NCBI RefSeq assembly: GCF_003207825.1
Contig: NZ_NKTY01000001.1
Location: forward strand, 1-64,000
Length of the DNA: 64,000 bases
DNA from: Komagataeibacter saccharivorans
GTDB taxonomy: Bacteria > Pseudomonadota > Alphaproteobacteria > Acetobacterales > Acetobacteraceae
Direction: 5' to 3'
The notes below the pieces were generated by a model. It was not told the DNA's origin. It saw only the letters and a program-made list of their open reading frames with translations, and did not search any database. A program made the translations under genes and the position numbers. Of this stretch, positions 1-64,000 are shown piece by piece; within the stretch, counting starts at the first letter, position 1; each line of letters starts with the position of its first letter.

Positions 1-96
1 GCGCTATCGCAACCCGCTACGATAAACTGAAATCGACCTTCCTCGCAGCCGTGCAGTTCGCCTCAATCATCATCCTGCTTAACTGACGACACGCCG
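1..96 (+). mobile_element. 3' end of an IS5-family insertion sequence (IS copy A), cut by the window edge
   Basis: Bases 3-86 read in frame as the last 27 residues of an IS5-family transposase (…RYDKLKSTFLAAVQFASII…), ending in a TGA stop. The stop is followed immediately by the terminal repeat TTAACTGACGACACGCC at 79-95. The same 17 bases occur, in both orientations, at the two ends of the second copy at 803-1582, so this is the right end of a related element whose body lies outside the window. Only the terminus is visible, so completeness cannot be judged. Confidence 0.85.
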
Positions 97-203
97 TAGG
101 TCTTGCTGACCGGATGACTGAGATAAGGCGAAACCTGTCATCTGCGTCCGTGGTCGAGTGACCCGAGGTTTGCGGTTCATGCAATGCTGCGGCAGATTGG
201 GGC

Positions 204-653
204 ATGGTCCGTATTTTCATCGATTCTGATGCCTGCCCCGTGAAAGACGAAGTGTATCGTGTGGCTGGGCGCTATGGCTTGCATGTTTTCGTTGTCTCCA
301 ACCGGATGATTGCGGTGCCGGAATCGCCGTTAATCGAGCGCGTAGTGGTAGATTCAGGACCTGACGTCGCAGATGACTGGATTGCCGAGCGCACCTTGAA
401 CAGGGACATCGTCATTACGGCGGATATTCCACTGGCGGCGCGCTGCGTTGAAAAAGGCTCGTACGTTCTCGAACCGAAGGGGCGCCGTCTGGACCGTGAT
501 GCGATTGGCATGGCGTTGGCGATGCGCAATCTGATGACAGATCTGCGCTCGGCGGGCGTTATGACCTCGACCGGGACTGCGTTTGGGAAAGCTGATCGAT
601 CTCGCTTCCTCTCGGAACTCGATACGTTGGTTGTAAGGGCACGCAAGCCGTGA
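204..653 (+). CDS. YaiI/YqxD family protein (UPF0178/DUF188)
   Basis: 149 residues, the usual size for the family. The N-terminus IFIDSDACPVKDEVYRVA and the later segments ITADIPLAARC and VLEPKGRRLDRDAIG are typical of DUF188 proteins, which have a PIN-like aspartate arrangement; no biochemical role is firmly established. The first in-frame ATG was chosen, although only a weak GGGG precedes it. The gene sits alone between two IS5-family copies in opposite orientation (ends at 96 and 803), so it lies in a composite-transposon-like arrangement, but nothing shows that it moves. A 9-bp stem inverted repeat follows it at 766-799. Confidence 0.85.
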   Translation: MVRIFIDSDACPVKDEVYRVAGRYGLHVFVVSNRMIAVPESPLIERVVVDSGPDVADDWIAERTLNRDIVITADIPLAARCVEKGSYVLEPKGRRLDRDAIGMALAMRNLMTDLRSAGVMTSTGTAFGKADRSRFLSELDTLVVRARKP

Positions 654-765
654 CGTGGCCGGAATAGCGGTTGATGCGTTGCAGTTCGTTTGAAATTTGA
701 AGCGGGAATATCCGGTTTCGGGTTGGCAGGATAATCCGTTGAGTGCCTAAAATGAGGCGACTACC

Positions 766-799
766 GCCTGTCTGCTTGATGTTCACTGAACAGACAGGC
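766..799. repeat. Inverted repeat between the yaiI-like gene and IS copy B
   Basis: The arms GCCTGTCTG (766-774) and CAGACAGGC (791-799) pair perfectly around a 16-base loop. The right arm stops four bases before the IS terminal repeat at 803. There is no T-run, so a role as intrinsic terminator of the upstream gene is only possible, not shown. Confidence 0.4.
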
Positions 800-802
800 A
801 AC

Positions 803-1582
803 GGGCGTGTCGTCAGTTAATTCCAATAATGGCGGAGCCGAATTGCACGGCTGCGAGGAAAGTTGACTTCAGCGTGTCGGTATGCCTCTGAACTGCTTCA
901 GTTTGGCGAAGAACCGTTCAATGATGTTTCGTTTTTTATAAATTGAAAAACGGTTTTTCCTTGAGGGGATCGGCGTCATAAGCCTTGTGGGCGATGAAGG
1001 CCTCGGGATCGACTTCATCCAGGAGAGGCTCTGCTTCAGTGATGTCCGCCCTTTGCCCGGGTGTCAGGGAAAGAGCCACAGCCTTTCCCGCGGCATCGAC
1101 AATGGCATGGATTTTGGTATTCAGTCCGCCACGGGATCGGCCGATGGCCTGATCCACCCCCCTTTTTTACAGGCGCCCGCACTATGCTGGTGAGCGTGGA
1201 CAATCGCGCTGTCGATCATCATGTATTCGTTGTCATGGTCAGCAGCCAGATGCCGGAAAATCCGTTCGATCACACCGCTTTCACACCAGCGACGCAGCCG
1301 CCGGTGCACGTTCTTCCAGTCCCCAAAGCGAACAGGCAGGTCACGCCAGGGAATGCCTGCGCGATAACGATACAGCACGGCTTCGATAAACAGACGGTTA
1401 TCCGCAGCCGTCCCACCGACATGACCTTTGCGACCCGGGAGAAGGTCCTTTATCCGCTCCCACTGACCGTCGCTCAGACCATACCGTCGCATTCACACTC
1501 TCCCCGAAAACAGGGAGAAAACATCACAGATCAGGCAGGAGTACAAGCGGCATAATCCTCCCGCTTAACTGACGACACGCCC
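803..1582 (-). mobile_element. Degenerate IS5-family insertion sequence (IS copy B)
   Basis: The element is bounded by perfect 18-bp inverted repeats, GGGCGTGTCGTCAGTTAA at 803-820 and its complement at 1565-1582. It encodes a transposase on the minus strand in two overlapping frames, as in IS427-type IS5 elements. At about 780 bp it is shorter than expected because the transposase has an internal deletion. The bases outside the two ends (AAC on the left, TAAC on the right) show no clear target-site duplication, so the two ends may have been brought together by recombination, or the duplication has decayed. Confidence 0.85.
813..1492 (-). pseudogene. Broken IS5-family transposase
   Basis: The first frame (1492-1121) starts MRRYGLSDGQWERIKDLLPG and holds the N-terminal domain and the first DDE region. 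The second frame (1157-936) continues with GRSRGGLNTKIHAIVD and the AYDADPL motif. The 36-base overlap fits the programmed frameshift common in this group. After AYDADPLKEK the frame runs into PFFNL and a stop. The conserved continuation YKKRNIIERFFAKLKQF is found a few bases on in another frame and is itself interrupted near 873, before the C-terminal segment. Roughly 20-30 codons of the catalytic core are missing, so this copy should be inactive by itself. Confidence 0.85.
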
Positions 1583-2961
1583 TAACCCGTTCTTTCCTTC
1601 GCACCCGACGGAACCGTAGCTACGACGGGGGATATATCTTCAACCGGCCTGCGACCGGGGGCGACGCGGCGGAACCACATCACAACAGGGCGCAGGCAGA
1701 TGCACAGCATGATCAGTGCCGCAACATCGGCGGCCGCAGCAGCCCCCTCCAGATGCCACAGCGTTGTCATGCCATAGACCAGTGGCAGGTAGGTCAGCGT
1801 TACGATGATACGCCCCTTCAGCACCTGCGAGACCTGTCCGATAACGGTCAGCAGCGGCTCAAGCGGCACGACGCCAAGACCCAGTATCGCGCTGCCCAGC
1901 ATCAGCATGATCAGGTGCCGCCCCCCCTGCCAGTGAACATGCAGCATCCATGTCAGCAGGATATTGCCGATCGCCATCGCCACGCCCATGAGCAGGATGG
2001 AAAATCCGCCGATCATAAGGAACAGCTTGGTCGTGACACGTTTGATGCCGTACCAGTCCTGCTTTTCGCGCAGGCGGATGAATTCGGGGTAGAGTGCCGG
2101 CATCATAAGCTGCGCAGGCTTGGCGATCCCTTCACCAATCTGGCGGGACACGCGATAGACGGCGGCATCAGCCGGCCCCAGCAGCCCCCCCACCAGCAGC
2201 GTGCCGAACTGGTTGAAAACCGATCCCAGCACATGATTGCAACTGGTGGAAAGCGTGAAGCGCCAGATACCCGGCGCATCGCCGGACTTGAGGCGACTGA
2301 ACAGGCTGAAACCTGCCAGCCCCCCTGCCCGCCTTATCTGCAGCCAGCCCAGCGTGGTGCTACTCATGAACATGACAAGCTGCGTCCCGCTCCACACCAG
2401 CAGGTAGTAATCCAGACCCATATGCCACATGAAGCCAAGACCTGACCCCACCGTGCGAACCAGCACGCCCGACAGATCGGTCAGCGTTGTCAGCCAGAAG
2501 GAATTGCACAGCCGGAACACACCCGCCGACCAGCTTGTATTGGTATAGGAAATCGTCACCATATAGATCAGCGCCGCCGTCTGATCGGCGGCAGGCCAGC
2601 CCATATAAGTGCCGAAAAGCACCACCCCCAGCGAGCCAACAAGCCAGCCCACACTCCCGCTGATATAATCGGCCCGCATACAGAATGCCAGCACGCGGGC
2701 GAACTGCGCCCGCCTGCCACGGGTAAAGGGATCAGTCCCGAAATGCAGCAATGGCTGCCATGACTGCAGATGCGTTGCGGCGGATACGGCGGCGCCGAAT
2801 GTCGTCACCAGCATCAGCACACCGAACTGCTGCAATCCGAGTGCGCGCACGGCCCACGCGACGTAGACAAAGCTGCACACCGCATTCGTCGCCCGCCCGG
2901 CGATCAGGAAACCGGTATTGCCAAAAATACGCCTGAGCGCATCCCGTTCCTCACTGGACAT
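1582..2961 (-). CDS. Wzx-type polysaccharide flippase / lipopolysaccharide biosynthesis membrane protein
   Basis: 459 residues with about 12 predicted membrane segments and the MOP-superfamily layout of O-antigen/exopolysaccharide flippases, which move undecaprenyl-linked glycan units across the inner membrane. The loop PADAAVYRVSRQIGEGIAKP and the following helix MMPALYPEFIRLR are typical of the family. The start ATG has no strong ribosome binding site. The stop codon TAG at 1584-1582 uses as its last base the first base of the adjoining IS terminal repeat, so the C-terminus may have been set by the insertion. The gene is followed upstream by a Wzy-like polymerase, which supports a shared glycan role; no glycosyltransferase is in view to define the substrate. 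Confidence 0.75.
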   Translation of the reverse strand: MSSEERDALRRIFGNTGFLIAGRATNAVCSFVYVAWAVRALGLQQFGVLMLVTTFGAAVSAATHLQSWQPLLHFGTDPFTRGRRAQFARVLAFCMRADYISGSVGWLVGSLGVVLFGTYMGWPAADQTAALIYMVTISYTNTSWSAGVFRLCNSFWLTTLTDLSGVLVRTVGSGLGFMWHMGLDYYLLVWSGTQLVMFMSSTTLGWLQIRRAGGLAGFSLFSRLKSGDAPGIWRFTLSTSCNHVLGSVFNQFGTLLVGGLLGPADAAVYRVSRQIGEGIAKPAQLMMPALYPEFIRLREKQDWYGIKRVTTKLFLMIGGFSILLMGVAMAIGNILLTWMLHVHWQGGRHLIMLMLGSAILGLGVVPLEPLLTVIGQVSQVLKGRIIVTLTYLPLVYGMTTLWHLEGAAAAADVAALIMLCICLRPVVMWFRRVAPGRRPVEDISPVVATVPSGAKERTG

Positions 2962-3152
2962 GGGCGCTCACACGTACCAAAGCCCGCGCACGGCAAAAAC
3001 CCGGACACGTTCCCTCTAGACCACCGGCGAAAACGATAGCGCAAGCCCCCCTGGCTGAACTCAGGCGCGGGTTATGGCCAGCAGGCTGTCGTCCGCGATA
3101 TCTGGCATCAATGCCCATGGCTTCATACTTTAATGCGCCGGGCCGGTTGCCG

Positions 3153-4478
3153 CTAGCCCCCTGCCCCCACGCGTTGCAAACGATTCGTAACCGGCGATGC
3201 CGCCAGCGCCCAGCCAACCGCCATGAACAGCCACCCCGCCGTGGGCTGGGTCAGGAACGAGCTGGATGACTGAATAGGCCAGAAAACCAGAAAACAGGTA
3301 ATGGCCAGCATCATCCGGCCCGGATCGCGTGCGGGAGACAGGTCCGTGCAGGCCACCCGCAACCAGCATAGCACCAGCGCCACATACAGACCGATGGCAG
3401 GCAGCCCGCCCATGGTCCCGATCAGCAGATAGTAGTTATGGGGGTGCAGATTACAGCCCGCCGCCCCGCCATGGGTACCTTCCGCCACGCCAAGCCATGG
3501 CAAGCCGTGGAAATAGGCCGGATCGGGACAGGCATGGCGAAATCCGTCAAATCCCAGCCCCAGCCATGGATGACGCCAGATCATGACACCCGCGCGGATA
3601 AACAGCATTCCGTAAGGACTGTCGGCAAAACCGTGCAGATGTGCGATGAAATTCACGACCAGCTTCTGATACGCCTGCGGCGCCAGCAGGGGTGACAGCA
3701 CAACGCCCACCGCCCCCAATCCGGCAGCCACCAGCATCCCGCCCCGCAGACGCGGGATCAGAACGCCCACTATTCCCATCGCCATCAAAAAGTGCAGCAG
3801 CGGCATGCGCTGGGCCACCAGCACCATGGTCAGCATCAGGCCCATCAATATGGCCGCCGCCATGGTGCGCCCCCGCCTGCCTTCTCGCATGGATAACGTC
3901 ATGGCCAGCGGGAACAGGGTGGGAAGTGCTGTCATGACCAGCGCATGCCCCGCGCGTGGTGCCCATAATGGACCAAGCAGCGCGCCATCAGCCCACCGGC
4001 CATACCCCATGAAGTTACGCCCACACAGATACTGCTGCCAGCACCCGGCCACCAGCCACACGGCCACTGCAGCATAAGCCTGCCCCAGCATCCGCCGCGT
4101 ACGGGCATCGGGCAATATCCATACCTGCAGGGCCGCAACGAACAGGAAATAGCGCACGAAACACAGGGCCTGCACACCCGCATGAATGCCCCCCATTACG
4201 CCGGATGCAACAACAACGTCACCGCACAGCAGTGCCGCCACCACTACCCATGCCTGCCGTAACCAGCCCCAGTCCCGACATAGCAGGCAATGCACGACAA
4301 ACAGCACGGCCACCACCGTCATGACGACTTCCGCCGGAGCCAGCGCGTACAGAAGCAACAGCGGCATGGGAATGACAAGGCCGGTTACACCCCGCCGCAT
4401 CCAGTGCTCCACCCGCTGCATCAATCCTGTGTCCCACATGCCATCATGCACCGCATATGATACGCAGCCCGTCCCCAT
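3153..4478 (-). CDS. O-antigen ligase / Wzy-like polymerase membrane protein
   Basis: 441 residues, very hydrophobic, with roughly 10-12 membrane helices. A large periplasmic loop (about residues 300-345) contains WLGLGFDGFRHACP and GAAGCNLHPHNYYLLIGTMGG. The H-P-H-N-Y/x-x-L pattern in that loop is a hallmark of the O-antigen ligase/Wzy_C family, which polymerises or ligates lipid-linked glycans on the periplasmic face. It lies 191 bases upstream of the flippase gene on the same strand, so the two are probably co-expressed. The first ATG lacks a clear ribosome binding site; residue 20 (ATG at 4421, preceded by AGGA) is an alternative. Ligase and polymerase cannot be separated from sequence alone. 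Confidence 0.72.
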   Translation of the reverse strand: MGTGCVSYAVHDGMWDTGLMQRVEHWMRRGVTGLVIPMPLLLLYALAPAEVVMTVVAVLFVVHCLLCRDWGWLRQAWVVVAALLCGDVVVASGVMGGIHAGVQALCFVRYFLFVAALQVWILPDARTRRMLGQAYAAVAVWLVAGCWQQYLCGRNFMGYGRWADGALLGPLWAPRAGHALVMTALPTLFPLAMTLSMREGRRGRTMAAAILMGLMLTMVLVAQRMPLLHFLMAMGIVGVLIPRLRGGMLVAAGLGAVGVVLSPLLAPQAYQKLVVNFIAHLHGFADSPYGMLFIRAGVMIWRHPWLGLGFDGFRHACPDPAYFHGLPWLGVAEGTHGGAAGCNLHPHNYYLLIGTMGGLPAIGLYVALVLCWLRVACTDLSPARDPGRMMLAITCFLVFWPIQSSSSFLTQPTAGWLFMAVGWALAASPVTNRLQRVGAGG

Positions 4479-4965
4479 GAAAAGTGTAATGTCCAGGAAG
4501 AGGCCCGATAGCTGTCACCGCCCCTACGCGGCCTCGTGTATGTTTATCGTCCCGTTCATTCATCGGCGGGGCCTCCCATAACTCAGGCCGTCATGAGGCC
4601 TTGTGGGCGGAACGAACCAGGATGGAATGTGTAAAAAATCTGGATGAACGGGAGCCATATAATCGCGGCAACAGGGTGATTGCCCGTACTTTTCTTCCTG
4701 CGTCACACCCTTGCCGTCGATAGCACATACATCTTACGGGCGTTTCCTGTCGCCCGTCATCTCAACGCTGAACCACCCCATTATCCGTCCCTGAAGGGCT
4801 TCGGATACCCTGAAACATATGAAAAGACCCGCGTGCTACCCTCGCCCGTTGCGGGACGTTATAGCGGGCCTGCATCGAAAAAGGGCAGCAGGACAGAAAC
4901 CGGGAGCAGCACCCGTAAACCGCTACGCATGATCCACGTTGAGCCTTCACCCGCAGGAGGCTGCC
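4479..4965. other. Intergenic region without recognisable gene
   Basis: This 487-base stretch separates the minus-strand polymerase gene from the plus-strand lipoprotein gene, so it should hold divergent promoters. Short plus-strand frames exist but have no family signature. One small inverted repeat is visible, ACGGGC…GCCCGT at about 4737-4759. I see no RNA gene. Confidence 0.4.
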
Positions 4966-5127
4966 ATGCGCCATACCTTACAGTTCCTCACCATCCTTGC
5001 CCTAAGCCTTTGTGCCACAGGCTGTCACCACCCATCGCATAACCGCCCTGTCTACTGGCATGAAAATCAGGATCCTTACAGAAACCCCGACCAGCACTGG
5101 AGCCGGGGGCCGCATACGGATCACTGA
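4966..5127 (+). CDS. Small histidine-rich lipoprotein, function unknown
   Basis: 53 residues. The start was placed at 4966 because the sequence GCAGGAGGCTGCC directly before this ATG is an excellent ribosome binding site. The N-terminus MRHTLQFLTILALSLCATGC has a charged start, a hydrophobic core and a lipobox ending in Cys20, so the product is predicted to be exported and lipidated. The mature part has only about 34 residues and contains seven histidines plus several Trp, Tyr and Asp/Asn residues. This suggests, but does not prove, metal binding or a cell-wall-associated role. I do not recognise a family. The next gene is convergent and ends 36 bases away. Confidence 0.65.
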   Translation: MRHTLQFLTILALSLCATGCHHPSHNRPVYWHENQDPYRNPDQHWSRGPHTDH

Positions 5128-5162
5128 CACCGCGCAGCTTCAGGCTGGAGAAAACGCAGGGG

Positions 5163-5897
5163 TCAGGCAGTCTGGGGCAATTGCACCGCGCGATCATCGA
5201 GATTACGACGCACATCCTGCACGAAACGCGAATATCTGACTGCCGTGAAGAAGATATCCATCAGGACACGGGCAGGCCATCTGCATGGACGCCTGACCTG
5301 AATCAGCAGGACATAGCGGGTATCGTCCGTATTGTTCCAGACTTCATGGTTATAGGTATCGTCAAACAGGATCGACTTGCCCGCGCTCCATGGATGGACG
5401 TGCATCTGTCCGTGATCTTCAATCTGTATCCAGCATTTTTCCCGGTCACGCGGAACATGCAGGGCCAGATGGTAGGTCAGCATGGCCTTCGTCATGCCCC
5501 TGTGCCGGGGGATATGACAGCCCGGTTCCAGCACGGAAAACGTCGCCGTGCACAGATTGGGAATCCGGTCGATCAGGGCGCTGGTGACAGGAACGCGCGC
5601 ACGGTTTTCCTGTCGCTGGTAGCCATACCCCTCGAGAAAGAAGGACCGCCAGCGTCGGTCGGCTGCGATGCGGCCATGGTCGGGTGATATGTCCCCAAGG
5701 GAGGGGATCTCCTCCCCCCCAAGCCGGATGGCCTCATCGCGTATCCTTTCCCAGTTCTGTTCCAGTTCCTTGACCCAGAACATGATGTGCGGGTCAAAGA
5801 CCGCCAGATCGGGAAGCAGGGAAAACCGCATGATGAAAGCATCAAGCCGGTCCCGGATGCCTTTGGTCAAATGATAGATCGATTTCCTTGTCGACAT
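5163..5897 (-). CDS. Aspartyl/asparaginyl beta-hydroxylase family dioxygenase (LpxO-like)
   Basis: 244 residues, a usual size for bacterial members of this Fe(II)/2-oxoglutarate dioxygenase family. The iron-binding region is visible as CHIPRHRGMTKAMLTYHLAL (His132, residues 127-146) and YNHEVWNNTDDTRYVLLIQV (His184 and the 2-oxoglutarate-binding Arg near 194). Known relatives hydroxylate lipid A acyl chains (LpxO) or protein Asp/Asn residues. The envelope-glycan genes nearby favour an envelope lipid target, but this is inference. A short hydrophobic stretch near the C-terminus (RVLMDIFFTAVRY) may be a membrane contact. It is divergent from the deaminase gene across a 484-base region. Confidence 0.78.
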   Translation of the reverse strand: MSTRKSIYHLTKGIRDRLDAFIMRFSLLPDLAVFDPHIMFWVKELEQNWERIRDEAIRLGGEEIPSLGDISPDHGRIAADRRWRSFFLEGYGYQRQENRARVPVTSALIDRIPNLCTATFSVLEPGCHIPRHRGMTKAMLTYHLALHVPRDREKCWIQIEDHGQMHVHPWSAGKSILFDDTYNHEVWNNTDDTRYVLLIQVRRPCRWPARVLMDIFFTAVRYSRFVQDVRRNLDDRAVQLPQTA

Positions 5898-6381
5898 TTT
5901 TACTTTCTCAGAACACAGGCAGGATCAGGCCATATTATTTCATGAGATAGCGCATGAACATGCCTGCAGTTCGGCATGTACACCTGCGCCGACAGCATAT
6001 CACACCAGTAACATAGGAAAATAATCCGGATTTCTGGTATTTATTGATACTTATTTTCATAATTTATTGGATCAACTTCCGGAAAAACGGAAATTTTTCT
6101 CCCAACATGACCTGATAGCATCCACCGTCTTTCCATCACGCTGCGATGGTCCGCCGTGTTCTGTGGAATACCAGATGCTGAATAGAGCATTACCAATGGG
6201 ACAGTTCATGACCTTCCCATCCCGTCCGTTGCCCTTGGGGCACCGGCCATGCTAGATTTCTGTTCAGTAGCGCCCGTTCGATACCTTTTACGATGACGAT
6301 CCGGACCTCGCACCTCCGGTACAGGGCTTCATCGCGACGGGACAGTTTCTGTCCCGCAACCGGTATACCGAAGGGCCCGAC
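5898..6381. promoter_or_regulatory. Divergent intergenic region with two inverted repeats
   Basis: This 484-base region lies between the LpxO-like gene (minus) and the deaminase gene (plus) and should contain both promoters. Its first 220 bases are clearly richer in A+T than the surrounding genes. TTCCG-N6-CGGAA at 6077-6092 is an operator-like dyad. CGGGACA-N5-TGTCCCG at 6338-6356 forms a 7-bp stem that ends 25 bases before the deaminase ATG, where it could act in the leader mRNA. No protein or RNA gene was recognised. Confidence 0.45.
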
Positions 6382-7743
6382 ATGACTGTCGATCTCCTGA
6401 TAACTGACGCCTATATCTATGTTGACCGTGGCCATGAAATTGCAGGCGGCTGGATCGCCATAAAGGACGGACGCATCCATTCCCATGGACAGGATGCGCA
6501 AGCCGCGCCACAGGCACACAGGACCATATCGGCCCATGGCCAGCTTGTGACACCCGGCCTGATAAACGCCCATCACCACATGTACCAGAACCTGACCCGG
6601 TCCTACGCGCCCGTTACGAACGGAACCCTGTTTGAATGGTTGCAGGGTCTCTATCCCCTGTGGGCAGGACTGGATGAAGAATCCGTCTATCTTTCCACTT
6701 TCATTGCCATGGTCGAACTGCTGATGGGTGGCTGCACGACCTCGATGGACCATATGTATGTCCACCCCAAGCCATTCCTGATCGACGCGCAGTTCCGGGC
6801 GGCGCGCGAGATCGGCTTCCGTTTCCATGCAACGCGGGGTTCCATGACCCGCTCTATCGAGGATGGCGGCCTTCCCCCCGCATCGGTAGTGCAGGACGAA
6901 GATACCATTCTGGCGGATAGCGAACGTCTTGTGGCCAAATTCCATGATGCGTCGCCGGGTGCTATGGATCGCGTCGCTCTGGCGCCATGTTCGCTGTTCA
7001 GCGTTTCCGAACGGATCATGCGGGAGTCCGCCATGCTTGCGGACAAGCACGACCTCCGCCTGCATACCCATCTTGCCGAAGACCCCGACGAAGATGCGTA
7101 TTGCGCGGAAATATATGGCTGCACCCCCACGGAATATTTCGAGCGCGTCGGCTGGGCCTCTCCCCGGTCATGGGTCGCGCATTACATCTATCCCTCCAGC
7201 GCGGAAATAGACCGGCTGGCCCATGCGGGTGTCTGTACGGCCCAGTGTCCGTGTTCAAACATGATGATCGGCGGCGGTTCCGCCGATGCGATGGACCTGC
7301 GCCGACGCGGCATGCGGGTGGGGCTTGGCTGTGACGGCTCGGCATCGACCGATCATGCGTCCATGTGGCTTGAAACCCGCATGGCGCTTCTGCTTGGGCG
7401 TTTTCGTCATGGTCCGCACTCCATGTCCGCGCGCGATGCGCTCGACATGGCGACACGGGGCGGGGCTGCCTGCCTTGGCCGGGAAGACGAACTCGGCCAC
7501 CTGCGCCCCGGTGCCTGCGCCGATCTGGTGATCTGGAAAATGTCGGACATCGCCCTTGCCGGCGCCCTGACGGACCCTGTCGAAGCATGGTTGCGCTGTG
7601 CGCCCGCCGTAGCTGGCACCACCATTGTCAACGGTCGGATACTGGTTGAGGACGGCGTGCCACTCATGTCCAGCCTCAACGACATCCTGCGCGCCCATAC
7701 ACGCGAAGCCCGCCGCATCCAGCGCCTGTCTGACCAAATCTGA
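6382..7743 (+). CDS. 8-oxoguanine deaminase (amidohydrolase superfamily)
   Basis: 453 residues. The protein has the amidohydrolase metal site: PGLINAHHHMYQNLTR (His64 and His66), HTHLAED in the middle, and a C-terminal GLGCDGSASTDH. The segments NGTLFEWLQGLYPLW and PCSNMMIGGGSADAM match the 8-oxoguanine deaminase branch, which converts 8-oxoguanine to uric acid; related atrazine-chlorohydrolase-like enzymes are the main alternative. The ATG at 6382 gives the expected N-terminal strand DLLITDAYIYVD and is preceded by GAAGGG. There is no purine-catabolism neighbour, so it appears to be a single-gene unit, possibly scavenging oxidised guanine. Confidence 0.82.
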   Translation: MTVDLLITDAYIYVDRGHEIAGGWIAIKDGRIHSHGQDAQAAPQAHRTISAHGQLVTPGLINAHHHMYQNLTRSYAPVTNGTLFEWLQGLYPLWAGLDEESVYLSTFIAMVELLMGGCTTSMDHMYVHPKPFLIDAQFRAAREIGFRFHATRGSMTRSIEDGGLPPASVVQDEDTILADSERLVAKFHDASPGAMDRVALAPCSLFSVSERIMRESAMLADKHDLRLHTHLAEDPDEDAYCAEIYGCTPTEYFERVGWASPRSWVAHYIYPSSAEIDRLAHAGVCTAQCPCSNMMIGGGSADAMDLRRRGMRVGLGCDGSASTDHASMWLETRMALLLGRFRHGPHSMSARDALDMATRGGAACLGREDELGHLRPGACADLVIWKMSDIALAGALTDPVEAWLRCAPAVAGTTIVNGRILVEDGVPLMSSLNDILRAHTREARRIQRLSDQI

Positions 7744-8113
7744 CCGACATTCGCACCATCCAGATCATGACAGGTCGCGTAACACCGGAAGTGCCTGCCT
7801 GATACGATTACATAGCCTTCAGGCGACGGGATCGTGCGGGATGAGAACTTACGCGGAATGTTAAGGGATGGCGGCCTGTGCCTGTCCCAAGAATGAAGGA
7901 ATATAATCAGTCTTATCGACCATAACGGTGCTGCCCCACCCTCGATAACTGAAGAAGGCCACCGACCGGCCAGGCCGTGACAGCCCGGAGGGATGCATTT
8001 AGCATCCTTCCGGGCGCAGGCCAGAAAAGATCATTATCCATGCGCATGAACGCGACAGTTTTGTCAGGGTAGTATCTGGACGAGCGCGACAGACGTAGCT
8101 AAACAGTTCCTAT
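7744..8113. other. Intergenic region with a strong 14-bp-stem hairpin (7983-8015)
   Basis: No gene is seen in these 370 bases. The striking element is a hairpin at 7983-8015: arm GCCCGGAGGGATGC (7983-7996), loop ATTTA, arm GCATCCTTCCGGGC (8002-8015). The arms pair over 14 positions with one G-T pair. It lacks a T-tract on either strand, so it is not a standard intrinsic terminator. It could be a factor-dependent terminator for the deaminase gene, part of a small RNA, or a REP-like repeat. Confidence 0.5.
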
Positions 8114-8203
<90 letters not shown>

Positions 8204-8325
8204 TCTCATTTCAACTTACCCGTTAGGCGTTGGTCCGTTATGGTCCAACTGCATCTTACGGCGTGCAGTTTGATTTTCTTAAAGACTGTTTGAAACAGTC
8301 TGTCCGGCAAACATCCAGAAATCAT

Positions 8326-8410
8326 AAAGAAGTTTTTTGGCGTAGCTTTTTTCAAAACGCTTCGGGAAACGTTGCCTTTTCGCCAAAAGGCGACACTTAA
8401 AAAGTGCGCC
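8326..8410. repeat. Hairpin-rich AT-rich intergenic repeat of acetic-acid-bacterium type
   Basis: The segment starts AAAGAAGTTTTTTGGCG and continues with CTTTTTTCAAAACGCTTC. Two small hairpins follow: GCCTTTT/AAAAGGC (8374-8391) and CACTT/AAGTG (8394-8406). A perfect dyad GACTGTTT-G-AAACAGTC sits just before it at 8284-8300. I recall closely similar intergenic stretches scattered in Komagataeibacter genomes, but no second copy occurs in this window. The whole of 8204-8560 is AT-rich and holds no recognisable gene. Confidence 0.45.
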
Positions 8411-8562
8411 TGTTTTTATAAAATATTTCTTTTCAAATAATATCTTATCCAAATAATAGTTTTTGCATTTATACTTTTTTAAAGTAATTCCTCCTCAAAC
8501 GACAGTTACAATCATTCAGAAACAGAAGAAATGAGGCATAAGGCAATATGCCCGTTCATAAA

Positions 8563-8595
8563 TAAAAAAAGCACCCGACCGGCATGGTCGGGTGC
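8563..8595 (-). terminator. Intrinsic terminator of the RhlE-type helicase gene
   Basis: The 10-bp perfect stem GCACCCGACC (8571-8580) / GGTCGGGTGC (8586-8595) is followed on the minus strand by a run of seven or eight T residues (8563-8570). It lies 60 bases past the helicase stop codon. Confidence 0.9.
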
Positions 8596-8654
8596 TTTCC
8601 TTATGAAAGGCTTTGCGCGCTTACGCCCGCCGAGACGGGCCGAAAGCGGCAGGG

Positions 8655-9989
8655 TCAGACCGCGCGGCGGCCTGCACCACCTGAACGCTGACCGCCACCG
8701 GGGCGGCCCCCACGGCCACCTGCGGGGGGACGACCACCGCCACCAGCAGGACGACCGCCGCCGGGGCGTCCACCACCGGGGCGTCCGCCGCCACGGCCAC
8801 GACCGCCGCCACCACCCAGCACGGGCGGACGCATGGTCGAGTTCTCGGCCGCTTCCGAATGGTAGGGATGTTCGGACACAACCGGGATGGCCTTGCCGAT
8901 ATTCTTTTCAATATCCCGCAGCCATGCACGCTGTTCCGCATCGCACAGTGACACGGCCCAGCCTTCACGCCCGGCGCGCGCCGTACGACCGATGCGGTGC
9001 ACGTAGCTTTCCGGCACATTCGGCAGGTCATAGTTGAACACGTGGGTCACGTCATCCACGTCGATGCCACGGGCCGCAATGTCGGTCGCCACCAGCACCT
9101 TGACGTTACCGGAACGGAAGCCCGACATGGCGCGTTCACGCGCACCCTGCGACTTGTTGCCATGGATGGCTTCGGCGGTGATGCCATGATCGCTCAGGAA
9201 GGCTGCGACCTTGTTGGCTTCATGCTTCATGAGCGTGAACACCACGGCGCGCTCGACCTTGGGCGAGTCCACCAGCAGCTTCAGCGCCTCGCGCTTGTTG
9301 CCCGTATCGACGAACATCACGGCCTGACGGATACGGTCCACCGTGCTGGACGGCGGCGTCACCTGCACGGTGGCCGGGTCACGCAGCAGACCATGGGCCA
9401 GGTCGGAAATGCTCTTGGGCATCGTGGCCGAGAACAGCAGCGTCTGGCGGTCGGTCGGCAGGGCCGCGACGATCTTGCGGATGTCGCGGACGAAACCCAT
9501 GTCCAGCATGCGGTCGGCTTCATCCAGCACCAGCACTTCAAGACCGGACAGGTCCACATGCCCCTGACCCATCAGGTCCAGCAGGCGACCGGGGGCTGCA
9601 ACCAGCACGTCCACGCCACGGCGCAGGGCTTCGATCTGACGCCCCTGCCCCACGCCACCAAACACGACAGCGTAGCTGAAGCGCATGTGGCGGGCATAGG
9701 ATGCAAAGCTTTCCCCGATCTGGGAAGCCAGTTCACGCGTGGGCGCCAGCACCAGCGCACGGGCGCCCTTGGGGTGTGCACGGCCCTTTTCACGGAACAG
9801 GCGGTCAAGGATGGGCAGCGCGAAAGCTGCGGTCTTGCCCGTGCCGGTCTGCGCCAGACCAAGCAGGTCGCGCCCTTCCAGCAGGTAGGGGATGGCGCCG
9901 GCCTGAATGGGGGTCGGGGTGGCGTAGCCTTCCTCGTCCAGTGCCCGCAACAGCGGCTCTGCAAGATGAAGATCGGCAAACGTTGTCAT
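8655..9989 (-). CDS. DEAD-box ATP-dependent RNA helicase, RhlE-like
   Basis: 444 residues. The ATG at 9989 was chosen because AGGAGG stands just before it and the product then starts [21 protein letters not shown], the usual family N-terminus with the Q motif TPIQ. Helicase motifs are complete: [35 protein letters not shown], and [12 protein letters not shown]. The last 60 residues are a Gly/Arg-rich tail with repeated [10 protein letters not shown] units, typical of RNA-binding extensions. The role is probably RNA remodelling in ribosome assembly or decay. It is monocistronic with its own terminator; a second helicase of the same class is at 45817-47412. Confidence 0.93.
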
Positions 9990-10310
9990 GAATGGCGCCT
10001 CCTGGCGCAAAAAATCGGGGCCGCAGGCCGTAAGGCTGGCGGCGGACCCGGATGGCGAACCGACAGATATGCCCGTCCCTGTCCCTTGGTGGCACAGGGG
10101 CGCGTATTCTGGCGTCGCAGGGATATCATGTGAGGAATAAAGGCCGGTCCAGTCTGCGTTTCTGCGTGTCCCCCGCGTCAAGGACACGCGCAATCAAACC
10201 AGCACGAGGAACAGGCGCGGTCCGTTCCCAAGCGCGATGCTGTATCGCGTTGTGGATGCGGGCGCAAGCTTTTTCACGCCCGCATGCCCTGCCATATGTT
10301 TACAGGATAT
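9990..10310. other. Intergenic region / helicase leader with hairpin at 10256-10285
   Basis: This 321-base region separates the nitroreductase stop from the helicase start; both genes are on the minus strand. A 9-bp stem ATGCGGGCG/CGCCCGCAT (10256-10264 and 10277-10285) lies 26 bases past the nitroreductase stop and may help terminate it, although no T-tract follows. The remainder would be the helicase promoter and a long leader. No gene was recognised. Confidence 0.4.
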
Positions 10311-10922
10311 TCAGGCGGAAGGGAAACGGTCGGTCAGGATGACTTCGCTATCGGGCAGTTTACCAACCCGCGGCAGGGCCGGGACCAGGCCCTTGCCAAT
10401 CACCACGAACATCGCCACCACATGGTTGGGCGGCAGGTTGATCAGCCTGCCCACCGCTTCGTAATCAAAACCATCCATGGGACAGGACTGATAACCCATG
10501 TCGGCTGCCGCCAGCATCAGGGTCTGCGCGGCCAGACCGCTGCTGCGCATGGTCTCGTCCTGCTGGACCCATTCGCGGCCTTCGTAATAGGCTTGGATCT
10601 TCTCCACCATCATCTGCTGCACGTCTTGCGGCGCGCCATTGAAGTAGCGGGCCGGATTTTTCTTCCATGCATCACGGTCCGCGCACACGACAATCAGCAC
10701 CGATGCGTCGGTTACATGCGCCTGATCCCACGCGACCGCGCGCAGTTCACGGCGCAGGGCGGGGTCCCGGACCACCACGAAGCGGCAATGCTGGATGTTG
10801 AAGGCCGAAGGCGCCATCCGTGCCGCCGAAAGCATGGTCCGCAGTTCGGCATCGCTGATCGTGTGATCGGGATCGTAGGTCCGTATGGCCCGGCGGGTGC
10901 GGATTGCCTCAAGTGTATCCAT
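10311..10922 (-). CDS. Nitroreductase family FMN-dependent oxidoreductase
   Basis: 203 residues. The N-terminal TLEAIRTRRAIRTYDPD carries the Arg-Arg FMN-phosphate contact of the family. AARMAPSAFNIQHCRFVVV and the C-terminal LAAADMGYQSCPMDGFD with MFVVIGKG are standard nitroreductase blocks. Such enzymes reduce nitro compounds, quinones or other acceptors with NAD(P)H, and the physiological substrate cannot be read here. The start has a good ribosome binding site (GGGGAAG). It lies 26 bases downstream of metW and may be transcribed with it. Confidence 0.88.
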   Translation of the reverse strand: MDTLEAIRTRRAIRTYDPDHTISDAELRTMLSAARMAPSAFNIQHCRFVVVRDPALRRELRAVAWDQAHVTDASVLIVVCADRDAWKKNPARYFNGAPQDVQQMMVEKIQAYYEGREWVQQDETMRSSGLAAQTLMLAAADMGYQSCPMDGFDYEAVGRLINLPPNHVVAMFVVIGKGLVPALPRVGKLPDSEVILTDRFPSA

Positions 10923-10948
10923 TATCGCGTCTTCCCCTTGTGCCGCTT

Positions 10949-11563
10949 TTATGTGCGTGGGGTGTCCTTGCGCCGCAGCAGAAACAGCGCCTGTTCACCA
11001 AACAGGTTGGCCAGCCGGATCGAACGCCGCCATGGGGCGCGTTCGCCATCCTCATCAACCGCCATCCATTGCTGGACAACATAACCTTCATCTTCGCACA
11101 GCGTCAAAAAGTCGAGGATCGTGCATGGGTGGATATTGGGGGTGTCATACCATGGCGTGCTCCACACGCTGGTCATGGGCATGCGCCCACGGGTCAGCAT
11201 CTGCACGCGCAGCCGCCAGTGCCCGAAATTGGGAAAGGATACGATGGCATGGCGACCGATACGTAGCATCTGGCGCAACACTTCGCGCGGACGTTCCACG
11301 GCCTGCAATGTGCGTTGCAGCACGACGTAATCGAAGGCGTTGTCAGGATAATGCGCAAGGTCATGGTCGGCGTCGCCATGCATGACCGGCAGTCCGTGCG
11401 CGACCGAACGGGTCACTTCCTTCATGTCGATCTCGATGCCACGCGCATCGCACCCGCTATTGCGGAACAGATGGTCCAGCAGCGCACCATCGCCACTGCC
11501 CACATCAAGCACCCGTGTTCCGGGCCGGATCATTCCGGCGATCAGCCGCTGGTCAAGGCGCAT
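10949..11563 (-). CDS. metW: Methionine biosynthesis protein MetW (class I SAM methyltransferase fold)
   Basis: 204 residues. The SAM-binding motif VLDVGSGDGALLDHL is near residue 20, followed by the MetW-typical block RGIEIDMKEV and FDYVVLQRTLQAVERPREVL. MetW is the usual partner of MetX in Proteobacteria that acylate homoserine and supports that step. Here its ATG lies two bases after the metX stop, which indicates translational coupling. The C-terminal segment (GEQALFLLRRKD) is normal. Confidence 0.93.
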   Translation of the reverse strand: MRLDQRLIAGMIRPGTRVLDVGSGDGALLDHLFRNSGCDARGIEIDMKEVTRSVAHGLPVMHGDADHDLAHYPDNAFDYVVLQRTLQAVERPREVLRQMLRIGRHAIVSFPNFGHWRLRVQMLTRGRMPMTSVWSTPWYDTPNIHPCTILDFLTLCEDEGYVVQQWMAVDEDGERAPWRRSIRLANLFGEQALFLLRRKDTPRT

Positions 11564-11565
11564 GG

Positions 11566-12729
11566 TCAGGCAATCCCGGCATGTTCGGCGGTACCGGCCA
11601 GAAAGCCGCGTATGGTCCGGTCAAAATCCGGTTCATCCAGCAGGAAGGCATCATGACCCTTGTCACTATCGATTTCGACAAAGGATACGTTGGCGGCAAC
11701 CCGGTTGAGCGCCCGCGCCAGCAGTCGCGCCTGCGATGTGGGGAACAGCCAGTCCGAGGAAAAGGAAATGATGCAGAAGCGCGTACGCGTGCCCGCGAAC
11801 GGGTGCGACATATCGCCATCATGCTCGGCACCCAGATCGAAATAGTCCATGGCCCGCGTAATGGTCAGATAGGAATTGGCATCAAAGCGCCGCACGAAGG
11901 ATGATCCCTGATGGCGCAGATAGCTTTCCACCTCGAACATCTCCCCGAACAGGGAACCGGGCACCCCGCCCCGTCCCGGTTCATGGCGCACGCGGCGACC
12001 GAATTTGCGGGTCAGCGCGGCTTCCGACAGGTAGGTGATGTGCGCCATCATCCGCGCAACCGCCAGCCCCCGCGCCGGGATCTCGTTACATTCCCAGTAC
12101 CGCCCGCCATGCCATTGCGGATCAGCGAAAATGGCCTGTCGGCTGACTTCGTTAAACGCGATGTTCTGCGCGGAATGAAACGGCGATGTCGCAATCGGCA
12201 TCGCGGCGAACACATGGTCGGGGTAGGTTGCGGCCCATTCCAGCACCTGCATCCCGCCCATGGACCCCCCCACCACGGCCAGCAGGCGGCTTATGCCCAT
12301 ATGGTCGATCAGCAGTTTCTGCGCGCGCACCATGTCGCGGATGGTAATGGCGGGAAATTCGGTGCCCCACGGCTCCTGCCTGCCATCTTCGCCCCTACGC
12401 AGGCTACGCGGGCCGGTCGTCCCCATGCAGCCGCCCAGCACATTGATGCAGATGACAAAAAAACGGTCCGTATCAATCGGCAGGCCGGGTCCGACCATGC
12501 GGCTCCACCAGCCGGGCTTGCCGGTCAGCGGGTGCGGATCGGCTACATACTGGTCGCCCGTCAGCGCATGGCAGACAAGGATGGCGTTGTCACGCGCGGG
12601 CGACAGCGTGCCATAGGTGCGATAGGCCACGTCCACCGGTGCAAGGTGGAAACCGCAATCCAGACGTAATCCGTCCGGAAAGGTGACATGCTGGTGCGAC
12701 AGGCTGGGGGCTGGGACGGTCTGGTCCAT
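11566..12729 (-). CDS. metX: Homoserine O-acetyltransferase MetX
   Basis: An alpha/beta-hydrolase-fold enzyme that transfers an acyl group to homoserine in methionine synthesis. The nucleophile elbow is [15 protein letters not shown]; the catalytic Asp and His lie in [15 protein letters not shown] and [18 protein letters not shown]. The oxyanion region [17 protein letters not shown] and [14 protein letters not shown] is also present. I chose the ATG at 12729 ([20 protein letters not shown], 387 residues); an ATG at 12825 would add a 32-residue leader with no family similarity and no ribosome binding site. It forms a two-gene unit with metW. Some relatives use succinyl-CoA, which I cannot exclude. 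Confidence 0.92.
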
Positions 12730-12875
12730 TCTGTATCCGGCATTGCGTCGACAGGGACGATAAAAGGCGGCAGGCACGCGCTCGCCCGCGCATGCGGGGG
12801 ATACATGCTTCACAGCGTATGACATTACAACCCGGCGGTTGCAAGGTTCATGACCATATCACGGGTTTTACGGGT

Positions 12876-15800
12876 TCAGAACTGCTCCACCCTGCCAACC
12901 CCTTCTATCGCCTTGATCATCTGCGCCACGCGCGGCGTTACGCGATACCGCTCGGCCAGGGTCAGTTCAACGTCTCGCGTTTCCGCAACCGATGGCAGCA
13001 GGATCACCCGCCCCCGGCCACCGCCATTGCCATGCAGCACGTCGCGGATCGGTTCCAGCGCATCGGCGCGGTCAAACCATATGCGCAGCTCAGCCGCGGC
13101 CTCCGCCGCAGCCTGTTCCAGCTCCATCACGTCCGACGCGGTAATGCGCAGTGCCTCGCCTTCCAGCTTCAGGTCGGCGGTTACGACCACGGCATTACCT
13201 GCCGTCAGGATCTCACGCGACCGCGACAGCACTTCGGAGAAGAAGGTCACTTCGCACCCGCCGCTGGCGTCTGACATGCGCACCCATGCCATCTTGTTAC
13301 CGGTGCGCGTGGGGCGTTCCTTGCGGTCCACCACGCAGCCCGCGATCTTGACCCGGCCAATGCCCGCCTGTGCCGCCGCTTCCAGCCCGGTGGCCCGGAT
13401 GGCACCCAGCCTGCGCATGAGGGGACCGTAGGAATCAAGCGGGTGCCCGGTCAGGTGAAAGCCAATGGCGTCGGCTTCCATGTTCAGGCGTTCGAATTCA
13501 GGCCAGTCGGTACAACGCGGCAGGCGCAGCGGTTCACGCTGGGCGGGACCGCTGCCACCCCCACCAAACAGGCCGATCTGCCCACTGGCCGCTTCATGCG
13601 CGTTGGCCTGCGCGCGGCGCATCACGGTTTCCGCCGCACCACAGGCCTGCGCGCGGTTGGGCAGGATGGTGTCGAACGCCCCGGCGCGGGCCAGGTTTTC
13701 AAGCTGCATCTTGTTGACCTGCCTGGGGTCCAGACGCGCGGCCAGATCCTCAAGATCCTTGAAAGGTCTGTCGCCACGTACCGCCACCAGCGACTGCATG
13801 GCGCTCAGTCCGACTTTCTTCACCGCCGCCAGCGCGTAGCGGATGCCGTAGGTCTGGCCGTCGGGCATTTTTTCCACCGTAAAATCCGCGCCGGACGCAT
13901 TGATGTCGGGCGGTAGCAGCGGAATGCCCAGCCGGTCGGCTTCCTGCCGCAGTCCCGCCAGCTTGTCGGTTTTTTCACGCGCAAGGGACATACACGCAGC
14001 GATGAAGGCGACGGGGTGGTTCGCTTTCATCCATGCGGTCTGGTACGAAACCAGCGCATAGGCTGCGGCATGGGATTTGTTGAACCCGTAATCAGCGAAT
14101 TTGGCCATGAGGTCGAACACCTCCGCCGCCTTTTCGCGTTCGATGCCGCGCTTCATCGCCCCTTCGGTAAAGATTTCACGCTGACGGTCCATTTCAGCGC
14201 GGATCTTCTTGCCCATCGCACGCCGCAACAGGTCAGCGCCACCCAGGCTGTAGCCCGCCATCTTCTGCGCGATCTGCATGACCTGTTCCTGATAGACCAT
14301 GATGCCGTAGGTCTCTTCCAGGATGTCGCGTATTTCCTCGTGCGGGGGTTCCCATGCCTCCCCGTGCTTGCGGCGACAGTAATCGGGAATATTCGCCATC
14401 GGGCCGGGACGGTACAGCGCCACGGCGGCGATCAGGTCTTCCAGACGGGTCGGGCGCATCTGCTTGAGCACGTCACGCATGCCCGCGCCTTCGAACTGGA
14501 ACACGCCGCCGGTGTCACCGCGCGCCAGCATGTCATATGTCAGCCCGTCATCCAGCGGCAGGGCCGACAGGTCGACCTCAACCCCCATGCCATGCAGGAA
14601 TTTCACCGCGCGTTGCAGGATCGTCAGCGTGGTGAGACCAAGGAAGTCAAATTTGACCAGCCCCGCCTGCTCGACAAACTTCATGTTGTACTGCGTGACC
14701 AGCATGTCGCTCTTGGGGTCGCGGTACAGCGGCACCAGTTCCACCAGTTCGCGGTCCCCGATCACCACACCGGCGGCGTGGGTACTGGCATGGCGGAACA
14801 GCCCCTCAAGCTGCTGGCCGATTTCCAGCAGGCGGCGGATGGCTTCATCCTCGTCGCGCATTTCCTGCAGGCGCGGCTCGCCTTCTATCGCCTGTTTCAG
14901 GGTGACTGGCTGGGCAGGATTGTTGGGAATCAGTTCCGCCACCCGGTTGACCATGCCAAACGGCAGGCCCAGCACACGCCCCACGTCACGCACGGCGGCG
15001 CGGGCCTGCAGCTTACCGAAGGTAATGATCTGGGCTACGCGATCCGGCCCGTATTCATGCCGGACGTAGCGGATGACTTCATCACGCCGGTCCTGACAGA
15101 AATCAATATCGAAATCCGGCATCGACACGCGTTCGGGATTGAGGAAACGTTCGAACAGCAGGTTGAACGGGATGGGATCGATATCGGTAATGGTCAGCGC
15201 CCACGCCGCCAGCGAACCCGCCCCCGACCCACGCCCCGGCCCCACGGGGATGTCATGCGCCTTCGCCCACTGGATGAAGTCGGCAACGATCATGAAATAG
15301 CCGGGGAAACCCATCTGGGCGATGATGTCGAGTTCAAACGCCAGCCGTTCTTCATATTTCTGGCGCGTCTCGTCATCGATTTTCATGCGCGACAGACGGT
15401 TCGCAAGACCGCTAATGGCCATGTGGCGCAGGGTCTGTTCCTCGGTCTGGCCTTCTTCCACCTTGGGACAGACCGGCAGCAGGGGCTTGCGCGTTTCCAC
15501 CTGAATGGCACAGCAACGCGCGATTTCCAGCGTATTGTCACAGGCTTCGGGCAGGTCGGCGAACAGTTCGCGCATTACCTCCGGCGGCTTGAACCAGTGT
15601 TCGGGCGTGACCCGCCAGCGGTCACGCTCCGCCATCGTGCGCCCCTGCGCGATACACAGCAGCGCGTCATGGGCTTCATACATATCGGGGCGGGGGAAGA
15701 AACATTCATTGGTGGCGACCAGCGGTATGCCCATGCGATCAGCCATGGCGATCATGCCCGGCTCCACCGCGCGTTCCGCCGCCTGTCCATGCCGGTGCAG

Positions 15801-16310
15801 TTCCACGGCCATGTTGGCGCCATAGGCTTCATGCAGGCGGGCCATGAAGGTTGCGGCTTCGCGTTCCTGCCCTTCCGCCAGCATGTGAAACAGCGGGCCC
15901 CGGCTACCGCCAGTCATAAGGAACAGCCCCCCTGCCCGTTCACACAGCAGGTCGAGGGTTACGGTCGCCTCATCCGTTTCATTCTGGAGGAACCCCGCCG
16001 AGGACAGGAACTGGAGATTGGCCAGCCCTTCCGCATTGCGCGCCAGCAGCGCCAGCGGTTCGGCCGGCATGCCCGGCTTGTCGCTACGTGATGGCAGGGC
16101 AAGCTGGCAGCCGATGATGGGCTGCACGCCCTTCTTGCCGCAGTACTGCGAAAACTCCAGCGCGCCGAACATGTTGCCCGTATCGGTAATGGCGACGGCG
16201 GGCATGTTCATGTCATGCGCCAGCGCCACCAGTTCGGGCACGCGGATGGCCCCCTGACTGAGGGAATAGGCGGAATGGACACGCAGGTGGATGAAATCGG
16301 CATGGGACAT
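12876..16310 (-). CDS. dnaE: DNA polymerase III alpha subunit
   Basis: 1144 residues, the normal length for the replicative polymerase DnaE. An N-terminal PHP domain begins FIHLRVHSAYSLSQGAIRV. The C-family polymerase core contains PDFDIDFCQDRRDEVI with the catalytic aspartates and GPGRGSGAGSLAAW. The C-terminal OB domain reads RVKIAGCVVDRKER followed by MSDASGGCEVTFF. In many alphaproteobacteria dnaE follows lolD, as here, but a strong terminator at 16463-16498 separates them, so dnaE should have its own promoter between about 16311 and 16460. The gene is intact. Confidence 0.97.
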   Translation of the reverse strand: MSHADFIHLRVHSAYSLSQGAIRVPELVALAHDMNMPAVAITDTGNMFGALEFSQYCGKKGVQPIIGCQLALPSRSDKPGMPAEPLALLARNAEGLANLQFLSSAGFLQNETDEATVTLDLLCERAGGLFLMTGGSRGPLFHMLAEGQEREAATFMARLHEAYGANMAVELHRHGQAAERAVEPGMIAMADRMGIPLVATNECFFPRPDMYEAHDALLCIAQGRTMAERDRWRVTPEHWFKPPEVMRELFADLPEACDNTLEIARCCAIQVETRKPLLPVCPKVEEGQTEEQTLRHMAISGLANRLSRMKIDDETRQKYEERLAFELDIIAQMGFPGYFMIVADFIQWAKAHDIPVGPGRGSGAGSLAAWALTITDIDPIPFNLLFERFLNPERVSMPDFDIDFCQDRRDEVIRYVRHEYGPDRVAQIITFGKLQARAAVRDVGRVLGLPFGMVNRVAELIPNNPAQPVTLKQAIEGEPRLQEMRDEDEAIRRLLEIGQQLEGLFRHASTHAAGVVIGDRELVELVPLYRDPKSDMLVTQYNMKFVEQAGLVKFDFLGLTTLTILQRAVKFLHGMGVEVDLSALPLDDGLTYDMLARGDTGGVFQFEGAGMRDVLKQMRPTRLEDLIAAVALYRPGPMANIPDYCRRKHGEAWEPPHEEIRDILEETYGIMVYQEQVMQIAQKMAGYSLGGADLLRRAMGKKIRAEMDRQREIFTEGAMKRGIEREKAAEVFDLMAKFADYGFNKSHAAAYALVSYQTAWMKANHPVAFIAACMSLAREKTDKLAGLRQEADRLGIPLLPPDINASGADFTVEKMPDGQTYGIRYALAAVKKVGLSAMQSLVAVRGDRPFKDLEDLAARLDPRQVNKMQLENLARAGAFDTILPNRAQACGAAETVMRRAQANAHEAASGQIGLFGGGGSGPAQREPLRLPRCTDWPEFERLNMEADAIGFHLTGHPLDSYGPLMRRLGAIRATGLEAAAQAGIGRVKIAGCVVDRKERPTRTGNKMAWVRMSDASGGCEVTFFSEVLSRSREILTAGNAVVVTADLKLEGEALRITASDVMELEQAAAEAAAELRIWFDRADALEPIRDVLHGNGGGRGRVILLPSVAETRDVELTLAERYRVTPRVAQMIKAIEGVGRVEQF

Positions 16311-16462
16311 GGCGACACTCTACCCTACTGGCCACCCGATTTGCACTACCTCCGAGACCTGGCCGACCTGCCCGCACGGGTGCTGCAGGGGCAACGGCAG
16401 ACAGGACGCGCCCCGCGCACATGCCCGGCCAGAGTACGGCATCGGTTGTGAGTGGGGGCCTG

Positions 16463-16498
16463 AAAAAAGAAATGCCGGAACCCGAAGGTCCCGGCATG
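16463..16498 (-). terminator. Intrinsic terminator of the proS-lolC-lolD unit
   Basis: On the minus strand the stem ATGCCGGGACC / GGTTCCGGCAT closes a TTCG tetraloop (16472-16497) and is followed by TTCTTTTTT. It sits about 78 bases beyond the lolD stop and upstream of dnaE. Confidence 0.9.
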
Positions 16499-16575
16499 GG
16501 ATAATGCAGACTGGTCGGATCAGACGGGGCGGCGTTCACGCAGGAACGGAAAGCACGCCATCCCCGAAAAAAAAT

Positions 16576-17301
16576 CTAGGCGTCCGTCTCGCCCGACGTG
16601 TCCTCCAGCGGGATGATCTTCCCGTCACGCAGGGTAACAACGCGGTCCATGCGCCGTGCAAGGTCCATGTTATGGGTGGCGATCAGGGCGGCCACGCCAT
16701 GCGCCCGCACGGTTTCAAGCAGCGCGTCGAATACCGCATCAGATGTATGGACATCCAGATTGCCGGTCGGTTCATCCGCCAGCAGCACCTGCGGGCGGTT
16801 GGCAAGGGCACGGGCGATGGCCACGCGCTGCTTCTCCCCCCCCGAAAGCTTGCCGGGCAGATGTTCCAGGCGATGCCCCAGCCCGAAGGCCGCCAGCAGT
16901 TCTTCGGCCCGTTCGCGTGCCTGCCTGCGCGAAACGCCTGCGATCATCTGCGGCAGCATGACGTTTTCCCGCGCGCTGAATTCCGCCAGAAGGTGATGGA
17001 ACTGATACACGAAACCGATCCGGTCCCGCCGCAGTTCCGTACGGTCCCGGTCCGGCAGCGCACCCGCATCCTGTCCCGCCAGCAGGATACAGCCCGCATC
17101 GGGTTTTTCCAGCAGGCCCGCAAGGTGCAGCAGGGTCGATTTGCCCGTGCCCGACGGGGCCACAAGGGCCACGATCTCACCGGGATAGAGGGTCAGGTCC
17201 GCGCCACGCAGCACGTCCAGCACTTCTTCCCCACTGATATAACGGCGGGCAACCGCGTCCATGCGCAGCGCGGGTGTGGACGGATTGGGGTTCTCATTCA
17301 T
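16576..17301 (-). CDS. lolD: Lipoprotein-releasing system ATP-binding protein LolD
   Basis: 241 residues. The Walker A motif is APSGTGKST, the ABC signature [15 protein letters not shown] and the Walker B region [12 protein letters not shown], all as in the LolD/MacB ABC group. With its permease it extracts lipoproteins from the inner membrane for transfer to LolA. It overlaps the permease gene by eight bases, so the two are translated together. Confidence 0.94.
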
Positions 17302-18538
17302 GGCGCAGGGCCTCCACCGGATCGGTCCGCGCCGCCCGCCATGAGGGATACAGCGTCGCCAGAAGCGACAGGACCAGCGCCATGACGATAACCTCGATCA
17401 CCTGCGACCAGATCAGTCTGGCGGGCAGATGTTCGAGATAATAGACCTCCGCATTGAACAGGTCGGTGCCGGTGATACGCTGCAGAAGCTGGCGGATATG
17501 TTCGATGTTGAGACAGAACACGATACCCAGCACCGTGCCCGCTATCGTGCCGGTCACCCCGACCGACGCCCCGCACATGAGGAAGATGCGCATGATCGCA
17601 CCCCGTGTCGCCCCCAGCGTACGCAGCACGGCGATATCGGCGCTCTTGTCCTTGACCATCATGATCAGCGATGAAATCACGTTGAACGCGGCGACAAGGA
17701 TGATCAGCGTCAGGATCAGGAACATGACATTCTGCTCCACCTGCACGGCACCGAAAAAGGCGTTGTTGCTCTGCGTCCAGTCCATGACGCGCACGGTGCC
17801 ATCCATGGCCTTTTCAATGCCCTGACGCACCGGGGCCACGTTTTCCGCATCGCGTGTCATGACCTGCACCTGCGTCACCTGACCGGGTAGCTGGAAATAG
17901 ACCTGTGCGGCATGCAGGGGCAGAAATACGTAGCTGGCGTTGTAATCATTCACCCCTGCATCGAAAATCGCCACCACGCGATAGGCCCGCACGCGTGGCA
18001 TGGTGCCAAACGCCGTTGCCGCACCCTGTGGTGAAACAAGGGTAAGCCTGCCGCCTACGGTTAGCCCGGCGCGTTCAGCCAGCGTGGTGCCGACGATGAT
18101 GGTGTCATCATCTCCAAAGTCATCCAGCGTTCCGGCGACCAGATTGTCACTGACTTCGTGCAGGGCGATCAGGTCATTGCGGGTCATGCCACGCACCAGA
18201 CCGCCCGCATTGTAGTTGCCCGAATTGAGCAGTACCTGCGATTCCACCAGCGGCGCTGCCGAAACCACACCCGGCACCTGACGCACGCGACCTGCGACAT
18301 CATCATAATCGCTGATCGTGCGCGTAACGCCGTATACGCTCAGATCCCCGTTCAGGCCGAGGATGCGGCCCAGCAGGTCGGCCTTGAACCCGTTCATGAC
18401 CGACATGACGATGATGAGCGTCGCAACGCCAAGGGCGATCCCCACAAGCGAGAAGATCGCAATGACGGAAACGAACCGTTCCCCGCGCCGGGCATGCAGG
18501 TAGCGCCCGGCGACCATCCGCTCGAAGGGACCGAACAT
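17294..18538 (-). CDS. Lipoprotein-releasing system permease LolC/LolE (LolF-type)
   Basis: 414 residues with the LolC/E layout: one N-terminal membrane helix ([20 protein letters not shown]), a large periplasmic domain to about residue 270, and three C-terminal helices. The stretch [17 protein letters not shown] after helix 1 and [18 protein letters not shown] near the coupling helix are family hallmarks. Only one permease gene is present, so the complex is probably a homodimer, as in other organisms with a single LolC/E. Its ATG overlaps the proS stop by one base (TGATG). Confidence 0.92.
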
Positions 18539-19860
18539 CAGCCGTGGTTTTTCAGGACAAGGGCCAGCGCACCTTCAACCGTATCCTCGGTGCGTTCACC
18601 CGTGCGGCGGTTCTTGATCTCGACCTTGCCCTCCTTCGCCCCACGCGGGCCGACGATAAGCTGCCACGGATGCCCCATCAGGTCAGCATCGGCAAACTTC
18701 GCGCCCGCGCGTTCGCTGCGGTCATCATACAGCAGCAGGTCCGGCGCGGCCGCGTACAGTTTTTCGCAGATACCGTCACACACGGCGTCACCCGACTTGA
18801 GGTTGATGATCGCGGCCTTGAAGGGGGCCACGGATTCCGGCCAGATGATGCCGTTTTCATCGTGGCTGGCTTCAATAATCGCAGCAACCAGACGCGAGAC
18901 GCCAATGCCATACGATCCCATTTCCGGATACAGCGGCGCGCCATCCGGCCCGCTGATCGCGATATCCATGGATTCGGTGTATTTGCGCCCGAAGTGGAAG
19001 ATGTGCCCGACCTCGATACCACGGCCCTCGCGGCGGCGCCCGGCAGGTACCTGCGCCCATGCGGCTTCGTCATGCTTCTCGTCGGTCGCGGCGTAGAAGG
19101 AGGTCATGCGCGTGAAGAATTTCTCCAGCGACTGGCGATCGGTGATATCGACATCTTCTGCCAGCCAGTCCTGCTCCTCCAGTGCGCTGTCGAAGAACAC
19201 GCCGCTTTCACCGGTGGGGGCAAGGATCAGGAATTCATGGCTCAGTTCGCCCCCGATCGGCCCCGTATCGGCCAGCATCGGGATCGCCCGCACGCCCAGA
19301 CGCTGGAACGTGCGCAGGTAAGCCAGCATCATGCGGCGATAGGTATCGACAGCCGAAGCGTAGTCCGTATCGAAGCTGTAGGCGTCCTTCATGTAGAACT
19401 CACGCCCGCGCATCACGCCAAAGCGGGGACGCACCTCGTCACGGAACTTCCACTGGATGTGGTAAAGCACCTGCGGCAGTTCCTTGTAGGACTTGACCAC
19501 CTGACCGAACAGGTCGGTGATCATTTCCTCATTGGTCGGCCCAAACAGCATGTCACGTTCATGGCGGTCACGGATGCGCAGCATTTCCGGCCCATAGGCG
19601 TCGTAGCGGCCCGAACGCTTCCACAGGTCGGCGGACTGGATGGTGGGCATCAGCATTTCCTGCGCGCCGATGGCATCCTGTTCATGACGCACGATGTTCG
19701 CGATATTGCGCAGTACCCGCAATCCGGCTGGCAGCCAGGCGTAGATGCCTGCCGCCGTCTGGCGAATCAGGCCCGCACGCAGCATGAGCCGGTGCGAGGT
19801 GATCTGGGCCTCGGTCGGATTTTCCTTGAGGGTCGGCAGAAAACTGCGGGACAGACGCAT
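18538..19860 (-). CDS. proS: Prolyl-tRNA synthetase
   Basis: 440 residues, the short form common in alphaproteobacteria that lacks the editing insertion of the E. coli enzyme. Class II motif 2 is visible in [20 protein letters not shown], motif 3 as [16 protein letters not shown], and [12 protein letters not shown] is the conserved prolyl block. A C-terminal anticodon-binding domain is present ([20 protein letters not shown]). proS heads a unit with lolC/E and lolD, as in many alphaproteobacteria. Confidence 0.96.
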
Positions 19861-20099
19861 ATCCGTATGAACCTTGAAGTATGGGAGCCAATAACGCGAC
19901 GGACCCTAAACCAATAGCAACGCCCGTGGAATGGGGCATGTGCAGCCGTCCGCCCGATACCACACCGAAGCGTGATGCCCCGCCATCCCCCGGACGTAAA
20001 CATCCGCGTGAGGGGGTGTAGCCGCTGCCCCCGTGCGGGGCTAAGGTGCGCGGGCAAATCTGGTTGCAGAAACGACGCCGGGTTTAGGGAAAACGTACC

Positions 20100-20138
20100 A
20101 AAAAAAATGGCAGGAAACGGATCAACCGCTTCCTGCCA
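20100..20138 (-). terminator. Intrinsic terminator of the RNase J gene
   Basis: A 9-bp perfect stem TGGCAGGAA (20108-20116) / TTCCTGCCA (20130-20138) is followed on the minus strand by eight T residues (20107-20100). It starts 28 bases past the rnj stop. The remaining bases up to proS (about 19861-20099) hold no recognisable gene and should carry the proS promoter. Confidence 0.92.
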
Positions 20139-20165
20139 TAATCATTTCCGGCCTTGGCCTGCCGG

Positions 20166-21809
20166 TCAGACGCGCAGCAGATGCACATCCACCAGCGGGC
20201 GCTTTTGCAGCTTGCGGCCCAGTGCGCGGCGCAGGGCGGTTTTCGCCGCCTCGCGGAAGGTGGCGTCGCTTGCACGCAGTTCATCGGGAATCTCATCCAG
20301 CGCATTGCTGAACTCTTCCGTGATCCGCTGGGTTTCCGGGTCTTCCGCATCCAGCAGGCCCGGCGCGCTCACCTTCGGGTCACCGATCAGGTAGCCTTCA
20401 TCATCCACCGCGAAGCTACCCAGAACCATGCCATTGAACAGCATGCGACGGCGCGCCGACAGGACGCCACCGTTCATGGGCAGAATCCGACCGCCATCAA
20501 GCACCAGACGCCCGGTGGGCGCCGTATCCCCGACTTCAACGCCATCAGCGCGGATATCGAGGATATCACCATCTTCCAGCAGGACCGGCTCGATATCGAG
20601 TTCCTGCGCAATGGCCGCGTTGGCGGTCAGGTGCCGCCATTCGCCATGTACGGGAATAAGGAAGCGCGGCCGCACGAGATCATACAGCATGCGCACGTCG
20701 CCACCCGTTGCATGGCCCGATACGTGAACAAGGTGATCCTTGTCCGTAATCACATGCACGCCACGGCGGGTCAGGCTGTCCTGCACCTGAATCACCGCCT
20801 GCTCGTTACCGGGGATCATGCGGCTGCTGTAGATGACGGTGTCATTCTCGCCCAGCGCGATATTGGGGTGCGTATCACCTGCAATGCGCGACAGGGCCGA
20901 ACGCGGCTCTCCCTGGCTGCCCGTTACGATAAGCAGGATTTCGCCATCGGGAACCGAGTTGGCATCCTGTTCCGAAAGGAAGGCCGGCACGTCGGACAGA
21001 TAGCCACATTCACGCGCCGCGACCTCAAGGTTGCGCAGGCTACGGCCCACCACCGCCACACGGCGGCCCGCCGCCTGCGCGGCCTTGGCCAGTGTTTCCA
21101 CGCGCGCCACGTTACTGGCGAAGCAGGTAACGGCAATCCGCCCTTCAAGCGAGGCGATCAGCCGCGTCATCTCGCGCCGCACATCCGCTTCGGAGGCGGA
21201 GGGACCTTCGGTGCGGACATTGGTGCTGTCACACACCATCGCCAGCACGCCTTCACGCCCCAGGGCGGCAAAGGTCTCAAGGTCGGTCGGGGGGCCGACC
21301 TGCGGGTCGGGATCAATCTTCCAGTCGCCGGTATGGACGATGATGCCCTGCGGCGTACGCAGCACGAGCGACTGCGATTCCGGCACCGAATGGGTGACCG
21401 AGACGAAACGCAGGTCAAACGGCCCGACCGTAAACGCGCTGCCCGGCGCCACGACATGGATCGGCACCTGCTGGAGCAGTCCGGCCTCACCCAGCTTGCG
21501 GCGCAGCACGGCGGCGGCAAACGGGGTGACATAGACCGGACAGCCAAGCTGCGGCCACAGATGGGCGATCGCACCCAGATGGTCTTCATGCGCGTGGGTG
21601 ACCACAAGGCCGGTCAGCGCCTTCTTGCGTTCGGCGATGAAAACCGGATCGGGCAGCAGGATCTCGGCTTCCGGCGTATCGTTGCCGCTGAAGCCGATAC
21701 CACAATCGACTGCAAGCCATGCCTCGCCCTGACGGTACAGGTTGAGGTTCATGCCAATTTCACCTGTCCCGCCCAAGGGCAGGAATGAAACGCCTGTTAC
21801 TTCATTCAT
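20166..21809 (-). CDS. rnj: Ribonuclease J
   Basis: 547 residues. The metallo-beta-lactamase motif is TGLVVTHAHEDHLGAIAHLW. The beta-CASP region includes FASNVARVETLAKAAQAAGR and LIVTGSQGEPRSALSRIA, followed by VHVSGHATGGDVRMLYDLV and the C-terminal domain. RNase J is a 5'-exonuclease/endonuclease for mRNA decay and rRNA maturation. The ATG at 21809 was preferred over a TTG one codon earlier because AGGA is correctly spaced. The gene keeps its usual alphaproteobacterial place after birA, but coaX, often between them, is missing. Confidence 0.95.
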   Translation of the reverse strand: MNEVTGVSFLPLGGTGEIGMNLNLYRQGEAWLAVDCGIGFSGNDTPEAEILLPDPVFIAERKKALTGLVVTHAHEDHLGAIAHLWPQLGCPVYVTPFAAAVLRRKLGEAGLLQQVPIHVVAPGSAFTVGPFDLRFVSVTHSVPESQSLVLRTPQGIIVHTGDWKIDPDPQVGPPTDLETFAALGREGVLAMVCDSTNVRTEGPSASEADVRREMTRLIASLEGRIAVTCFASNVARVETLAKAAQAAGRRVAVVGRSLRNLEVAARECGYLSDVPAFLSEQDANSVPDGEILLIVTGSQGEPRSALSRIAGDTHPNIALGENDTVIYSSRMIPGNEQAVIQVQDSLTRRGVHVITDKDHLVHVSGHATGGDVRMLYDLVRPRFLIPVHGEWRHLTANAAIAQELDIEPVLLEDGDILDIRADGVEVGDTAPTGRLVLDGGRILPMNGGVLSARRRMLFNGMVLGSFAVDDEGYLIGDPKVSAPGLLDAEDPETQRITEEFSNALDEIPDELRASDATFREAAKTALRRALGRKLQKRPLVDVHLLRV

Positions 21810-21812
21810 CAA

Positions 21813-22136
21813 GAAATCCTGTTTCTGTTAATACGGTTTGCGATGGGTTCGAGAAAACGGGCCTGGAACGTCTGTTCCGTGCCGGATTGGTTGTCCTGTT
21901 GTCAGCCCGTTCAGGGCCAAGAATACCGTCAGTCACCAGCCTCAGGCCGGTATGCGCGCCGCGCTGCGTGGTGGAACCTGTCCATCTTCCCATTCCTTGC
22001 CCCAAGGGGACCGGATGGCTGAAAATGGTGCTCGACACCGACGCAGGTTTGCGGACCTACGCTAACAAATCCTGTATGGGATTATCATGTAATGCCGCTG
22101 ACTCAAATCTCTTTCGGTGGTCGGGCTGGATTATTA
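21813..22136. other. Intergenic gap where coaX is often found
   Basis: These 324 bases lie between birA and rnj, both on the minus strand. In many alphaproteobacteria a type III pantothenate kinase gene of about 780 bases sits here. No open frame with its ASKHA-type motifs can be read, and I see no clear remnant of it. The region may hold the rnj promoter. No RNA gene was recognised. Confidence 0.5.
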
Positions 22137-22928
22137 TCATCCGCGGGGCGCCAGAAGCACCTCGCCCGTTACGACCCGGACCGGGCCGGACGCCGTGTGC
22201 AAAAGCAGGATTCCATCATCGGCCAGACCTGCAAAAGTGCCGCTGAACTGCCGGTTTCCTGCCTTTACATCAATCTTTGTGCCTACCGGATGCCCGCGTT
22301 CAAGCCATGCCGTGCGGATTGCCCCAAACCCCTGCGCCGCATGACAGGCAAGCCAGCCATCCAGCCTGCGCAGCAGAACCTGCGCCATGTCGGGGGCAGT
22401 CGGCACATCCCCCCCGCATTCAGCCAGACAGGCCACATCCCGACCGGCGATAACAGGCGCACAGCGCAGGTTCGCCCCCATTCCGATAACCTGCCAGGCG
22501 ATACCTCCGGCGCTGCCGGTCTCGATCAGGATACCCGCCATCTTGCGGCCATCCAGCAGCAGATCATTGGGCCATTTCAGTTCCAGCCGGTGCCCGGCAG
22601 GCAGAAAATCCGCAACCGCGTCATACAGCGCAAGCCCCGCGATGAATGGCCACAACCCCACAGGCACATCATCCGCCCCCTGCCCCATCAGCATGACGGA
22701 CAGGGCCAGATTGCCACCGGGATCGGACCATTCCCGCCCCCGGCTGCCACGCCCCGCAGTCTGCTTCAGGGCCAGGATCGCGACACCGTTGGCGCCCTGC
22801 CCCGCATCCAGCCGCTCCCGGCACAGATCCGATGTCGATCCCAGCCGGTCATGCACCTCCAGCAGCCACGCCCCACCACCCATGCGGGGAATGGAACGGA
22901 TGGAAGGACGGGCCGGGATATGGGTCAT
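22137..22928 (-). CDS. birA: Biotin--[acetyl-CoA-carboxylase] ligase (monofunctional BirA)
   Basis: 263 residues. The biotin-binding motif GRGSRGREWSDPGGNLALS and the catalytic block LKWPNDLLLDGRKMAGILIE are clear. There is no N-terminal helix-turn-helix domain, so this is a ligase without repressor function. It attaches biotin to the BCCP subunit of acetyl-CoA carboxylase. The ATG lies three bases after the nuoN stop, and the ribosome binding site AGGTAAAGC is inside the nuoN end, so translation is coupled to the complex I operon. Confidence 0.93.
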   Translation of the reverse strand: MTHIPARPSIRSIPRMGGGAWLLEVHDRLGSTSDLCRERLDAGQGANGVAILALKQTAGRGSRGREWSDPGGNLALSVMLMGQGADDVPVGLWPFIAGLALYDAVADFLPAGHRLELKWPNDLLLDGRKMAGILIETGSAGGIAWQVIGMGANLRCAPVIAGRDVACLAECGGDVPTAPDMAQVLLRRLDGWLACHAAQGFGAIRTAWLERGHPVGTKIDVKAGNRQFSGTFAGLADDGILLLHTASGPVRVVTGEVLLAPRG

Positions 22929-22931
22929 GCT

Positions 22932-24356
22932 TTACCTGAACAATGCGGAAGCCGCCGCCTGTGCCGCCGTGGCGACGGGACCAAGCCCCACCACGAAGAA
23001 CACCGTCACCAGCCCCATTCCCACTGACACGAACGAGACGGAAACAGGAGACCGGTCCAGCGCCGGGACGGCGGTATCAAAGAACATGACCTTGACGATG
23101 CGGATGTAGTAGTACGCCCCGATCACGCTGCTTACGATACCGATTGCAGCCAGCGCGTAAAGATGCGCGTTGATCGCGGCATAGAACACCATGAGCTTGC
23201 CAAAGAACCCGGCCAACGGCGGCGCCCCGGCCATGGAGAACATGAATATCGCCATCGCCAGCGCCATGCCGGGGTCCGTACGGCCCAGACCGGCCAGATC
23301 GCTGATACGGGTTACGGCGCGGCCATTGCGGCGCATGGCGACAATGCCCGCAAATGCGCCGACATTCATGAACAGGTATGTCACCAGATAGACCAGCGTG
23401 CCACGCGTGCCTTCCGCCGTACCGGCGGCCATGCCGATCATGGCGTAACCCATATGCCCGATGGAGGAATAGGCCATCAGCCGCTTGATGTTCCCCTGCG
23501 GGATCGCCGCCAGCGAACCGAATACCATGGAAAGGGCGGATACCACTTCGATCAGCAACTGCCATTGTGGCGTCATGCTGCCGAAGGGACCGGCCATGAC
23601 ACGCAGCAGCACGGCGAAGGCCGCGATCTTGGGCGCGCCGGCCATATAGGCGGTCACCGATGTGGGGGCACCCTGATATACATCCGGCGTCCACATATGG
23701 AACGGCACCATCGACAGCTTGAAGCACAGCCCCACCAGCACGAACACGATGCCCACCATAAGGCCCGCAGGCAGCACGGCGCTGCCACGCACGGCCTGTT
23801 GCAGACCCGCATATTCCAGCGTCCCGGCAAAGCCGTAAGCCAGTGAAATGCCATAGAGCAGGATGCCCGACGCGAGCGAGCCAAGCACAAAATACTTCAG
23901 CCCCGCTTCAGCCGCCCCCACCCGGTCACGCGCGAAGGCGCACAGGATGTAGATGGACAGGGACGAAAGCTCCAGCCCCACAAACAGCGTCATGAGATTG
24001 CCAGAGGACGCCATGATCATGGCCCCCAGCGTGGAAAACAGGATCAGCACCGGGAATTCGAACTTGTCGATTTCCATTTCGCGCGCATAACCCACGCTCA
24101 GCACCAGTGACAGTGCCGCGCCCGTCAGGCTCAGCACCTTCATGAAGCGGGCAAAGCCGTCATTGATGAAAACATGGCTGTAGCCCGTGCCATCGGGCGA
24201 AATTACGACAAGCACCCCCGTCACGACAAAGGCCAGCAGCGTCATCATCGCGCAGGAAAAGAAAGCCTGCCCACGCTTCTGCATCACCCCGGCCAGGAGG
24301 ATGGCCAGCCCCGACAGGGCCAGCACGATTTCAGGCAGAGCAAGTGTCCAGTTCAT
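22932..24356 (-). CDS. nuoN: NADH-quinone oxidoreductase subunit N
   Basis: 474 residues with about 14 membrane helices; an antiporter-like proton-pumping subunit of complex I. NuoN hallmarks are LELSSLSIYILCAFARDRVGAAEAGLKYFVLGSL (residues about 125-160) and the pumping core GLCFKLSMVPFHMWTPDVYQGAPTSVTAYM. I chose the ATG at 24356 (MNWTLALPEIVLALSG), preceded by AGGG. An ATG at 24374 adds six residues but has AAGG directly against it. nuoL ends at 24383, so there is no room for nuoM, which normally lies between the two. The protein itself looks complete. Confidence 0.95.
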   Translation of the reverse strand: MNWTLALPEIVLALSGLAILLAGVMQKRGQAFFSCAMMTLLAFVVTGVLVVISPDGTGYSHVFINDGFARFMKVLSLTGAALSLVLSVGYAREMEIDKFEFPVLILFSTLGAMIMASSGNLMTLFVGLELSSLSIYILCAFARDRVGAAEAGLKYFVLGSLASGILLYGISLAYGFAGTLEYAGLQQAVRGSAVLPAGLMVGIVFVLVGLCFKLSMVPFHMWTPDVYQGAPTSVTAYMAGAPKIAAFAVLLRVMAGPFGSMTPQWQLLIEVVSALSMVFGSLAAIPQGNIKRLMAYSSIGHMGYAMIGMAAGTAEGTRGTLVYLVTYLFMNVGAFAGIVAMRRNGRAVTRISDLAGLGRTDPGMALAMAIFMFSMAGAPPLAGFFGKLMVFYAAINAHLYALAAIGIVSSVIGAYYYIRIVKVMFFDTAVPALDRSPVSVSFVSVGMGLVTVFFVVGLGPVATAAQAAASALFR

Positions 24357-24382
24357 CGGTATTGGCCCTGACATCCTTGGGG

Positions 24383-26323
24383 TTAGCGGTAAAACAGCAT
24401 GGTGGACAGTAGCACCACCAGGCCGATCAGCATGGAAAAGGCGTAAACCGCGATGGAGCCGGTCTGGACCCGCACCGCCTGTCCCGCACTGCCGGATGTC
24501 AGGCGGGCCAGTCCTTCGGGAATGGCCTCGATCACACCTTCATCCGCGCCCTTCCACAACAGGCGTGCAAGGGCACGGTACGGGCGGATGATCGCCACAT
24601 CATACAGTTCGTCGAAATACCATTTGTTCAGCAGGAACAGGTAAAGCGGCCGCAGGCTGCGGGCGAGTGCCCCAGGAATACCGGGGCTTGCCACGTAGCA
24701 GACATAGGCGACCGCAATACCCAGCACGGCTGCGAATGTCGGCACCAGCGCGATGAAGCCCGGCGTCTGTTCAAGACGGTCGATCACGGACTGACCGGGC
24801 ACACCGGCAATCGCCCCATTCCAGAATGCCGCATGACGCGCGCCGATATACAGCGGTTCCAGCGCCAGACCGGCCACCACGGCACCGAAGGACAGCAGCA
24901 CGACCGGCAGCATCATGGATGGCGGGCTTTCATGCGCGCCTTCATACAGATGCCCGTCACGCGGCCGGCCATGAAACACCAGAAAGATCAGGCGCCAGCT
25001 ATACAGCGCGGTCAGGAACGCGGTGATGCAGCCCATAAGCCAGCCATAATGGCCCATGCCATTACCCGACATCCATGCGGCCTCAAGGATCGCATCCTTG
25101 GACCAGTACCCGGCAAAGGGGAAGATACCCGCCAGCGCAAGGCTGCCGATCCACATGGCAATGTAGGTCAGCGGGATCTTGCGCCACAGCCCGCCCATGC
25201 GGAACATGTCCTGTTCATCGTGAACGGCATGGATCACGCAGCCCGCGCCAAGGAACAGCAGCGCCTTGAAGAACGCATGTGTGGTCAGGTGGAACATGGA
25301 CGCCTGATAGGCCCCTACACCCACCGCCACGAACATGTAGCCAAGCTGCGAACAGGTGGAATAGGCGATCGTGCGCTTGATGTCAGGCTGCACCAGCCCC
25401 ACCGTCGCGGCAAAGAAGCTGGTTGTTCCACCGATCAGCACGATCAGGTCGCGCGTGACGGGGGCAAGTTCCACCAGCGGCGACATCCGCACCATAAGGA
25501 AGATGCCCGCCGTCACCATGGTCGCGGCATGGATCAGGGCGGAAACCGGGGTCGGTCCCTCCATCGCGTCAGGCAGCCATGTATGCAGGAACAACTGCGC
25601 CGACTTACCCATCGCGCCGATGAACAGCAGCGTCGCGATGACTTCCAGCAGCGGATGCGTGCCAAAAAGCTGGAACGTGTCGTTCACATGTGCAGGCAGG
25701 GCGGCAAAGATGTCATCATAGGACACGCTGCCCAGACGGATGAAGATGAGCGAGATGCCGACAAGAAAGAACAGGTCCGCCACGCGGTTGACCACAAATG
25801 CCTTGATGGCGGCGGCACAGGCGGACGGACGGTCGTACCAGTAGCCAATCAGCAGGTAACTCGCCAGCCCCACCCCTTCCCAGCCGAAGAAGAGCTGGAG
25901 CAGATTGTCGGACGTAACCAGCATGAGCATGGCAAACGTAAACAGCGACAGATAGGAGAAGAAGCGGAAAACCGGCCTGCTCTCATGCGCCATGTAACCC
26001 ACGCTGTACACATGCACCAGCAGGGAGACCACCGTGACCATGGCCACCACGCTGACCGACAGCGCATCCATGCGCAGTTGCCAGTCCGCCCGGAAACCCG
26101 CCGCATGGACCCAGTCGGCCACGGGCACGATAACCGTGTTCATGCCGCCGCCCATCTCGAACCCCAGCACGCCGATCGCGGCAAGTGCCGCACACGTCAT
26201 GAAGGCGATGGTCGTGAAACGCGCGGCCCCGTCCCCCATAAGGTGACCGAAGCACCCGGCGACAAGAAACCCGATCAGGGGCGCGAACACCGCCACTTCA
26301 AAAAGGAAGGATGCTGTCTGCAT
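24383..26323 (-). CDS. nuoL: NADH-quinone oxidoreductase subunit L
   Basis: 646 residues, full length for NuoL, with about 16 membrane helices including the C-terminal lateral helix and final anchor (VYAFSMLIGLVVLLSTMLFYR). The antiporter-like core is intact: FFGWEGVGLASYLLIGYWYDRP, FIGAMGKSAQLFLHTWLPDAMEGPTPVSALIHA and TIAYSTCSQLGYMFVAVGVG. It is the distal proton-pumping subunit. The ribosome binding site AAGGA precedes the ATG. There is no sign of fusion to NuoM: the C-terminus is the normal NuoL tail. Confidence 0.96.
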   Translation of the reverse strand: MQTASFLFEVAVFAPLIGFLVAGCFGHLMGDGAARFTTIAFMTCAALAAIGVLGFEMGGGMNTVIVPVADWVHAAGFRADWQLRMDALSVSVVAMVTVVSLLVHVYSVGYMAHESRPVFRFFSYLSLFTFAMLMLVTSDNLLQLFFGWEGVGLASYLLIGYWYDRPSACAAAIKAFVVNRVADLFFLVGISLIFIRLGSVSYDDIFAALPAHVNDTFQLFGTHPLLEVIATLLFIGAMGKSAQLFLHTWLPDAMEGPTPVSALIHAATMVTAGIFLMVRMSPLVELAPVTRDLIVLIGGTTSFFAATVGLVQPDIKRTIAYSTCSQLGYMFVAVGVGAYQASMFHLTTHAFFKALLFLGAGCVIHAVHDEQDMFRMGGLWRKIPLTYIAMWIGSLALAGIFPFAGYWSKDAILEAAWMSGNGMGHYGWLMGCITAFLTALYSWRLIFLVFHGRPRDGHLYEGAHESPPSMMLPVVLLSFGAVVAGLALEPLYIGARHAAFWNGAIAGVPGQSVIDRLEQTPGFIALVPTFAAVLGIAVAYVCYVASPGIPGALARSLRPLYLFLLNKWYFDELYDVAIIRPYRALARLLWKGADEGVIEAIPEGLARLTSGSAGQAVRVQTGSIAVYAFSMLIGLVVLLSTMLFYR

Positions 26324-26328
26324 TTTCC

Positions 26329-26652
26329 TTACCCCTTCATCATCGTGATATCGTCGACTTCGATCGAGCCGCGATTACGGAAATACACCGTGACAATGGC
26401 CAGACCGATGGCGGATTCCGCCGCGGCGATGGTCAGCACGAACAGGGTCATCACCTGCCCCGACAGGTCGCCGGTAGCCGCTGAAAACGCCACGAAATTG
26501 ATATTGGCCGAAAGCAGGATCAGCTCGATCGACATCAGGATGATGATGACGTTCTTGCGGTTCAGGAAAATGCCGAACACGCCCAGAACCAGCAGGATCG
26601 CGCCAACACTCAGGTAGGGCGCAAGGCCGATCCCCTCAATCGCGCTATTCAT
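26329..26652 (-). CDS. nuoK: NADH-quinone oxidoreductase subunit K
   Basis: 107 residues with three membrane helices. The two conserved membrane glutamates of NuoK lie in [19 protein letters not shown] and in [17 protein letters not shown]. The ATG at 26652 overlaps the nuoJ stop by eight bases. It encodes a small proton-path subunit of the membrane arm. Confidence 0.95.
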
Positions 26653-27418
26653 CGTCCTGTCCTTTCGCGCCTTGCGCCGGGGTAATGACCACCAGCGCGG
26701 TTTGTGTCTGTTCCGCAGCCTCGCGCGCACGCCATGCTTCCGTCCCGTAGGTGCCGGGCACGGCGGCGACATCGTAGCTGTCATGCGGGCGCAGGAAGCC
26801 GCCCTGTGCCGCGACCCCGGCCCCCAGCGGCACCTGAAGCATTTCAAGCGATTCCTGGGGTATGCGGTCGTGCTGGCGGTCGATGTTCTGCCTGCGGCCC
26901 GTCGGGCGGTCGCGCAGGGTCAGCACGATCGCGCCGATCATGGCCACCAGCAGCACCAGCGCGCAGGTCTGGAACAGGAAAATATAGTGGGTGTAGAGCA
27001 CATCCCCCAGCGCCGCCGTGTTGGTCCGGGTGGGCGAGGACGGAACCAGATGCGTGATCTGCCCGATATTGCCCGCCACGCGCCAGTGGGTGAACGCCAT
27101 GATGAGTTCCACCAGCAGCACGCCACCAACCGCAGCCCCGATCGGGGCGTAACGCTGCACGCCTTCACGCATCTGCGCAAAGCGGACATCAAGCATCATG
27201 ACCACGAACAGGAACAGCACCGCGACCGCGCCGACATAGACAATAACCAGCGTCATCGCCAGGAATTCGGCCCCCGCGATCAGGAACAGCCCCGCCGCGT
27301 TGAAGAACGCCAGAATCAGGAACAGCACCGAATGCACGGGGTTACGGGCGCACACCACCATGGTGGCGGACAGGACCAGAACCGCCGCGAAAACGTAAAA
27401 GACGATTTGGGTCATCAT
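26645..27418 (-). CDS. nuoJ: NADH-quinone oxidoreductase subunit J with extended C-terminus
   Basis: 257 residues; typical NuoJ proteins have about 170-200. Five membrane helices are present, with the conserved [26 protein letters not shown] segment. After LTLRDRP (about residue 175) comes a long polar tail of about 80 residues containing [25 protein letters not shown] and an Ala/Gln-rich end. The ATG at 27418 follows GGAAG at the right distance. The 78-base gap to nuoI (27419-27496) is the largest in the operon. Confidence 0.93.
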
Positions 27419-27496
27419 GGGTGAGCTTCCTGCCGCATGGATGTTTCCTCCTGCTGGCATGGCGGCCACGGCCTGCGCGCGGTCCGCCGTGCGGTA

Positions 27497-27985
27497 TCAG
27501 CGGTACGGGGCATCAAGCTCGAGCCTGCGGGCGAGAACGCTTTCCCAGCGGTCGCCATTGGCCAGAAGCTTGTCCTTGTTGTACATAAGTTCTTCGCGGG
27601 TTTCGGTCGCGAACTCATAATTCGGCCCTTCGACAATCGCATCGACCGGGCAGGCTTCCTCGCACAGGCCGCAATAGATGCACTTGGTCATATCAATGTC
27701 GTAGCGCGTGGTGCGGCGGGAGCCGTCATCGCGCGGTTCGGCCTCGATGGTGATGGCTTCCGCGGGGCATGTCGCCTCGCACAGCTTGCACGCAATGCAG
27801 CGTTCTTCCCCGTTGGGGTAGCGGCGCAATGCGTGTTCGCCACGAAAGCGTGGCGAAAGCACGCCCTTTTCATAAGGGTAGTTGATCGTGGCCTTCGGCT
27901 TGAAAAACGCCTTCAGCGTCACGCTCATGCCCGCCACCAGTTCGGACAGCAGCATGGAGCGGGCGGCCTTGCTTAATGTACCCAT
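27497..27985 (-). CDS. nuoI: NADH-quinone oxidoreductase subunit I (two [4Fe-4S] clusters)
   Basis: 162 residues. Two ferredoxin motifs bind clusters N6a and N6b: [12 protein letters not shown] (Cys63, 66, 69, 73) and [12 protein letters not shown] (Cys102, 105, 108, 112). The start ATG shares its first base with the nuoH TAA stop (TAATG), so translation is coupled. It links the hydrophilic arm to the membrane arm. Confidence 0.97.
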
Positions 27986-29007
27986 TAGCCTGCTCCTCCG
28001 GGCAGAAGGCCCGTTACCATCAGGAATCCCGCGCTCAGCACCATCCACGCCAGCGAGAATGGCAGGAACACCTTCCACCCCAGCCGCATGAGCTGGTCGT
28101 AGCGATAGCGGGGGAATGTCGCGCGCACCCAGATGAACACGAACAGGCAGAACAGGATCTTGGCGATCAGCCACAGCGGCCCCGGTATCCATGTAAAGGG
28201 CGCGATGCCCAGCGGCGGCAGCCAGCCGCCAAGGAACAGGATGCTGACCATGCCGGACATGAGAAACATGTTCGCGTATTCGCCCAGAAAGAACAGGCCG
28301 AATGCCAGGGCTGAATATTCGACGAAGAAGCCCGCCACCAGTTCGCTCTCGCCTTCCGGCAGGTCAAAGGGCGCACGGTTGGTCTCGGCCAGCGCCGAGA
28401 TGAAAAACACGATGAACATCGGGAACATCGGCAGGCAGAACCAGACATGGCGCTGCGCCAGCACGATGTCATTGAGGTTGAGGCTGCCCACCGCCAGCAG
28501 GACCGATACGATCACCAGCCCGATGGACACTTCATACGACACCATCTGCGCCGCCGAACGCAGCCCGCCAAGAAACGCGTATTTGGAATTGGACGCCCAG
28601 CCCGCGATCAGGATGCCGTAAACACCCAGCGAGGAAATCGCCAGCAGATACAGGACACCCACATTGATGTTGGCGATGGCCAGCCCGTTCCCCGTGGGGA
28701 TCACCGCCCACGCCACCATGGCCAGCGAGAAGGTCAGGAACGGCGCGAACAGGAACAGCATCCTGTTTGCACCAGACGGGATGACCGTCTCCTTCGTCAG
28801 CATCTTGATCGCATCGGCGAAAGCCTGCAGCACGCCGAACGGGCCGTTTACATTCGGCCCCTTGCGCAACTGCATCGCGGCCATGACCTTACGTTCGGCC
28901 AGGGTCAGATACGCCACGCCCAGCAGCAGCGGCACCAGCACCGCCAGGGATTCCAGCACGATCAGCAGGATCTGGCCGATGACGGTATGAAAGAAGAAAT
29001 CAGCCAT
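27985..29007 (-). CDS. nuoH: NADH-quinone oxidoreductase subunit H
   Basis: 340 residues with eight membrane helices. It carries [25 protein letters not shown] at the quinone-chamber loop, [21 protein letters not shown] and the C-terminal [26 protein letters not shown], all invariant in the family. This subunit forms much of the quinone-binding chamber. The ribosome binding site GGAGTAGGG precedes the ATG, five bases after the nuoG stop. Confidence 0.97.
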
Positions 29008-29011
29008 GTCC

Positions 29012-31078
29012 CTACTCCGCAGCCTCGATGGCGGGGTGCACGTAAATCCCCGAACAGGTTTCCATGGTCGGACTGGCGCGGCACACGGCGTGGGTCAGGT
29101 AATAATCGGATATGACCGGCCGAAGCGGCGCATCCGACACCGGAACCGTCCCCGCATCGGGTGCCGTGGTGTCCGATGTGCCATGGCGGCTCCATGCCGC
29201 ATGCCCGAATACCGGGCTGGCCTGCACCATGCGCGCGCGCAGGGCTTCCAGCGTATCGTACGGCAGTTTGCGGCCCGCCACTTCGGAAAAGGCCCGCAGG
29301 ATGCGCCAGTCTTCACGCGCATCACCCGGCGGCATGACCGCGCGGAACGCTTCCTGCACGCGCCCTTCGGTATTGGTGTAGGTGCCCGGCTTTTCCGCAT
29401 AAAGCGTGCCCGGCAGGATCACATCCGCCCGCGCGGCACCCGCATCGCCATGATGCCCCTGATAGACGACGAAGGTTTCCGGCCCGATACGATCGGTCGG
29501 GAACTCGTCCGCGCCCAGCAGCCACAGCACGTCAACGCCGCCATCCAGCATGCCCGCGACATCACGCCCCTGTGGGCCGGGCAGGAAACCAAGATCCAGC
29601 CCCGCCACCCGGCTTGCCGCCGTATGCAGGACATTGAACCCATGCCAGTCCGGGCTGATCGCCCCGACCTTCGCCGCCAGATCCCAGCATGCACGCGCAA
29701 TCGCCTGCCCGTCCGGGCGGGTCAGCGCACCATGGCCGACAATGATCATCGGTTTTTTTGCGCCCGCCAGCACATCGGCAAACGGATGCGTGCCGTCGGC
29801 AAGGGCCGCCAGCGCGTCCGGCCCCTGCCCCAGCACATCCACTGCGTATGTCGGATCGGCATTGGGCGCGCCGATCATGCCGATGGGAAAACCACCCCGG
29901 CCTGCCGCAAGGTAGCGTTTACGGATACGCGCATTCAGCACGGGCGCTTCCTGCCGGGGAATGGAGCCTACGATCAGCAGGGCATCCGCATCCTCGATCC
30001 CGGCGATACCTGTGTTGAAAGTATAGAAGTCCCGGCGTGAAGTATCGTATTTCGCCCCGTCCTGACGGCAGTCAATATTGGGCGAACCCAATGTTTCCAT
30101 CAGATCCTTCAGCGCCATCATGCTTTCCGCATCGCACATGTCGCCCGCGATCGCGCCGATACGCTGGCCCGGCACATCCTTCAGCCGTGTGGCGATGGTG
30201 GCGAACGCATCCTGCCAGCTTGCGGGCTGGAGCCTGCCATCCACCCGCACCCAAGGCCGGTCCAGACGGCGGCGGCGGAACCCGTCCACAACAAAGCGCC
30301 CCTTGTCCGCCAGCCATTCCTCGTTCACTTCGTCATTGATGCGCGGCACGATGCGCAGCACGGCGGCCCCACGGGCCTGCATGACGATATTGGTGCCTAC
30401 CGCGTCGCACACATCGATTGAATCCGTGCGCTTGAGTTCCCACGACCGCGCGGTAAATGCGTAAGGCTGCGAAGTCAGCGCACCGACGGGGCAGATATCG
30501 ATCAGGTTGCCCGACAGTTCGGATGTCAGGGCCTTTTCAACATAATTGGTGATTTCCAGATTTTCCCCGCGCGAAATACCGCCCAGTTCCGGAACGCCCG
30601 CGATTTCGGTGGAAAACCGGATGCAGCGCGTACACTGGATGCACCGTGTCATGACCGTCTTGACCAGCGGGCCAAGATACTTGTCCGTCACCGCGCGCTT
30701 GTTTTCATGGTAACGGGTATGGTCCGCGCCATAACCGAATGCCTGATCCTGCAGGTCGCATTCGCCGCCCTGATCGCAGATCGGACAGTCAAGCGGGTGA
30801 TTGATCAGCAGGAACTCCATCACCGCGCGGCGGGCGCGACGCACCACCTCCGTATCGGTGAAGATCTGCATGCCTTCGTTTATGGGAAACCCGCAGGAGG
30901 CGACTGGCTTGCGCCCGCCCGAGACCTCGACCATGCACATACGGCAGTTGCCCGCCACCGACAGGCGTTCGTGATAACAGAAACGCGGGATTTCCTTGCC
31001 CGCCGCCTCACACGCCTGAAGGGCGCTGGAACCTGCCGCGACCTCGACGGGAATACCGTCAACGGTTACTTTCACCAT
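29012..31078 (-). CDS. nuoG: NADH-quinone oxidoreductase subunit G
   Basis: 688 residues. The N-terminal domain carries the [2Fe-2S] ligands Cys34, Cys45, Cys48 and Cys62, then the His94/Cys98/Cys101/Cys107 set ([14 protein letters not shown]) and the Cys146/149/152/196 set (CIQCTRC…CPVGA) for [4Fe-4S] clusters. A long molybdopterin-oxidoreductase-like domain follows and is probably structural. The extra N7-type ligand set of E. coli is not obvious. A ribosome binding site GGAGTAGGA precedes the ATG. Confidence 0.96.
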
Positions 31079-31083
31079 TGTTC

Positions 31084-32409
31084 CTACTCCGCCGCTTCAT
31101 TCATGCCAGCCGGAACCTGTACGGTCCGGCTACCGCCATGCGCCGCCTTGTAGGCGTGGATACGTTCTTCCATCACCGGGCGGAAACGGCGGATCAGCCC
31201 CTGGATCGGCCATGCCGCCGCATCGCCCAGCGCGCAGATGGTGTGTCCTTCCACCTGCCGGGTGACCTGCTCCAGCATGTCGATTTCCTCGATTTCCGCG
31301 CGGCCCTGCACCATGCGGTCCATGATGCGCATCATCCAGCCCGTGCCCTCGCGGCACGGCGTGCACTGGCCACAGCTTTCATGCTTGAAGAATTTGGAGA
31401 ACCGCGCGATGGCCGCGATGATATCGGTGGATTTGTCCATCACGATCATGCAGCCGGTACCGAGGCCGGACCCCTCGGCGCGCAGGCTGTCGTAATCCAT
31501 CAGCACGTTTTCACACACGTCACGCGGCAGCATGGGTACCGAACAGCCGCCAGGTATGACCGCCAGCAGGTTATCCCACCCGCCGCGCACGCCACCGCCA
31601 TGCTTTTCGATGATGTCCTTCATCGGGACACCCAGCTCCTCCTCAAACACGCAGGGCGTGTTGACGTGACCCGATATGGCCATGAGCTTGGTACCCGCGT
31701 TGTTGGGCCGCCCCAGCCCGGCGAACCATGCCGCGCCACGGCGCAGGATGGTGGCGGAAACTGCAATGCTTTCCACATTGTTGACCGTAGTGGGGCAGCC
31801 ATACAGCCCCATCGCCGCCGGGAAAGGCGGCTTCATGCGCGGCTGGCCTTTCTTGCCCTCAAGACTTTCCAGCAGGGCGGTTTCTTCCCCGCAGATATAG
31901 GCACCCGCGCCGCGATGGATATAAAAGTCGAAATCCCAGCCCGACCCGCAGGCGTTCTTCCCGATCAGTCCGGCTTCATATGCCTCGTCAATGGCATGCT
32001 GGAGATGACGGGCCTCGTTATAGAATTCGCCACGGATATAGATGTAAGCCGTATGCGCACCCATGGCGAAAGAGGCGATCAGCGCGCTTTCCACCAGCTT
32101 GTGCGGGTCATGGCGCAGGATTTCGCGGTCCTTGCAGGTGCCGGGTTCCGACTCATCGCCATTGATGACCAGGTAATGCGGTCGCCCATCATTCTTTTTG
32201 GGCATGAACGACCATTTGACGCCGGTGGGGAAACCCGCCCCGCCCCGGCCACGCAGGCCGGACGCCTTCATCTCGTTAATGATGGCATCGCGCCCGCGCG
32301 CCAGTATCGCGCCCGTATTGTCCCAGTCGCCGCGGGCACGGGCACCTGCCAGCTTCCAGTCATTCTGGCCATACAGGTTGGTAAAGATGCGGTCCTTGTC
32401 CTGAAGCAT
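31084..32409 (-). CDS. nuoF: NADH-quinone oxidoreductase subunit F (NADH/FMN site)
   Basis: 441 residues. [16 protein letters not shown] (51-66) is the NADH/FMN loop, [14 protein letters not shown] (84-97) binds flavin, and Cys346, Cys349, Cys352 (ESCGQCTPC) with Cys392 bind cluster N3. The ATG at 32409 is preceded by GGAGTAAGG; a longer frame upstream has no family similarity. It is the entry point of electrons from NADH. Confidence 0.97.
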
Positions 32410-32413
32410 GACC

Positions 32414-33064
32414 TTACTCCTGCCCCTGCGGCTTCTGCACCGCATCTTCGCGCAGGACCTTGCGTCCACCCGCCGGGGCGCAGGCCATGCGCGCGATGGT
32501 CGGGCCGGGCGTGGGCCGTTCGCCCCGGCGCAGGGCCTCGATCAGTTCAAGCGTGCGCGGGCCGTCCAGGTCCTCGTAATAATCATCGTCAACCTGCAGG
32601 ATCGGGGCGTTGGAGCATGCCCCCAGACATTCGACCTCGGTCAGGGTGAACAGGCCGTCCTTGCTGGTTTCGCCAAAACTGGTGATGCCGGTAGCCGCCT
32701 TACACGCCGCCGTTACATCATCCGAACCACGCAGCCAGCATGACGTGGTGGTGCAGACCTGCAGGTGATACCGACCGATCGGGGTGGTGTTGAACATGAG
32801 GTAAAAGGTCGCGACCTCGTAAACCCGGATCGGCGCCATTTCCAGCCGTTCGGCCACCACATCCATGGCCACGCGGGGTATCCACGCGCTGCCGGTCGCG
32901 CGGCCCATCTGTTTCTGCACGATATACAGTAGCGGCAGCACCCCGCTTGCCTTGCGCTCGGGCGGATATTTGGCAAGGACCGTGGCGATCTGGCGCTCAC
33001 TGTCCTCATCAAATGCGAAATGGGTCGGTTCCGCGCCCTGTGGCGCGTCGGATTGGACGGACAT
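32414..33064 (-). CDS. nuoE: NADH-quinone oxidoreductase subunit E
   Basis: 216 residues from the ATG at 33064, which has AGGTGA at a good distance; a GTG three codons earlier is also possible. The thioredoxin-like [2Fe-2S] domain has Cys104, Cys109 (CTTTSC), Cys146 and Cys150 (CLGAC), the N1a ligand pattern. The C-terminal tail of about 60 residues is polar. It starts five bases after the nuoD stop. Confidence 0.95.
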
Positions 33065-33069
33065 GTCGG

Positions 33070-34326
33070 TCACCTGTCAATCTCGCCAAAAACCAGATCC
33101 AGCGATCCGATAATGGCCACGGCATCAGCCAGCATGTGCCGGCGCGACATCTCGTCGATTGCCTGGAGATGGGAAAAACCCGTGGGCCGGATCTTGCAGC
33201 GATACGGCCGGTTGCTGCCATCGGCCACCAGATACACGCCGAATTCCCCCTTGGGGGTTTCGGTTACGGTGTAAGTAGCGCCCGGCGGCACGTGATAGCC
33301 TTCGGTAAACAGCTTGAAATGATGGATCAGCGCTTCCATGGACCGCTTCATCTCGCGCCGTGGCGGGGGCGTGATCTTGTGGTCCTGCACCTTGACCGGG
33401 CCGGGACGGATCTGTTCCAGACACTGCCTGATGATGCTGACGCTTTCGCGCATTTCCGCCACACGGATCAGGTAGCGGTCGTAGCAATCACCCTGCCTGC
33501 CGACCGGCACGTTGAATTCCACCTTGGCGTAATTGTCATAGGGCTGGCTGCGCCGCAGATCCCACGGCACGCCCGAAGCCCGCAGGCATGGGCCACTGAA
33601 CCCCCAGGCCAACGCCTGTTCGGTCGTGAACACGCCAATGCCAACCGTGCGCTGTTTCCAGATGCGGTTGTTGGTCAGAAGCGATTCCAGATCGTCGATC
33701 CAGCGCGGGAAGGTCGTGGCCCAGTCCGCGATACGCTCTTCCAGCCCGGCGGGCAGGTCACGCGAGACACCGCCGGGACGGACATAGTTGGCGTGGAAAC
33801 GCGCGCCGGACGCTGCCTCATAAAACTCGAGCAGCTTTTCACGTTCCTCATACCCCCACAGCGCAGGCGTCAGTGCGCCACAGTCCAGCCCGAAGGAGGT
33901 CAGGTTGAGGATATGATTCAGAATGCGCGTGATCTCGGCAAACATGACGCGTATCCAGCGCGCGCGGTCCGGGGCCTCGATCCCCAGCAGCTTTTCAACC
34001 GCCAGCGCGAAGGCCTGCTCCTCACACATGGGGGAGACGTAGTCGAGCCGGTCGAAATACGGCAGCGCCTTGGGATAGGTCTTGTATTCGATCAGCTTTT
34101 CCGTGCCGCGATGCAGCAGGCCGACATGCGGAATGGCACGGGCGACAACCTCGCCCTCCATTTCCAGCACAAGCCGCAGCACGCCATGCGCGGATGGATG
34201 CTGGGGACCGAAATTAAGCGCGTGGGAATCAATTTCCACCACATGCCGCCGCACTTCGCCGGTATCGTCCTCCGGCAGGAGTGAGTCGGGAACAGCGGCA
34301 TCGCTACGAAGGGTTACGTCGCTCAT
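33070..34326 (-). CDS. nuoD: NADH-quinone oxidoreductase subunit D
   Basis: 418 residues. The quinone-site motif [21 protein letters not shown] and [28 protein letters not shown] are present, together with the C-terminal [10 protein letters not shown] end found in the 49-kDa family. Separate nuoC and nuoD genes occur here, unlike the fused E. coli form. It lies seven bases after the nuoC stop. Confidence 0.97.
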
Positions 34327-34333
34327 CTGTCGC

Positions 34334-35005
34334 CTACCCCTGTCGTTTCATGTTCTGGCGGCTGGCATGCGCCTTTTCATCGCCCGGCAGGGTCAGGATT
34401 CCCTCCCATGGCGATTCAAAATCGAAATTGCGGAAGTCCTGCACCAGATCGACGGGTTCATAGACAACCTGACGCCGTTCGCTGTCGTACCGCATCTCCA
34501 CATATCCGGTCAGCGGGAAGTCCTTGCGCAGCGGATGCCCTTCGAAGCCGTAATCGGTCAGGATGCGCCGCAGGTCGGGCTGATCGGTAAACAGGATACC
34601 GAACAGGTCGTAGGCCTCGCGCTCCCACCATGTCGCGGCGGGCCAGATCTGGTGCACTGACGGGACGGGAGCCGTCTCGTCAGTGGTCACGATCACGCGG
34701 ATACGGTGGTTATGGGTAACGGACAGCAGGTTGTAGACTACATCGAACCGTTCAGGCCGGTCGGGAAAGTCCACGCCGCAAATGTCCATCACCTGCTGGC
34801 AGGCAAATTGCGGATCGTCACGCAGCATGAGCATGAGCGCCAGCAGCCGGTCGCGTGTGGTGCGTACCACCAGTTCGCCCTTTTCCAGACCGGCGGAAAT
34901 AATGCCCGGAACCCGTGTGGACAGGTGGAAGGTGATGGCCCCCAGCCCACCCGACACTGCGTACGGCACCACCGCCGATGGGGACGTGTTTGCTGGTTCA
35001 GCCAC
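34334..35005 (-). CDS. nuoC: NADH-quinone oxidoreductase subunit C
   Basis: 223 residues. The 30-kDa signature [39 protein letters not shown] is intact. The start is a GTG at 35005 that overlaps the nuoB stop by eight bases. It is a structural subunit of the hydrophilic arm next to NuoD. Confidence 0.96.
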
Positions 35006-35576
35006 GGCGTATTGTCCCTGTCCTACGAATTTTCTTCTGAAGCTGCATGATGCCGTAGATCAGCGCTTCCGCCGTGGGCGGGCAGCCGGGCACATACACA
35101 TCAACCGGCACGATCCGGTCACAGCCCCGCACGACGGAGTAGGAATAGTGGTAATACCCGCCCCCGTTGGCGCATGACCCCATGGAGATGACCCAGCGCG
35201 GTTCGGCCATCTGGTCGTAAACCCGGCGCAGCGCGGGGGCCATCTTGTTGGTCAGAGTACCCGCTACGATCATCACGTCCGACTGGCGGGGCGAACCGCG
35301 CGGGATGATGCCCATGCGATCCAGATCGTAGCGCGGCATGTAGGCGTGGATCATTTCCACCGCGCAGCAGGCCAGCCCGAAGGACATGGGCCACAGGCTG
35401 CCCGTCCGGCCCCAGTTCACCAGTTTGTCGAGATTCGCGACCACGAAGCCCTTTTCGGTAATCTCGCCCGTGATGCCCTTGATTACGGCGTCCTGCTCCG
35501 CCCCCGGCGGCAGCATTTCACGATTCCAGGCGATGCTGTCCGCAGGCCGACCAGGCCCGGATGTATCGTTGCCCAT
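34998..35576 (-). CDS. nuoB: NADH-quinone oxidoreductase subunit B (cluster N2)
   Basis: 192 residues. Cluster N2 ligands are Cys70-Cys71 (GLACCAVEM), Cys135 (MGSCANGGG) and Cys165 (VPGCPPTAE). The ATG at 35576 has GGAGG seven bases upstream; the ATG at 35597, almost touching the nuoA stop, lacks a ribosome binding site. N2 passes electrons to quinone. Confidence 0.96.
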
Positions 35577-35599
35577 TGGTGCGCCTCCGCTTGTCATGC

Positions 35600-35965
35600 T
35601 CAATCCCAGTCCAGCGCGCCCTTGCTCCATTCATAGATGAAGCCAACCACCAGAACGCCCAGAAAACCCATCATGGACAGGAAACCAAACCACCCGATCC
35701 GCGATAGACTCATTGCCCATGGGAAGAGGAATGCGACCTCAAGGTCGAAAATGATGAACAGGATCGCGACCAGATAGAACCGCACATCAAAGCGGTGGCG
35801 CGCATCATCAAAAGCCTCGAAACCGCATTCGTAAGCCGACGTTTTTTCGGCATAGGGTTTCTGGTGGCCAAACAGCAGCGAACTGCCCAGCATCGCGCCA
35901 GCGATGACCACCGCAATGCACCCGAATATCAGCACGGGCAAATAATCAGTGATAACGGGATGCAT
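35600..35965 (-). CDS. nuoA: NADH-quinone oxidoreductase subunit A
   Basis: 121 residues with three membrane helices. The conserved loop [47 protein letters not shown] contains the redox-sensitive Cys and the membrane-border acidic residues. The ATG at 35965 gives the usual N-terminus [14 protein letters not shown]. It is the first gene of the operon; the 230 bases upstream (35966-36195) should carry the nuo promoter and hold no other gene that I can see. Confidence 0.95.
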
Positions 35966-36196
35966 GTTCCGTGTTCCCAACCTGTTAAGAAGCCATCTGC
36001 GTGTCTTTATCGACTTATGTGTGGCTTCGGGGATGCTAGACCCAACGTGGTGCAGGGAACAGTTACTTAACCGTGTTCTTTCAGGAACATTACTGTGAGG
36101 ATAGATACAGGACCGGATACGTCAATATTGCGTGAATATTTGTTTACGCACGGTTTATTGTTCTCATTTTCCCGTGTGCCACCTGATTGAAGGCAC

Positions 36197-36227
36197 AAAA
36201 AAACGCCAGCGCTGAAGCGTCTGGCGT
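36197..36227 (-). terminator. Intrinsic terminator of the tRNA-Val/tRNA-Asp unit
   Basis: On the minus strand ACGCCAGACGC / GCGCTGGCGT pairs strongly (36203-36227) and is followed by a run of six or more T residues. It lies about 28 bases past the tRNA-Asp CCA end and upstream of nuoA. Confidence 0.92.
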
Positions 36228-36254
36228 GTCTGCCGGAAAAACCGGATAACCACG

Positions 36255-36331
<77 letters not shown>

Positions 36332-36372
36332 ATGGTGTGTGCCCCTGCCCCGCAATGCGGAACGAGGGAATA

Positions 36373-36447
36373 TGGTGGGCGATGACGGGATCGAACCGCC
36401 GACCCTCTCGGTGTAAACGAGATGCTCTACCGCTAAGCTAATCGCCC
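36373..36447 (-). tRNA. tRNA-Val(UAC)
   Basis: 75 bases with encoded CCA. Acceptor stem GGGCGAT/ATCGCCC, anticodon loop TTTACAC giving anticodon TAC, and T arm GGCGGTTCGATCCCGTC. It heads a two-tRNA unit just downstream of the HU terminator, an arrangement common in alphaproteobacteria. Confidence 0.97.
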
Positions 36448-36468
36448 GCGACCCTACTAAGCGATTGC

Positions 36469-36502
36469 AAAAAAAGGGGCAACCCAAAAAATGGATTGCC
36501 CC
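36469..36502 (-). terminator. Intrinsic terminator of the HU gene
   Basis: The minus-strand stem GGGGCAATCC / GGGTTGCCCC (36476-36485 with 36493-36502) is followed by seven T residues. It lies about 30 bases past the hup stop and directly before tRNA-Val. Confidence 0.9.
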
Positions 36503-36531
36503 TTCTTTTTTTCCTGAAAAATCAGTCAGCC

Positions 36532-36819
36532 TTACTTGCTGACAGCTTCCTTCAGGTTCTTGCCCGGCTTGAAACGGACGGAAGTGGAAGCCGGAATGTC
36601 CAGCGGCTCACCCGTGCGGGGGTTACGCCCCTTGGCTGCCTTGCGGGTCGCCGTCACGAACGTGCCGAAACCGACCAGACGGACTTCCTGCTTGTTTGCC
36701 AGCGCCTTTTCGATCGCACCGAAAACCGCATCAACCACTTCGCTGGCTTTTGCCTTCGCCAGATCGGCTTCCTCGGCTACCGCAGCAACGAGTTCCTGCT
36801 TGTTAAGTGGCTTCTCCAT
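36532..36819 (-). CDS. DNA-binding protein HU
   Basis: 95 residues. The DNA-binding arm GFGTFVTATRKAAKGRNPRTGEPLDIPA and the dimer core MEKPLNKQELVAAVAEEADL identify an HU-beta type protein. The ATG at 36819 has GAAAGG upstream. HU bends and compacts DNA. The location downstream of lon is shared with many alphaproteobacteria. Confidence 0.95.
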   Translation of the reverse strand: MEKPLNKQELVAAVAEEADLAKAKASEVVDAVFGAIEKALANKQEVRLVGFGTFVTATRKAAKGRNPRTGEPLDIPASTSVRFKPGKNLKEAVSK

Positions 36820-36924
36820 TTTACGCCTTTCTTTGTACTGTGCGCCTACGCAATCATTCAAAAGTCGCGCCGCATTTCTGCACGCACTATGCCGCTGTTT
36901 TGTCTCACGTCAACCAACAGAATT

Positions 36925-36955
36925 GGAGGAATGACAGAGAAATCCGTCATTCTCC
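36925..36955 (-). other. Inverted repeat between lon and hup (possible lon terminator)
   Basis: GGAG-G-AATGAC (36925-36935) pairs with GTCATTCTCC (36946-36955) over ten positions with one bulged base. It is about 44 bases past the lon stop. No T-tract follows on the minus strand, so terminator function is tentative; the rest of 36820-36998 would be the hup promoter region. Confidence 0.4.
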
Positions 36956-36998
36956 TTCTGCACGACAATTCTGCGCCGTAGCCTCTGCCCGATATTGA

Positions 36999-39485
36999 CT
37001 AATGCGTCAACGCGGGCGCTGCCGTGCTTGCGGTATCAGCCGGTGTTACCGGTTCCGTCCACTCGATCGGCTCAGGCTTGTGCACCAGCGCCTGACCAAT
37101 CACCTCATCCACATGGGAAACCGGCAGGATGGTCAGCGCGGTCTTCACGACATCGGGAATGTCGATCAGGTCCTTCTCGTTATCCTTGGGGATGAAGATG
37201 GTCGTCAGCCCCGCACGATGGGCCGCCAGCAGCTTTTCCTTAAGCCCACCAATGGCCAGCACGCGGCCACGCAGGGTGATTTCCCCCGTCATGCCCACTT
37301 CCCGGCGCACGGGAATGCCCGTCATCACGCTGACCAGCGATGTCGCCATGGCGATACCCGCCGACGGACCATCCTTCGGCGTAGCCCCTTCGGGCACATG
37401 CACATGCAGGTCACGCTTTTCAAACAGGTCCGGGCTGATCCCGAACGTAACAGCGCGGCTGCGGACGTAGGAAAGGGCCGCAGCTACGCTTTCCTTCATC
37501 ACATCGCCCAGCTTGCCGGTCAGCTTGATGTTGCCCTTGCCCGGCACCATCACACTTTCGATGGTCAGGATTTCTCCCCCCACCTCGGTCCAGGCCAGTC
37601 CCGTCACGACTCCGACCATGTCTTCCGACTCGGTCTCCCCGTGCAGGAACCGCTTTACCCCTGCGTATTTCTCAAGGTTTTCAGCCGTGATCGCCACGGT
37701 CTTCGCCTTGCCGGTCACGATTTCGGTCACTGCCTTGCGGGCCAGTGTCGCAATTTCGCGCTCAAGGTTACGCACGCCCGCTTCACGCGTGTAGCTGCGG
37801 ATCAGTTCCCGCAGCGCATCATCGGAAACAGACCATTCGCCCGGCTTGAGATTGTTCGCCGCCGTCTGCTTGGACAGCAGGTGACGCTTCGCGATCTCGA
37901 CCTTTTCGTCTTCCGTGTACCCGGACAGGCGAATGATCTCCATGCGATCCAGCAGGGGCTGGGGCATGTTCAGGCTGTTGGCCGTGGTAATGAACATCAC
38001 ATCCGACAGGTCGTAATCGACCTCCAGATAGTGATCGCCAAAAGTGGCGTTCTGTTCGGGGTCCAGCACTTCGAGCAATGCGGAGGACGGATCACCGCGC
38101 CAGTCGGCGCCCAGCTTGTCGATCTCGTCCAGCAGGAACAGCGGGTTTGAGGTCTTGGCCTTCTTCATGCCCTGAATGATCTTGCCGGGCATGGAGCCGA
38201 TATAGGTACGACGGTGGCCCCGGATTTCGGCTTCGTCACGCATCCCGCCCAGCGACATGCGGACATACTGCCGCCCCGTCGCCTTGGCGATGGACTTTGC
38301 CAGCGAGGTCTTGCCAACACCCGGCGGCCCCACGAGGCACAGGATCGGCCCCTTGAGCTTCTGCGCGCGACTCTGCACGGCCAGATACTCGATGATGCGT
38401 TCCTTGACCTTTTCCAGACCATAATGATCCGTATCAAGGACCTGCTGGGCTTCCGACAGGTCATGACGGACCTTGGAACGCTTCTTCCACGGGATGCCCA
38501 GAATCCAGTCGAGATAGTTGCGCACCACCGTCGATTCGGCGGACATCGGGCTCATGCTCCGCAGCTTCTTCAGCTCGGCCACCGCCTTTTCGCGCGCTTC
38601 CTTGCTCAGCTTGGTCTTGGCGATCTTTTCCTCAAGCTCGGCGGTCTCGTCCTTCCCGTCCTCACCTTCACCCAGTTCCTTCTGGATCGCCTTGAGCTGC
38701 TCGTTCAGGTAGTACTCGCGCTGCGTCTTTTCCATCTGCCGCTTCACGCGGTTACGGATGCGCTTTTCCACCTGCAGCACGCCGATTTCGGCTTCGATAT
38801 GCGCAAAAACCCGTTCCAGACGTGCGTTCACGTCCTGAATTTCAAGGATTTCCTGCTTTTCGGGAATCTTCAGGTTCAGATGACTGGCAATGGTATCCGC
38901 CAGCTTGGACAGATCATCAATCTGGTTAAGGGAGACCAGCACCTCGGGTGCGATCTTCTTGTTCAGCTTGATATACTGCTCGAACTGACCAATCAGCGTG
39001 CGGCCGATCGCTTCGGCTTCCTTGCCGTCGCTCTCCTGCTCCGGCACGTCCTCGATCTCGGCCTCGAAATGACCATCGATTTCATGCAGCGCCGTAATGT
39101 GGGCGCGGCGGCCACCTTCGACCAGCACCTTCACCGTGCCGTCTGGCAGCTTGAGCAACTGCAGGATGGTGGAGACCGTACCGTAACGATAGATGTCATC
39201 CGGCGTAGGGTCATCCTGCGCGGCGTTCTTCTGCGCGACCAGCAGGATCTGCTTGTCGCTGCGCGTTACGGCTTCCAGCGCGCGGACGGATTTCTCACGC
39301 CCGACGAACAGCGGCACGATCATGTGCGGGAAAACGACAATATCACGCAGCGGCAGCACGGCCATCGTGTCGTGCCCGTTTTCGACTTCCTCGGGCTCGC
39401 GCGTTGCGGGTACCTGTGCTGCTGCCTTGTTTTCGATGGGGTCCGTCCCTTCGGGGACGGGATTCAGTCTGTCAGTTTCAGACAT
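36999..39485 (-). CDS. lon: ATP-dependent protease Lon
   Basis: 828 residues. The N-terminal substrate domain starts [23 protein letters not shown]. The AAA+ module has Walker [14 protein letters not shown] and the block [25 protein letters not shown]. The protease domain has the catalytic serine in [15 protein letters not shown] and the lysine region further on ([13 protein letters not shown]). The ATG at 39485 is preceded by AGGAGGT. Lon removes damaged and regulatory proteins. Order tig-clpP-clpX-lon-hup is conserved in alphaproteobacteria. Confidence 0.97.
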
Positions 39486-39656
39486 ATTATGTTCGACCTC
39501 CTGATGGACGATCCCGGATGGACACCCGCCCTGGCGGCCTGCCCATCCGTTGCGCCGCATATGCGACAACCTTAAAGCTTCATGTTGTCACGACGCCGCA
39601 CCACCACAACCCCGGTGGTGCCATTTCAGCGGAGAGACCAGGCCGCGCCGGGGGCC

Positions 39657-40916
39657 TCAGGCCGACTGTTCGGTCGGCTGGTTCTTGCCATACACGTAGA
39701 CCGGCTGCGCCTTGCCTTCCGCCACTTCCTTGTTGACGACAACTTCCTCGACATTCTTCAGGCCGGGCAGGTCGAACATGGTCGACAGCAGGATGCTTTC
39801 CAGAATGGCGCGCAGGCCACGGGCGCCGGTGCGCCGGGCAATGGCGCGCTGGGCCACCTGACGCAGCGCGTCCTCGGTGAAGGTAAGCTGCACGTCTTCC
39901 ATCTGGAACAGGCGGGCATACTGCTTGACCAGCGCGTTCTTGGGCTTGGTCAGGATCTCGATCAGGGCAGCTTCGTCCAGATCCTCCAGCGTCGCCACGA
40001 CCGGCAGACGACCGATGAATTCGGGAATCAGACCGAATTTCAGCAGATCCTCCGGCTCGACATCGCGCAGCACGGCACCCATCCGGCGTTCGTCGGGGGA
40101 CTGCACATCCGCCCCGAACCCGATGCCGGATCCCTTGCCGCGCGCGCTGATGATCTTGTCCAGACCGGCAAACGCGCCACCGCAGATGAACAGCATGTTG
40201 GTGGTATCGACCTGCAGGAATTCCTGCTGCGGATGCTTGCGCCCGCCCTGCGGCGGCACGGAGGCGACGGTGCCTTCCATGATCTTGAGGAGCGCCTGCT
40301 GCACACCTTCACCGCTCACGTCACGCGTGATGGAGGGATTGTCCGACTTGCGGGAAATCTTGTCGATTTCGTCAATGTAGACGATGCCGCGCTGGGCTTT
40401 CTCCACATTGTAATCCGCGGCCTGCAGCAGCTTGAGGATGATGTTCTCCACATCCTCACCAACGTAACCGGCTTCGGTCAGGGTGGTGGCGTCAGCCATG
40501 GTGAACGGCACGTCAAGGATACGCGCAAGGGTCTGGGCCAGAAGCGTCTTGCCCGAACCGGTCGGCCCGATCAGCATGATGTTGGATTTTGCAATCTCGA
40601 CATCATTGTTCTTCTGGGCATGGGCCAGCCGCTTGTAGTGGTTATGCACCGCGACCGAGAGAACCTTTTTCGCATGCCCCTGCCCGATGACGTAATCATC
40701 AAGGATCTTGCAGATTTCCCGCGGAGTGGGCACGCCATCGCGCGATTTGACCAGATGCGTCTTGTGCTCCTCACGGATGATATCCATGCACAGCTCGACG
40801 CATTCATCGCAAATGAACACGGTGGGACCGGCGATCAGTTTGCGGACCTCGTGCTGCGACTTGCCGCAGAACGAGCAGTAAAGCGTATTTTTGGAATCGC
40901 CGGATTTGTTATTCAT
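39657..40916 (-). CDS. clpX: ATP-dependent Clp protease ATP-binding subunit ClpX
   Basis: 419 residues. The zinc-binding N-domain has Cys14, Cys17, Cys36 and Cys39. The AAA+ core has Walker [16 protein letters not shown], a pore loop in [19 protein letters not shown], and Walker [12 protein letters not shown]. It unfolds substrates for ClpP. The ATG at 40916 follows AGGAGCGGTT. Confidence 0.97.
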
Positions 40917-41011
40917 AACCGCTCCTATTCCCACAGAGGGGAACTTCTCCATACCTTGCAGCCGGACTGCAACATCCCGGCACGCCGCAGGTGACCCGAA
41001 CCCTTGCGGGC

Positions 41012-41039
41012 GGGAAGCGCGCCTGCGTGCACGCTTCCC
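41012..41039 (-). other. Hairpin between clpP and clpX
   Basis: GGGAAGCG (41012-41019) pairs with CGCTTCCC (41032-41039). It begins 12 bases after the clpP stop and lies in the 134-base gap before clpX. With no T-tract it may be an attenuator or mRNA-stabilising structure that sets clpP above clpX expression. Confidence 0.4.
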
Positions 41040-41050
41040 CTGATTGCCGG

Positions 41051-41692
41051 TTATTCCGCCGTTTTTGGGGCCGTGTTACGGCGGACGACTTCATCCACGA
41101 TACCGAATGCCTGCGCTTCTTCCGCCGACATGTAGCTGTCGCGTTCCAGCTTCTGCTCGATTTCCTCAAGCGTACGGCCGGTATGCTCGTTGTAAATCTC
41201 GTTCAGGCGCTTGCGGATGGTCAGGATTTCCTGGGCCTGGATCTCGATGTCGCTGGCCTGTCCCTGCGCCCCGCCCGAAGGCTGGTGCACCATGACGCGG
41301 GCGTTGGGCAGGGCGAATCGCCGCCCCTTCTCACCACCTGCCAGCAGCAGCGACCCCATGGACGCAGCCTGTCCGATACACACCGTGCTGACGGGGCAGC
41401 GGATGTACTGCATGGTGTCGTAAATCGCGAGCCCGGCCGACACAACGCCGCCGGGGCTGTTGATATAGAACGAGATTTCCTTGCCGGGGTTCACGCTTTC
41501 CAGATAAAGCAGCTGGGCGGACACCAGCGCCGACACCTGATCGTAGACCGGTCCGGTCAGAAAGATGATCCGTTCCTGCAGAAGGCGGGAATAGATGTCG
41601 AATGCCCGTTCCCCGCGGGAGGTCTGCTCCACCACCATCGGCACCAGAGCATTATTGAAGATCTCTACGGGATCCCGATCCCTCATAGCCAT
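41051..41692 (-). CDS. clpP: ATP-dependent Clp protease proteolytic subunit
   Basis: 213 residues. The catalytic triad is visible: Ser111 in [14 protein letters not shown], His136 in MVHQPSGG and Asp185 in [12 protein letters not shown]. Two ATGs six bases apart (41692 and 41686) are both compatible with the upstream AGGATCGGGA; the first is used here. It forms the proteolytic chamber for ClpX. Confidence 0.95.
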
Positions 41693-41890
41693 ATTCCCGA
41701 TCCTGAAAAGCAAGGAGTCGATCCGCGTTTCCTGCCCGCCGCATGGGCGCACGGACATTATGGATGCAGTCGGCTCCTTCCCGGTTGCTTATGACAAAAT
41801 AGAGACAAACACGCCAGATACCACCCCATTCCTGTCTTTTTGCCGGAAACGGGTTCCACAATCTGCGCGCGATCACCTGCCTGCAAACAC

Positions 41891-41926
41891 ATACGGCGCA
41901 CGGAAGTGACCTTCCGTGCGCCGTAT
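41891..41926 (-). terminator. Long perfect hairpin after tig
   Basis: A perfect 16-bp stem ATACGGCGCACGGAAG / CTTCCGTGCGCCGTAT closes a TGAC loop. It lies 26 bases past the tig stop and about 200 bases before clpP. Only a short T-containing tail (GTGTTTG) follows on the minus strand, so it is a probable but not classical intrinsic terminator. Confidence 0.65.
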
Positions 41927-41951
41927 GGGCCATCTATGACGCGGAAGCGGA

Positions 41952-43289
41952 TCAGACGTCAGCTTCCGGCATTTCAGCCAGTTCTTCCGGCGTCACGACC
42001 TTGTCTTCGACCTTGGCCAGCTCGACGATGTAGTCGATGACCTTGTTCTCGAAGATCGGGCCGCGCAGCCCATCAGCCGCCTGCGGGTTCTTGCTGAAGA
42101 ACTCGAACACGGCCTGTTCCTGACCGGGGTAGCGCGAAGCTTCCGCACGGACGGCCTGCATCATCTCGTCCGGCGTGACGGTGATGTTGTTCACACGCCC
42201 GATTTCAGCCAGCAGCAGGCCCAGCTTCACGCGGCGTTCGGCAATCTTGCGATAGTCGGCGCGCAGCGTGTCCTCGTCCTTGTCCTTGTCTTCCTCATCG
42301 AGACGGCCCGCCTTGCGGTCTTCCTCGATACGGGACCAGATCTGGTCGAACTCGGCATCGACCATGGCGGGGGGCGCCTGGAAATCGGTCTTTTCAGCCA
42401 GCTTGTCCAGCAGTTCGCGCTTCAGGCGCAGGCGGGAAAGCTGTTCGTATTCCTGACCGACCTGCTTGCTGATCAGGTCACGGACCTGTTCCAGACCTTC
42501 GAAGCCGAGCTTCTTGGCCAGATCATCGTCGATCTTCGCTTCGATCGGGCGCTTGAGTTCACGCACCTTGATGTCGAAGGTCGCTTCCTTGCCTGCAAGG
42601 TGCTCCGCGCCGTAATCGGCGGGGAACGTCACGGTGATCACCTTTTCGTCACCGGCCTTCATGCCTTCGATCTGCTCGGCGAAACCGGGGATGAAACCCG
42701 CGCCGCCGATCTCGACATTCACGTCGTCGGCGGAACCGCCATCGAACGCCACGCCGTCGACCTTGCCGACGAAGTCAACCGACACCACATCACCGCTGGC
42801 GGCGGGACGGTCTTCCTCGACCTTCTCGAACTCGCGCTGGCGACCGGCGATTTCCTTCAGGGCCTTGTCCACGGTCTCGGCATTCACCTCGGACTTGAGG
42901 CGTTCCAGAGACAGGGTGGACAGGTCGGGAATGGTGATTTCGGGCAGAACCTCGAATTCGACCGTGAACTTCAGGTCATCCGTGCTGCCGGGCGCATCGC
43001 CGGACACCACGTCAACCTTCGGCTGCATGGCGGGACGCAGGCCGCGCTCGTCCAGCAGGGTGCGGGTCGCTTCGCTTACGACCTGCTCCAGAACCTCGCC
43101 CTGAACAGATTCGCCAAAACGCTGCTGAAGGATGCTCATCGGCACCTTTCCGGGGCGGAAGCCCGGCAGCTTCATGGACTGTCCAACTTCTTTCAGGCGC
43201 GCGGTGCGCTTGCTCTCGATTCCCGCTGCCGGCACCGTAACGGTGAACCCGCGCTTCAGGCCTTCGGAAAGCGTTTCAGTAACCTGCAT
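41952..43289 (-). CDS. tig: Trigger factor (ribosome-associated chaperone, PPIase)
   Basis: 445 residues from the ATG at 43289 (MQVTETLSEGLKRGFTVTV); an ATG four codons earlier abuts its GAGAGG and is less likely. The ribosome-docking signature is GFRPGKVPMSIL. The FKBP-type domain (about 150-240) contains GDVVSVDFVGKVDGVAFDGG, and a long helical C-domain follows. It binds nascent chains at the exit tunnel. A strong hairpin separates it from clpP. Confidence 0.95.
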   Translation of the reverse strand: MQVTETLSEGLKRGFTVTVPAAGIESKRTARLKEVGQSMKLPGFRPGKVPMSILQQRFGESVQGEVLEQVVSEATRTLLDERGLRPAMQPKVDVVSGDAPGSTDDLKFTVEFEVLPEITIPDLSTLSLERLKSEVNAETVDKALKEIAGRQREFEKVEEDRPAASGDVVSVDFVGKVDGVAFDGGSADDVNVEIGGAGFIPGFAEQIEGMKAGDEKVITVTFPADYGAEHLAGKEATFDIKVRELKRPIEAKIDDDLAKKLGFEGLEQVRDLISKQVGQEYEQLSRLRLKRELLDKLAEKTDFQAPPAMVDAEFDQIWSRIEEDRKAGRLDEEDKDKDEDTLRADYRKIAERRVKLGLLLAEIGRVNNITVTPDEMMQAVRAEASRYPGQEQAVFEFFSKNPQAADGLRGPIFENKVIDYIVELAKVEDKVVTPEELAEMPEADV

Positions 43290-43384
43290 CTGCCAGGCCA
43301 TCCTCTCGGTCAGAACGTGTCAAAGAACGCAAGAGGCCGCTCGGGCCACCACGTCTGTTCGCATAACGCGACTTGCCGGGATCT

Positions 43385-43469
<85 letters not shown>

Positions 43470-43550
43470 ACTGTGCCCAGGCTGTAAGCGCGCGGCTTTA
43501 GCGCACCATCGGACATCGGGCAAGATCCCAAGGGAAAAGGAATGGCGTTT

Positions 43551-45014
43551 TCAGCCGAAAAGTTTTTCCGCCTGCGCCTCCGCCCGCGCCCGCGCGGCCC
43601 CTACATGGGCATCGAACGCCTCGGCCACGGGCCATTCACCCGCATGCAGGGCGGCGTCGCCATGTATCCATACGCCCGCGCATGCCGCTTCCCATCGTGG
43701 CATGCCCGCCGCAAGGAGGGCTGCGATGATTCCCGTCAGCGTATCGCCCGACCCGGCCGTGCCCAGCATGGGGGTGGCATGGGCGTTGATCGCAACGCGA
43801 CCATCGGGTGCCGCGATAATGGTGTCAGGCCCCTTGAGTACCGTAACCGCCCCGGTCCGGTCCGCCGCCTGCCGGGCGGCTGCGATACGGTCCGCCCCCG
43901 GCCTGCCGAACACGCGGGTGAACTCACCGATATGCGGGGTTATGATCGCGGCACCGCGCAGGCGATCAGGCTGCCCCGCCGCCATGGCGAAGGCTCCGGC
44001 ATCGGCGATCACTTCCCGCCCGGCATCCGTCAGCACGGAAAAGGTCGTAGCCACCTCATCCACGGACAGGCCGGGACCACATACCCATACATGACGGCGC
44101 GAATCCTCCAGCAACTCCGCCAACGGGCCGGAATCGACAATCAGCCCCGGCGGCGCGGTCATACGGTAGACGGGGGCGCTGTCCCCCACGGCCAGCCGCA
44201 CCAGCCCCGCGCCGGCTGCCCGCGCACCAGCCGCCGACAGGCGGGCAGCCCCCGGCATGTCGCGCCCGCCGCAGATGCTCACAACGCCACGGCTGTATTT
44301 ATAGCTGTCCACCGTGCAGACGGGCGTGCGCCACAGGCCGGGTTCGTTGCGCCATGTCCGAATCGGCACGGAGTCCAGCGCTGTCTCCGGGATGGCGATA
44401 TCGGCCAGCACGGTGCGACCGCACAGCGTACGCCCCGGCAGCAGCAGATGCCCCGGCTTGAGGCGGCAGAACGTGACCGTCATTTCCGCCTGTGGCGCAT
44501 AGCCACGAACGGCCCCGGTGGCCCCATCCGCCCCGGTCGGGGTGTCAATGGCGACGATACGCGACGCCGCAGCCAGCACACGGGCCACATCCGGCTCCAC
44601 ATCGCGGCTCAGCCCGGCACCGAATATGGCATCAACCACCAGATCAAAACGCGCGGCGTTTTCGGGCGTGAAGGCCACGACCGGCCCGCCCCATTGCGCG
44701 GCGGCGTGGGCGGCATCCCCGCCTGCATGCGGCGGGGCAAGGCATGCTACGGCCACCGGCCAGCCCTGTTCCGCCAGCCTGCGCGCAGCAACGTAACCAT
44801 CCCCCCCATTATTGCCCGGCCCACACAGCACCAGTACCCGGCATGGCCGAACATGCTGGCGAATGGCGCGTGCGACGGCGCGGCCCGCATTTTCCATCAG
44901 CACCGCCACAGGCACGCTGCGCGCGGCGGCGGCATCGACATGGCCCATTTCCGTCGGATCAGGCAGGAGCAGGCGGGCGCGAACCGCGGCCTGCTTACGT
45001 TCGTCTGTGGGCAT
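43551..45014 (-). CDS. nnrD: Bifunctional NAD(P)H-hydrate epimerase / ADP-dependent dehydratase
   Basis: 487 residues. The N-terminal epimerase domain has VLVLCGPGNNGGDGYVAARRL (the YjeF_N signature) and an Asp-containing block VVDAIFGAGL. The C-terminal ribokinase-like dehydratase domain (from about 230) has GRDMPGAARLSAAGARAAGAGL, ITPHIGEFTRVFG and GTAGSGDTLTGIIAALLAAG. Together they repair hydrated NADH and NADPH. The ATG at 45014 follows AAGGGGGA. An in-frame upstream extension has no family similarity. The gene is sometimes called nnr when both activities are fused. Confidence 0.93.
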   Translation of the reverse strand: MPTDERKQAAVRARLLLPDPTEMGHVDAAAARSVPVAVLMENAGRAVARAIRQHVRPCRVLVLCGPGNNGGDGYVAARRLAEQGWPVAVACLAPPHAGGDAAHAAAQWGGPVVAFTPENAARFDLVVDAIFGAGLSRDVEPDVARVLAAASRIVAIDTPTGADGATGAVRGYAPQAEMTVTFCRLKPGHLLLPGRTLCGRTVLADIAIPETALDSVPIRTWRNEPGLWRTPVCTVDSYKYSRGVVSICGGRDMPGAARLSAAGARAAGAGLVRLAVGDSAPVYRMTAPPGLIVDSGPLAELLEDSRRHVWVCGPGLSVDEVATTFSVLTDAGREVIADAGAFAMAAGQPDRLRGAAIITPHIGEFTRVFGRPGADRIAAARQAADRTGAVTVLKGPDTIIAAPDGRVAINAHATPMLGTAGSGDTLTGIIAALLAAGMPRWEAACAGVWIHGDAALHAGEWPVAEAFDAHVGAARARAEAQAEKLFG

Positions 45015-45151
45015 TGCATCCCCCTTCCCAACAACTTTGACTGCGAAACCGCCCTTGCACATGTTACAGGAATGGGGAAACAAGCGCTGCGCATCGTGCC
45101 CGCGCATGATGCGCCGTTTTCGTTATTCCCCGACCCCGGCAAGGAGGCCCC

Positions 45152-45604
45152 GTGTCCCACTCCATAGTCTGGAGCCTTGTGCTCGCACTCCACATCACCG
45201 GCATGGCGGCATGGATCGGTGGCATGATCTATGCGGCCTTTGTGCTCAAACCCAGCCTTGGCCTGCTTGACGCCACCCAGCGCGCCTCCATCCATCTGCA
45301 GACGCTGAACCGCTTCTTCCGCATCGTCTGGCATACCATGCCTACGGTACTGATTACGGGGTGGCTCCTGATTTTTCATGATGGCGGGTTTGCAGTCGTC
45401 CCATGGCAGATCAACCTCATGCAGCTTCTGGGCCTGATCATGGCGGGCGTGTTCGCGCGCATCTACTTCGGCCCCTTCCAGAAGGCCCGTCGCGCCATTC
45501 GCCCGCAGCAGGGCATGTTCGATTCGATCCGCTCCCTTGTCATCCTCAATACCGGACTGGGCGTGCTGACCATCGTAGCCGCCTGCCTTGCCCATCCTTT
45601 CTGA
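45152..45604 (+). CDS. CopD-family-like integral membrane protein
   Basis: 150 residues with four membrane helices. The first helix carries ALHITGMAAWIGGMIYAAFVLKPSL, where His and the WIGG motif resemble CopD-domain and related membrane haem/copper proteins. A second His lies in FFRIVWHTMPTVLITGWLL, so two His residues could hold a metal or haem. The start is a GTG with AAGGAGG four bases upstream. It stands alone, divergent from the NAD(P)HX repair gene. The function is not established. Confidence 0.7.
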   Translation: MSHSIVWSLVLALHITGMAAWIGGMIYAAFVLKPSLGLLDATQRASIHLQTLNRFFRIVWHTMPTVLITGWLLIFHDGGFAVVPWQINLMQLLGLIMAGVFARIYFGPFQKARRAIRPQQGMFDSIRSLVILNTGLGVLTIVAACLAHPF

Positions 45605-45610
45605 AATTAC

Positions 45611-45640
45611 GGGGGCACCACCATCACGCCCCCTTGATTT
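45611..45640 (+). terminator. Weak terminator after the CopD-like gene
   Basis: GGGGGC (45611-45616) pairs with GCCCCC (45628-45633) and is followed by TTGATTT. It starts seven bases after the stop codon. The T-tract is short, so strength is uncertain. Confidence 0.5.
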
Positions 45641-45816
45641 CCGTTGCAAAGGTAGATAGGCACGGGGAATGTGGCGCGTGAGGGGCCTGTCCCCGCCGTG
45701 TTACACTCCCCTTCCCTGCATTGCTGCAGGTACATCAGGGACGGCAGCCTGATACAGCGCGACACGGTGGCAATCGGACGGGGCCATATTCATCTGCTGA
45801 TACGTTCGAGAGTAAT

Positions 45817-47412
45817 TTGAGCGCCAAAAAAACTTCCCCCGCCCCGACACGTTCCGCAAAGACGGCGGCAGCCCCGGCCCCCGCCGCCAGCACCGACGGG
45901 GCTGCCCCCATTGATACGCCAGCAGAAACAGCCGCCGCGGAGCAGGCCCAGCCCCTGTTTTCCGAACTCGGCCTGTCCGAACCCATCCAGCGCGCCATTG
46001 ATGAGATGGGATACCGTCATCCCACCCCCATTCAGGCACAGGCCATCCCCTATGTACTGATGGGGCGTGATGTGCTGGGCGTAGCCCAGACCGGCACGGG
46101 CAAGACCGCATCGTTCACGCTGCCGATGCTTGAAATCCTGTCCGGCTCCCGTGCCCGGGCGCGGATGCCGCGTTCGCTGATTCTGGAGCCGACGCGTGAA
46201 CTCGCCCTTCAGGTCGCGGAGAATTTTGTCAATTACGGCAAGCACCTCAAGCTGACCCACGCGCTGCTGATCGGTGGCGAAAGCATGGCCGAGCAGAAAG
46301 AAGTGCTCAACCGTGGCGTGGATGTGCTGATCGCGACGCCGGGTCGCCTGATCGACCTGTTCGAACGCGGCGGGCTGCTGCTGACCCAGACGAAGCTGCT
46401 GGTGATCGACGAAGCGGACCGCATGCTGGACATGGGATTTATTCCCGATATCGAGAAGATCGTAAGCATGCTCTCGCCCATGCGGCAGACGCTGTTCTTC
46501 TCCGCCACGATGGCGCCGGAAATCCGCCGTCTGGCTGACATGTTCCTGAGCAACCCGAAGGAAATCACAGTCAGCCGTCCCTCTTCCGTCGCCACCACCA
46601 TCGAAACCGGCCTTGCCATTGTCGATACCCAGGACAAGCGCCGCGCCCTGCGCAAGCTGCTGCGGGAAGCGGACATGCAGAACGCCATCGTGTTCTGCAA
46701 CCGCAAGCGCGACGTGGATATCCTGTGCAAATCGCTGATCAAGCACGGCTTTTCGGCAGGTGCCCTGCATGGCGACCTGCCGCAGTCGGTCCGCTTTTCC
46801 ACCCTTGAATCCTTCAAGAACAGCGAGTTGAAGATACTGGTCTGTTCGGATATCGCGGCGCGCGGAATCGACATTGGCGGTCTGTCGCACGTGTTCAATT
46901 TCGACGTGCCCTTCCATGCCGAAGATTATGTGCACCGGATCGGCCGCACCGGACGTGCGGGCCGCACCGGACACGCCTACAGTCTGGCCACCCCGGATGA
47001 AGAAGGTCTGGTACAGGCCATCGAGAAGCTGACGGGTAAGCCCATCCCCCGAATCGAGGTCAAAGGCGTGGATAATCTCGAATGGTCTGACGAACCGCGT
47101 CCCGCCAATGGACGGCGCAAGCCCCGTAACGAGGGCACGGGCCGTCGCAAGGCTGCAGCACCTGCCGCCCAGCAGCAGGCCCCGGCAGCCGCACCGGTTG
47201 CACCACCGGCAACCGAAGCGCCGGTTGCGCCGCGTGGCAGGGGCCGCAAGCCTGATGCCGCGGCCAATACGGCTTCGTCCGCGCCCAACCGGCGCGATTC
47301 CGGCCTGCTGCCTGCCGCACCGGACATGGCGGTTACCGGATTCGGTGATGACATCCCGGCCTTCATGCAGCTTCCGCGCCGTGAGAAGCCCGTGATCCCG
47401 GCTGACGAATAA
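45817..47412 (+). CDS. DEAD-box ATP-dependent RNA helicase
   Basis: 531 residues if translation begins at the TTG at 45817, which has GAGAG at a suitable distance. The frame extends further upstream, but those residues do not look like protein, and the next ATG is inside the helicase domain. Motifs are complete: [64 protein letters not shown] low-complexity Ala/Pro-rich N-terminus (about 60 residues) and an Arg/Ala/Pro-rich C-terminus (after about residue 425) flank the core. The role is probably RNA remodelling at low temperature or in ribosome assembly. Confidence 0.9.
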   Translation: MSAKKTSPAPTRSAKTAAAPAPAASTDGAAPIDTPAETAAAEQAQPLFSELGLSEPIQRAIDEMGYRHPTPIQAQAIPYVLMGRDVLGVAQTGTGKTASFTLPMLEILSGSRARARMPRSLILEPTRELALQVAENFVNYGKHLKLTHALLIGGESMAEQKEVLNRGVDVLIATPGRLIDLFERGGLLLTQTKLLVIDEADRMLDMGFIPDIEKIVSMLSPMRQTLFFSATMAPEIRRLADMFLSNPKEITVSRPSSVATTIETGLAIVDTQDKRRALRKLLREADMQNAIVFCNRKRDVDILCKSLIKHGFSAGALHGDLPQSVRFSTLESFKNSELKILVCSDIAARGIDIGGLSHVFNFDVPFHAEDYVHRIGRTGRAGRTGHAYSLATPDEEGLVQAIEKLTGKPIPRIEVKGVDNLEWSDEPRPANGRRKPRNEGTGRRKAAAPAAQQQAPAAAPVAPPATEAPVAPRGRGRKPDAAANTASSAPNRRDSGLLPAAPDMAVTGFGDDIPAFMQLPRREKPVIPADE

Positions 47413-47441
47413 TCAGCCAGCGCGTTCAGGCAACAAGAGTA

Positions 47442-48716
47442 ATGGAAAATTCAGGAGCCGAGGCCATCCGGGTGGTGGCGCTTGGCAATGATGGGGATGG
47501 CATAGCCCAGACCCCACAGGGGCGGGTATTCGTGCCCGGCACCATGCCGGGCGACGAAATCGTGCTGGCCAGCCAGACCGGTACGCAGGGTGTGCTGGAA
47601 CAGGTCGTGACGCCGGGCCCCGACCGCGTAACGCCGGTATGTTCACTATTCGGGACCTGTGGTGGCTGCCGCCTTCAGCACATGGCGCTACCTGCCATGA
47701 TGGCATGGAAAGCGTCACGTGTAACCGAAGCACTGAAACGTGCCGGTTTCACCACCCTTCCCGCCCCCGCTACCCGACAGGTCAGCCCCCATGGCAGGCG
47801 GCGCGTCGATCTGGCGTTCCGCCGGGTGGACAGACAGATCGTGCTGGGCCTGCACCGCCGCCGGGGCGATGTGGTGGACATGACGGAATGCGCCCTGCTG
47901 GACCCGGCGATTTTCGCGCTGCTCGACCCGCTGCGTCAGATGCTCCATTCCCTGCCTGCGGTGCATGCGGGTGGGGATATCCAGATCAACCTGCTGGATA
48001 GCGGTCCTGACCTGCTGATTGCCATGGATGGCACGCCGGACGCCAATGACCGCCGTATTCTGGCGCAGTTCAGCAAGACACATGGCATACCGCGTATTTC
48101 CCTGCGCACCCAGCCGCCGGAAACGCTTGCCCTTACCGGTCCGGTCTTTCATCATTTTGATACGGCACGTGTCGTGCCGCCACCGGGTGCGTTCCTGCAA
48201 CCCTCCCGCGAGGGAGAGGACGCCATCAAGGCTGCCGTTCTGGCCGGGCTGCCCCGCAAGGGCCTGAAAGCCGGGATTATCGAGCTTTACGCTGGCTGCG
48301 GCACGCTGTCCTTTGCGCTGGCGCAGCACGCCAAGGTTCTGGCCTATGAAGGCGATCGGGCGGCATTTGCCTGCCTGAAACAGGCCAGTGGCGGCACGCG
48401 GGTACTGCCTGCCCTGCGTGATCTCAACCGTCAGCCTGTCATGGCCACCGAACTGGGCCGTGCGGGAGCTGTGGTGCTAGACCCCCCGCATGCTGGGGCC
48501 GGTGCACAGATGGCGCAGATCGTGGCGGGAAAACCACGCCACATCATCTATGTCAGTTGCAATCCCGCTGCCCTGCAACGCGACCTGACGCCGTTGCAGC
48601 AGATGGGCTACCGGCTGGAAAGCCTGACGGTCATCGACCAGTTCCTGTGGTCAGCGGAAGTCGAATCCGTATGCGTACTGACCCTGCCTAGCACGACGAG
48701 ACTGAACCGCCGTTAG
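47442..48716 (+). CDS. 23S rRNA (uracil-5-)-methyltransferase, RlmD/RumA-like
   Basis: 424 residues. An N-terminal TRAM-like OB domain (residues 1-60) is followed by the [4Fe-4S] ligands Cys67, Cys73, Cys76 (CSLFGTCGGC) and a fourth Cys in the ECALLDP segment. The SAM-binding motif is IELYAGCGTLSFAL, and the catalytic Cys lies in IIYVSCNPAALQRDL. This arrangement is typical of RlmD-type enzymes that methylate U1939; TrmA/RlmC-type specificity cannot be excluded. It starts 29 bases after the helicase stop, so the two are probably cotranscribed, fitting a ribosome-biogenesis theme. Confidence 0.88.
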   Translation: MENSGAEAIRVVALGNDGDGIAQTPQGRVFVPGTMPGDEIVLASQTGTQGVLEQVVTPGPDRVTPVCSLFGTCGGCRLQHMALPAMMAWKASRVTEALKRAGFTTLPAPATRQVSPHGRRRVDLAFRRVDRQIVLGLHRRRGDVVDMTECALLDPAIFALLDPLRQMLHSLPAVHAGGDIQINLLDSGPDLLIAMDGTPDANDRRILAQFSKTHGIPRISLRTQPPETLALTGPVFHHFDTARVVPPPGAFLQPSREGEDAIKAAVLAGLPRKGLKAGIIELYAGCGTLSFALAQHAKVLAYEGDRAAFACLKQASGGTRVLPALRDLNRQPVMATELGRAGAVVLDPPHAGAGAQMAQIVAGKPRHIIYVSCNPAALQRDLTPLQQMGYRLESLTVIDQFLWSAEVESVCVLTLPSTTRLNRR

Positions 48717-48845
48717 ATCAGGCTGGGCGAGGTCGAGGAAATGTTTTTCCCCGACCGATCCCCACAATGTTTTCTGAACCGGTATTCAGTCCATCATCCA
48801 CATGCGCATGCGGATTGCCTGTGGCTGCCCCTATAAGGGCGCGCC

Positions 48846-49223
48846 TCAGACGTGGAAGCTCTCGCCGCAGCCACAGCGGCCCTTTTCATTGGGGTTGCTG
48901 AAGGTGAAACCGGATTCGAGCTGCCTGACCTCATAATCCATCACTGAGCCGATCAGGAACAGCGTCGCCTTGCGGTCGACCAGCAGGGTAACGCCCTTGT
49001 CCACAACCACCTCATCACCGGGACCGGCCTGTTCCACAAAGGTCATGTCGTAGGCATGGCCGGAACAGCCCTTGGTGGAAACCGCGATGCGCAGCAGATG
49101 TCCGGCATGGTTGGTCTGGTACAGTTTTTCCAGCCGCTGTGCCGCCCGCTCGGTCAGGGACATAAGCGGCGGTAGCGCACGGCGGCGGGGGGCAGTGGTC
49201 GTGGTGGTGCTTTGTTCAGTCAT
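48846..49223 (-). CDS. sufA: Iron-sulfur carrier protein, SufA/IscA family
   Basis: 125 residues. The three conserved cysteines are Cys53 (KGCSGHAYDM) and Cys117/Cys119 (GRCGCGESF), the cluster-carrying residues of A-type carriers. It is the last gene of the suf operon, 21 bases downstream of sufT. It delivers assembled clusters to targets. The first 20 residues are a Thr-rich non-conserved extension. Confidence 0.92.
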   Translation of the reverse strand: MTEQSTTTTTAPRRRALPPLMSLTERAAQRLEKLYQTNHAGHLLRIAVSTKGCSGHAYDMTFVEQAGPGDEVVVDKGVTLLVDRKATLFLIGSVMDYEVRQLESGFTFSNPNEKGRCGCGESFHV

Positions 49224-49244
49224 GGCACGTTCCCCTTGCTGGGT

Positions 49245-49709
49245 TCAGAACATGTTCAGGGCAAGGCGGGCATCTTCGCTCATACGCGACATGTCCCACG
49301 GCGGTTCCCATACGATTTCAACTGTTGCGCTGGTGACCGTATCGATCTTCTCCACGGCTTCCTTCACCTGCAGGGGCAGTTCCTGCGCGCTGGGGCAGTT
49401 CGGGGCCGTAAGGGTCATTTCAACCTTGACCGAACCATCATCATGCAGGTCGATGGCGTAGATCAGGCCCAGTTCATATATGTTGACCGGGATTTCCGGG
49501 TCATACACCGTAGCAATCGCCGCAATGACGCTATCTTCATCGGGCGAACCGCCAGTAGCGGGGGTGACCGGCTGTTCCCCATCGGGCGTCCAGGCCGAGA
49601 CGGGGTCGGTCTTTTCCAGCGATGCGTCATCATTGGCCTCAAGGGAGAAATGCCCGGCTCCCTCAGCCATGCCGATGGCGGCGGGCTCTACCTGATTTTT
49701 CTCGTCCAT
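49245..49709 (-). CDS. sufT: SUF system assembly protein SufT (MIP18/DUF59 family)
   Basis: 154 residues. The DUF59 core DSVIAAIATVYDPEIPVNIYELGLIYAIDL and MTLTAPNCPSAQELP (conserved Cys) lies after a variable acidic N-terminal region of about 60 residues. The ATG at 49709 follows AGGTGAAGG. SufT-type proteins aid Fe-S protein maturation in other bacteria. Position inside the suf operon supports the call. Confidence 0.9.
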   Translation of the reverse strand: MDEKNQVEPAAIGMAEGAGHFSLEANDDASLEKTDPVSAWTPDGEQPVTPATGGSPDEDSVIAAIATVYDPEIPVNIYELGLIYAIDLHDDGSVKVEMTLTAPNCPSAQELPLQVKEAVEKIDTVTSATVEIVWEPPWDMSRMSEDARLALNMF

Positions 49710-49716
49710 GAGACCT

Positions 49717-50145
49717 TCACCTGTCTTTATCGTCATTGAGCATATCAATCAGGGCCGACCACGGCAGCATCGCACAACGGATGCGCGAACGATGCCGGTG
49801 CAGCGGTGCAAAAACCGAAAGCTCACCCAGTCCATCCGGGGCCTCGCCCGTTTCGACCGCCGTGGCCAGCGCGGCGTGAATCCGTTTCACCTGTGCCGTG
49901 TCCTGCCCCATGACCCGTTCGGCCATAAGGTCAGCAGATGCGGCACAGATGGCGCATCCCCGTGTTTCATGCCGCACCTGCCCGATACGGCCATGGGTAT
50001 CGACCTGCGCATGCAGGTTCACGCGATCCCCACAAAGCGGGTTCACCCCCTGCGCATGCAGGCTGGCGATATCCAGTTTACCGGCATGGCGGGGCGTTTT
50101 GGCCCGTTCCAGCACAACGGTGCGATACAGATCGTCCTGCGCCAT
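49717..50145 (-). CDS. sufU: SufU-type Fe-S assembly protein (NifU-like N-domain)
   Basis: 142 residues from the ATG at 50145; a GTG one codon earlier is possible. The zinc/cluster ligands of SufU are all present: Cys38 and Asp40 (NPLCGDRV), Cys64 (RGCAICAAS) and Cys124 (IRCAMLPW). SufU accepts sulfur from SufS, the job SufE does in E. coli; no SufE-like gene is seen here. It starts six to seven bases after sufS. Confidence 0.9.
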   Translation of the reverse strand: MAQDDLYRTVVLERAKTPRHAGKLDIASLHAQGVNPLCGDRVNLHAQVDTHGRIGQVRHETRGCAICAASADLMAERVMGQDTAQVKRIHAALATAVETGEAPDGLGELSVFAPLHRHRSRIRCAMLPWSALIDMLNDDKDR

Positions 50146-50151
50146 CACACG

Positions 50152-51405
50152 TCAGACAAAAAAGCCGCGTATCTGTTCCAGCGTCGCGGCCAGCATGTCG
50201 ATTTCCTCGGGCGTGGTGTAAATGCCAAAACTGGCCCGCGCCGTAGCCGACAGGCCCAGCCTGCGCATGAGCGGTTCGGCACAGTGATGACCCGCCCGCA
50301 CGGCGATCCCGTTCCGGTCCAGCAGGGTGGCGATATCATGTGGATGAACGTCCGCCATGGTAAATGAAATCACACCCCCGCGCTGCGGCGCGGTCCCGAC
50401 CACCTTCAGGCCGCTGACCTGCCCCAGCACCTTCAGCGCATGGGCCGTCAGCGCATCTTCATGCGCACCGATCCGGTCGAACCCGATGGATTCGATATAG
50501 GAAAGGGCGGCGCCCAGTCCAATGGTCTCGATAATGGCGGGTGTCCCGGCCTCGAACTTGTGCGGCACGTGTGCCCATGTCGAACGCTCGAACGAGACGC
50601 TGGCAATCATGTCGCCACCACCAAGGAAGGGGGGCATTTCCTCCAGTATCTCGCGCCGTGCCCACAGCACGCCAATCCCTGTCGGACCATACAGCTTGTG
50701 CCCGGTCACGACATAGAAATCGGCATCCAGTTCGCGCACGTTCACCCGGCGATGGACCGCAAGCTGGCTGCCATCGAACAGCACCTTCGCGCCTGCGGCA
50801 TGCGCCATGTCCGAAATGGCGCGGGCATCGGTAATCGTGCCCAGCACGTTGGACATATGGGTGATCGCAACCAGCGCCACCCGCCCATCGGACAGGTTGC
50901 GGCCAAGCGCATCCATATCCAGCGCACCATCATCCGTTACCGGGGTAACGCGCAGTTCGATACCCATGCGCTCACGCAGCATCTGCCATGGCACGAGGTT
51001 GGCGTGATGCTCCATCTCGGACACCAGCACCACCTGCCCCGGCCGGAGCAGCGAACCATAGGAATGGGCCACCAGATTGATGGCCTCGGTGCTGTTGCGG
51101 GTGAAAACGATTTCTTCCCGCGCGCCAGCACCCAGAAACGCCGCAACCTGATCGCGCACGGCTTCATACGCTTCGGTGGTCCGTTCGCTCATCCAGTACA
51201 GGCCACGATGGATATTGGCATACTGGGTGCGCATGGTGTCGGCCATGCTGTCGATGACCTGCCGGGGTTTCTGCGCGGACGCGGCGCTGTCCAGAAATAC
51301 AAGGTCCTTGCCATGCACTTTCTGTGACAGGATGGGAAAATCCGCCCGGACATGCCGCAGGCTGTTACCCGCATCGGTCTTACCGGTCACCATCTGGTCC
51401 ATCAT
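50152..51405 (-). CDS. sufS: Cysteine desulfurase SufS
   Basis: 417 residues. The PLP lysine is Lys237 in TGHKLYGPTGIGVLW and the catalytic cysteine is Cys375 in RAGHHCAEPLM, with the group II spacing. EMEHHANLVPWQ is the PLP-stacking histidine block. The ATG at 51405 overlaps the sufD stop as ATGA, so it is preferred to upstream TTG/GTG codons. It supplies sulfur from cysteine. The usual DGAQ motif reads DGSQ here. Confidence 0.95.
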   Translation of the reverse strand: MMDQMVTGKTDAGNSLRHVRADFPILSQKVHGKDLVFLDSAASAQKPRQVIDSMADTMRTQYANIHRGLYWMSERTTEAYEAVRDQVAAFLGAGAREEIVFTRNSTEAINLVAHSYGSLLRPGQVVLVSEMEHHANLVPWQMLRERMGIELRVTPVTDDGALDMDALGRNLSDGRVALVAITHMSNVLGTITDARAISDMAHAAGAKVLFDGSQLAVHRRVNVRELDADFYVVTGHKLYGPTGIGVLWARREILEEMPPFLGGGDMIASVSFERSTWAHVPHKFEAGTPAIIETIGLGAALSYIESIGFDRIGAHEDALTAHALKVLGQVSGLKVVGTAPQRGGVISFTMADVHPHDIATLLDRNGIAVRAGHHCAEPLMRRLGLSATARASFGIYTTPEEIDMLAATLEQIRGFFV

Positions 51406-52676
51406 GCTGCTTCCCGCTTCCACCAAGCTTCTACAGCAAGGTTGAGACTGTCTTTCAGCCGCTGGTCATCAATCTGGTCCACCACATCGTGCAGGAAGGC
51501 GCGGATCAGGATGGACCGCGCAGCCTCGCCTGAAATGCCACGGCTGCGCAGGTAGAAAAGCTGGTCATCATCCAGCGCCCCCACGGTAGCGCCATGACTG
51601 CATTTTACATCGTCGGCATAGATTTCAAGCTCGGGCTTGGCGTCGATTTCAGCACCGTCCGACAGAAGAAGCGCCTGATTCATCTGGTAGCCATCGGTTT
51701 TCTGGGCGATCCGGTCCACCAGGATCTTGCCCTGAAACACACCGCGCGCCTGATCCGACAGGACATTCTTGACCGTCTGCCGGGATATGCACTCAGGGGC
51801 CGCATGGGTAATCACACTGCTCAGGTCGCCATGCTGGTGGCCCATCAGCAACTGTGCGCCATTGACATGCACGCTTCCCCCGGCCTGCGTCAGCGCCGCA
51901 TGCACTTCATGCCGCGACAGGCTGCCCCCCAGCGTGAGGGTAAAACTGTCATATACGCCCGCCGCCGCAATGCGCGCATGACTGACGGCCAGATGCAGCG
52001 CCTGCCGGTCTTCAGCCTGAATCCGCGCATGGGACAGATAGGCGTCATCCGCAACCACGATGTCATAAAGCGGATTGTGCAGGTAATATCCCTGCCCCAC
52101 CGCCGCATCCAGCACCGCCAGCCTGCCGCCCTTTTCCACACGGATATGATGGCGCGGGTGGAAGGATACCGGCGCATCTTCCGCCGTCAGCCCGATACTG
52201 GCCAGAAGCAGGCAGCCTGCATCAACCCCATCGGGCACGACCAGCACCAGACCGTCGCGCGCCATGACGGTATTCAGCGCCGTCGTAACATCGCCTACCG
52301 GGTCGATATCGTCCTGAACCGCGCCCGACTGAGCAAGCGTTGATACCTTCACACCCTTGGGCAGACGTGAGCGGGCGGCATCGAAATAGCCGTTTACGAA
52401 CACAACCCGGTCAGCACCGGCACCGAGGCCGGAGATCGTCTCCACCTCCGCCAGCAGGGTATCAACCGTGGCGCCATCCACATCCCGCTGAGCGGTTGCG
52501 AAAGGCACATCCGCCAGCGCGCGCAGGCTGGTGTATTTCCATGCCTCCACACCCGCGCGGGGTAGCCCCGCATGGCGCAGGAAATCCGCCGCCGTGCGCT
52601 GCTTTACCCCGGCATCCACCGCACCCCGGTCAAGGAAGGCTGAGGCATTGACCCCGACCGGTGTGATGGCGTTCAC
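51402..52676 (-). CDS. sufD: Fe-S cluster assembly protein SufD
   Basis: 424 residues. Family blocks include EIYADDVKCSHGATVGALDDDQLFYLRSRGI with the conserved Cys-Ser-His, and HQHGDLSSVITHAAPECISRQTVKNVLS. The start is a GTG that overlaps the sufC stop (GTGA). It forms the SufBC2D scaffold with SufB and SufC. Confidence 0.94.
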   Translation of the reverse strand: MNAITPVGVNASAFLDRGAVDAGVKQRTAADFLRHAGLPRAGVEAWKYTSLRALADVPFATAQRDVDGATVDTLLAEVETISGLGAGADRVVFVNGYFDAARSRLPKGVKVSTLAQSGAVQDDIDPVGDVTTALNTVMARDGLVLVVPDGVDAGCLLLASIGLTAEDAPVSFHPRHHIRVEKGGRLAVLDAAVGQGYYLHNPLYDIVVADDAYLSHARIQAEDRQALHLAVSHARIAAAGVYDSFTLTLGGSLSRHEVHAALTQAGGSVHVNGAQLLMGHQHGDLSSVITHAAPECISRQTVKNVLSDQARGVFQGKILVDRIAQKTDGYQMNQALLLSDGAEIDAKPELEIYADDVKCSHGATVGALDDDQLFYLRSRGISGEAARSILIRAFLHDVVDQIDDQRLKDSLNLAVEAWWKREAA

Positions 52677-53446
52677 GCTGCCTCCGCCAGGAAGCGCGCG
52701 TAGCCCTGCGCCTCAAGCTGCTTGGCCAGTTCCGGGCCACCGCTATGAATGATGCGGCCCCTGGCCATCACATGGATGCGGTCCGGGACGATATAGTCCA
52801 GCAGGCGCTGGTGATGGGTGATGACAAGGGCGGAAAAATCCGGTGCGCGCAGGGAATTCACGCCTTCGGCCACGATCCGCAGCGCGTCGATGTCCAGTCC
52901 GCTATCCGTTTCGTCCAGAATGGCGAAGGAAGGCTGGAGCATGCGCATCTGCAGCACTTCGTTGCGCTTCTTCTCACCGCCCGAAAAGCCGACATTCACA
53001 TTGCGCTTGAGCATCTCGTCCGACATGGACAGATGCTTGGTTTCCTTGCGCACGGCCTTGAGGAAAGCCACCGCATCCAGCTCTTCCTGCCCGCGCGCGC
53101 GGCGGACCGCATTGACGGCAGTACGCAGGAAATTGGCGTTGTTCACACCCGGCAGTTCCACAGGGGACTGAAAGGCGAGGAACAGGCCAAGGGCTGCGCG
53201 CTCCTCTGGCTCAAGGGCCAGCAGGTCCTGCCCCTTGAACGTGGCGCCGCCGCCCGTGACTTCGTAGTCCTCACGGCCCGCCAGTACATAGGACAGGGTC
53301 GACTTGCCCGACCCGTTGGGGCCCATGATGGCATGGACCTCACCCGCCGGAATCTGCAGGTCGACACCGCGCAGGATTTCCTTATGGGTCCCACCGTCCG
53401 AAATGCGGGCGCACAGGCCATCAATGCTTACGAATTGCTTGCTCAC
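52673..53446 (-). CDS. sufC: Fe-S cluster assembly ATPase SufC
   Basis: 257 residues from a GTG at 53446, which has CAGGGA nine bases upstream; a TTG at 53455 abuts that site and is less likely. Walker A is GPNGSGKSTLSYVLAG, the signature FSGGEKKRNEVLQM and Walker B FAILDETDSGLDIDALR, diagnostic of SufC. It is the ATPase of the SufBC2D scaffold. Confidence 0.95.
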   Translation of the reverse strand: MSKQFVSIDGLCARISDGGTHKEILRGVDLQIPAGEVHAIMGPNGSGKSTLSYVLAGREDYEVTGGGATFKGQDLLALEPEERAALGLFLAFQSPVELPGVNNANFLRTAVNAVRRARGQEELDAVAFLKAVRKETKHLSMSDEMLKRNVNVGFSGGEKKRNEVLQMRMLQPSFAILDETDSGLDIDALRIVAEGVNSLRAPDFSALVITHHQRLLDYIVPDRIHVMARGRIIHSGGPELAKQLEAQGYARFLAEAA

Positions 53447-53461
53447 GTCTTTCAATCCCTG

Positions 53462-54952
53462 TTAGCCCACGCTGCCTTCAAGGCTGATCTGCAGAAGCTT
53501 CTGGGCTTCCACCGCGAATTCCATGGGCAGTTCCTTCAGAACGTCCTTGCAGAACCCGTTCACGATCAACCCGACCGCGTCTTCTTCCGACAGGCCGCGC
53601 TGGCGGCAATAGAACAACTGGTCTTCCGATATCTTGGAAGTGGTCGCCTCATGCTCCACGCGCGCGGACATGTTGCGGCTTTCGATATAGGGCACGGTAT
53701 GCGCCCCGCAGCGATCACCGATCAGCAGGCTGTCGCACTGGGTGAAGTTGCGGCTGCCCGATGCCTTGGGCATCATCCGCACCAGCCCGCGATAGGTGCT
53801 GTCGGACTGGCCCGCGCTGATGGTCTTGGCGATGATGGTCGAACGCGTGTTGCGCCCGATATGGATCATCTTGGTCCCGGTATCGGCCTGCTGGTGGTTG
53901 TTGGTCACGGCGACGGAATAGAACTCGCCCACCGATCCCTCGCCCTGCAGGATGCACGACGGATATTTCCACGTGATGGCCGAGCCGGTTTCCACCTGCG
54001 TCCATGAAATCTTGGACCGCGCGCCACGGCATGCGCCGCGCTTGGTCACGAAATTGTAGATGCCGCCCTTCCCGTTTTCATCACCGGGATACCAGTTCTG
54101 CACGGTGGAATACTTGATGGAGGCATCATCCATCGCCACCAGTTCGACCACGGCGGCATGAAGCTGGTTTTCATCGCGCATCGGCGCGGTGCATCCTTCA
54201 AGGTAGGAGACGGACGCACCGTCCTCCACCACGATCAGGGTGCGTTCGAACTGCCCGGTATTACGCGCATTGATACGGAAATAGGTGGACAGTTCCATCG
54301 GGCAGCGCACGCCCTTGGGCACGTAGACGAATGAACCGTCCGTAAATACTGCCGCATTCAATGCCGCGTAGAAATTGTCCGTCACCGGCACCACGCTGCC
54401 CAGATACTGGCGCACCAGTTCGGGATGCTCGCGCACCGCTTCTGAAATCGGGCAGAAGATCACGCCGGCTTCCTGCAGCGTCTTGCGGAAGGTGGTGGCG
54501 ACCGAAACACTGTCGAATACAGCATCGACCGCCACGGGGGCGCGGGCTTCCTGACCTTCGGGCACTTCCACACCAGCCAGCATCGCCTGTTCATGCAGCG
54601 GGATGCCAAGCTTTTCATATGTGCGCAGCAGTTCCGGATCGACCTCCTCCAGCGATTTGGGGCCGGGTTTCTTGCGCGGTGCGGCGTAGTAATGCACGTC
54701 CTGATAGTCGATGGGGGGATGATGGACCTTCGCCCATGTCGGCTCGCGCATTTCCAGCCATGACCGGTACGCCTTCAGCCGCCATTCCAGCAGCCACTGC
54801 GGTTCCTGCTTGCGGCTGGAAATCAGGCGAATCGTATCTTCGTTCAGGCCCTTGGGCGCGATATCCATTTCGATATCGGTTTCGAACCCCCATTTATAGG
54901 TGCTCTGTCCCAGGGTTTCGACCGCCTTGCGGGTTTCGGCTACTGCCGGCAT
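53462..54952 (-). CDS. sufB: Fe-S cluster assembly scaffold SufB
   Basis: 496 residues from the ATG at 54952, preceded by GGGAGAGGAAAGAGAC; a longer upstream frame is not SufB-like. The conserved blocks [25 protein letters not shown] and [42 protein letters not shown] are intact. SufB is where the cluster is built. It is the first structural gene of the operon, 23 bases after the regulator gene. Confidence 0.96.
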
Positions 54953-54975
54953 GTCTCTTTCCTCTCCCCCTTGTT

Positions 54976-55443
54976 TCAGGCCGTGGCCTCGGGTCCGACA
55001 AGCATGGATGGCGCGGGATTGCCCAGTCCGCCCAGCCTGTCGAGGACTGTATGGTTCTTCATATCGGCCAGCGTGATGGCTGATAGCGCGTTGCGGATGG
55101 CGGCGTTGACCATGTCCCACTGCCCGCCCAGCCCGCAGGTGGAGCGCGCATCACATTCCCCCCCGTCCACGCAGGTAGTCAGGGAAATGGGGCCGTCAAT
55201 GGCCTGGATCACCGCCGCGATGGAGATTTCCTCCAGCGGGTAGGCCAGCCTGTAGCCGCCGCGTGCGCCGCGCTGCGAGATCACGATGCCCTGCGTTGCC
55301 AGAATCTTGAGTACCTTGGCCACCGTCGGTTCGGGAATGCCCGTCGAACGCGACAGGACAGGCGAAGTCGTGACTTCGTCCTTCTGCCCCAGCCGGACCA
55401 GCGCCACCACGGCATAATCGGTCAGTTTCGACAGTTTCAGCAT
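54976..55443 (-). CDS. Rrf2/IscR-family Fe-S sensing regulator of the suf operon
   Basis: 155 residues. A winged-helix domain ([15 protein letters not shown] and [20 protein letters not shown]) is followed by three cysteines, Cys91, Cys97 and Cys103 ([13 protein letters not shown]), the spacing that binds an Fe-S cluster in IscR-like sensors. It leads the suf operon and probably represses it when clusters are sufficient. A perfect 16-bp palindrome 42 bases upstream of its start is the likely operator. GGGAGAATGGA is the ribosome binding site. Confidence 0.92.
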
Positions 55444-55484
55444 TCCATTCTCCCGTACGTCTGGCCCGGGTTTCTATTTGGACC

Positions 55485-55500
55485 GAAACAGTACTGTTTC
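55485..55500. promoter_or_regulatory. Perfect 16-bp palindrome, candidate operator of the suf operon
   Basis: GAAACAGTACTGTTTC is a perfect palindrome 42-57 bases upstream of the Rrf2-regulator ATG, where the promoter of the suf operon is expected. It probably serves as a dimer binding site for the regulator itself or for an iron-responsive repressor. It does not match a consensus I can name with certainty. The rest of 55444-55564 holds no gene. Confidence 0.6.
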
Positions 55501-55564
55501 ATGAAGTCTCAGATGGGCCACCAGCCGTGCGTCGTCAAGTCCTATCGTACACTACGGCCATGCC

Positions 55565-56860
55565 TTACCCGATCCCGGTTCCGAATATCAGTTCCAATAG
55601 CACGGACAGGCCACACCCGGCCAGAAAACCCACCAGCGTGCCATTCAGCCGTATATACTGGAGATCCTTGCCTACCCTGAGCTCCAGCCGCTCGCTCAGG
55701 CTGTCGGCATCCCAGCCGTTAACCACCGAGTAAATAAAACGCGACATCCTGTCCCGCAGGAAGGGCAGGCTGCCCATGATCATGCCCCGCGCGCCATCAT
55801 TGATGCGCTTGCGCATGCCGGGGTCATGATACATCTGCTCCGACAGCCGGTGCAGTGCATCGCGCACGAGGGAGGCAACCCAGCTTGTTTCCCCCTTGCG
55901 CATATCCTCCTCGATCATGCGGCGCAGGCGGCGCCAGACATCGCCGCTCCAGCCGCGCACGCTGTCATGCGTCAGCACGCCCAGCACGGCGTCCGTGATT
56001 TCGCGCCGCCGTTCCGCATCCTGCTCGATCCGGTCGATTTCCGTGCGGACCCATGTGGTGAATCCCTCACGCAGTTCCGAATTCTGCGGGTCGACGCGGT
56101 CCAGTTCCTGACTGGCGGCCAGCAGGACCTTGGTGGCGATCGAACCGCCAATCGCCCAGCCCAGCACCCTGCCCCCCTGCTCACGCACACGATCCTCGAT
56201 CATGGCGCGCAGGGCGGGTTCCTTGGCCTTTAGCCCTTCCTTCAGCCGCAAAAGCAGGAAGGACAGCACTTCCTGATGGCAGTCACCTTCCACCATGGCG
56301 CGCAGGCTGCGGGTAATGATGGGGGCGATTTCCTCCCCCCCCAGCAGTACCGGCAGCATCCGGGCGATGGCAAGGCTTGCGCGCCCGTCTTCCAGCCGGT
56401 CCAGCATATGCGGCACGGAACCCAGCACGGCGCGGTTGACCATCTCCGCCGTTTCCGGCTCCTGCAGGATGGTTCCGATCAGGGATGGCAGGTCGATCCG
56501 CGCGAAGGCGGCGGCGACTTCCTTTTCCGTAAAGACATTGGTGGATACGAACCGCCCCAGCGCCTGCGCCAGCCGTTCTTTCTGCGCGGGCAGGATGGCG
56601 GTATGCGGAATCGGCAGCCCCATGGGCCTGCGGAACAGGGCCGTCACGGCGAACCAGTCGGCCAGACCACCCACCACCCCCGCCTTCGTGCCGGAGCGCA
56701 GGATTTCAAGCCATGGCCGTTCAGCCAGCCAGCCCATCTGCGGCAGGGCGTAACCCGCCACCGTCAACGCGGCCATGCCAGCCAGCAGGCCGGTGGCGGA
56801 CCGTTTGTAGCGCTGCAGTATCCGCCGCGCATCCTGGTCCGACTGTGGAATACCGTTCAT
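55565..56860 (-). CDS. DUF445 family membrane protein
   Basis: 431 residues from the ATG at 56860 (MNGIPQSDQDARRILQ); longer frames upstream are not protein-like. One helix near residues 25-40 and another at the extreme C-terminus (LVGFLAGCGLSVLLELIFG) bracket a long, mostly helical middle. GGLADWFAVTALFRRPMGLPIPHTAILPAQKERLAQALGRFV is the diagnostic DUF445/YjiN block. The function is unknown. It is divergent from the PEP carboxylase gene. A GGAGGG lies about 30 bases upstream, too far to act. Confidence 0.85.
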   Translation of the reverse strand: MNGIPQSDQDARRILQRYKRSATGLLAGMAALTVAGYALPQMGWLAERPWLEILRSGTKAGVVGGLADWFAVTALFRRPMGLPIPHTAILPAQKERLAQALGRFVSTNVFTEKEVAAAFARIDLPSLIGTILQEPETAEMVNRAVLGSVPHMLDRLEDGRASLAIARMLPVLLGGEEIAPIITRSLRAMVEGDCHQEVLSFLLLRLKEGLKAKEPALRAMIEDRVREQGGRVLGWAIGGSIATKVLLAASQELDRVDPQNSELREGFTTWVRTEIDRIEQDAERRREITDAVLGVLTHDSVRGWSGDVWRRLRRMIEEDMRKGETSWVASLVRDALHRLSEQMYHDPGMRKRINDGARGMIMGSLPFLRDRMSRFIYSVVNGWDADSLSERLELRVGKDLQYIRLNGTLVGFLAGCGLSVLLELIFGTGIG

Positions 56861-57014
56861 GAAGTTACTGATACCATTGTCTTCCCTCCAGCCCAAGCAA
56901 CACTCGTCACAACACGCCAAATAGACGTGAATATGATACGCCAGACATTGCAGCGCGCATCCGAACATGGGATTTGGTGAAAACCATGACGAACTTCCAT
57001 GACAGGACAACACC

Positions 57015-59819
57015 ATGACCGAAGCCGCTGCCCGGAATGTGTCCGATCTGCTCGCGCAGGCCGATCGACTGATCGCCAGCCATGACGAAACCGCATCGGG
57101 CAGCCCGGTCATGGCGCTTGCGCGCCAGATCAGCCGGCAGATGGCCAGTGGCGACCTGCTGGTAGGACAGGTGGAAGAAATCGTGCGCCTGCTGCGTGAC
57201 CGCGCCTTTGCCGGGCGCGCGCACCATATCGCCACCTATCTGGACAGCCCGGACGACCAGACGGTCAACACCCGCATGCACACGGTCGCGCAGCACATCG
57301 TGCAGCCCGACCCCGATGACAGCCCGGTGCCCATCGCCCGCTTCCGCGCCGCGATCGAACGCAGCCGCTTCGCCGCCGTCTTTACCGCCCACCCTACCTT
57401 CGCGCTGGCCAATCCGGTCTATGAGGCACTGGCCGAACTCGCCTCCGCCAATCCTGACGCGCCGCCCGCGCATGTCCCGGCCTTCCTGACCCATCGCCGC
57501 GCCGGACCACCCACGCTGGATGAGGAATTCAGCCTTGCCACGCAGGCCATCCTGCGTGGACGCAACGCACTGGACCGGCTGAACACGATCCTGCTGTCCG
57601 AAGCGCGCAGCCATTGGCCGCAACTTTGGTTTACCCTGGCCCCGCGTCCCATCATCATGACAAGCTGGGTTGGTTACGACACTGATGGCCGGACCGATAT
57701 CGGCTGGTGGGACACGCTGCGCCTGCGCCTGCGCATGAAGCAGCTTCAGCTTTCGCGCCTGCATGACCAGATCGAACCCGTTACATCCTGCGCCAATGAC
57801 CTGCAGCAGCGCGTGCGCACGGCACTCGACGCCGTTGCCGACCAGATCGCCGCCTGCCCCACCGATGCGGATCCAGAAGCCGTATCGCGCTTTGCCGATG
57901 TGCTGATCAACCGCAGCGCGGAAGCGCTGACCAGCAGCAACGACCTGAGCGCCGCCTTTGGTGAAGCCATCGACGCCGCAACACCTGAAGACAAGATGAC
58001 CCTTGCCGTCGCGCGCGCGGGCTTCATGGCGCATGGGCTGGCCGCAGCGCACACCCATACCCGCCTGAACGCGACACAACTGCACAATATCGCCCGCCAG
58101 CGGCTGAACATTACCGACAACCCCGATATTCCCGCCCAGCGGCGCGCCCTGATCAGCCGCATGAACGAAGCGCTGGATGGCGTCACCCCCATCGAGATCG
58201 ATTTCGGCTCCCTGCTCATGGAACAGGCCAGCGCCGGGCGGCTCATGATGACGGTGCGCCAGATCCTGCGCCATATCGACCGTACCAGCCCCATCCGTTT
58301 CCTGATCGCCGAAACCGAAACCGGCTACACGCTTCTGACCGCGCTGTGGCTTGCCCGCCTGTATGGCGTGGACGACATGATCGAGATTTCGCCCCTGTTT
58401 GAAACGCAGGAGGCATTGGAAAATGGCGAACAGATCATTGAGGAAGCCCTGCGCTCCCCCCACTGGCGCGCCTACCTGCACCGCACGCGCAAGCTCAGCC
58501 TTCAGTTCGGCTTTTCCGATTCGGGGCGTTATGTCGGCCAGCTCGCGGCCACATATCTGATCGAACGGCTGCGCATCAAGGTGTGCGACCTGCTGCGCAA
58601 ATGGGATCTCGCCTTTGTAGAGGTGATCCTGTTCGACACGCATGGCGAAAGCATCGGTCGCGGCGCGCATCCCTACCGGCTGGCGGATCGTTTCGACTAT
58701 CTTTCCCCGCCGCACGCCCGCGCCCGCTATATCCGCGCAGGCATCCAGATGCGCGAGGAAACAGCCTTTCAGGGGGGTGACGGCTACCTGCTGTTCGGCA
58801 CGCAGGCGCTTGCGGATGCGACGGTCAGCATCATTGCCGAACACGCCTTTGCCACCACGTCGCTCGACCGCGACCCGGTTTATGACGAACCTGACTTCTC
58901 GGCCGATTTCTTCTCCACCATCGCCAATGGCATGACCGCACTGGTGGAAGACCCCGGCTATGCCGCGCTGCTGGGGGCGTTCGGGCCATCGCTGATCGAC
59001 AAGACCGGTTCGCGTCCTTCCGCGCGGCAGAGCGATGCCGCCTCCACCATCACCCGCATCAAGCATCCCAGCCAGTTGCGGGCCATCCCCAATAACGCCA
59101 TCCTGCAACAGCTTGCGTGGTGCGCGAACACGCTGCAGGGGCTGGGTACGGCGGCGGCCCGTCATCCTGAAACATTTGAAAAATACCTGGCCGAAAGCCC
59201 GCGCTTCCGCCGCGCCATGGATTTTGCCGCCCATGCGCTGGCCCATTCCGACCATGGCGTGCTGCGCGGTGTCATCCGCCTGCTGGACCCCGATCTGTGG
59301 CTGGAACGCGCCACCGCGCAGAAAGACCCGGCACGTCAGGAATCATGCCTGTCGCTTATGCACGGTCTGGAAAACCTTGATTTCTGGGCCAGCACACAGG
59401 CCATGTTCCGCCGCATCCAGTCCGACCATCTGGCGCTGCGCCGTGCATGGCCCGAAGCACCGCGCATGCAGCCCGATGAACTGCTGCTGCATGCCATCCG
59501 TATCGCCATCATCGAACAGATCTGGCTGCTTTCAACACGGATACCCTATTTCTCGCCCCGGCATGCCTTTACCCGTGATGTGCTGACCATGAAGGTACTT
59601 TGCCTTGAAGTGCCGAACGTGCTGACCGAACTGGAACAGATATTCCCCTACCGGTCCGATGGCAGTTTTGACCTCGATTTCCACGAACCGCACGGCCCCC
59701 GGCAGGAAGGTACCTATAGTCGTGAATACACCGAGGTTTTTGAACCCATGCAGCGACTGTTCCAGATGACACGGGAAATCAGCGCCGGCGTCATGCACCA
59801 TGTCGGCGCCTTTGGCTGA
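57015..59819 (+). CDS. ppc: Phosphoenolpyruvate carboxylase, divergent type
   Basis: 934 residues, slightly longer than typical (about 880-920). The catalytic His is kept (His126 in FTAHPTFA) and the substrate-loop block SWVGYDTDGRTDIGWWDT (217-234) is recognisable. The usual GYSDSxKDxG reads GFSDSGRYVG (499-508). The usual FHGRGGxxGRGG reads FDTHGESIGRGAH (540-552), so the first HGRGG element is changed and only the second GRG remains. The C-terminus ends EISAGVMHHVGAFG instead of the common AAGxRNTG. It would make oxaloacetate from PEP and bicarbonate; the altered motifs leave activity uncertain. It is divergent from the DUF445 gene and overlaps the next gene. Confidence 0.78.
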   Translation: MTEAAARNVSDLLAQADRLIASHDETASGSPVMALARQISRQMASGDLLVGQVEEIVRLLRDRAFAGRAHHIATYLDSPDDQTVNTRMHTVAQHIVQPDPDDSPVPIARFRAAIERSRFAAVFTAHPTFALANPVYEALAELASANPDAPPAHVPAFLTHRRAGPPTLDEEFSLATQAILRGRNALDRLNTILLSEARSHWPQLWFTLAPRPIIMTSWVGYDTDGRTDIGWWDTLRLRLRMKQLQLSRLHDQIEPVTSCANDLQQRVRTALDAVADQIAACPTDADPEAVSRFADVLINRSAEALTSSNDLSAAFGEAIDAATPEDKMTLAVARAGFMAHGLAAAHTHTRLNATQLHNIARQRLNITDNPDIPAQRRALISRMNEALDGVTPIEIDFGSLLMEQASAGRLMMTVRQILRHIDRTSPIRFLIAETETGYTLLTALWLARLYGVDDMIEISPLFETQEALENGEQIIEEALRSPHWRAYLHRTRKLSLQFGFSDSGRYVGQLAATYLIERLRIKVCDLLRKWDLAFVEVILFDTHGESIGRGAHPYRLADRFDYLSPPHARARYIRAGIQMREETAFQGGDGYLLFGTQALADATVSIIAEHAFATTSLDRDPVYDEPDFSADFFSTIANGMTALVEDPGYAALLGAFGPSLIDKTGSRPSARQSDAASTITRIKHPSQLRAIPNNAILQQLAWCANTLQGLGTAAARHPETFEKYLAESPRFRRAMDFAAHALAHSDHGVLRGVIRLLDPDLWLERATAQKDPARQESCLSLMHGLENLDFWASTQAMFRRIQSDHLALRRAWPEAPRMQPDELLLHAIRIAIIEQIWLLSTRIPYFSPRHAFTRDVLTMKVLCLEVPNVLTELEQIFPYRSDGSFDLDFHEPHGPRQEGTYSREYTEVFEPMQRLFQMTREISAGVMHHVGAFG

Positions 59820-60681
59820 GGACCGCGTCGCGTCACGCAACGGGTGGCGGATCAGTGAACCGCCGCCCCCTTATGGCGTGGCGCTGCCGCAATCAGCCAC
59901 CATAAGGCGGGTTGTCGCGCATAATCCCGGCCCGATGACGGGAAATGGCACCAATAGCTGGCTGGTGGATCATGACGCAGGCTGCGCGATCATCGATCCC
60001 GGCAGCAATGCCCCCGCCCATCTGGATGCTCTGGTCAGGGCTGCAGGCGACCGCCGCGTAACCCACATTATCCTGACCCACACCCATCACGACCACCTTG
60101 ATGGCGCCCGCCCGCTAGGCGCGCGGCTGGGCGTGCCCGTATGTGGTTTTCATCTGAGCGCCGAACCGGAATTCACACCCGACATCGGCCTGCATGATGG
60201 CGACCGGATCGCCGGCCTGCGCGTGCTGCACACACCGGGGCACGCCACCGACCATATCTGTCTGGAAACGGCGGACGGGATCATCTTCACCGGCGATCAC
60301 GTCATGGGGTGGTCCACCACCATGGTGCCCCCCGCCCCCTATGGCTCGGTCCGGCAGTTTCTGGACAGCATGGACTATCTGCTGCGGCGCGAGAGCCACC
60401 TGCTTCTGCCTGCCCATGGCCCTGCCATACCGCATGTAAAAACATGCATTGAAGGGCTGGTTGCCCACAGGACCGCGCGCGAGGAAAGCATTCTGGCCCT
60501 TCTGCCGGACAGTCCGCGCACACTCGATGAGATCGTGGACAGCATGTACCATAACCTGCGGCCCGGCCTGCGCCGTGCGGCCCGGCTTAACCTGCATGCC
60601 CATCTGGAAAAGCTACTGGAAGACGGGAAGATCACATTACTGGAAAACCAGTGGGCTAGAATTACACCCCGATCAGAATGA
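59800..60681 (+). CDS. Metallo-beta-lactamase-fold hydrolase
   Basis: 293 residues. The metal motif HTHHDH (His94, His96, Asp98, His99) is followed by HTPGHATDHICLETADGIIFTGDHVMG and LLPAHGP, the rest of the two-metal site, and a C-terminal winged-helix-like segment (LDEIVDSMYHNLRPGLRRAA). This layout matches LACTB2/glyoxalase II-like members that act on nucleic acids or thioesters. The ATG lies inside the last 20 bases of ppc, in another frame, so translation is probably coupled. The substrate is unknown. Confidence 0.85.
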   Translation: MSAPLAEDRVASRNGWRISEPPPPYGVALPQSATIRRVVAHNPGPMTGNGTNSWLVDHDAGCAIIDPGSNAPAHLDALVRAAGDRRVTHIILTHTHHDHLDGARPLGARLGVPVCGFHLSAEPEFTPDIGLHDGDRIAGLRVLHTPGHATDHICLETADGIIFTGDHVMGWSTTMVPPAPYGSVRQFLDSMDYLLRRESHLLLPAHGPAIPHVKTCIEGLVAHRTAREESILALLPDSPRTLDEIVDSMYHNLRPGLRRAARLNLHAHLEKLLEDGKITLLENQWARITPRSE

Positions 60682-60883
60682 GTCCGCCGTCAGGGGACGT
60701 TCCAGAAATTCTTTAATGACAGGATGCCATACCCGTCATCCCTGCCATCCGGTGGTAGGATGATGCAGGTACAAAGCTTCACAGAGAAAAGACCTACTTT
60801 CCGAGCGTGCCAGCGGCAGTGACGGGCCAATACATCAAGTATCGTTGATGCGTATTCATCCAGCACCCGCTGCCTGATGGCAC

Positions 60884-60916
60884 AAAAAAAACCGGCCCCC
60901 TTTCGGGAGCCGGTTT
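60884..60916 (-). terminator. Intrinsic terminator of fusA
   Basis: AAACCGGC / GCCGGTTT (60889-60896 and 60909-60916) with further GC pairing inside is followed on the minus strand by a run of eight T residues. It lies about 26 bases past the fusA stop. The remaining bases 60682-60883 between the convergent hydrolase and fusA hold no recognisable gene. Confidence 0.9.
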
Positions 60917-60942
60917 CCATTTGATGCTTCCTTTCGGAAAGA

Positions 60943-63030
60943 TCAGGCGGACTGCGCCATGATCTCTTCCGCAACGTTGCGGGGCACCGGATCGTAGTGG
61001 TGGAACTGCATCGTGAAGGATGCACGGCCCTTGGTCATCGAACGCAGGTGCGAGATGTAGCCGAACATTTCCTTCAGCGGCACCGCTGCACGGACCATGA
61101 CGGTCGAACCGGCAGTTTCCTGGCTCTGGATCATGCCACGGCGGCGGTTGAGGTCACCCACCACGTCACCAACGTGATCGTTCGGGGTGGTCACTTCCAC
61201 GTCCATGATCGGCTCGAGAATGACCGGACCGGCCTTCTTCATGCCTTCACGGAAGCAGGCCTTCGCCGCGATTTCGAACGCCAGCGCCGAGGAGTCGACA
61301 TCATGGTACTTGCCGTCCAGCAGCGTGAACTTGAAGTCCACGGTGGGGAAGCCAGCCAGCACGCCGGTCGTAGCCTGCGCCTGAATACCCTTGTCCACGG
61401 CCGGGATGTATTCCTTCGGGACGGTGCCGCCGACGACCTTGTTCTCGAAGGAGATGCCTTCGTTACGCTCGACCGGCGCGAACTCGATCTTCACTTCAGC
61501 GAACTGGCCCGAACCACCCGACTGCTTCTTGTGGGTGTAGGTCTCGACATGCGTCTGCGTGATCGTTTCACGATACGCAACCTGCGGCGCGCCGATGTTC
61601 GCATCCACGCCATATTCACGACGCAGACGGTCGATGATGATGTCGAGGTGCAGTTCACCCATGCCCGACAGGATGGTCTGGCCGGTTTCCTGATCGGTCT
61701 TCAGACGCAGGGAGGGGTCTTCACCCGACAGCTTCTGCAGCGCCAGCGTCATCTTCTCGACGCCGTCCTTCGTCTTCGGCTCGACCGAGATGTCGATGAC
61801 GGGGATCGGGAAGGTCATGCGTTCCAGAACCACCGGATCGGCGGGATCGGCCAGCGTGTCACCTGTCTGGCTGTCCTTCAGGCCGACGAATGCCGCGATG
61901 TCACCAGCATGGACTTCGGACAGTTCCTCGCGCTTGTCGGCGTGCATCTGATAGATGCGGCCGATACGCTCCTTGTGGCCCTTGGTCGTGTTCAGCACGG
62001 TGTCACCGGTCTTCAGCACGCCACGGTAGACGCGCACGAAGGTCAGCGTGCCATACTTGTCGTTGATGATCTTGAAGGCCAGGCCAGCGAACTTGCCGTT
62101 CGGATCGACCGGGATGATCGGCAGCTTGTTCTCATCCACTTCCTCGTCTTCCGGCGGGGCGATGCGGATGCCTTCCACGTCGTTCGGCGCGGGCAGGAAG
62201 TCGATCACGGCGTCGAGCAGCGGCTGGACACCCTTGTTCTTGAACGCCGTGCCACACAGGACGGGGCGGAAGTCACCGGCAATGGTGCCCTTCTTGATGC
62301 AGCGCTTCAGCGTCGCAACGTCCACATCACCCTTGTCGAAGTATTCTTCCATCGCCGCATCATCAACCGACAGGGCGGTGTCGAGCAGGTTCTGGCGGGC
62401 TTCGGCGGCCTTTTCCTTCAGATCGGCGGGAATTTCCTCGTAATGGAACTTCGCACCCAGCTCACCGCCTTCCCAGACGATGGCGCGCATTTCGATCAGG
62501 TCCACCACGCCAACGAAGTTTTCTTCGGCGCCGATGGGGAGCTGCAGCGGAATCGCGATGATGTCCAGCTTCTCCTTCAGCGTGTCGAACGCGTTGTAGA
62601 AGTTGGCGCCGGTGCGATCCAGCTTGTTGATGAAGATGATGCGGGGCACGTTGTAACGGTCAGCCAGACGCCAGTTGGTCTCGGACTGCGGCTGCACACC
62701 GGCCACGCCTTCAATGATGAAGATCGCGCCATCGAGCACGCGCAGCGAGCGGTTGACTTCGATGTTGAAGTCAATGTGGCCCGGGGTGTCGATGATGTTG
62801 ATGCGGCGGCCTTCCCACTCACACGTCACGGCGGCGGAGGTGATGGTGATGCCGCGCTCACGCTCCTGCGCCATGTAATCGGTGGTGGTGTTGCCTTCAT
62901 GCACTTCACCGATCTTATGCGATACGCCGGTGTAGTACAGGATGCGCTCGGTCGTGGTGGTCTTGCCGGCATCGATGTGCGCGGTAATACCGATATTGCG
63001 AATCAGGGAAAGGTCGGACTGGGCGGACAC
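60943..63030 (-). CDS. fusA: Translation elongation factor G
   Basis: 695 residues starting with a GTG at 63030 that has GGAGG seven bases upstream. G1 is [16 protein letters not shown]3 is DTPGHIDF, G4 is NKLD. Domains II-V are complete, ending with AEEIMAQSA. The position is unusual: no rpsL, rpsG or tuf is adjacent; rpmB lies upstream and the terminator downstream. It may therefore be an extra EF-G paralogue or a displaced main copy. Some residues in the G domain ([21 protein letters not shown]) differ from the more common [16 protein letters not shown]. Confidence 0.95.
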
Positions 63031-63055
63031 GGGATTACCTCCACAAGACAACACG

Positions 63056-63085
63056 GGCGCGAACGGGAATTGTCCCTTTCGCGCC
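63056..63085 (-). promoter_or_regulatory. Leader hairpin in front of fusA
   Basis: GGCGCGAA (63056-63063) pairs with TTCGCGCC (63078-63085), extended inward by GGGA/TCCC around an ATTG loop. Its foot is 26 bases upstream of the GTG start, just before the ribosome binding site. It could be an attenuator after rpmB or a leader structure for fusA translation. Confidence 0.5.
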
Positions 63086-63239
63086 TGCCGGAACCGTTAG
63101 CTGCTTCCGCCCCCAGTCTTTTTCAACCTGGACGATGCAGACCGGCACAGCGGAACAATGCGCCAGACTTTAGTCAGGCTTACAGGGCACCGGGCCACCT
63201 GCCGCCCCAGTGGGGTGCGGCATGGCGGCCTGCAGTGCT

Positions 63240-63539
63240 TCAGGCCACAGCGGCCTTCTTTTCCTGAACGCGCAGGATGCGGCGCTTCACCGTCAGGGCT
63301 TCCGGCGGCAGCTTGCGGTTCGGGGTGGACAGCAGGAACGCGTCCAGACCGCCATTGTGCTCGACCGTGCGGATGCCGTTCGTGGTCATGCGCAGGGGAA
63401 CCGCCGTGCCCAGGATATCGGACAGCAGCGAGGTTTCCTGCAGGTTGGGCAGGAAGCGGCGGCGGGACTTGTTGTTGGCGTGGCTGACGTTGTTTCCGGT
63501 CAGCACACCCTTGCCTGTGATCTGGCAGCGGCGAGACAT
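63240..63539 (-). CDS. rpmB: 50S ribosomal protein L28
   Basis: 99 residues. The N-terminus [34 protein letters not shown] is the diagnostic L28 block. The ATG at 63539 is preceded by GAGGA; a longer frame upstream is not L28-like. It lies about 209 bases upstream of fusA on the same strand, with the leader hairpin between them. Confidence 0.96.
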
Positions 63540-63659
63540 TTTTTCATCCTCGGATATAACTTGGGCCGAGGCATAAATGCCCGGCAAGGATCATCTTGAT
63601 TAGGCGCGGCTTATCGCCAAACCGTCGCCAACAGTCAAGGTGCATAAGCATGATTCGGC

Positions 63660-63712
63660 ATTTTTTGTCCCGGAAAGGGGGCGGGACGATCCGTTTCACC
63701 CCTTTCCGGGCC
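63660..63712. repeat. Inverted repeat between rpmB and the hypothetical gene
   Basis: CCCGGAAAGGGG near 63670 pairs with CCCCTTTCCGGG near 63700 around a loop of about 19 bases. It starts a few bases after the stop codon of the 88-residue gene on the minus strand. No T-tract follows in that direction, so it is only a possible terminator or RNA-stabilising structure. Confidence 0.4.
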
Positions 63713-63718
63713 GATCCG

Positions 63719-63985
63719 TCAGCCCGCCTTGCGGTCGTGATCGGGGTGCAGTTCGCCCGCCTGCACGCTGTGCAGCGCGTTTTCCAGCATGGCCTGCATC
63801 GTCTCGCGCCCCATGGTGCGCGACAGCAGGCCAAGCGAGCCGCCCAGCAGCGCGGAGGCGATGGCGACCGGCGGCAGGTTCTCGCCCAGCATGTATTCGA
63901 TGGCCTTGTCCACCACCGCGCCGCAATGGCTCAGTTCGGGGGGGATGGCGTCCCCTTCGGGGGGCTGGTTGTTCGTGTCCGTCAT
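63719..63985 (-). CDS. Small hypothetical protein (88 residues)
   Basis: The ATG at 63985 has AGGAG at correct distance, and the composition is protein-like, so this is probably a real gene. The sequence is soluble, with a helical middle (AVVDKAIEYMLGENLPPVAIASALLGGSLGLLSRTMGRETMQ) and no signal peptide. I recognise no domain. It lies upstream of rpmB on the same strand, about 180 bases away. The window ends 15 bases before its start, so its context is cut off. Confidence 0.6.
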   Translation of the reverse strand: MTDTNNQPPEGDAIPPELSHCGAVVDKAIEYMLGENLPPVAIASALLGGSLGLLSRTMGRETMQAMLENALHSVQAGELHPDHDRKAG

Positions 63986-64000
63986 GTCGCGGCTCCTTCT

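Follow-up and report, generated by a model that had tools for sequence, protein, structure and literature searches.

Very probable relocation of nuoM from the nuo operon to a separate site downstream of mutL in acetic acid bacteria

In a genome of Komagataeibacter saccharivorans, nuoM is missing from its usual place between nuoL and nuoN, and we conclude with high confidence that the gene has been relocated and not lost. In the stem lineage of the acetic acid bacteria (AAB), a nuoM for the alphaproteobacterial-type complex I would have become established separately, downstream of mutL; the operon copy would have been lost, bringing nuoL next to nuoN, and the detached gene would have been inherited ever since within AAB. 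The detached NuoM would join the thirteen operon-encoded subunits, completing a complex I of the ordinary kind whose three antiporter-like pumps are N, M and L, and such a three-pump complex is by far the best reading of the data. Both the copy-then-loss route and the assembly in trans into the complex of the operon considered here are what we infer from the observations below.

The nuoL-nuoN junction and the nuoM gene on another contig

The analysed stretch of 64,000 nucleotides, hereafter the window, carries the nuo operon on the minus strand. The nuoL gene (24383..26323) encodes a complete protein of 646 aa. The open frame of nuoN (22932-24374, 480 aa) reaches position 24374, but the start at 24356 (MNWTLALPE..) is the one conserved among relatives; most of the other AAB nuoN loci compared either lack the ATG at 24374 or have it out of frame. 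With nuoN thus assigned by conservation to 22932..24356, the junction, which in related operons is the place of nuoM, is a spacer of 26 bases (24357..24382), leaving no coding room for a third antiporter-like subunit between nuoL and nuoN. Hence the initial annotation, which had reported nuoM as missing here, was exact to the base. It had also described the operon as otherwise undisturbed, and indeed all twelve subunits nuoA-L were found in the window by open reading frames and tblastn queries, with nuoK to nuoA, the remaining operon, at 26329..35980. The gene following nuoN (22137..22928, minus strand), initially labelled birA, is also situated 3' of nuoN in relatives.

Each of the two proteins flanking the junction matches its own NCBIfam model: NuoL has 773.5 bits with NF005141 (cut-off 556), and NuoN, 593.0 bits with NF004440 (cut-off 519). 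Thus both are full-length, as originally stated, and a NuoM fused into either of them is ruled out by these end-to-end matches and the normal protein lengths.

An assembly deletion between nuoL and nuoN could be suspected, given that the genome is a draft of 107 contigs. However, the comparison of relatives shows nuoL directly followed by nuoN in all 22 AAB nuoN loci examined, the two genes overlapping slightly at one extreme and being about 80 bases apart at the other; besides, a detached nuoM is seen in all of the best 80 of 121 named loci described below, two of which come from records with "complete" in their titles (Gluconacetobacter diazotrophicus PA1 5 and Commensalibacter melissae). 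The junctions of the relatives and these loci rule out an assembly deletion, the probability of which we consider negligible. The short stretch before nuoN had been proposed as a possible deletion scar. We observed CCCCAAGG at the junction in three of the four genomes of the window's genus and CCCCAGGG in the fourth, and CCCCAAGG is absent from the junction in the other 18 AAB loci; the scar was discarded, as the junction string is confined to this genus.

A search of the whole genome with PF00361 yielded six antiporter-like genes. Two are the window's nuoL and nuoN; three (nuoL, nuoM and nuoN) belong to a second operon, located on contig C15; the sixth, on contig C19, is a full-length detached nuoM (G000:C19:42310-43851, or L008:9310-10851) encoding 513 aa, with scores above the cut-offs of both the equivalog NF004499 (592.7 bits, cut-off 585) and TIGR01972 (553.7 bits, cut-off 263.8). 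Two NuoMs of the genome, those of C19 and C15, exceed the TIGR01972 cut-off, and the four L and N genes fall below it. One more region outside the window (G000:C28:140351-140827) shows a weak antiporter-subunit match of 29 bits, under the same NuoM cut-off. Judged by its sequence, the C19 gene product is an alphaproteobacterial NuoM; its best named relative is from Komagataeibacter intermedius (96% identity).

The C19 nuoM stands alone, 133 bp 3' of mutL and followed by convergent parE, both neighbours being named MutL and ParE by NCBIfam. It does not occupy the usual place of the gene in the nuo operon between nuoL and nuoN; this gene order is a usual feature and does not define the NuoM protein. 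The L, M and N antiporter-like subunits of one lineage are all encoded in the genome, L and N in the window and M on C19.

The initial annotation had left two readings, that nuoM had moved elsewhere or that two pump subunits suffice for the complex, and the search of the genome for a NuoM homologue is decisive in favour of the former. Loss of nuoM, with complex I running on two pump subunits, would agree with the window operon itself lacking the gene; however, a full, conserved and selected NuoM is encoded elsewhere in the genome, and the NuoM protein has been detected in Acetobacter pasteurianus, according to the available part of a proteomics report (PMC10742644). A two-pump complex I is therefore highly improbable, being ruled out by nuoM on another contig.

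In the second nuo operon (L007:2890-17477, on contig C15), nuoC and nuoD are fused, and nuoL, nuoM and nuoN are all present. Its NuoCD, NuoG, NuoL, NuoM and NuoN were named by NCBIfam, the NuoN match being below the cut-off. As the genome has such a gamma-type operon with its own NuoM, the latter might serve the window operon, the detached NuoM doing something else. Yet this NuoM shares 38% identity with its alphaproteobacterial counterpart on C19, and in many AAB that carry both the operon and the detached nuoM no second NuoM is seen; genomes G135, G184, G169, G040 and G173, for example, yield one NuoM match each at 1e-60. We regard such a substitution as very unlikely.

Distribution and genomic location of the detached nuoM

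Among 200 sampled genomes of the family, 24 carry a NuoM with at least 62% identity to that of the window's genome, and in all 24 the gene and nuoN are on different contigs or hundreds of kilobases apart. The detached nuoM is present in all 24 sampled AAB genomes having the operon and in none of the 21 lacking it, the absence of this operon type being judged at E 1e-60, one weak second-type NuoN match apart. As these 21 genomes form one sub-clade, the absence of both nuoM and the operon may reflect a single joint loss. In the ParE tree (61 rows, covering 61 of the 200 sampled genomes), 23 of the 24 genomes with the detached nuoM fall, together with the 21 operon-less ones, in one clade of 44 (support 100/98); the remaining genome, G122, is outside this tree.

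Elsewhere nuoM is located between nuoL and nuoN. This order was observed in 6/6 other loci of the family (L040-L045), in 11/11 loci L229-L239 and in 22/23 loci of the class (L116-L138), the exception (L138) having nuoL-nuoM with no nuoN match within the stretch examined.

A profile of 17 detached NuoMs produced a further set of named loci, the best 80 of 121, which partly overlap the 24 genomes and are biased by the query, as an in-operon nuoM is poorly detectable with a detached one. The set includes Komagataeibacter, Novacetimonas, Gluconacetobacter, Acetobacter, Ameyamaea, Commensalibacter, Endobacter, Lichenicoccus and other genera, and in none of these 80 best loci of 121 were nuoL or nuoN found near the detached nuoM in the stretches examined. 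In plasmids, 147 records contained NuoM-like matches, all with identity below 60%; plasmid-borne Nuo subunits in Komagataeibacter saccharivorans have been described in the available part of PMC12361115. On this comparison of loci we conclude that the detached arrangement belongs to AAB, and that the gap in the operon is real and old.

The location of the gene is also largely conserved. In 65 of the same 80 loci (best of 121) mutL is upstream of nuoM on the same strand, and in 54 of them the two genes are no more than about 200 bases apart; of the other 15, three have parE only and 12 have neither mutL nor parE. These 12, some being on short stretches, are mostly from Acetobacter (L160, L161, L163, L179, L183, L186, L187, L202, L206, L208 and others), which suggests that in Acetobacter nuoM has moved again. 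The order tRNA synthetase-lspA-mutL, the gene before lspA being a class I tRNA synthetase by Pfam, exists without nuoM in genomes G100, G157 and G067; therefore nuoM is the newcomer at mutL. In the operon-less genome G046, mutL adjoins parE and nuoM is absent.

The spacer between mutL and nuoM (L008:9177-9309) contains a conserved non-coding block, consisting of CATAATGTGAGCG and CTGGATT. Among the aligned sequences, CATAATGTGAGCG is exact in 10 of 11 from Komagataeibacter and has two changes in the eleventh; it is altered in both Novacetimonas sequences, and CTGGATT following it is conserved. This block is a candidate promoter or operator of the lone nuoM. At up to three mismatches CATAATGTGAGCG is not enriched in the window (15 matches, 18 expected), and none of its matches there is upstream of nuoA. 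An operator common to nuoA and nuoM is thus unsupported.

Signs of function

In E. coli NuoM the residues thought to carry protons are E144/K234, K265, H322 and E407, according to the available part of PMC9271201. Their equivalents E151, K230, K261, H318 and E403 are retained in all 22 detached NuoMs, and the same five residues are kept in both extra NuoM copies of the non-AAB genus g100, considered below. The detached NuoM has the Glu/Lys ion pair, the central Lys, the bridging His and the distal Glu, the latter position being occupied by Lys in NuoL and NuoN. Three genomes (G011, G102 and G159) contain solo nuoM paralogues (L244, L245 and L246) beside a normal operon copy. In all three of them the central lysine K261 is replaced by Asn, and therefore these paralogues may not pump.

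Between the window's genome and G060, dN/dS is 0.066 for nuoM, 0.066 for nuoN and 0.080 for the compared part of nuoL. By this estimate nuoM is under purifying selection equal to that of nuoN.

Proteomics data for A. pasteurianus, as given in the available part of PMC10742644, list ratios of 0.62, 0.33, 2.16 and 1.78 for NuoM (gene number 1610), 0.93, 0.31, 2.22 and 2.12 for NuoN (gene number 3354), and 0.29, 0.11, 2.07 and 2.15 for NuoD (gene number 3345). The text places NuoM among the subunits lowered in one condition, and the NuoN ratio of 0.93 is not called a change. Hence others have shown that in A. pasteurianus NuoM is made and varies much like the operon subunits, this being a correlation only and from another genus. 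By its sequence features, the detached NuoM looks functional.

Origin of the detached NuoM and comparison with known systems

In the genus g100, two one-contig genomes of about 2.7 Mb contain both an operon nuoM and a nuoM of the detached type. The extra gene (L078:9284-10816 and L076:9143-10579) lies between an unnamed gene and gluQRS, before the latter and not at mutL. We considered two alternatives: either nuoM left the operon in the AAB stem lineage and diverged fast, a copy of it reaching g100, or a diverged paralogue common with g100 replaced the operon gene.

Under the second alternative, the detached NuoM would be a diverged paralogue or an acquired copy of the g100-extra type that replaced the operon gene upon its loss and still works in complex I. 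In its favour, three trees unite the detached NuoMs with the g100 extra copy in a single clade at 100/100 support, and the extra copy has 12 of 19 signature columns of the detached type, whereas the g100 operon copy has none of the 19. Approximately unbiased (AU) tests, for which the groups were picked after the trees were seen, reject the grouping of the detached NuoMs with the g100 operon NuoM (p 0.003), a recent duplication inside g100 (p 0.0002), and the grouping of the detached NuoMs with the operon NuoM of G043/G080 with the extra copy outside (p 9e-46). However, a clade of the detached, g100 extra and G043/G080 operon NuoMs is not rejected (p 0.446), and in the tree of the 13 subunits other than NuoM the AAB operon is sister to that of G043/G080; therefore the gene could have left the operon and diverged rapidly before being passed on to g100. 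The detached NuoMs are set apart from the g100 copy with support of only 74-96, and the branches are long. Replacement by a paralogue is thus possible, although we rate it somewhat below even chances.

Several properties of the trees bear on these comparisons. The 13-subunit tree is a quick one (LG+G4, SH-aLRT only), in which 8 of 29 rows lack some early subunits; it supersedes the NuoL+NuoN tree, which also puts G043/G080 nearest to AAB. The ParE tree instead puts g96/g24/g68 nearer to AAB (97/87), and this disagreement with the operon-subunit trees makes any species order near AAB tentative. The first NuoM tree drew on 14 of the 23 loci of the class (L116-L138); the second omitted the second-operon NuoM, the duplicate L113 (the same gene as L234) and the long row L122; the later ones, including that of the test with p 0.446, also omitted the g96, g68/g24 and solo rows, L235, L118 and L121. 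The grouping of the detached clade with the operon NuoMs of g96, g68 and g24 was lost once those rows were omitted; it raises a long-branch worry, and we do not rely on it. The stem of the detached and g100 extra NuoMs is 0.36 to 1.0 long, compared with AAB stems of 0.12 for the other 13 subunits and 0.27 for NuoL+NuoN, although the present constraint on nuoM, as seen from dN/dS, is normal.

A tentative scenario, to which we assign a little over one chance in three, is that the ancestral middle pump of AAB gave way to a paralogue that diverged fast and was encoded at another site, both NuoMs having coexisted for a time; g100 would then be a surviving intermediate and may assemble two complexes I differing only in NuoM. 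Relocation of nuoM as such, our preferred reading, provides an old natural case of a core subunit of a large membrane complex being supplied by an unlinked gene, and g100 is a candidate two-NuoM intermediate for studying subunit replacement. The remaining interest lies in the origin of the detached NuoM and in this genus.

The bare fact of the split between nuoM and the operon is already in print: a 2016 genome paper on A. pasteurianus SKU1108 gives nuoM apart from the operon, as seen in the available part of PMC5158111. In the corresponding part of a paper on Asaia bogorensis (PMC4596401), nuo operons were counted and a tree was built from nuoHIJKLN, with nuoM left out. The literature searched, with most subscription papers outside it, yielded no discussion of the extent or origin of the relocation; within the same scope, neither the pattern across the clade nor the long stem branch of NuoM nor the two-NuoM genus g100 was found in print. 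Surveys based on gene clusters could score AAB as having an incomplete operon, and the relocation explains why; it also removes a false "two-pump complex I". In the available part of PMC12361115 Nuo hits are grouped within 250 bp, which, by our own reasoning, would leave the detached nuoM out.

Among solved structures the best match of the detached NuoM is the Paracoccus NuoM (PDB 8qby chain M; E 1.5e-128, residues 12-494), and the Paracoccus-type alphaproteobacterial complex I consists of the subunits encoded by the window operon together with NuoM. In loci of the alphaproteobacterial class nuoM is situated between nuoL and nuoN (22/23), whereas in the window's genome it is unlinked. The gamma-type operon on C15 likewise encodes NuoL, NuoM and NuoN, as well as a fused NuoCD, but its NuoM is distant (38%), and its nuoM is inside the operon. 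A parallel in arrangement is A. pasteurianus SKU1108, where, in the part of PMC5158111 available, nuoM is likewise listed apart from the operon, with no comment on it and no mention of its extent or origin.
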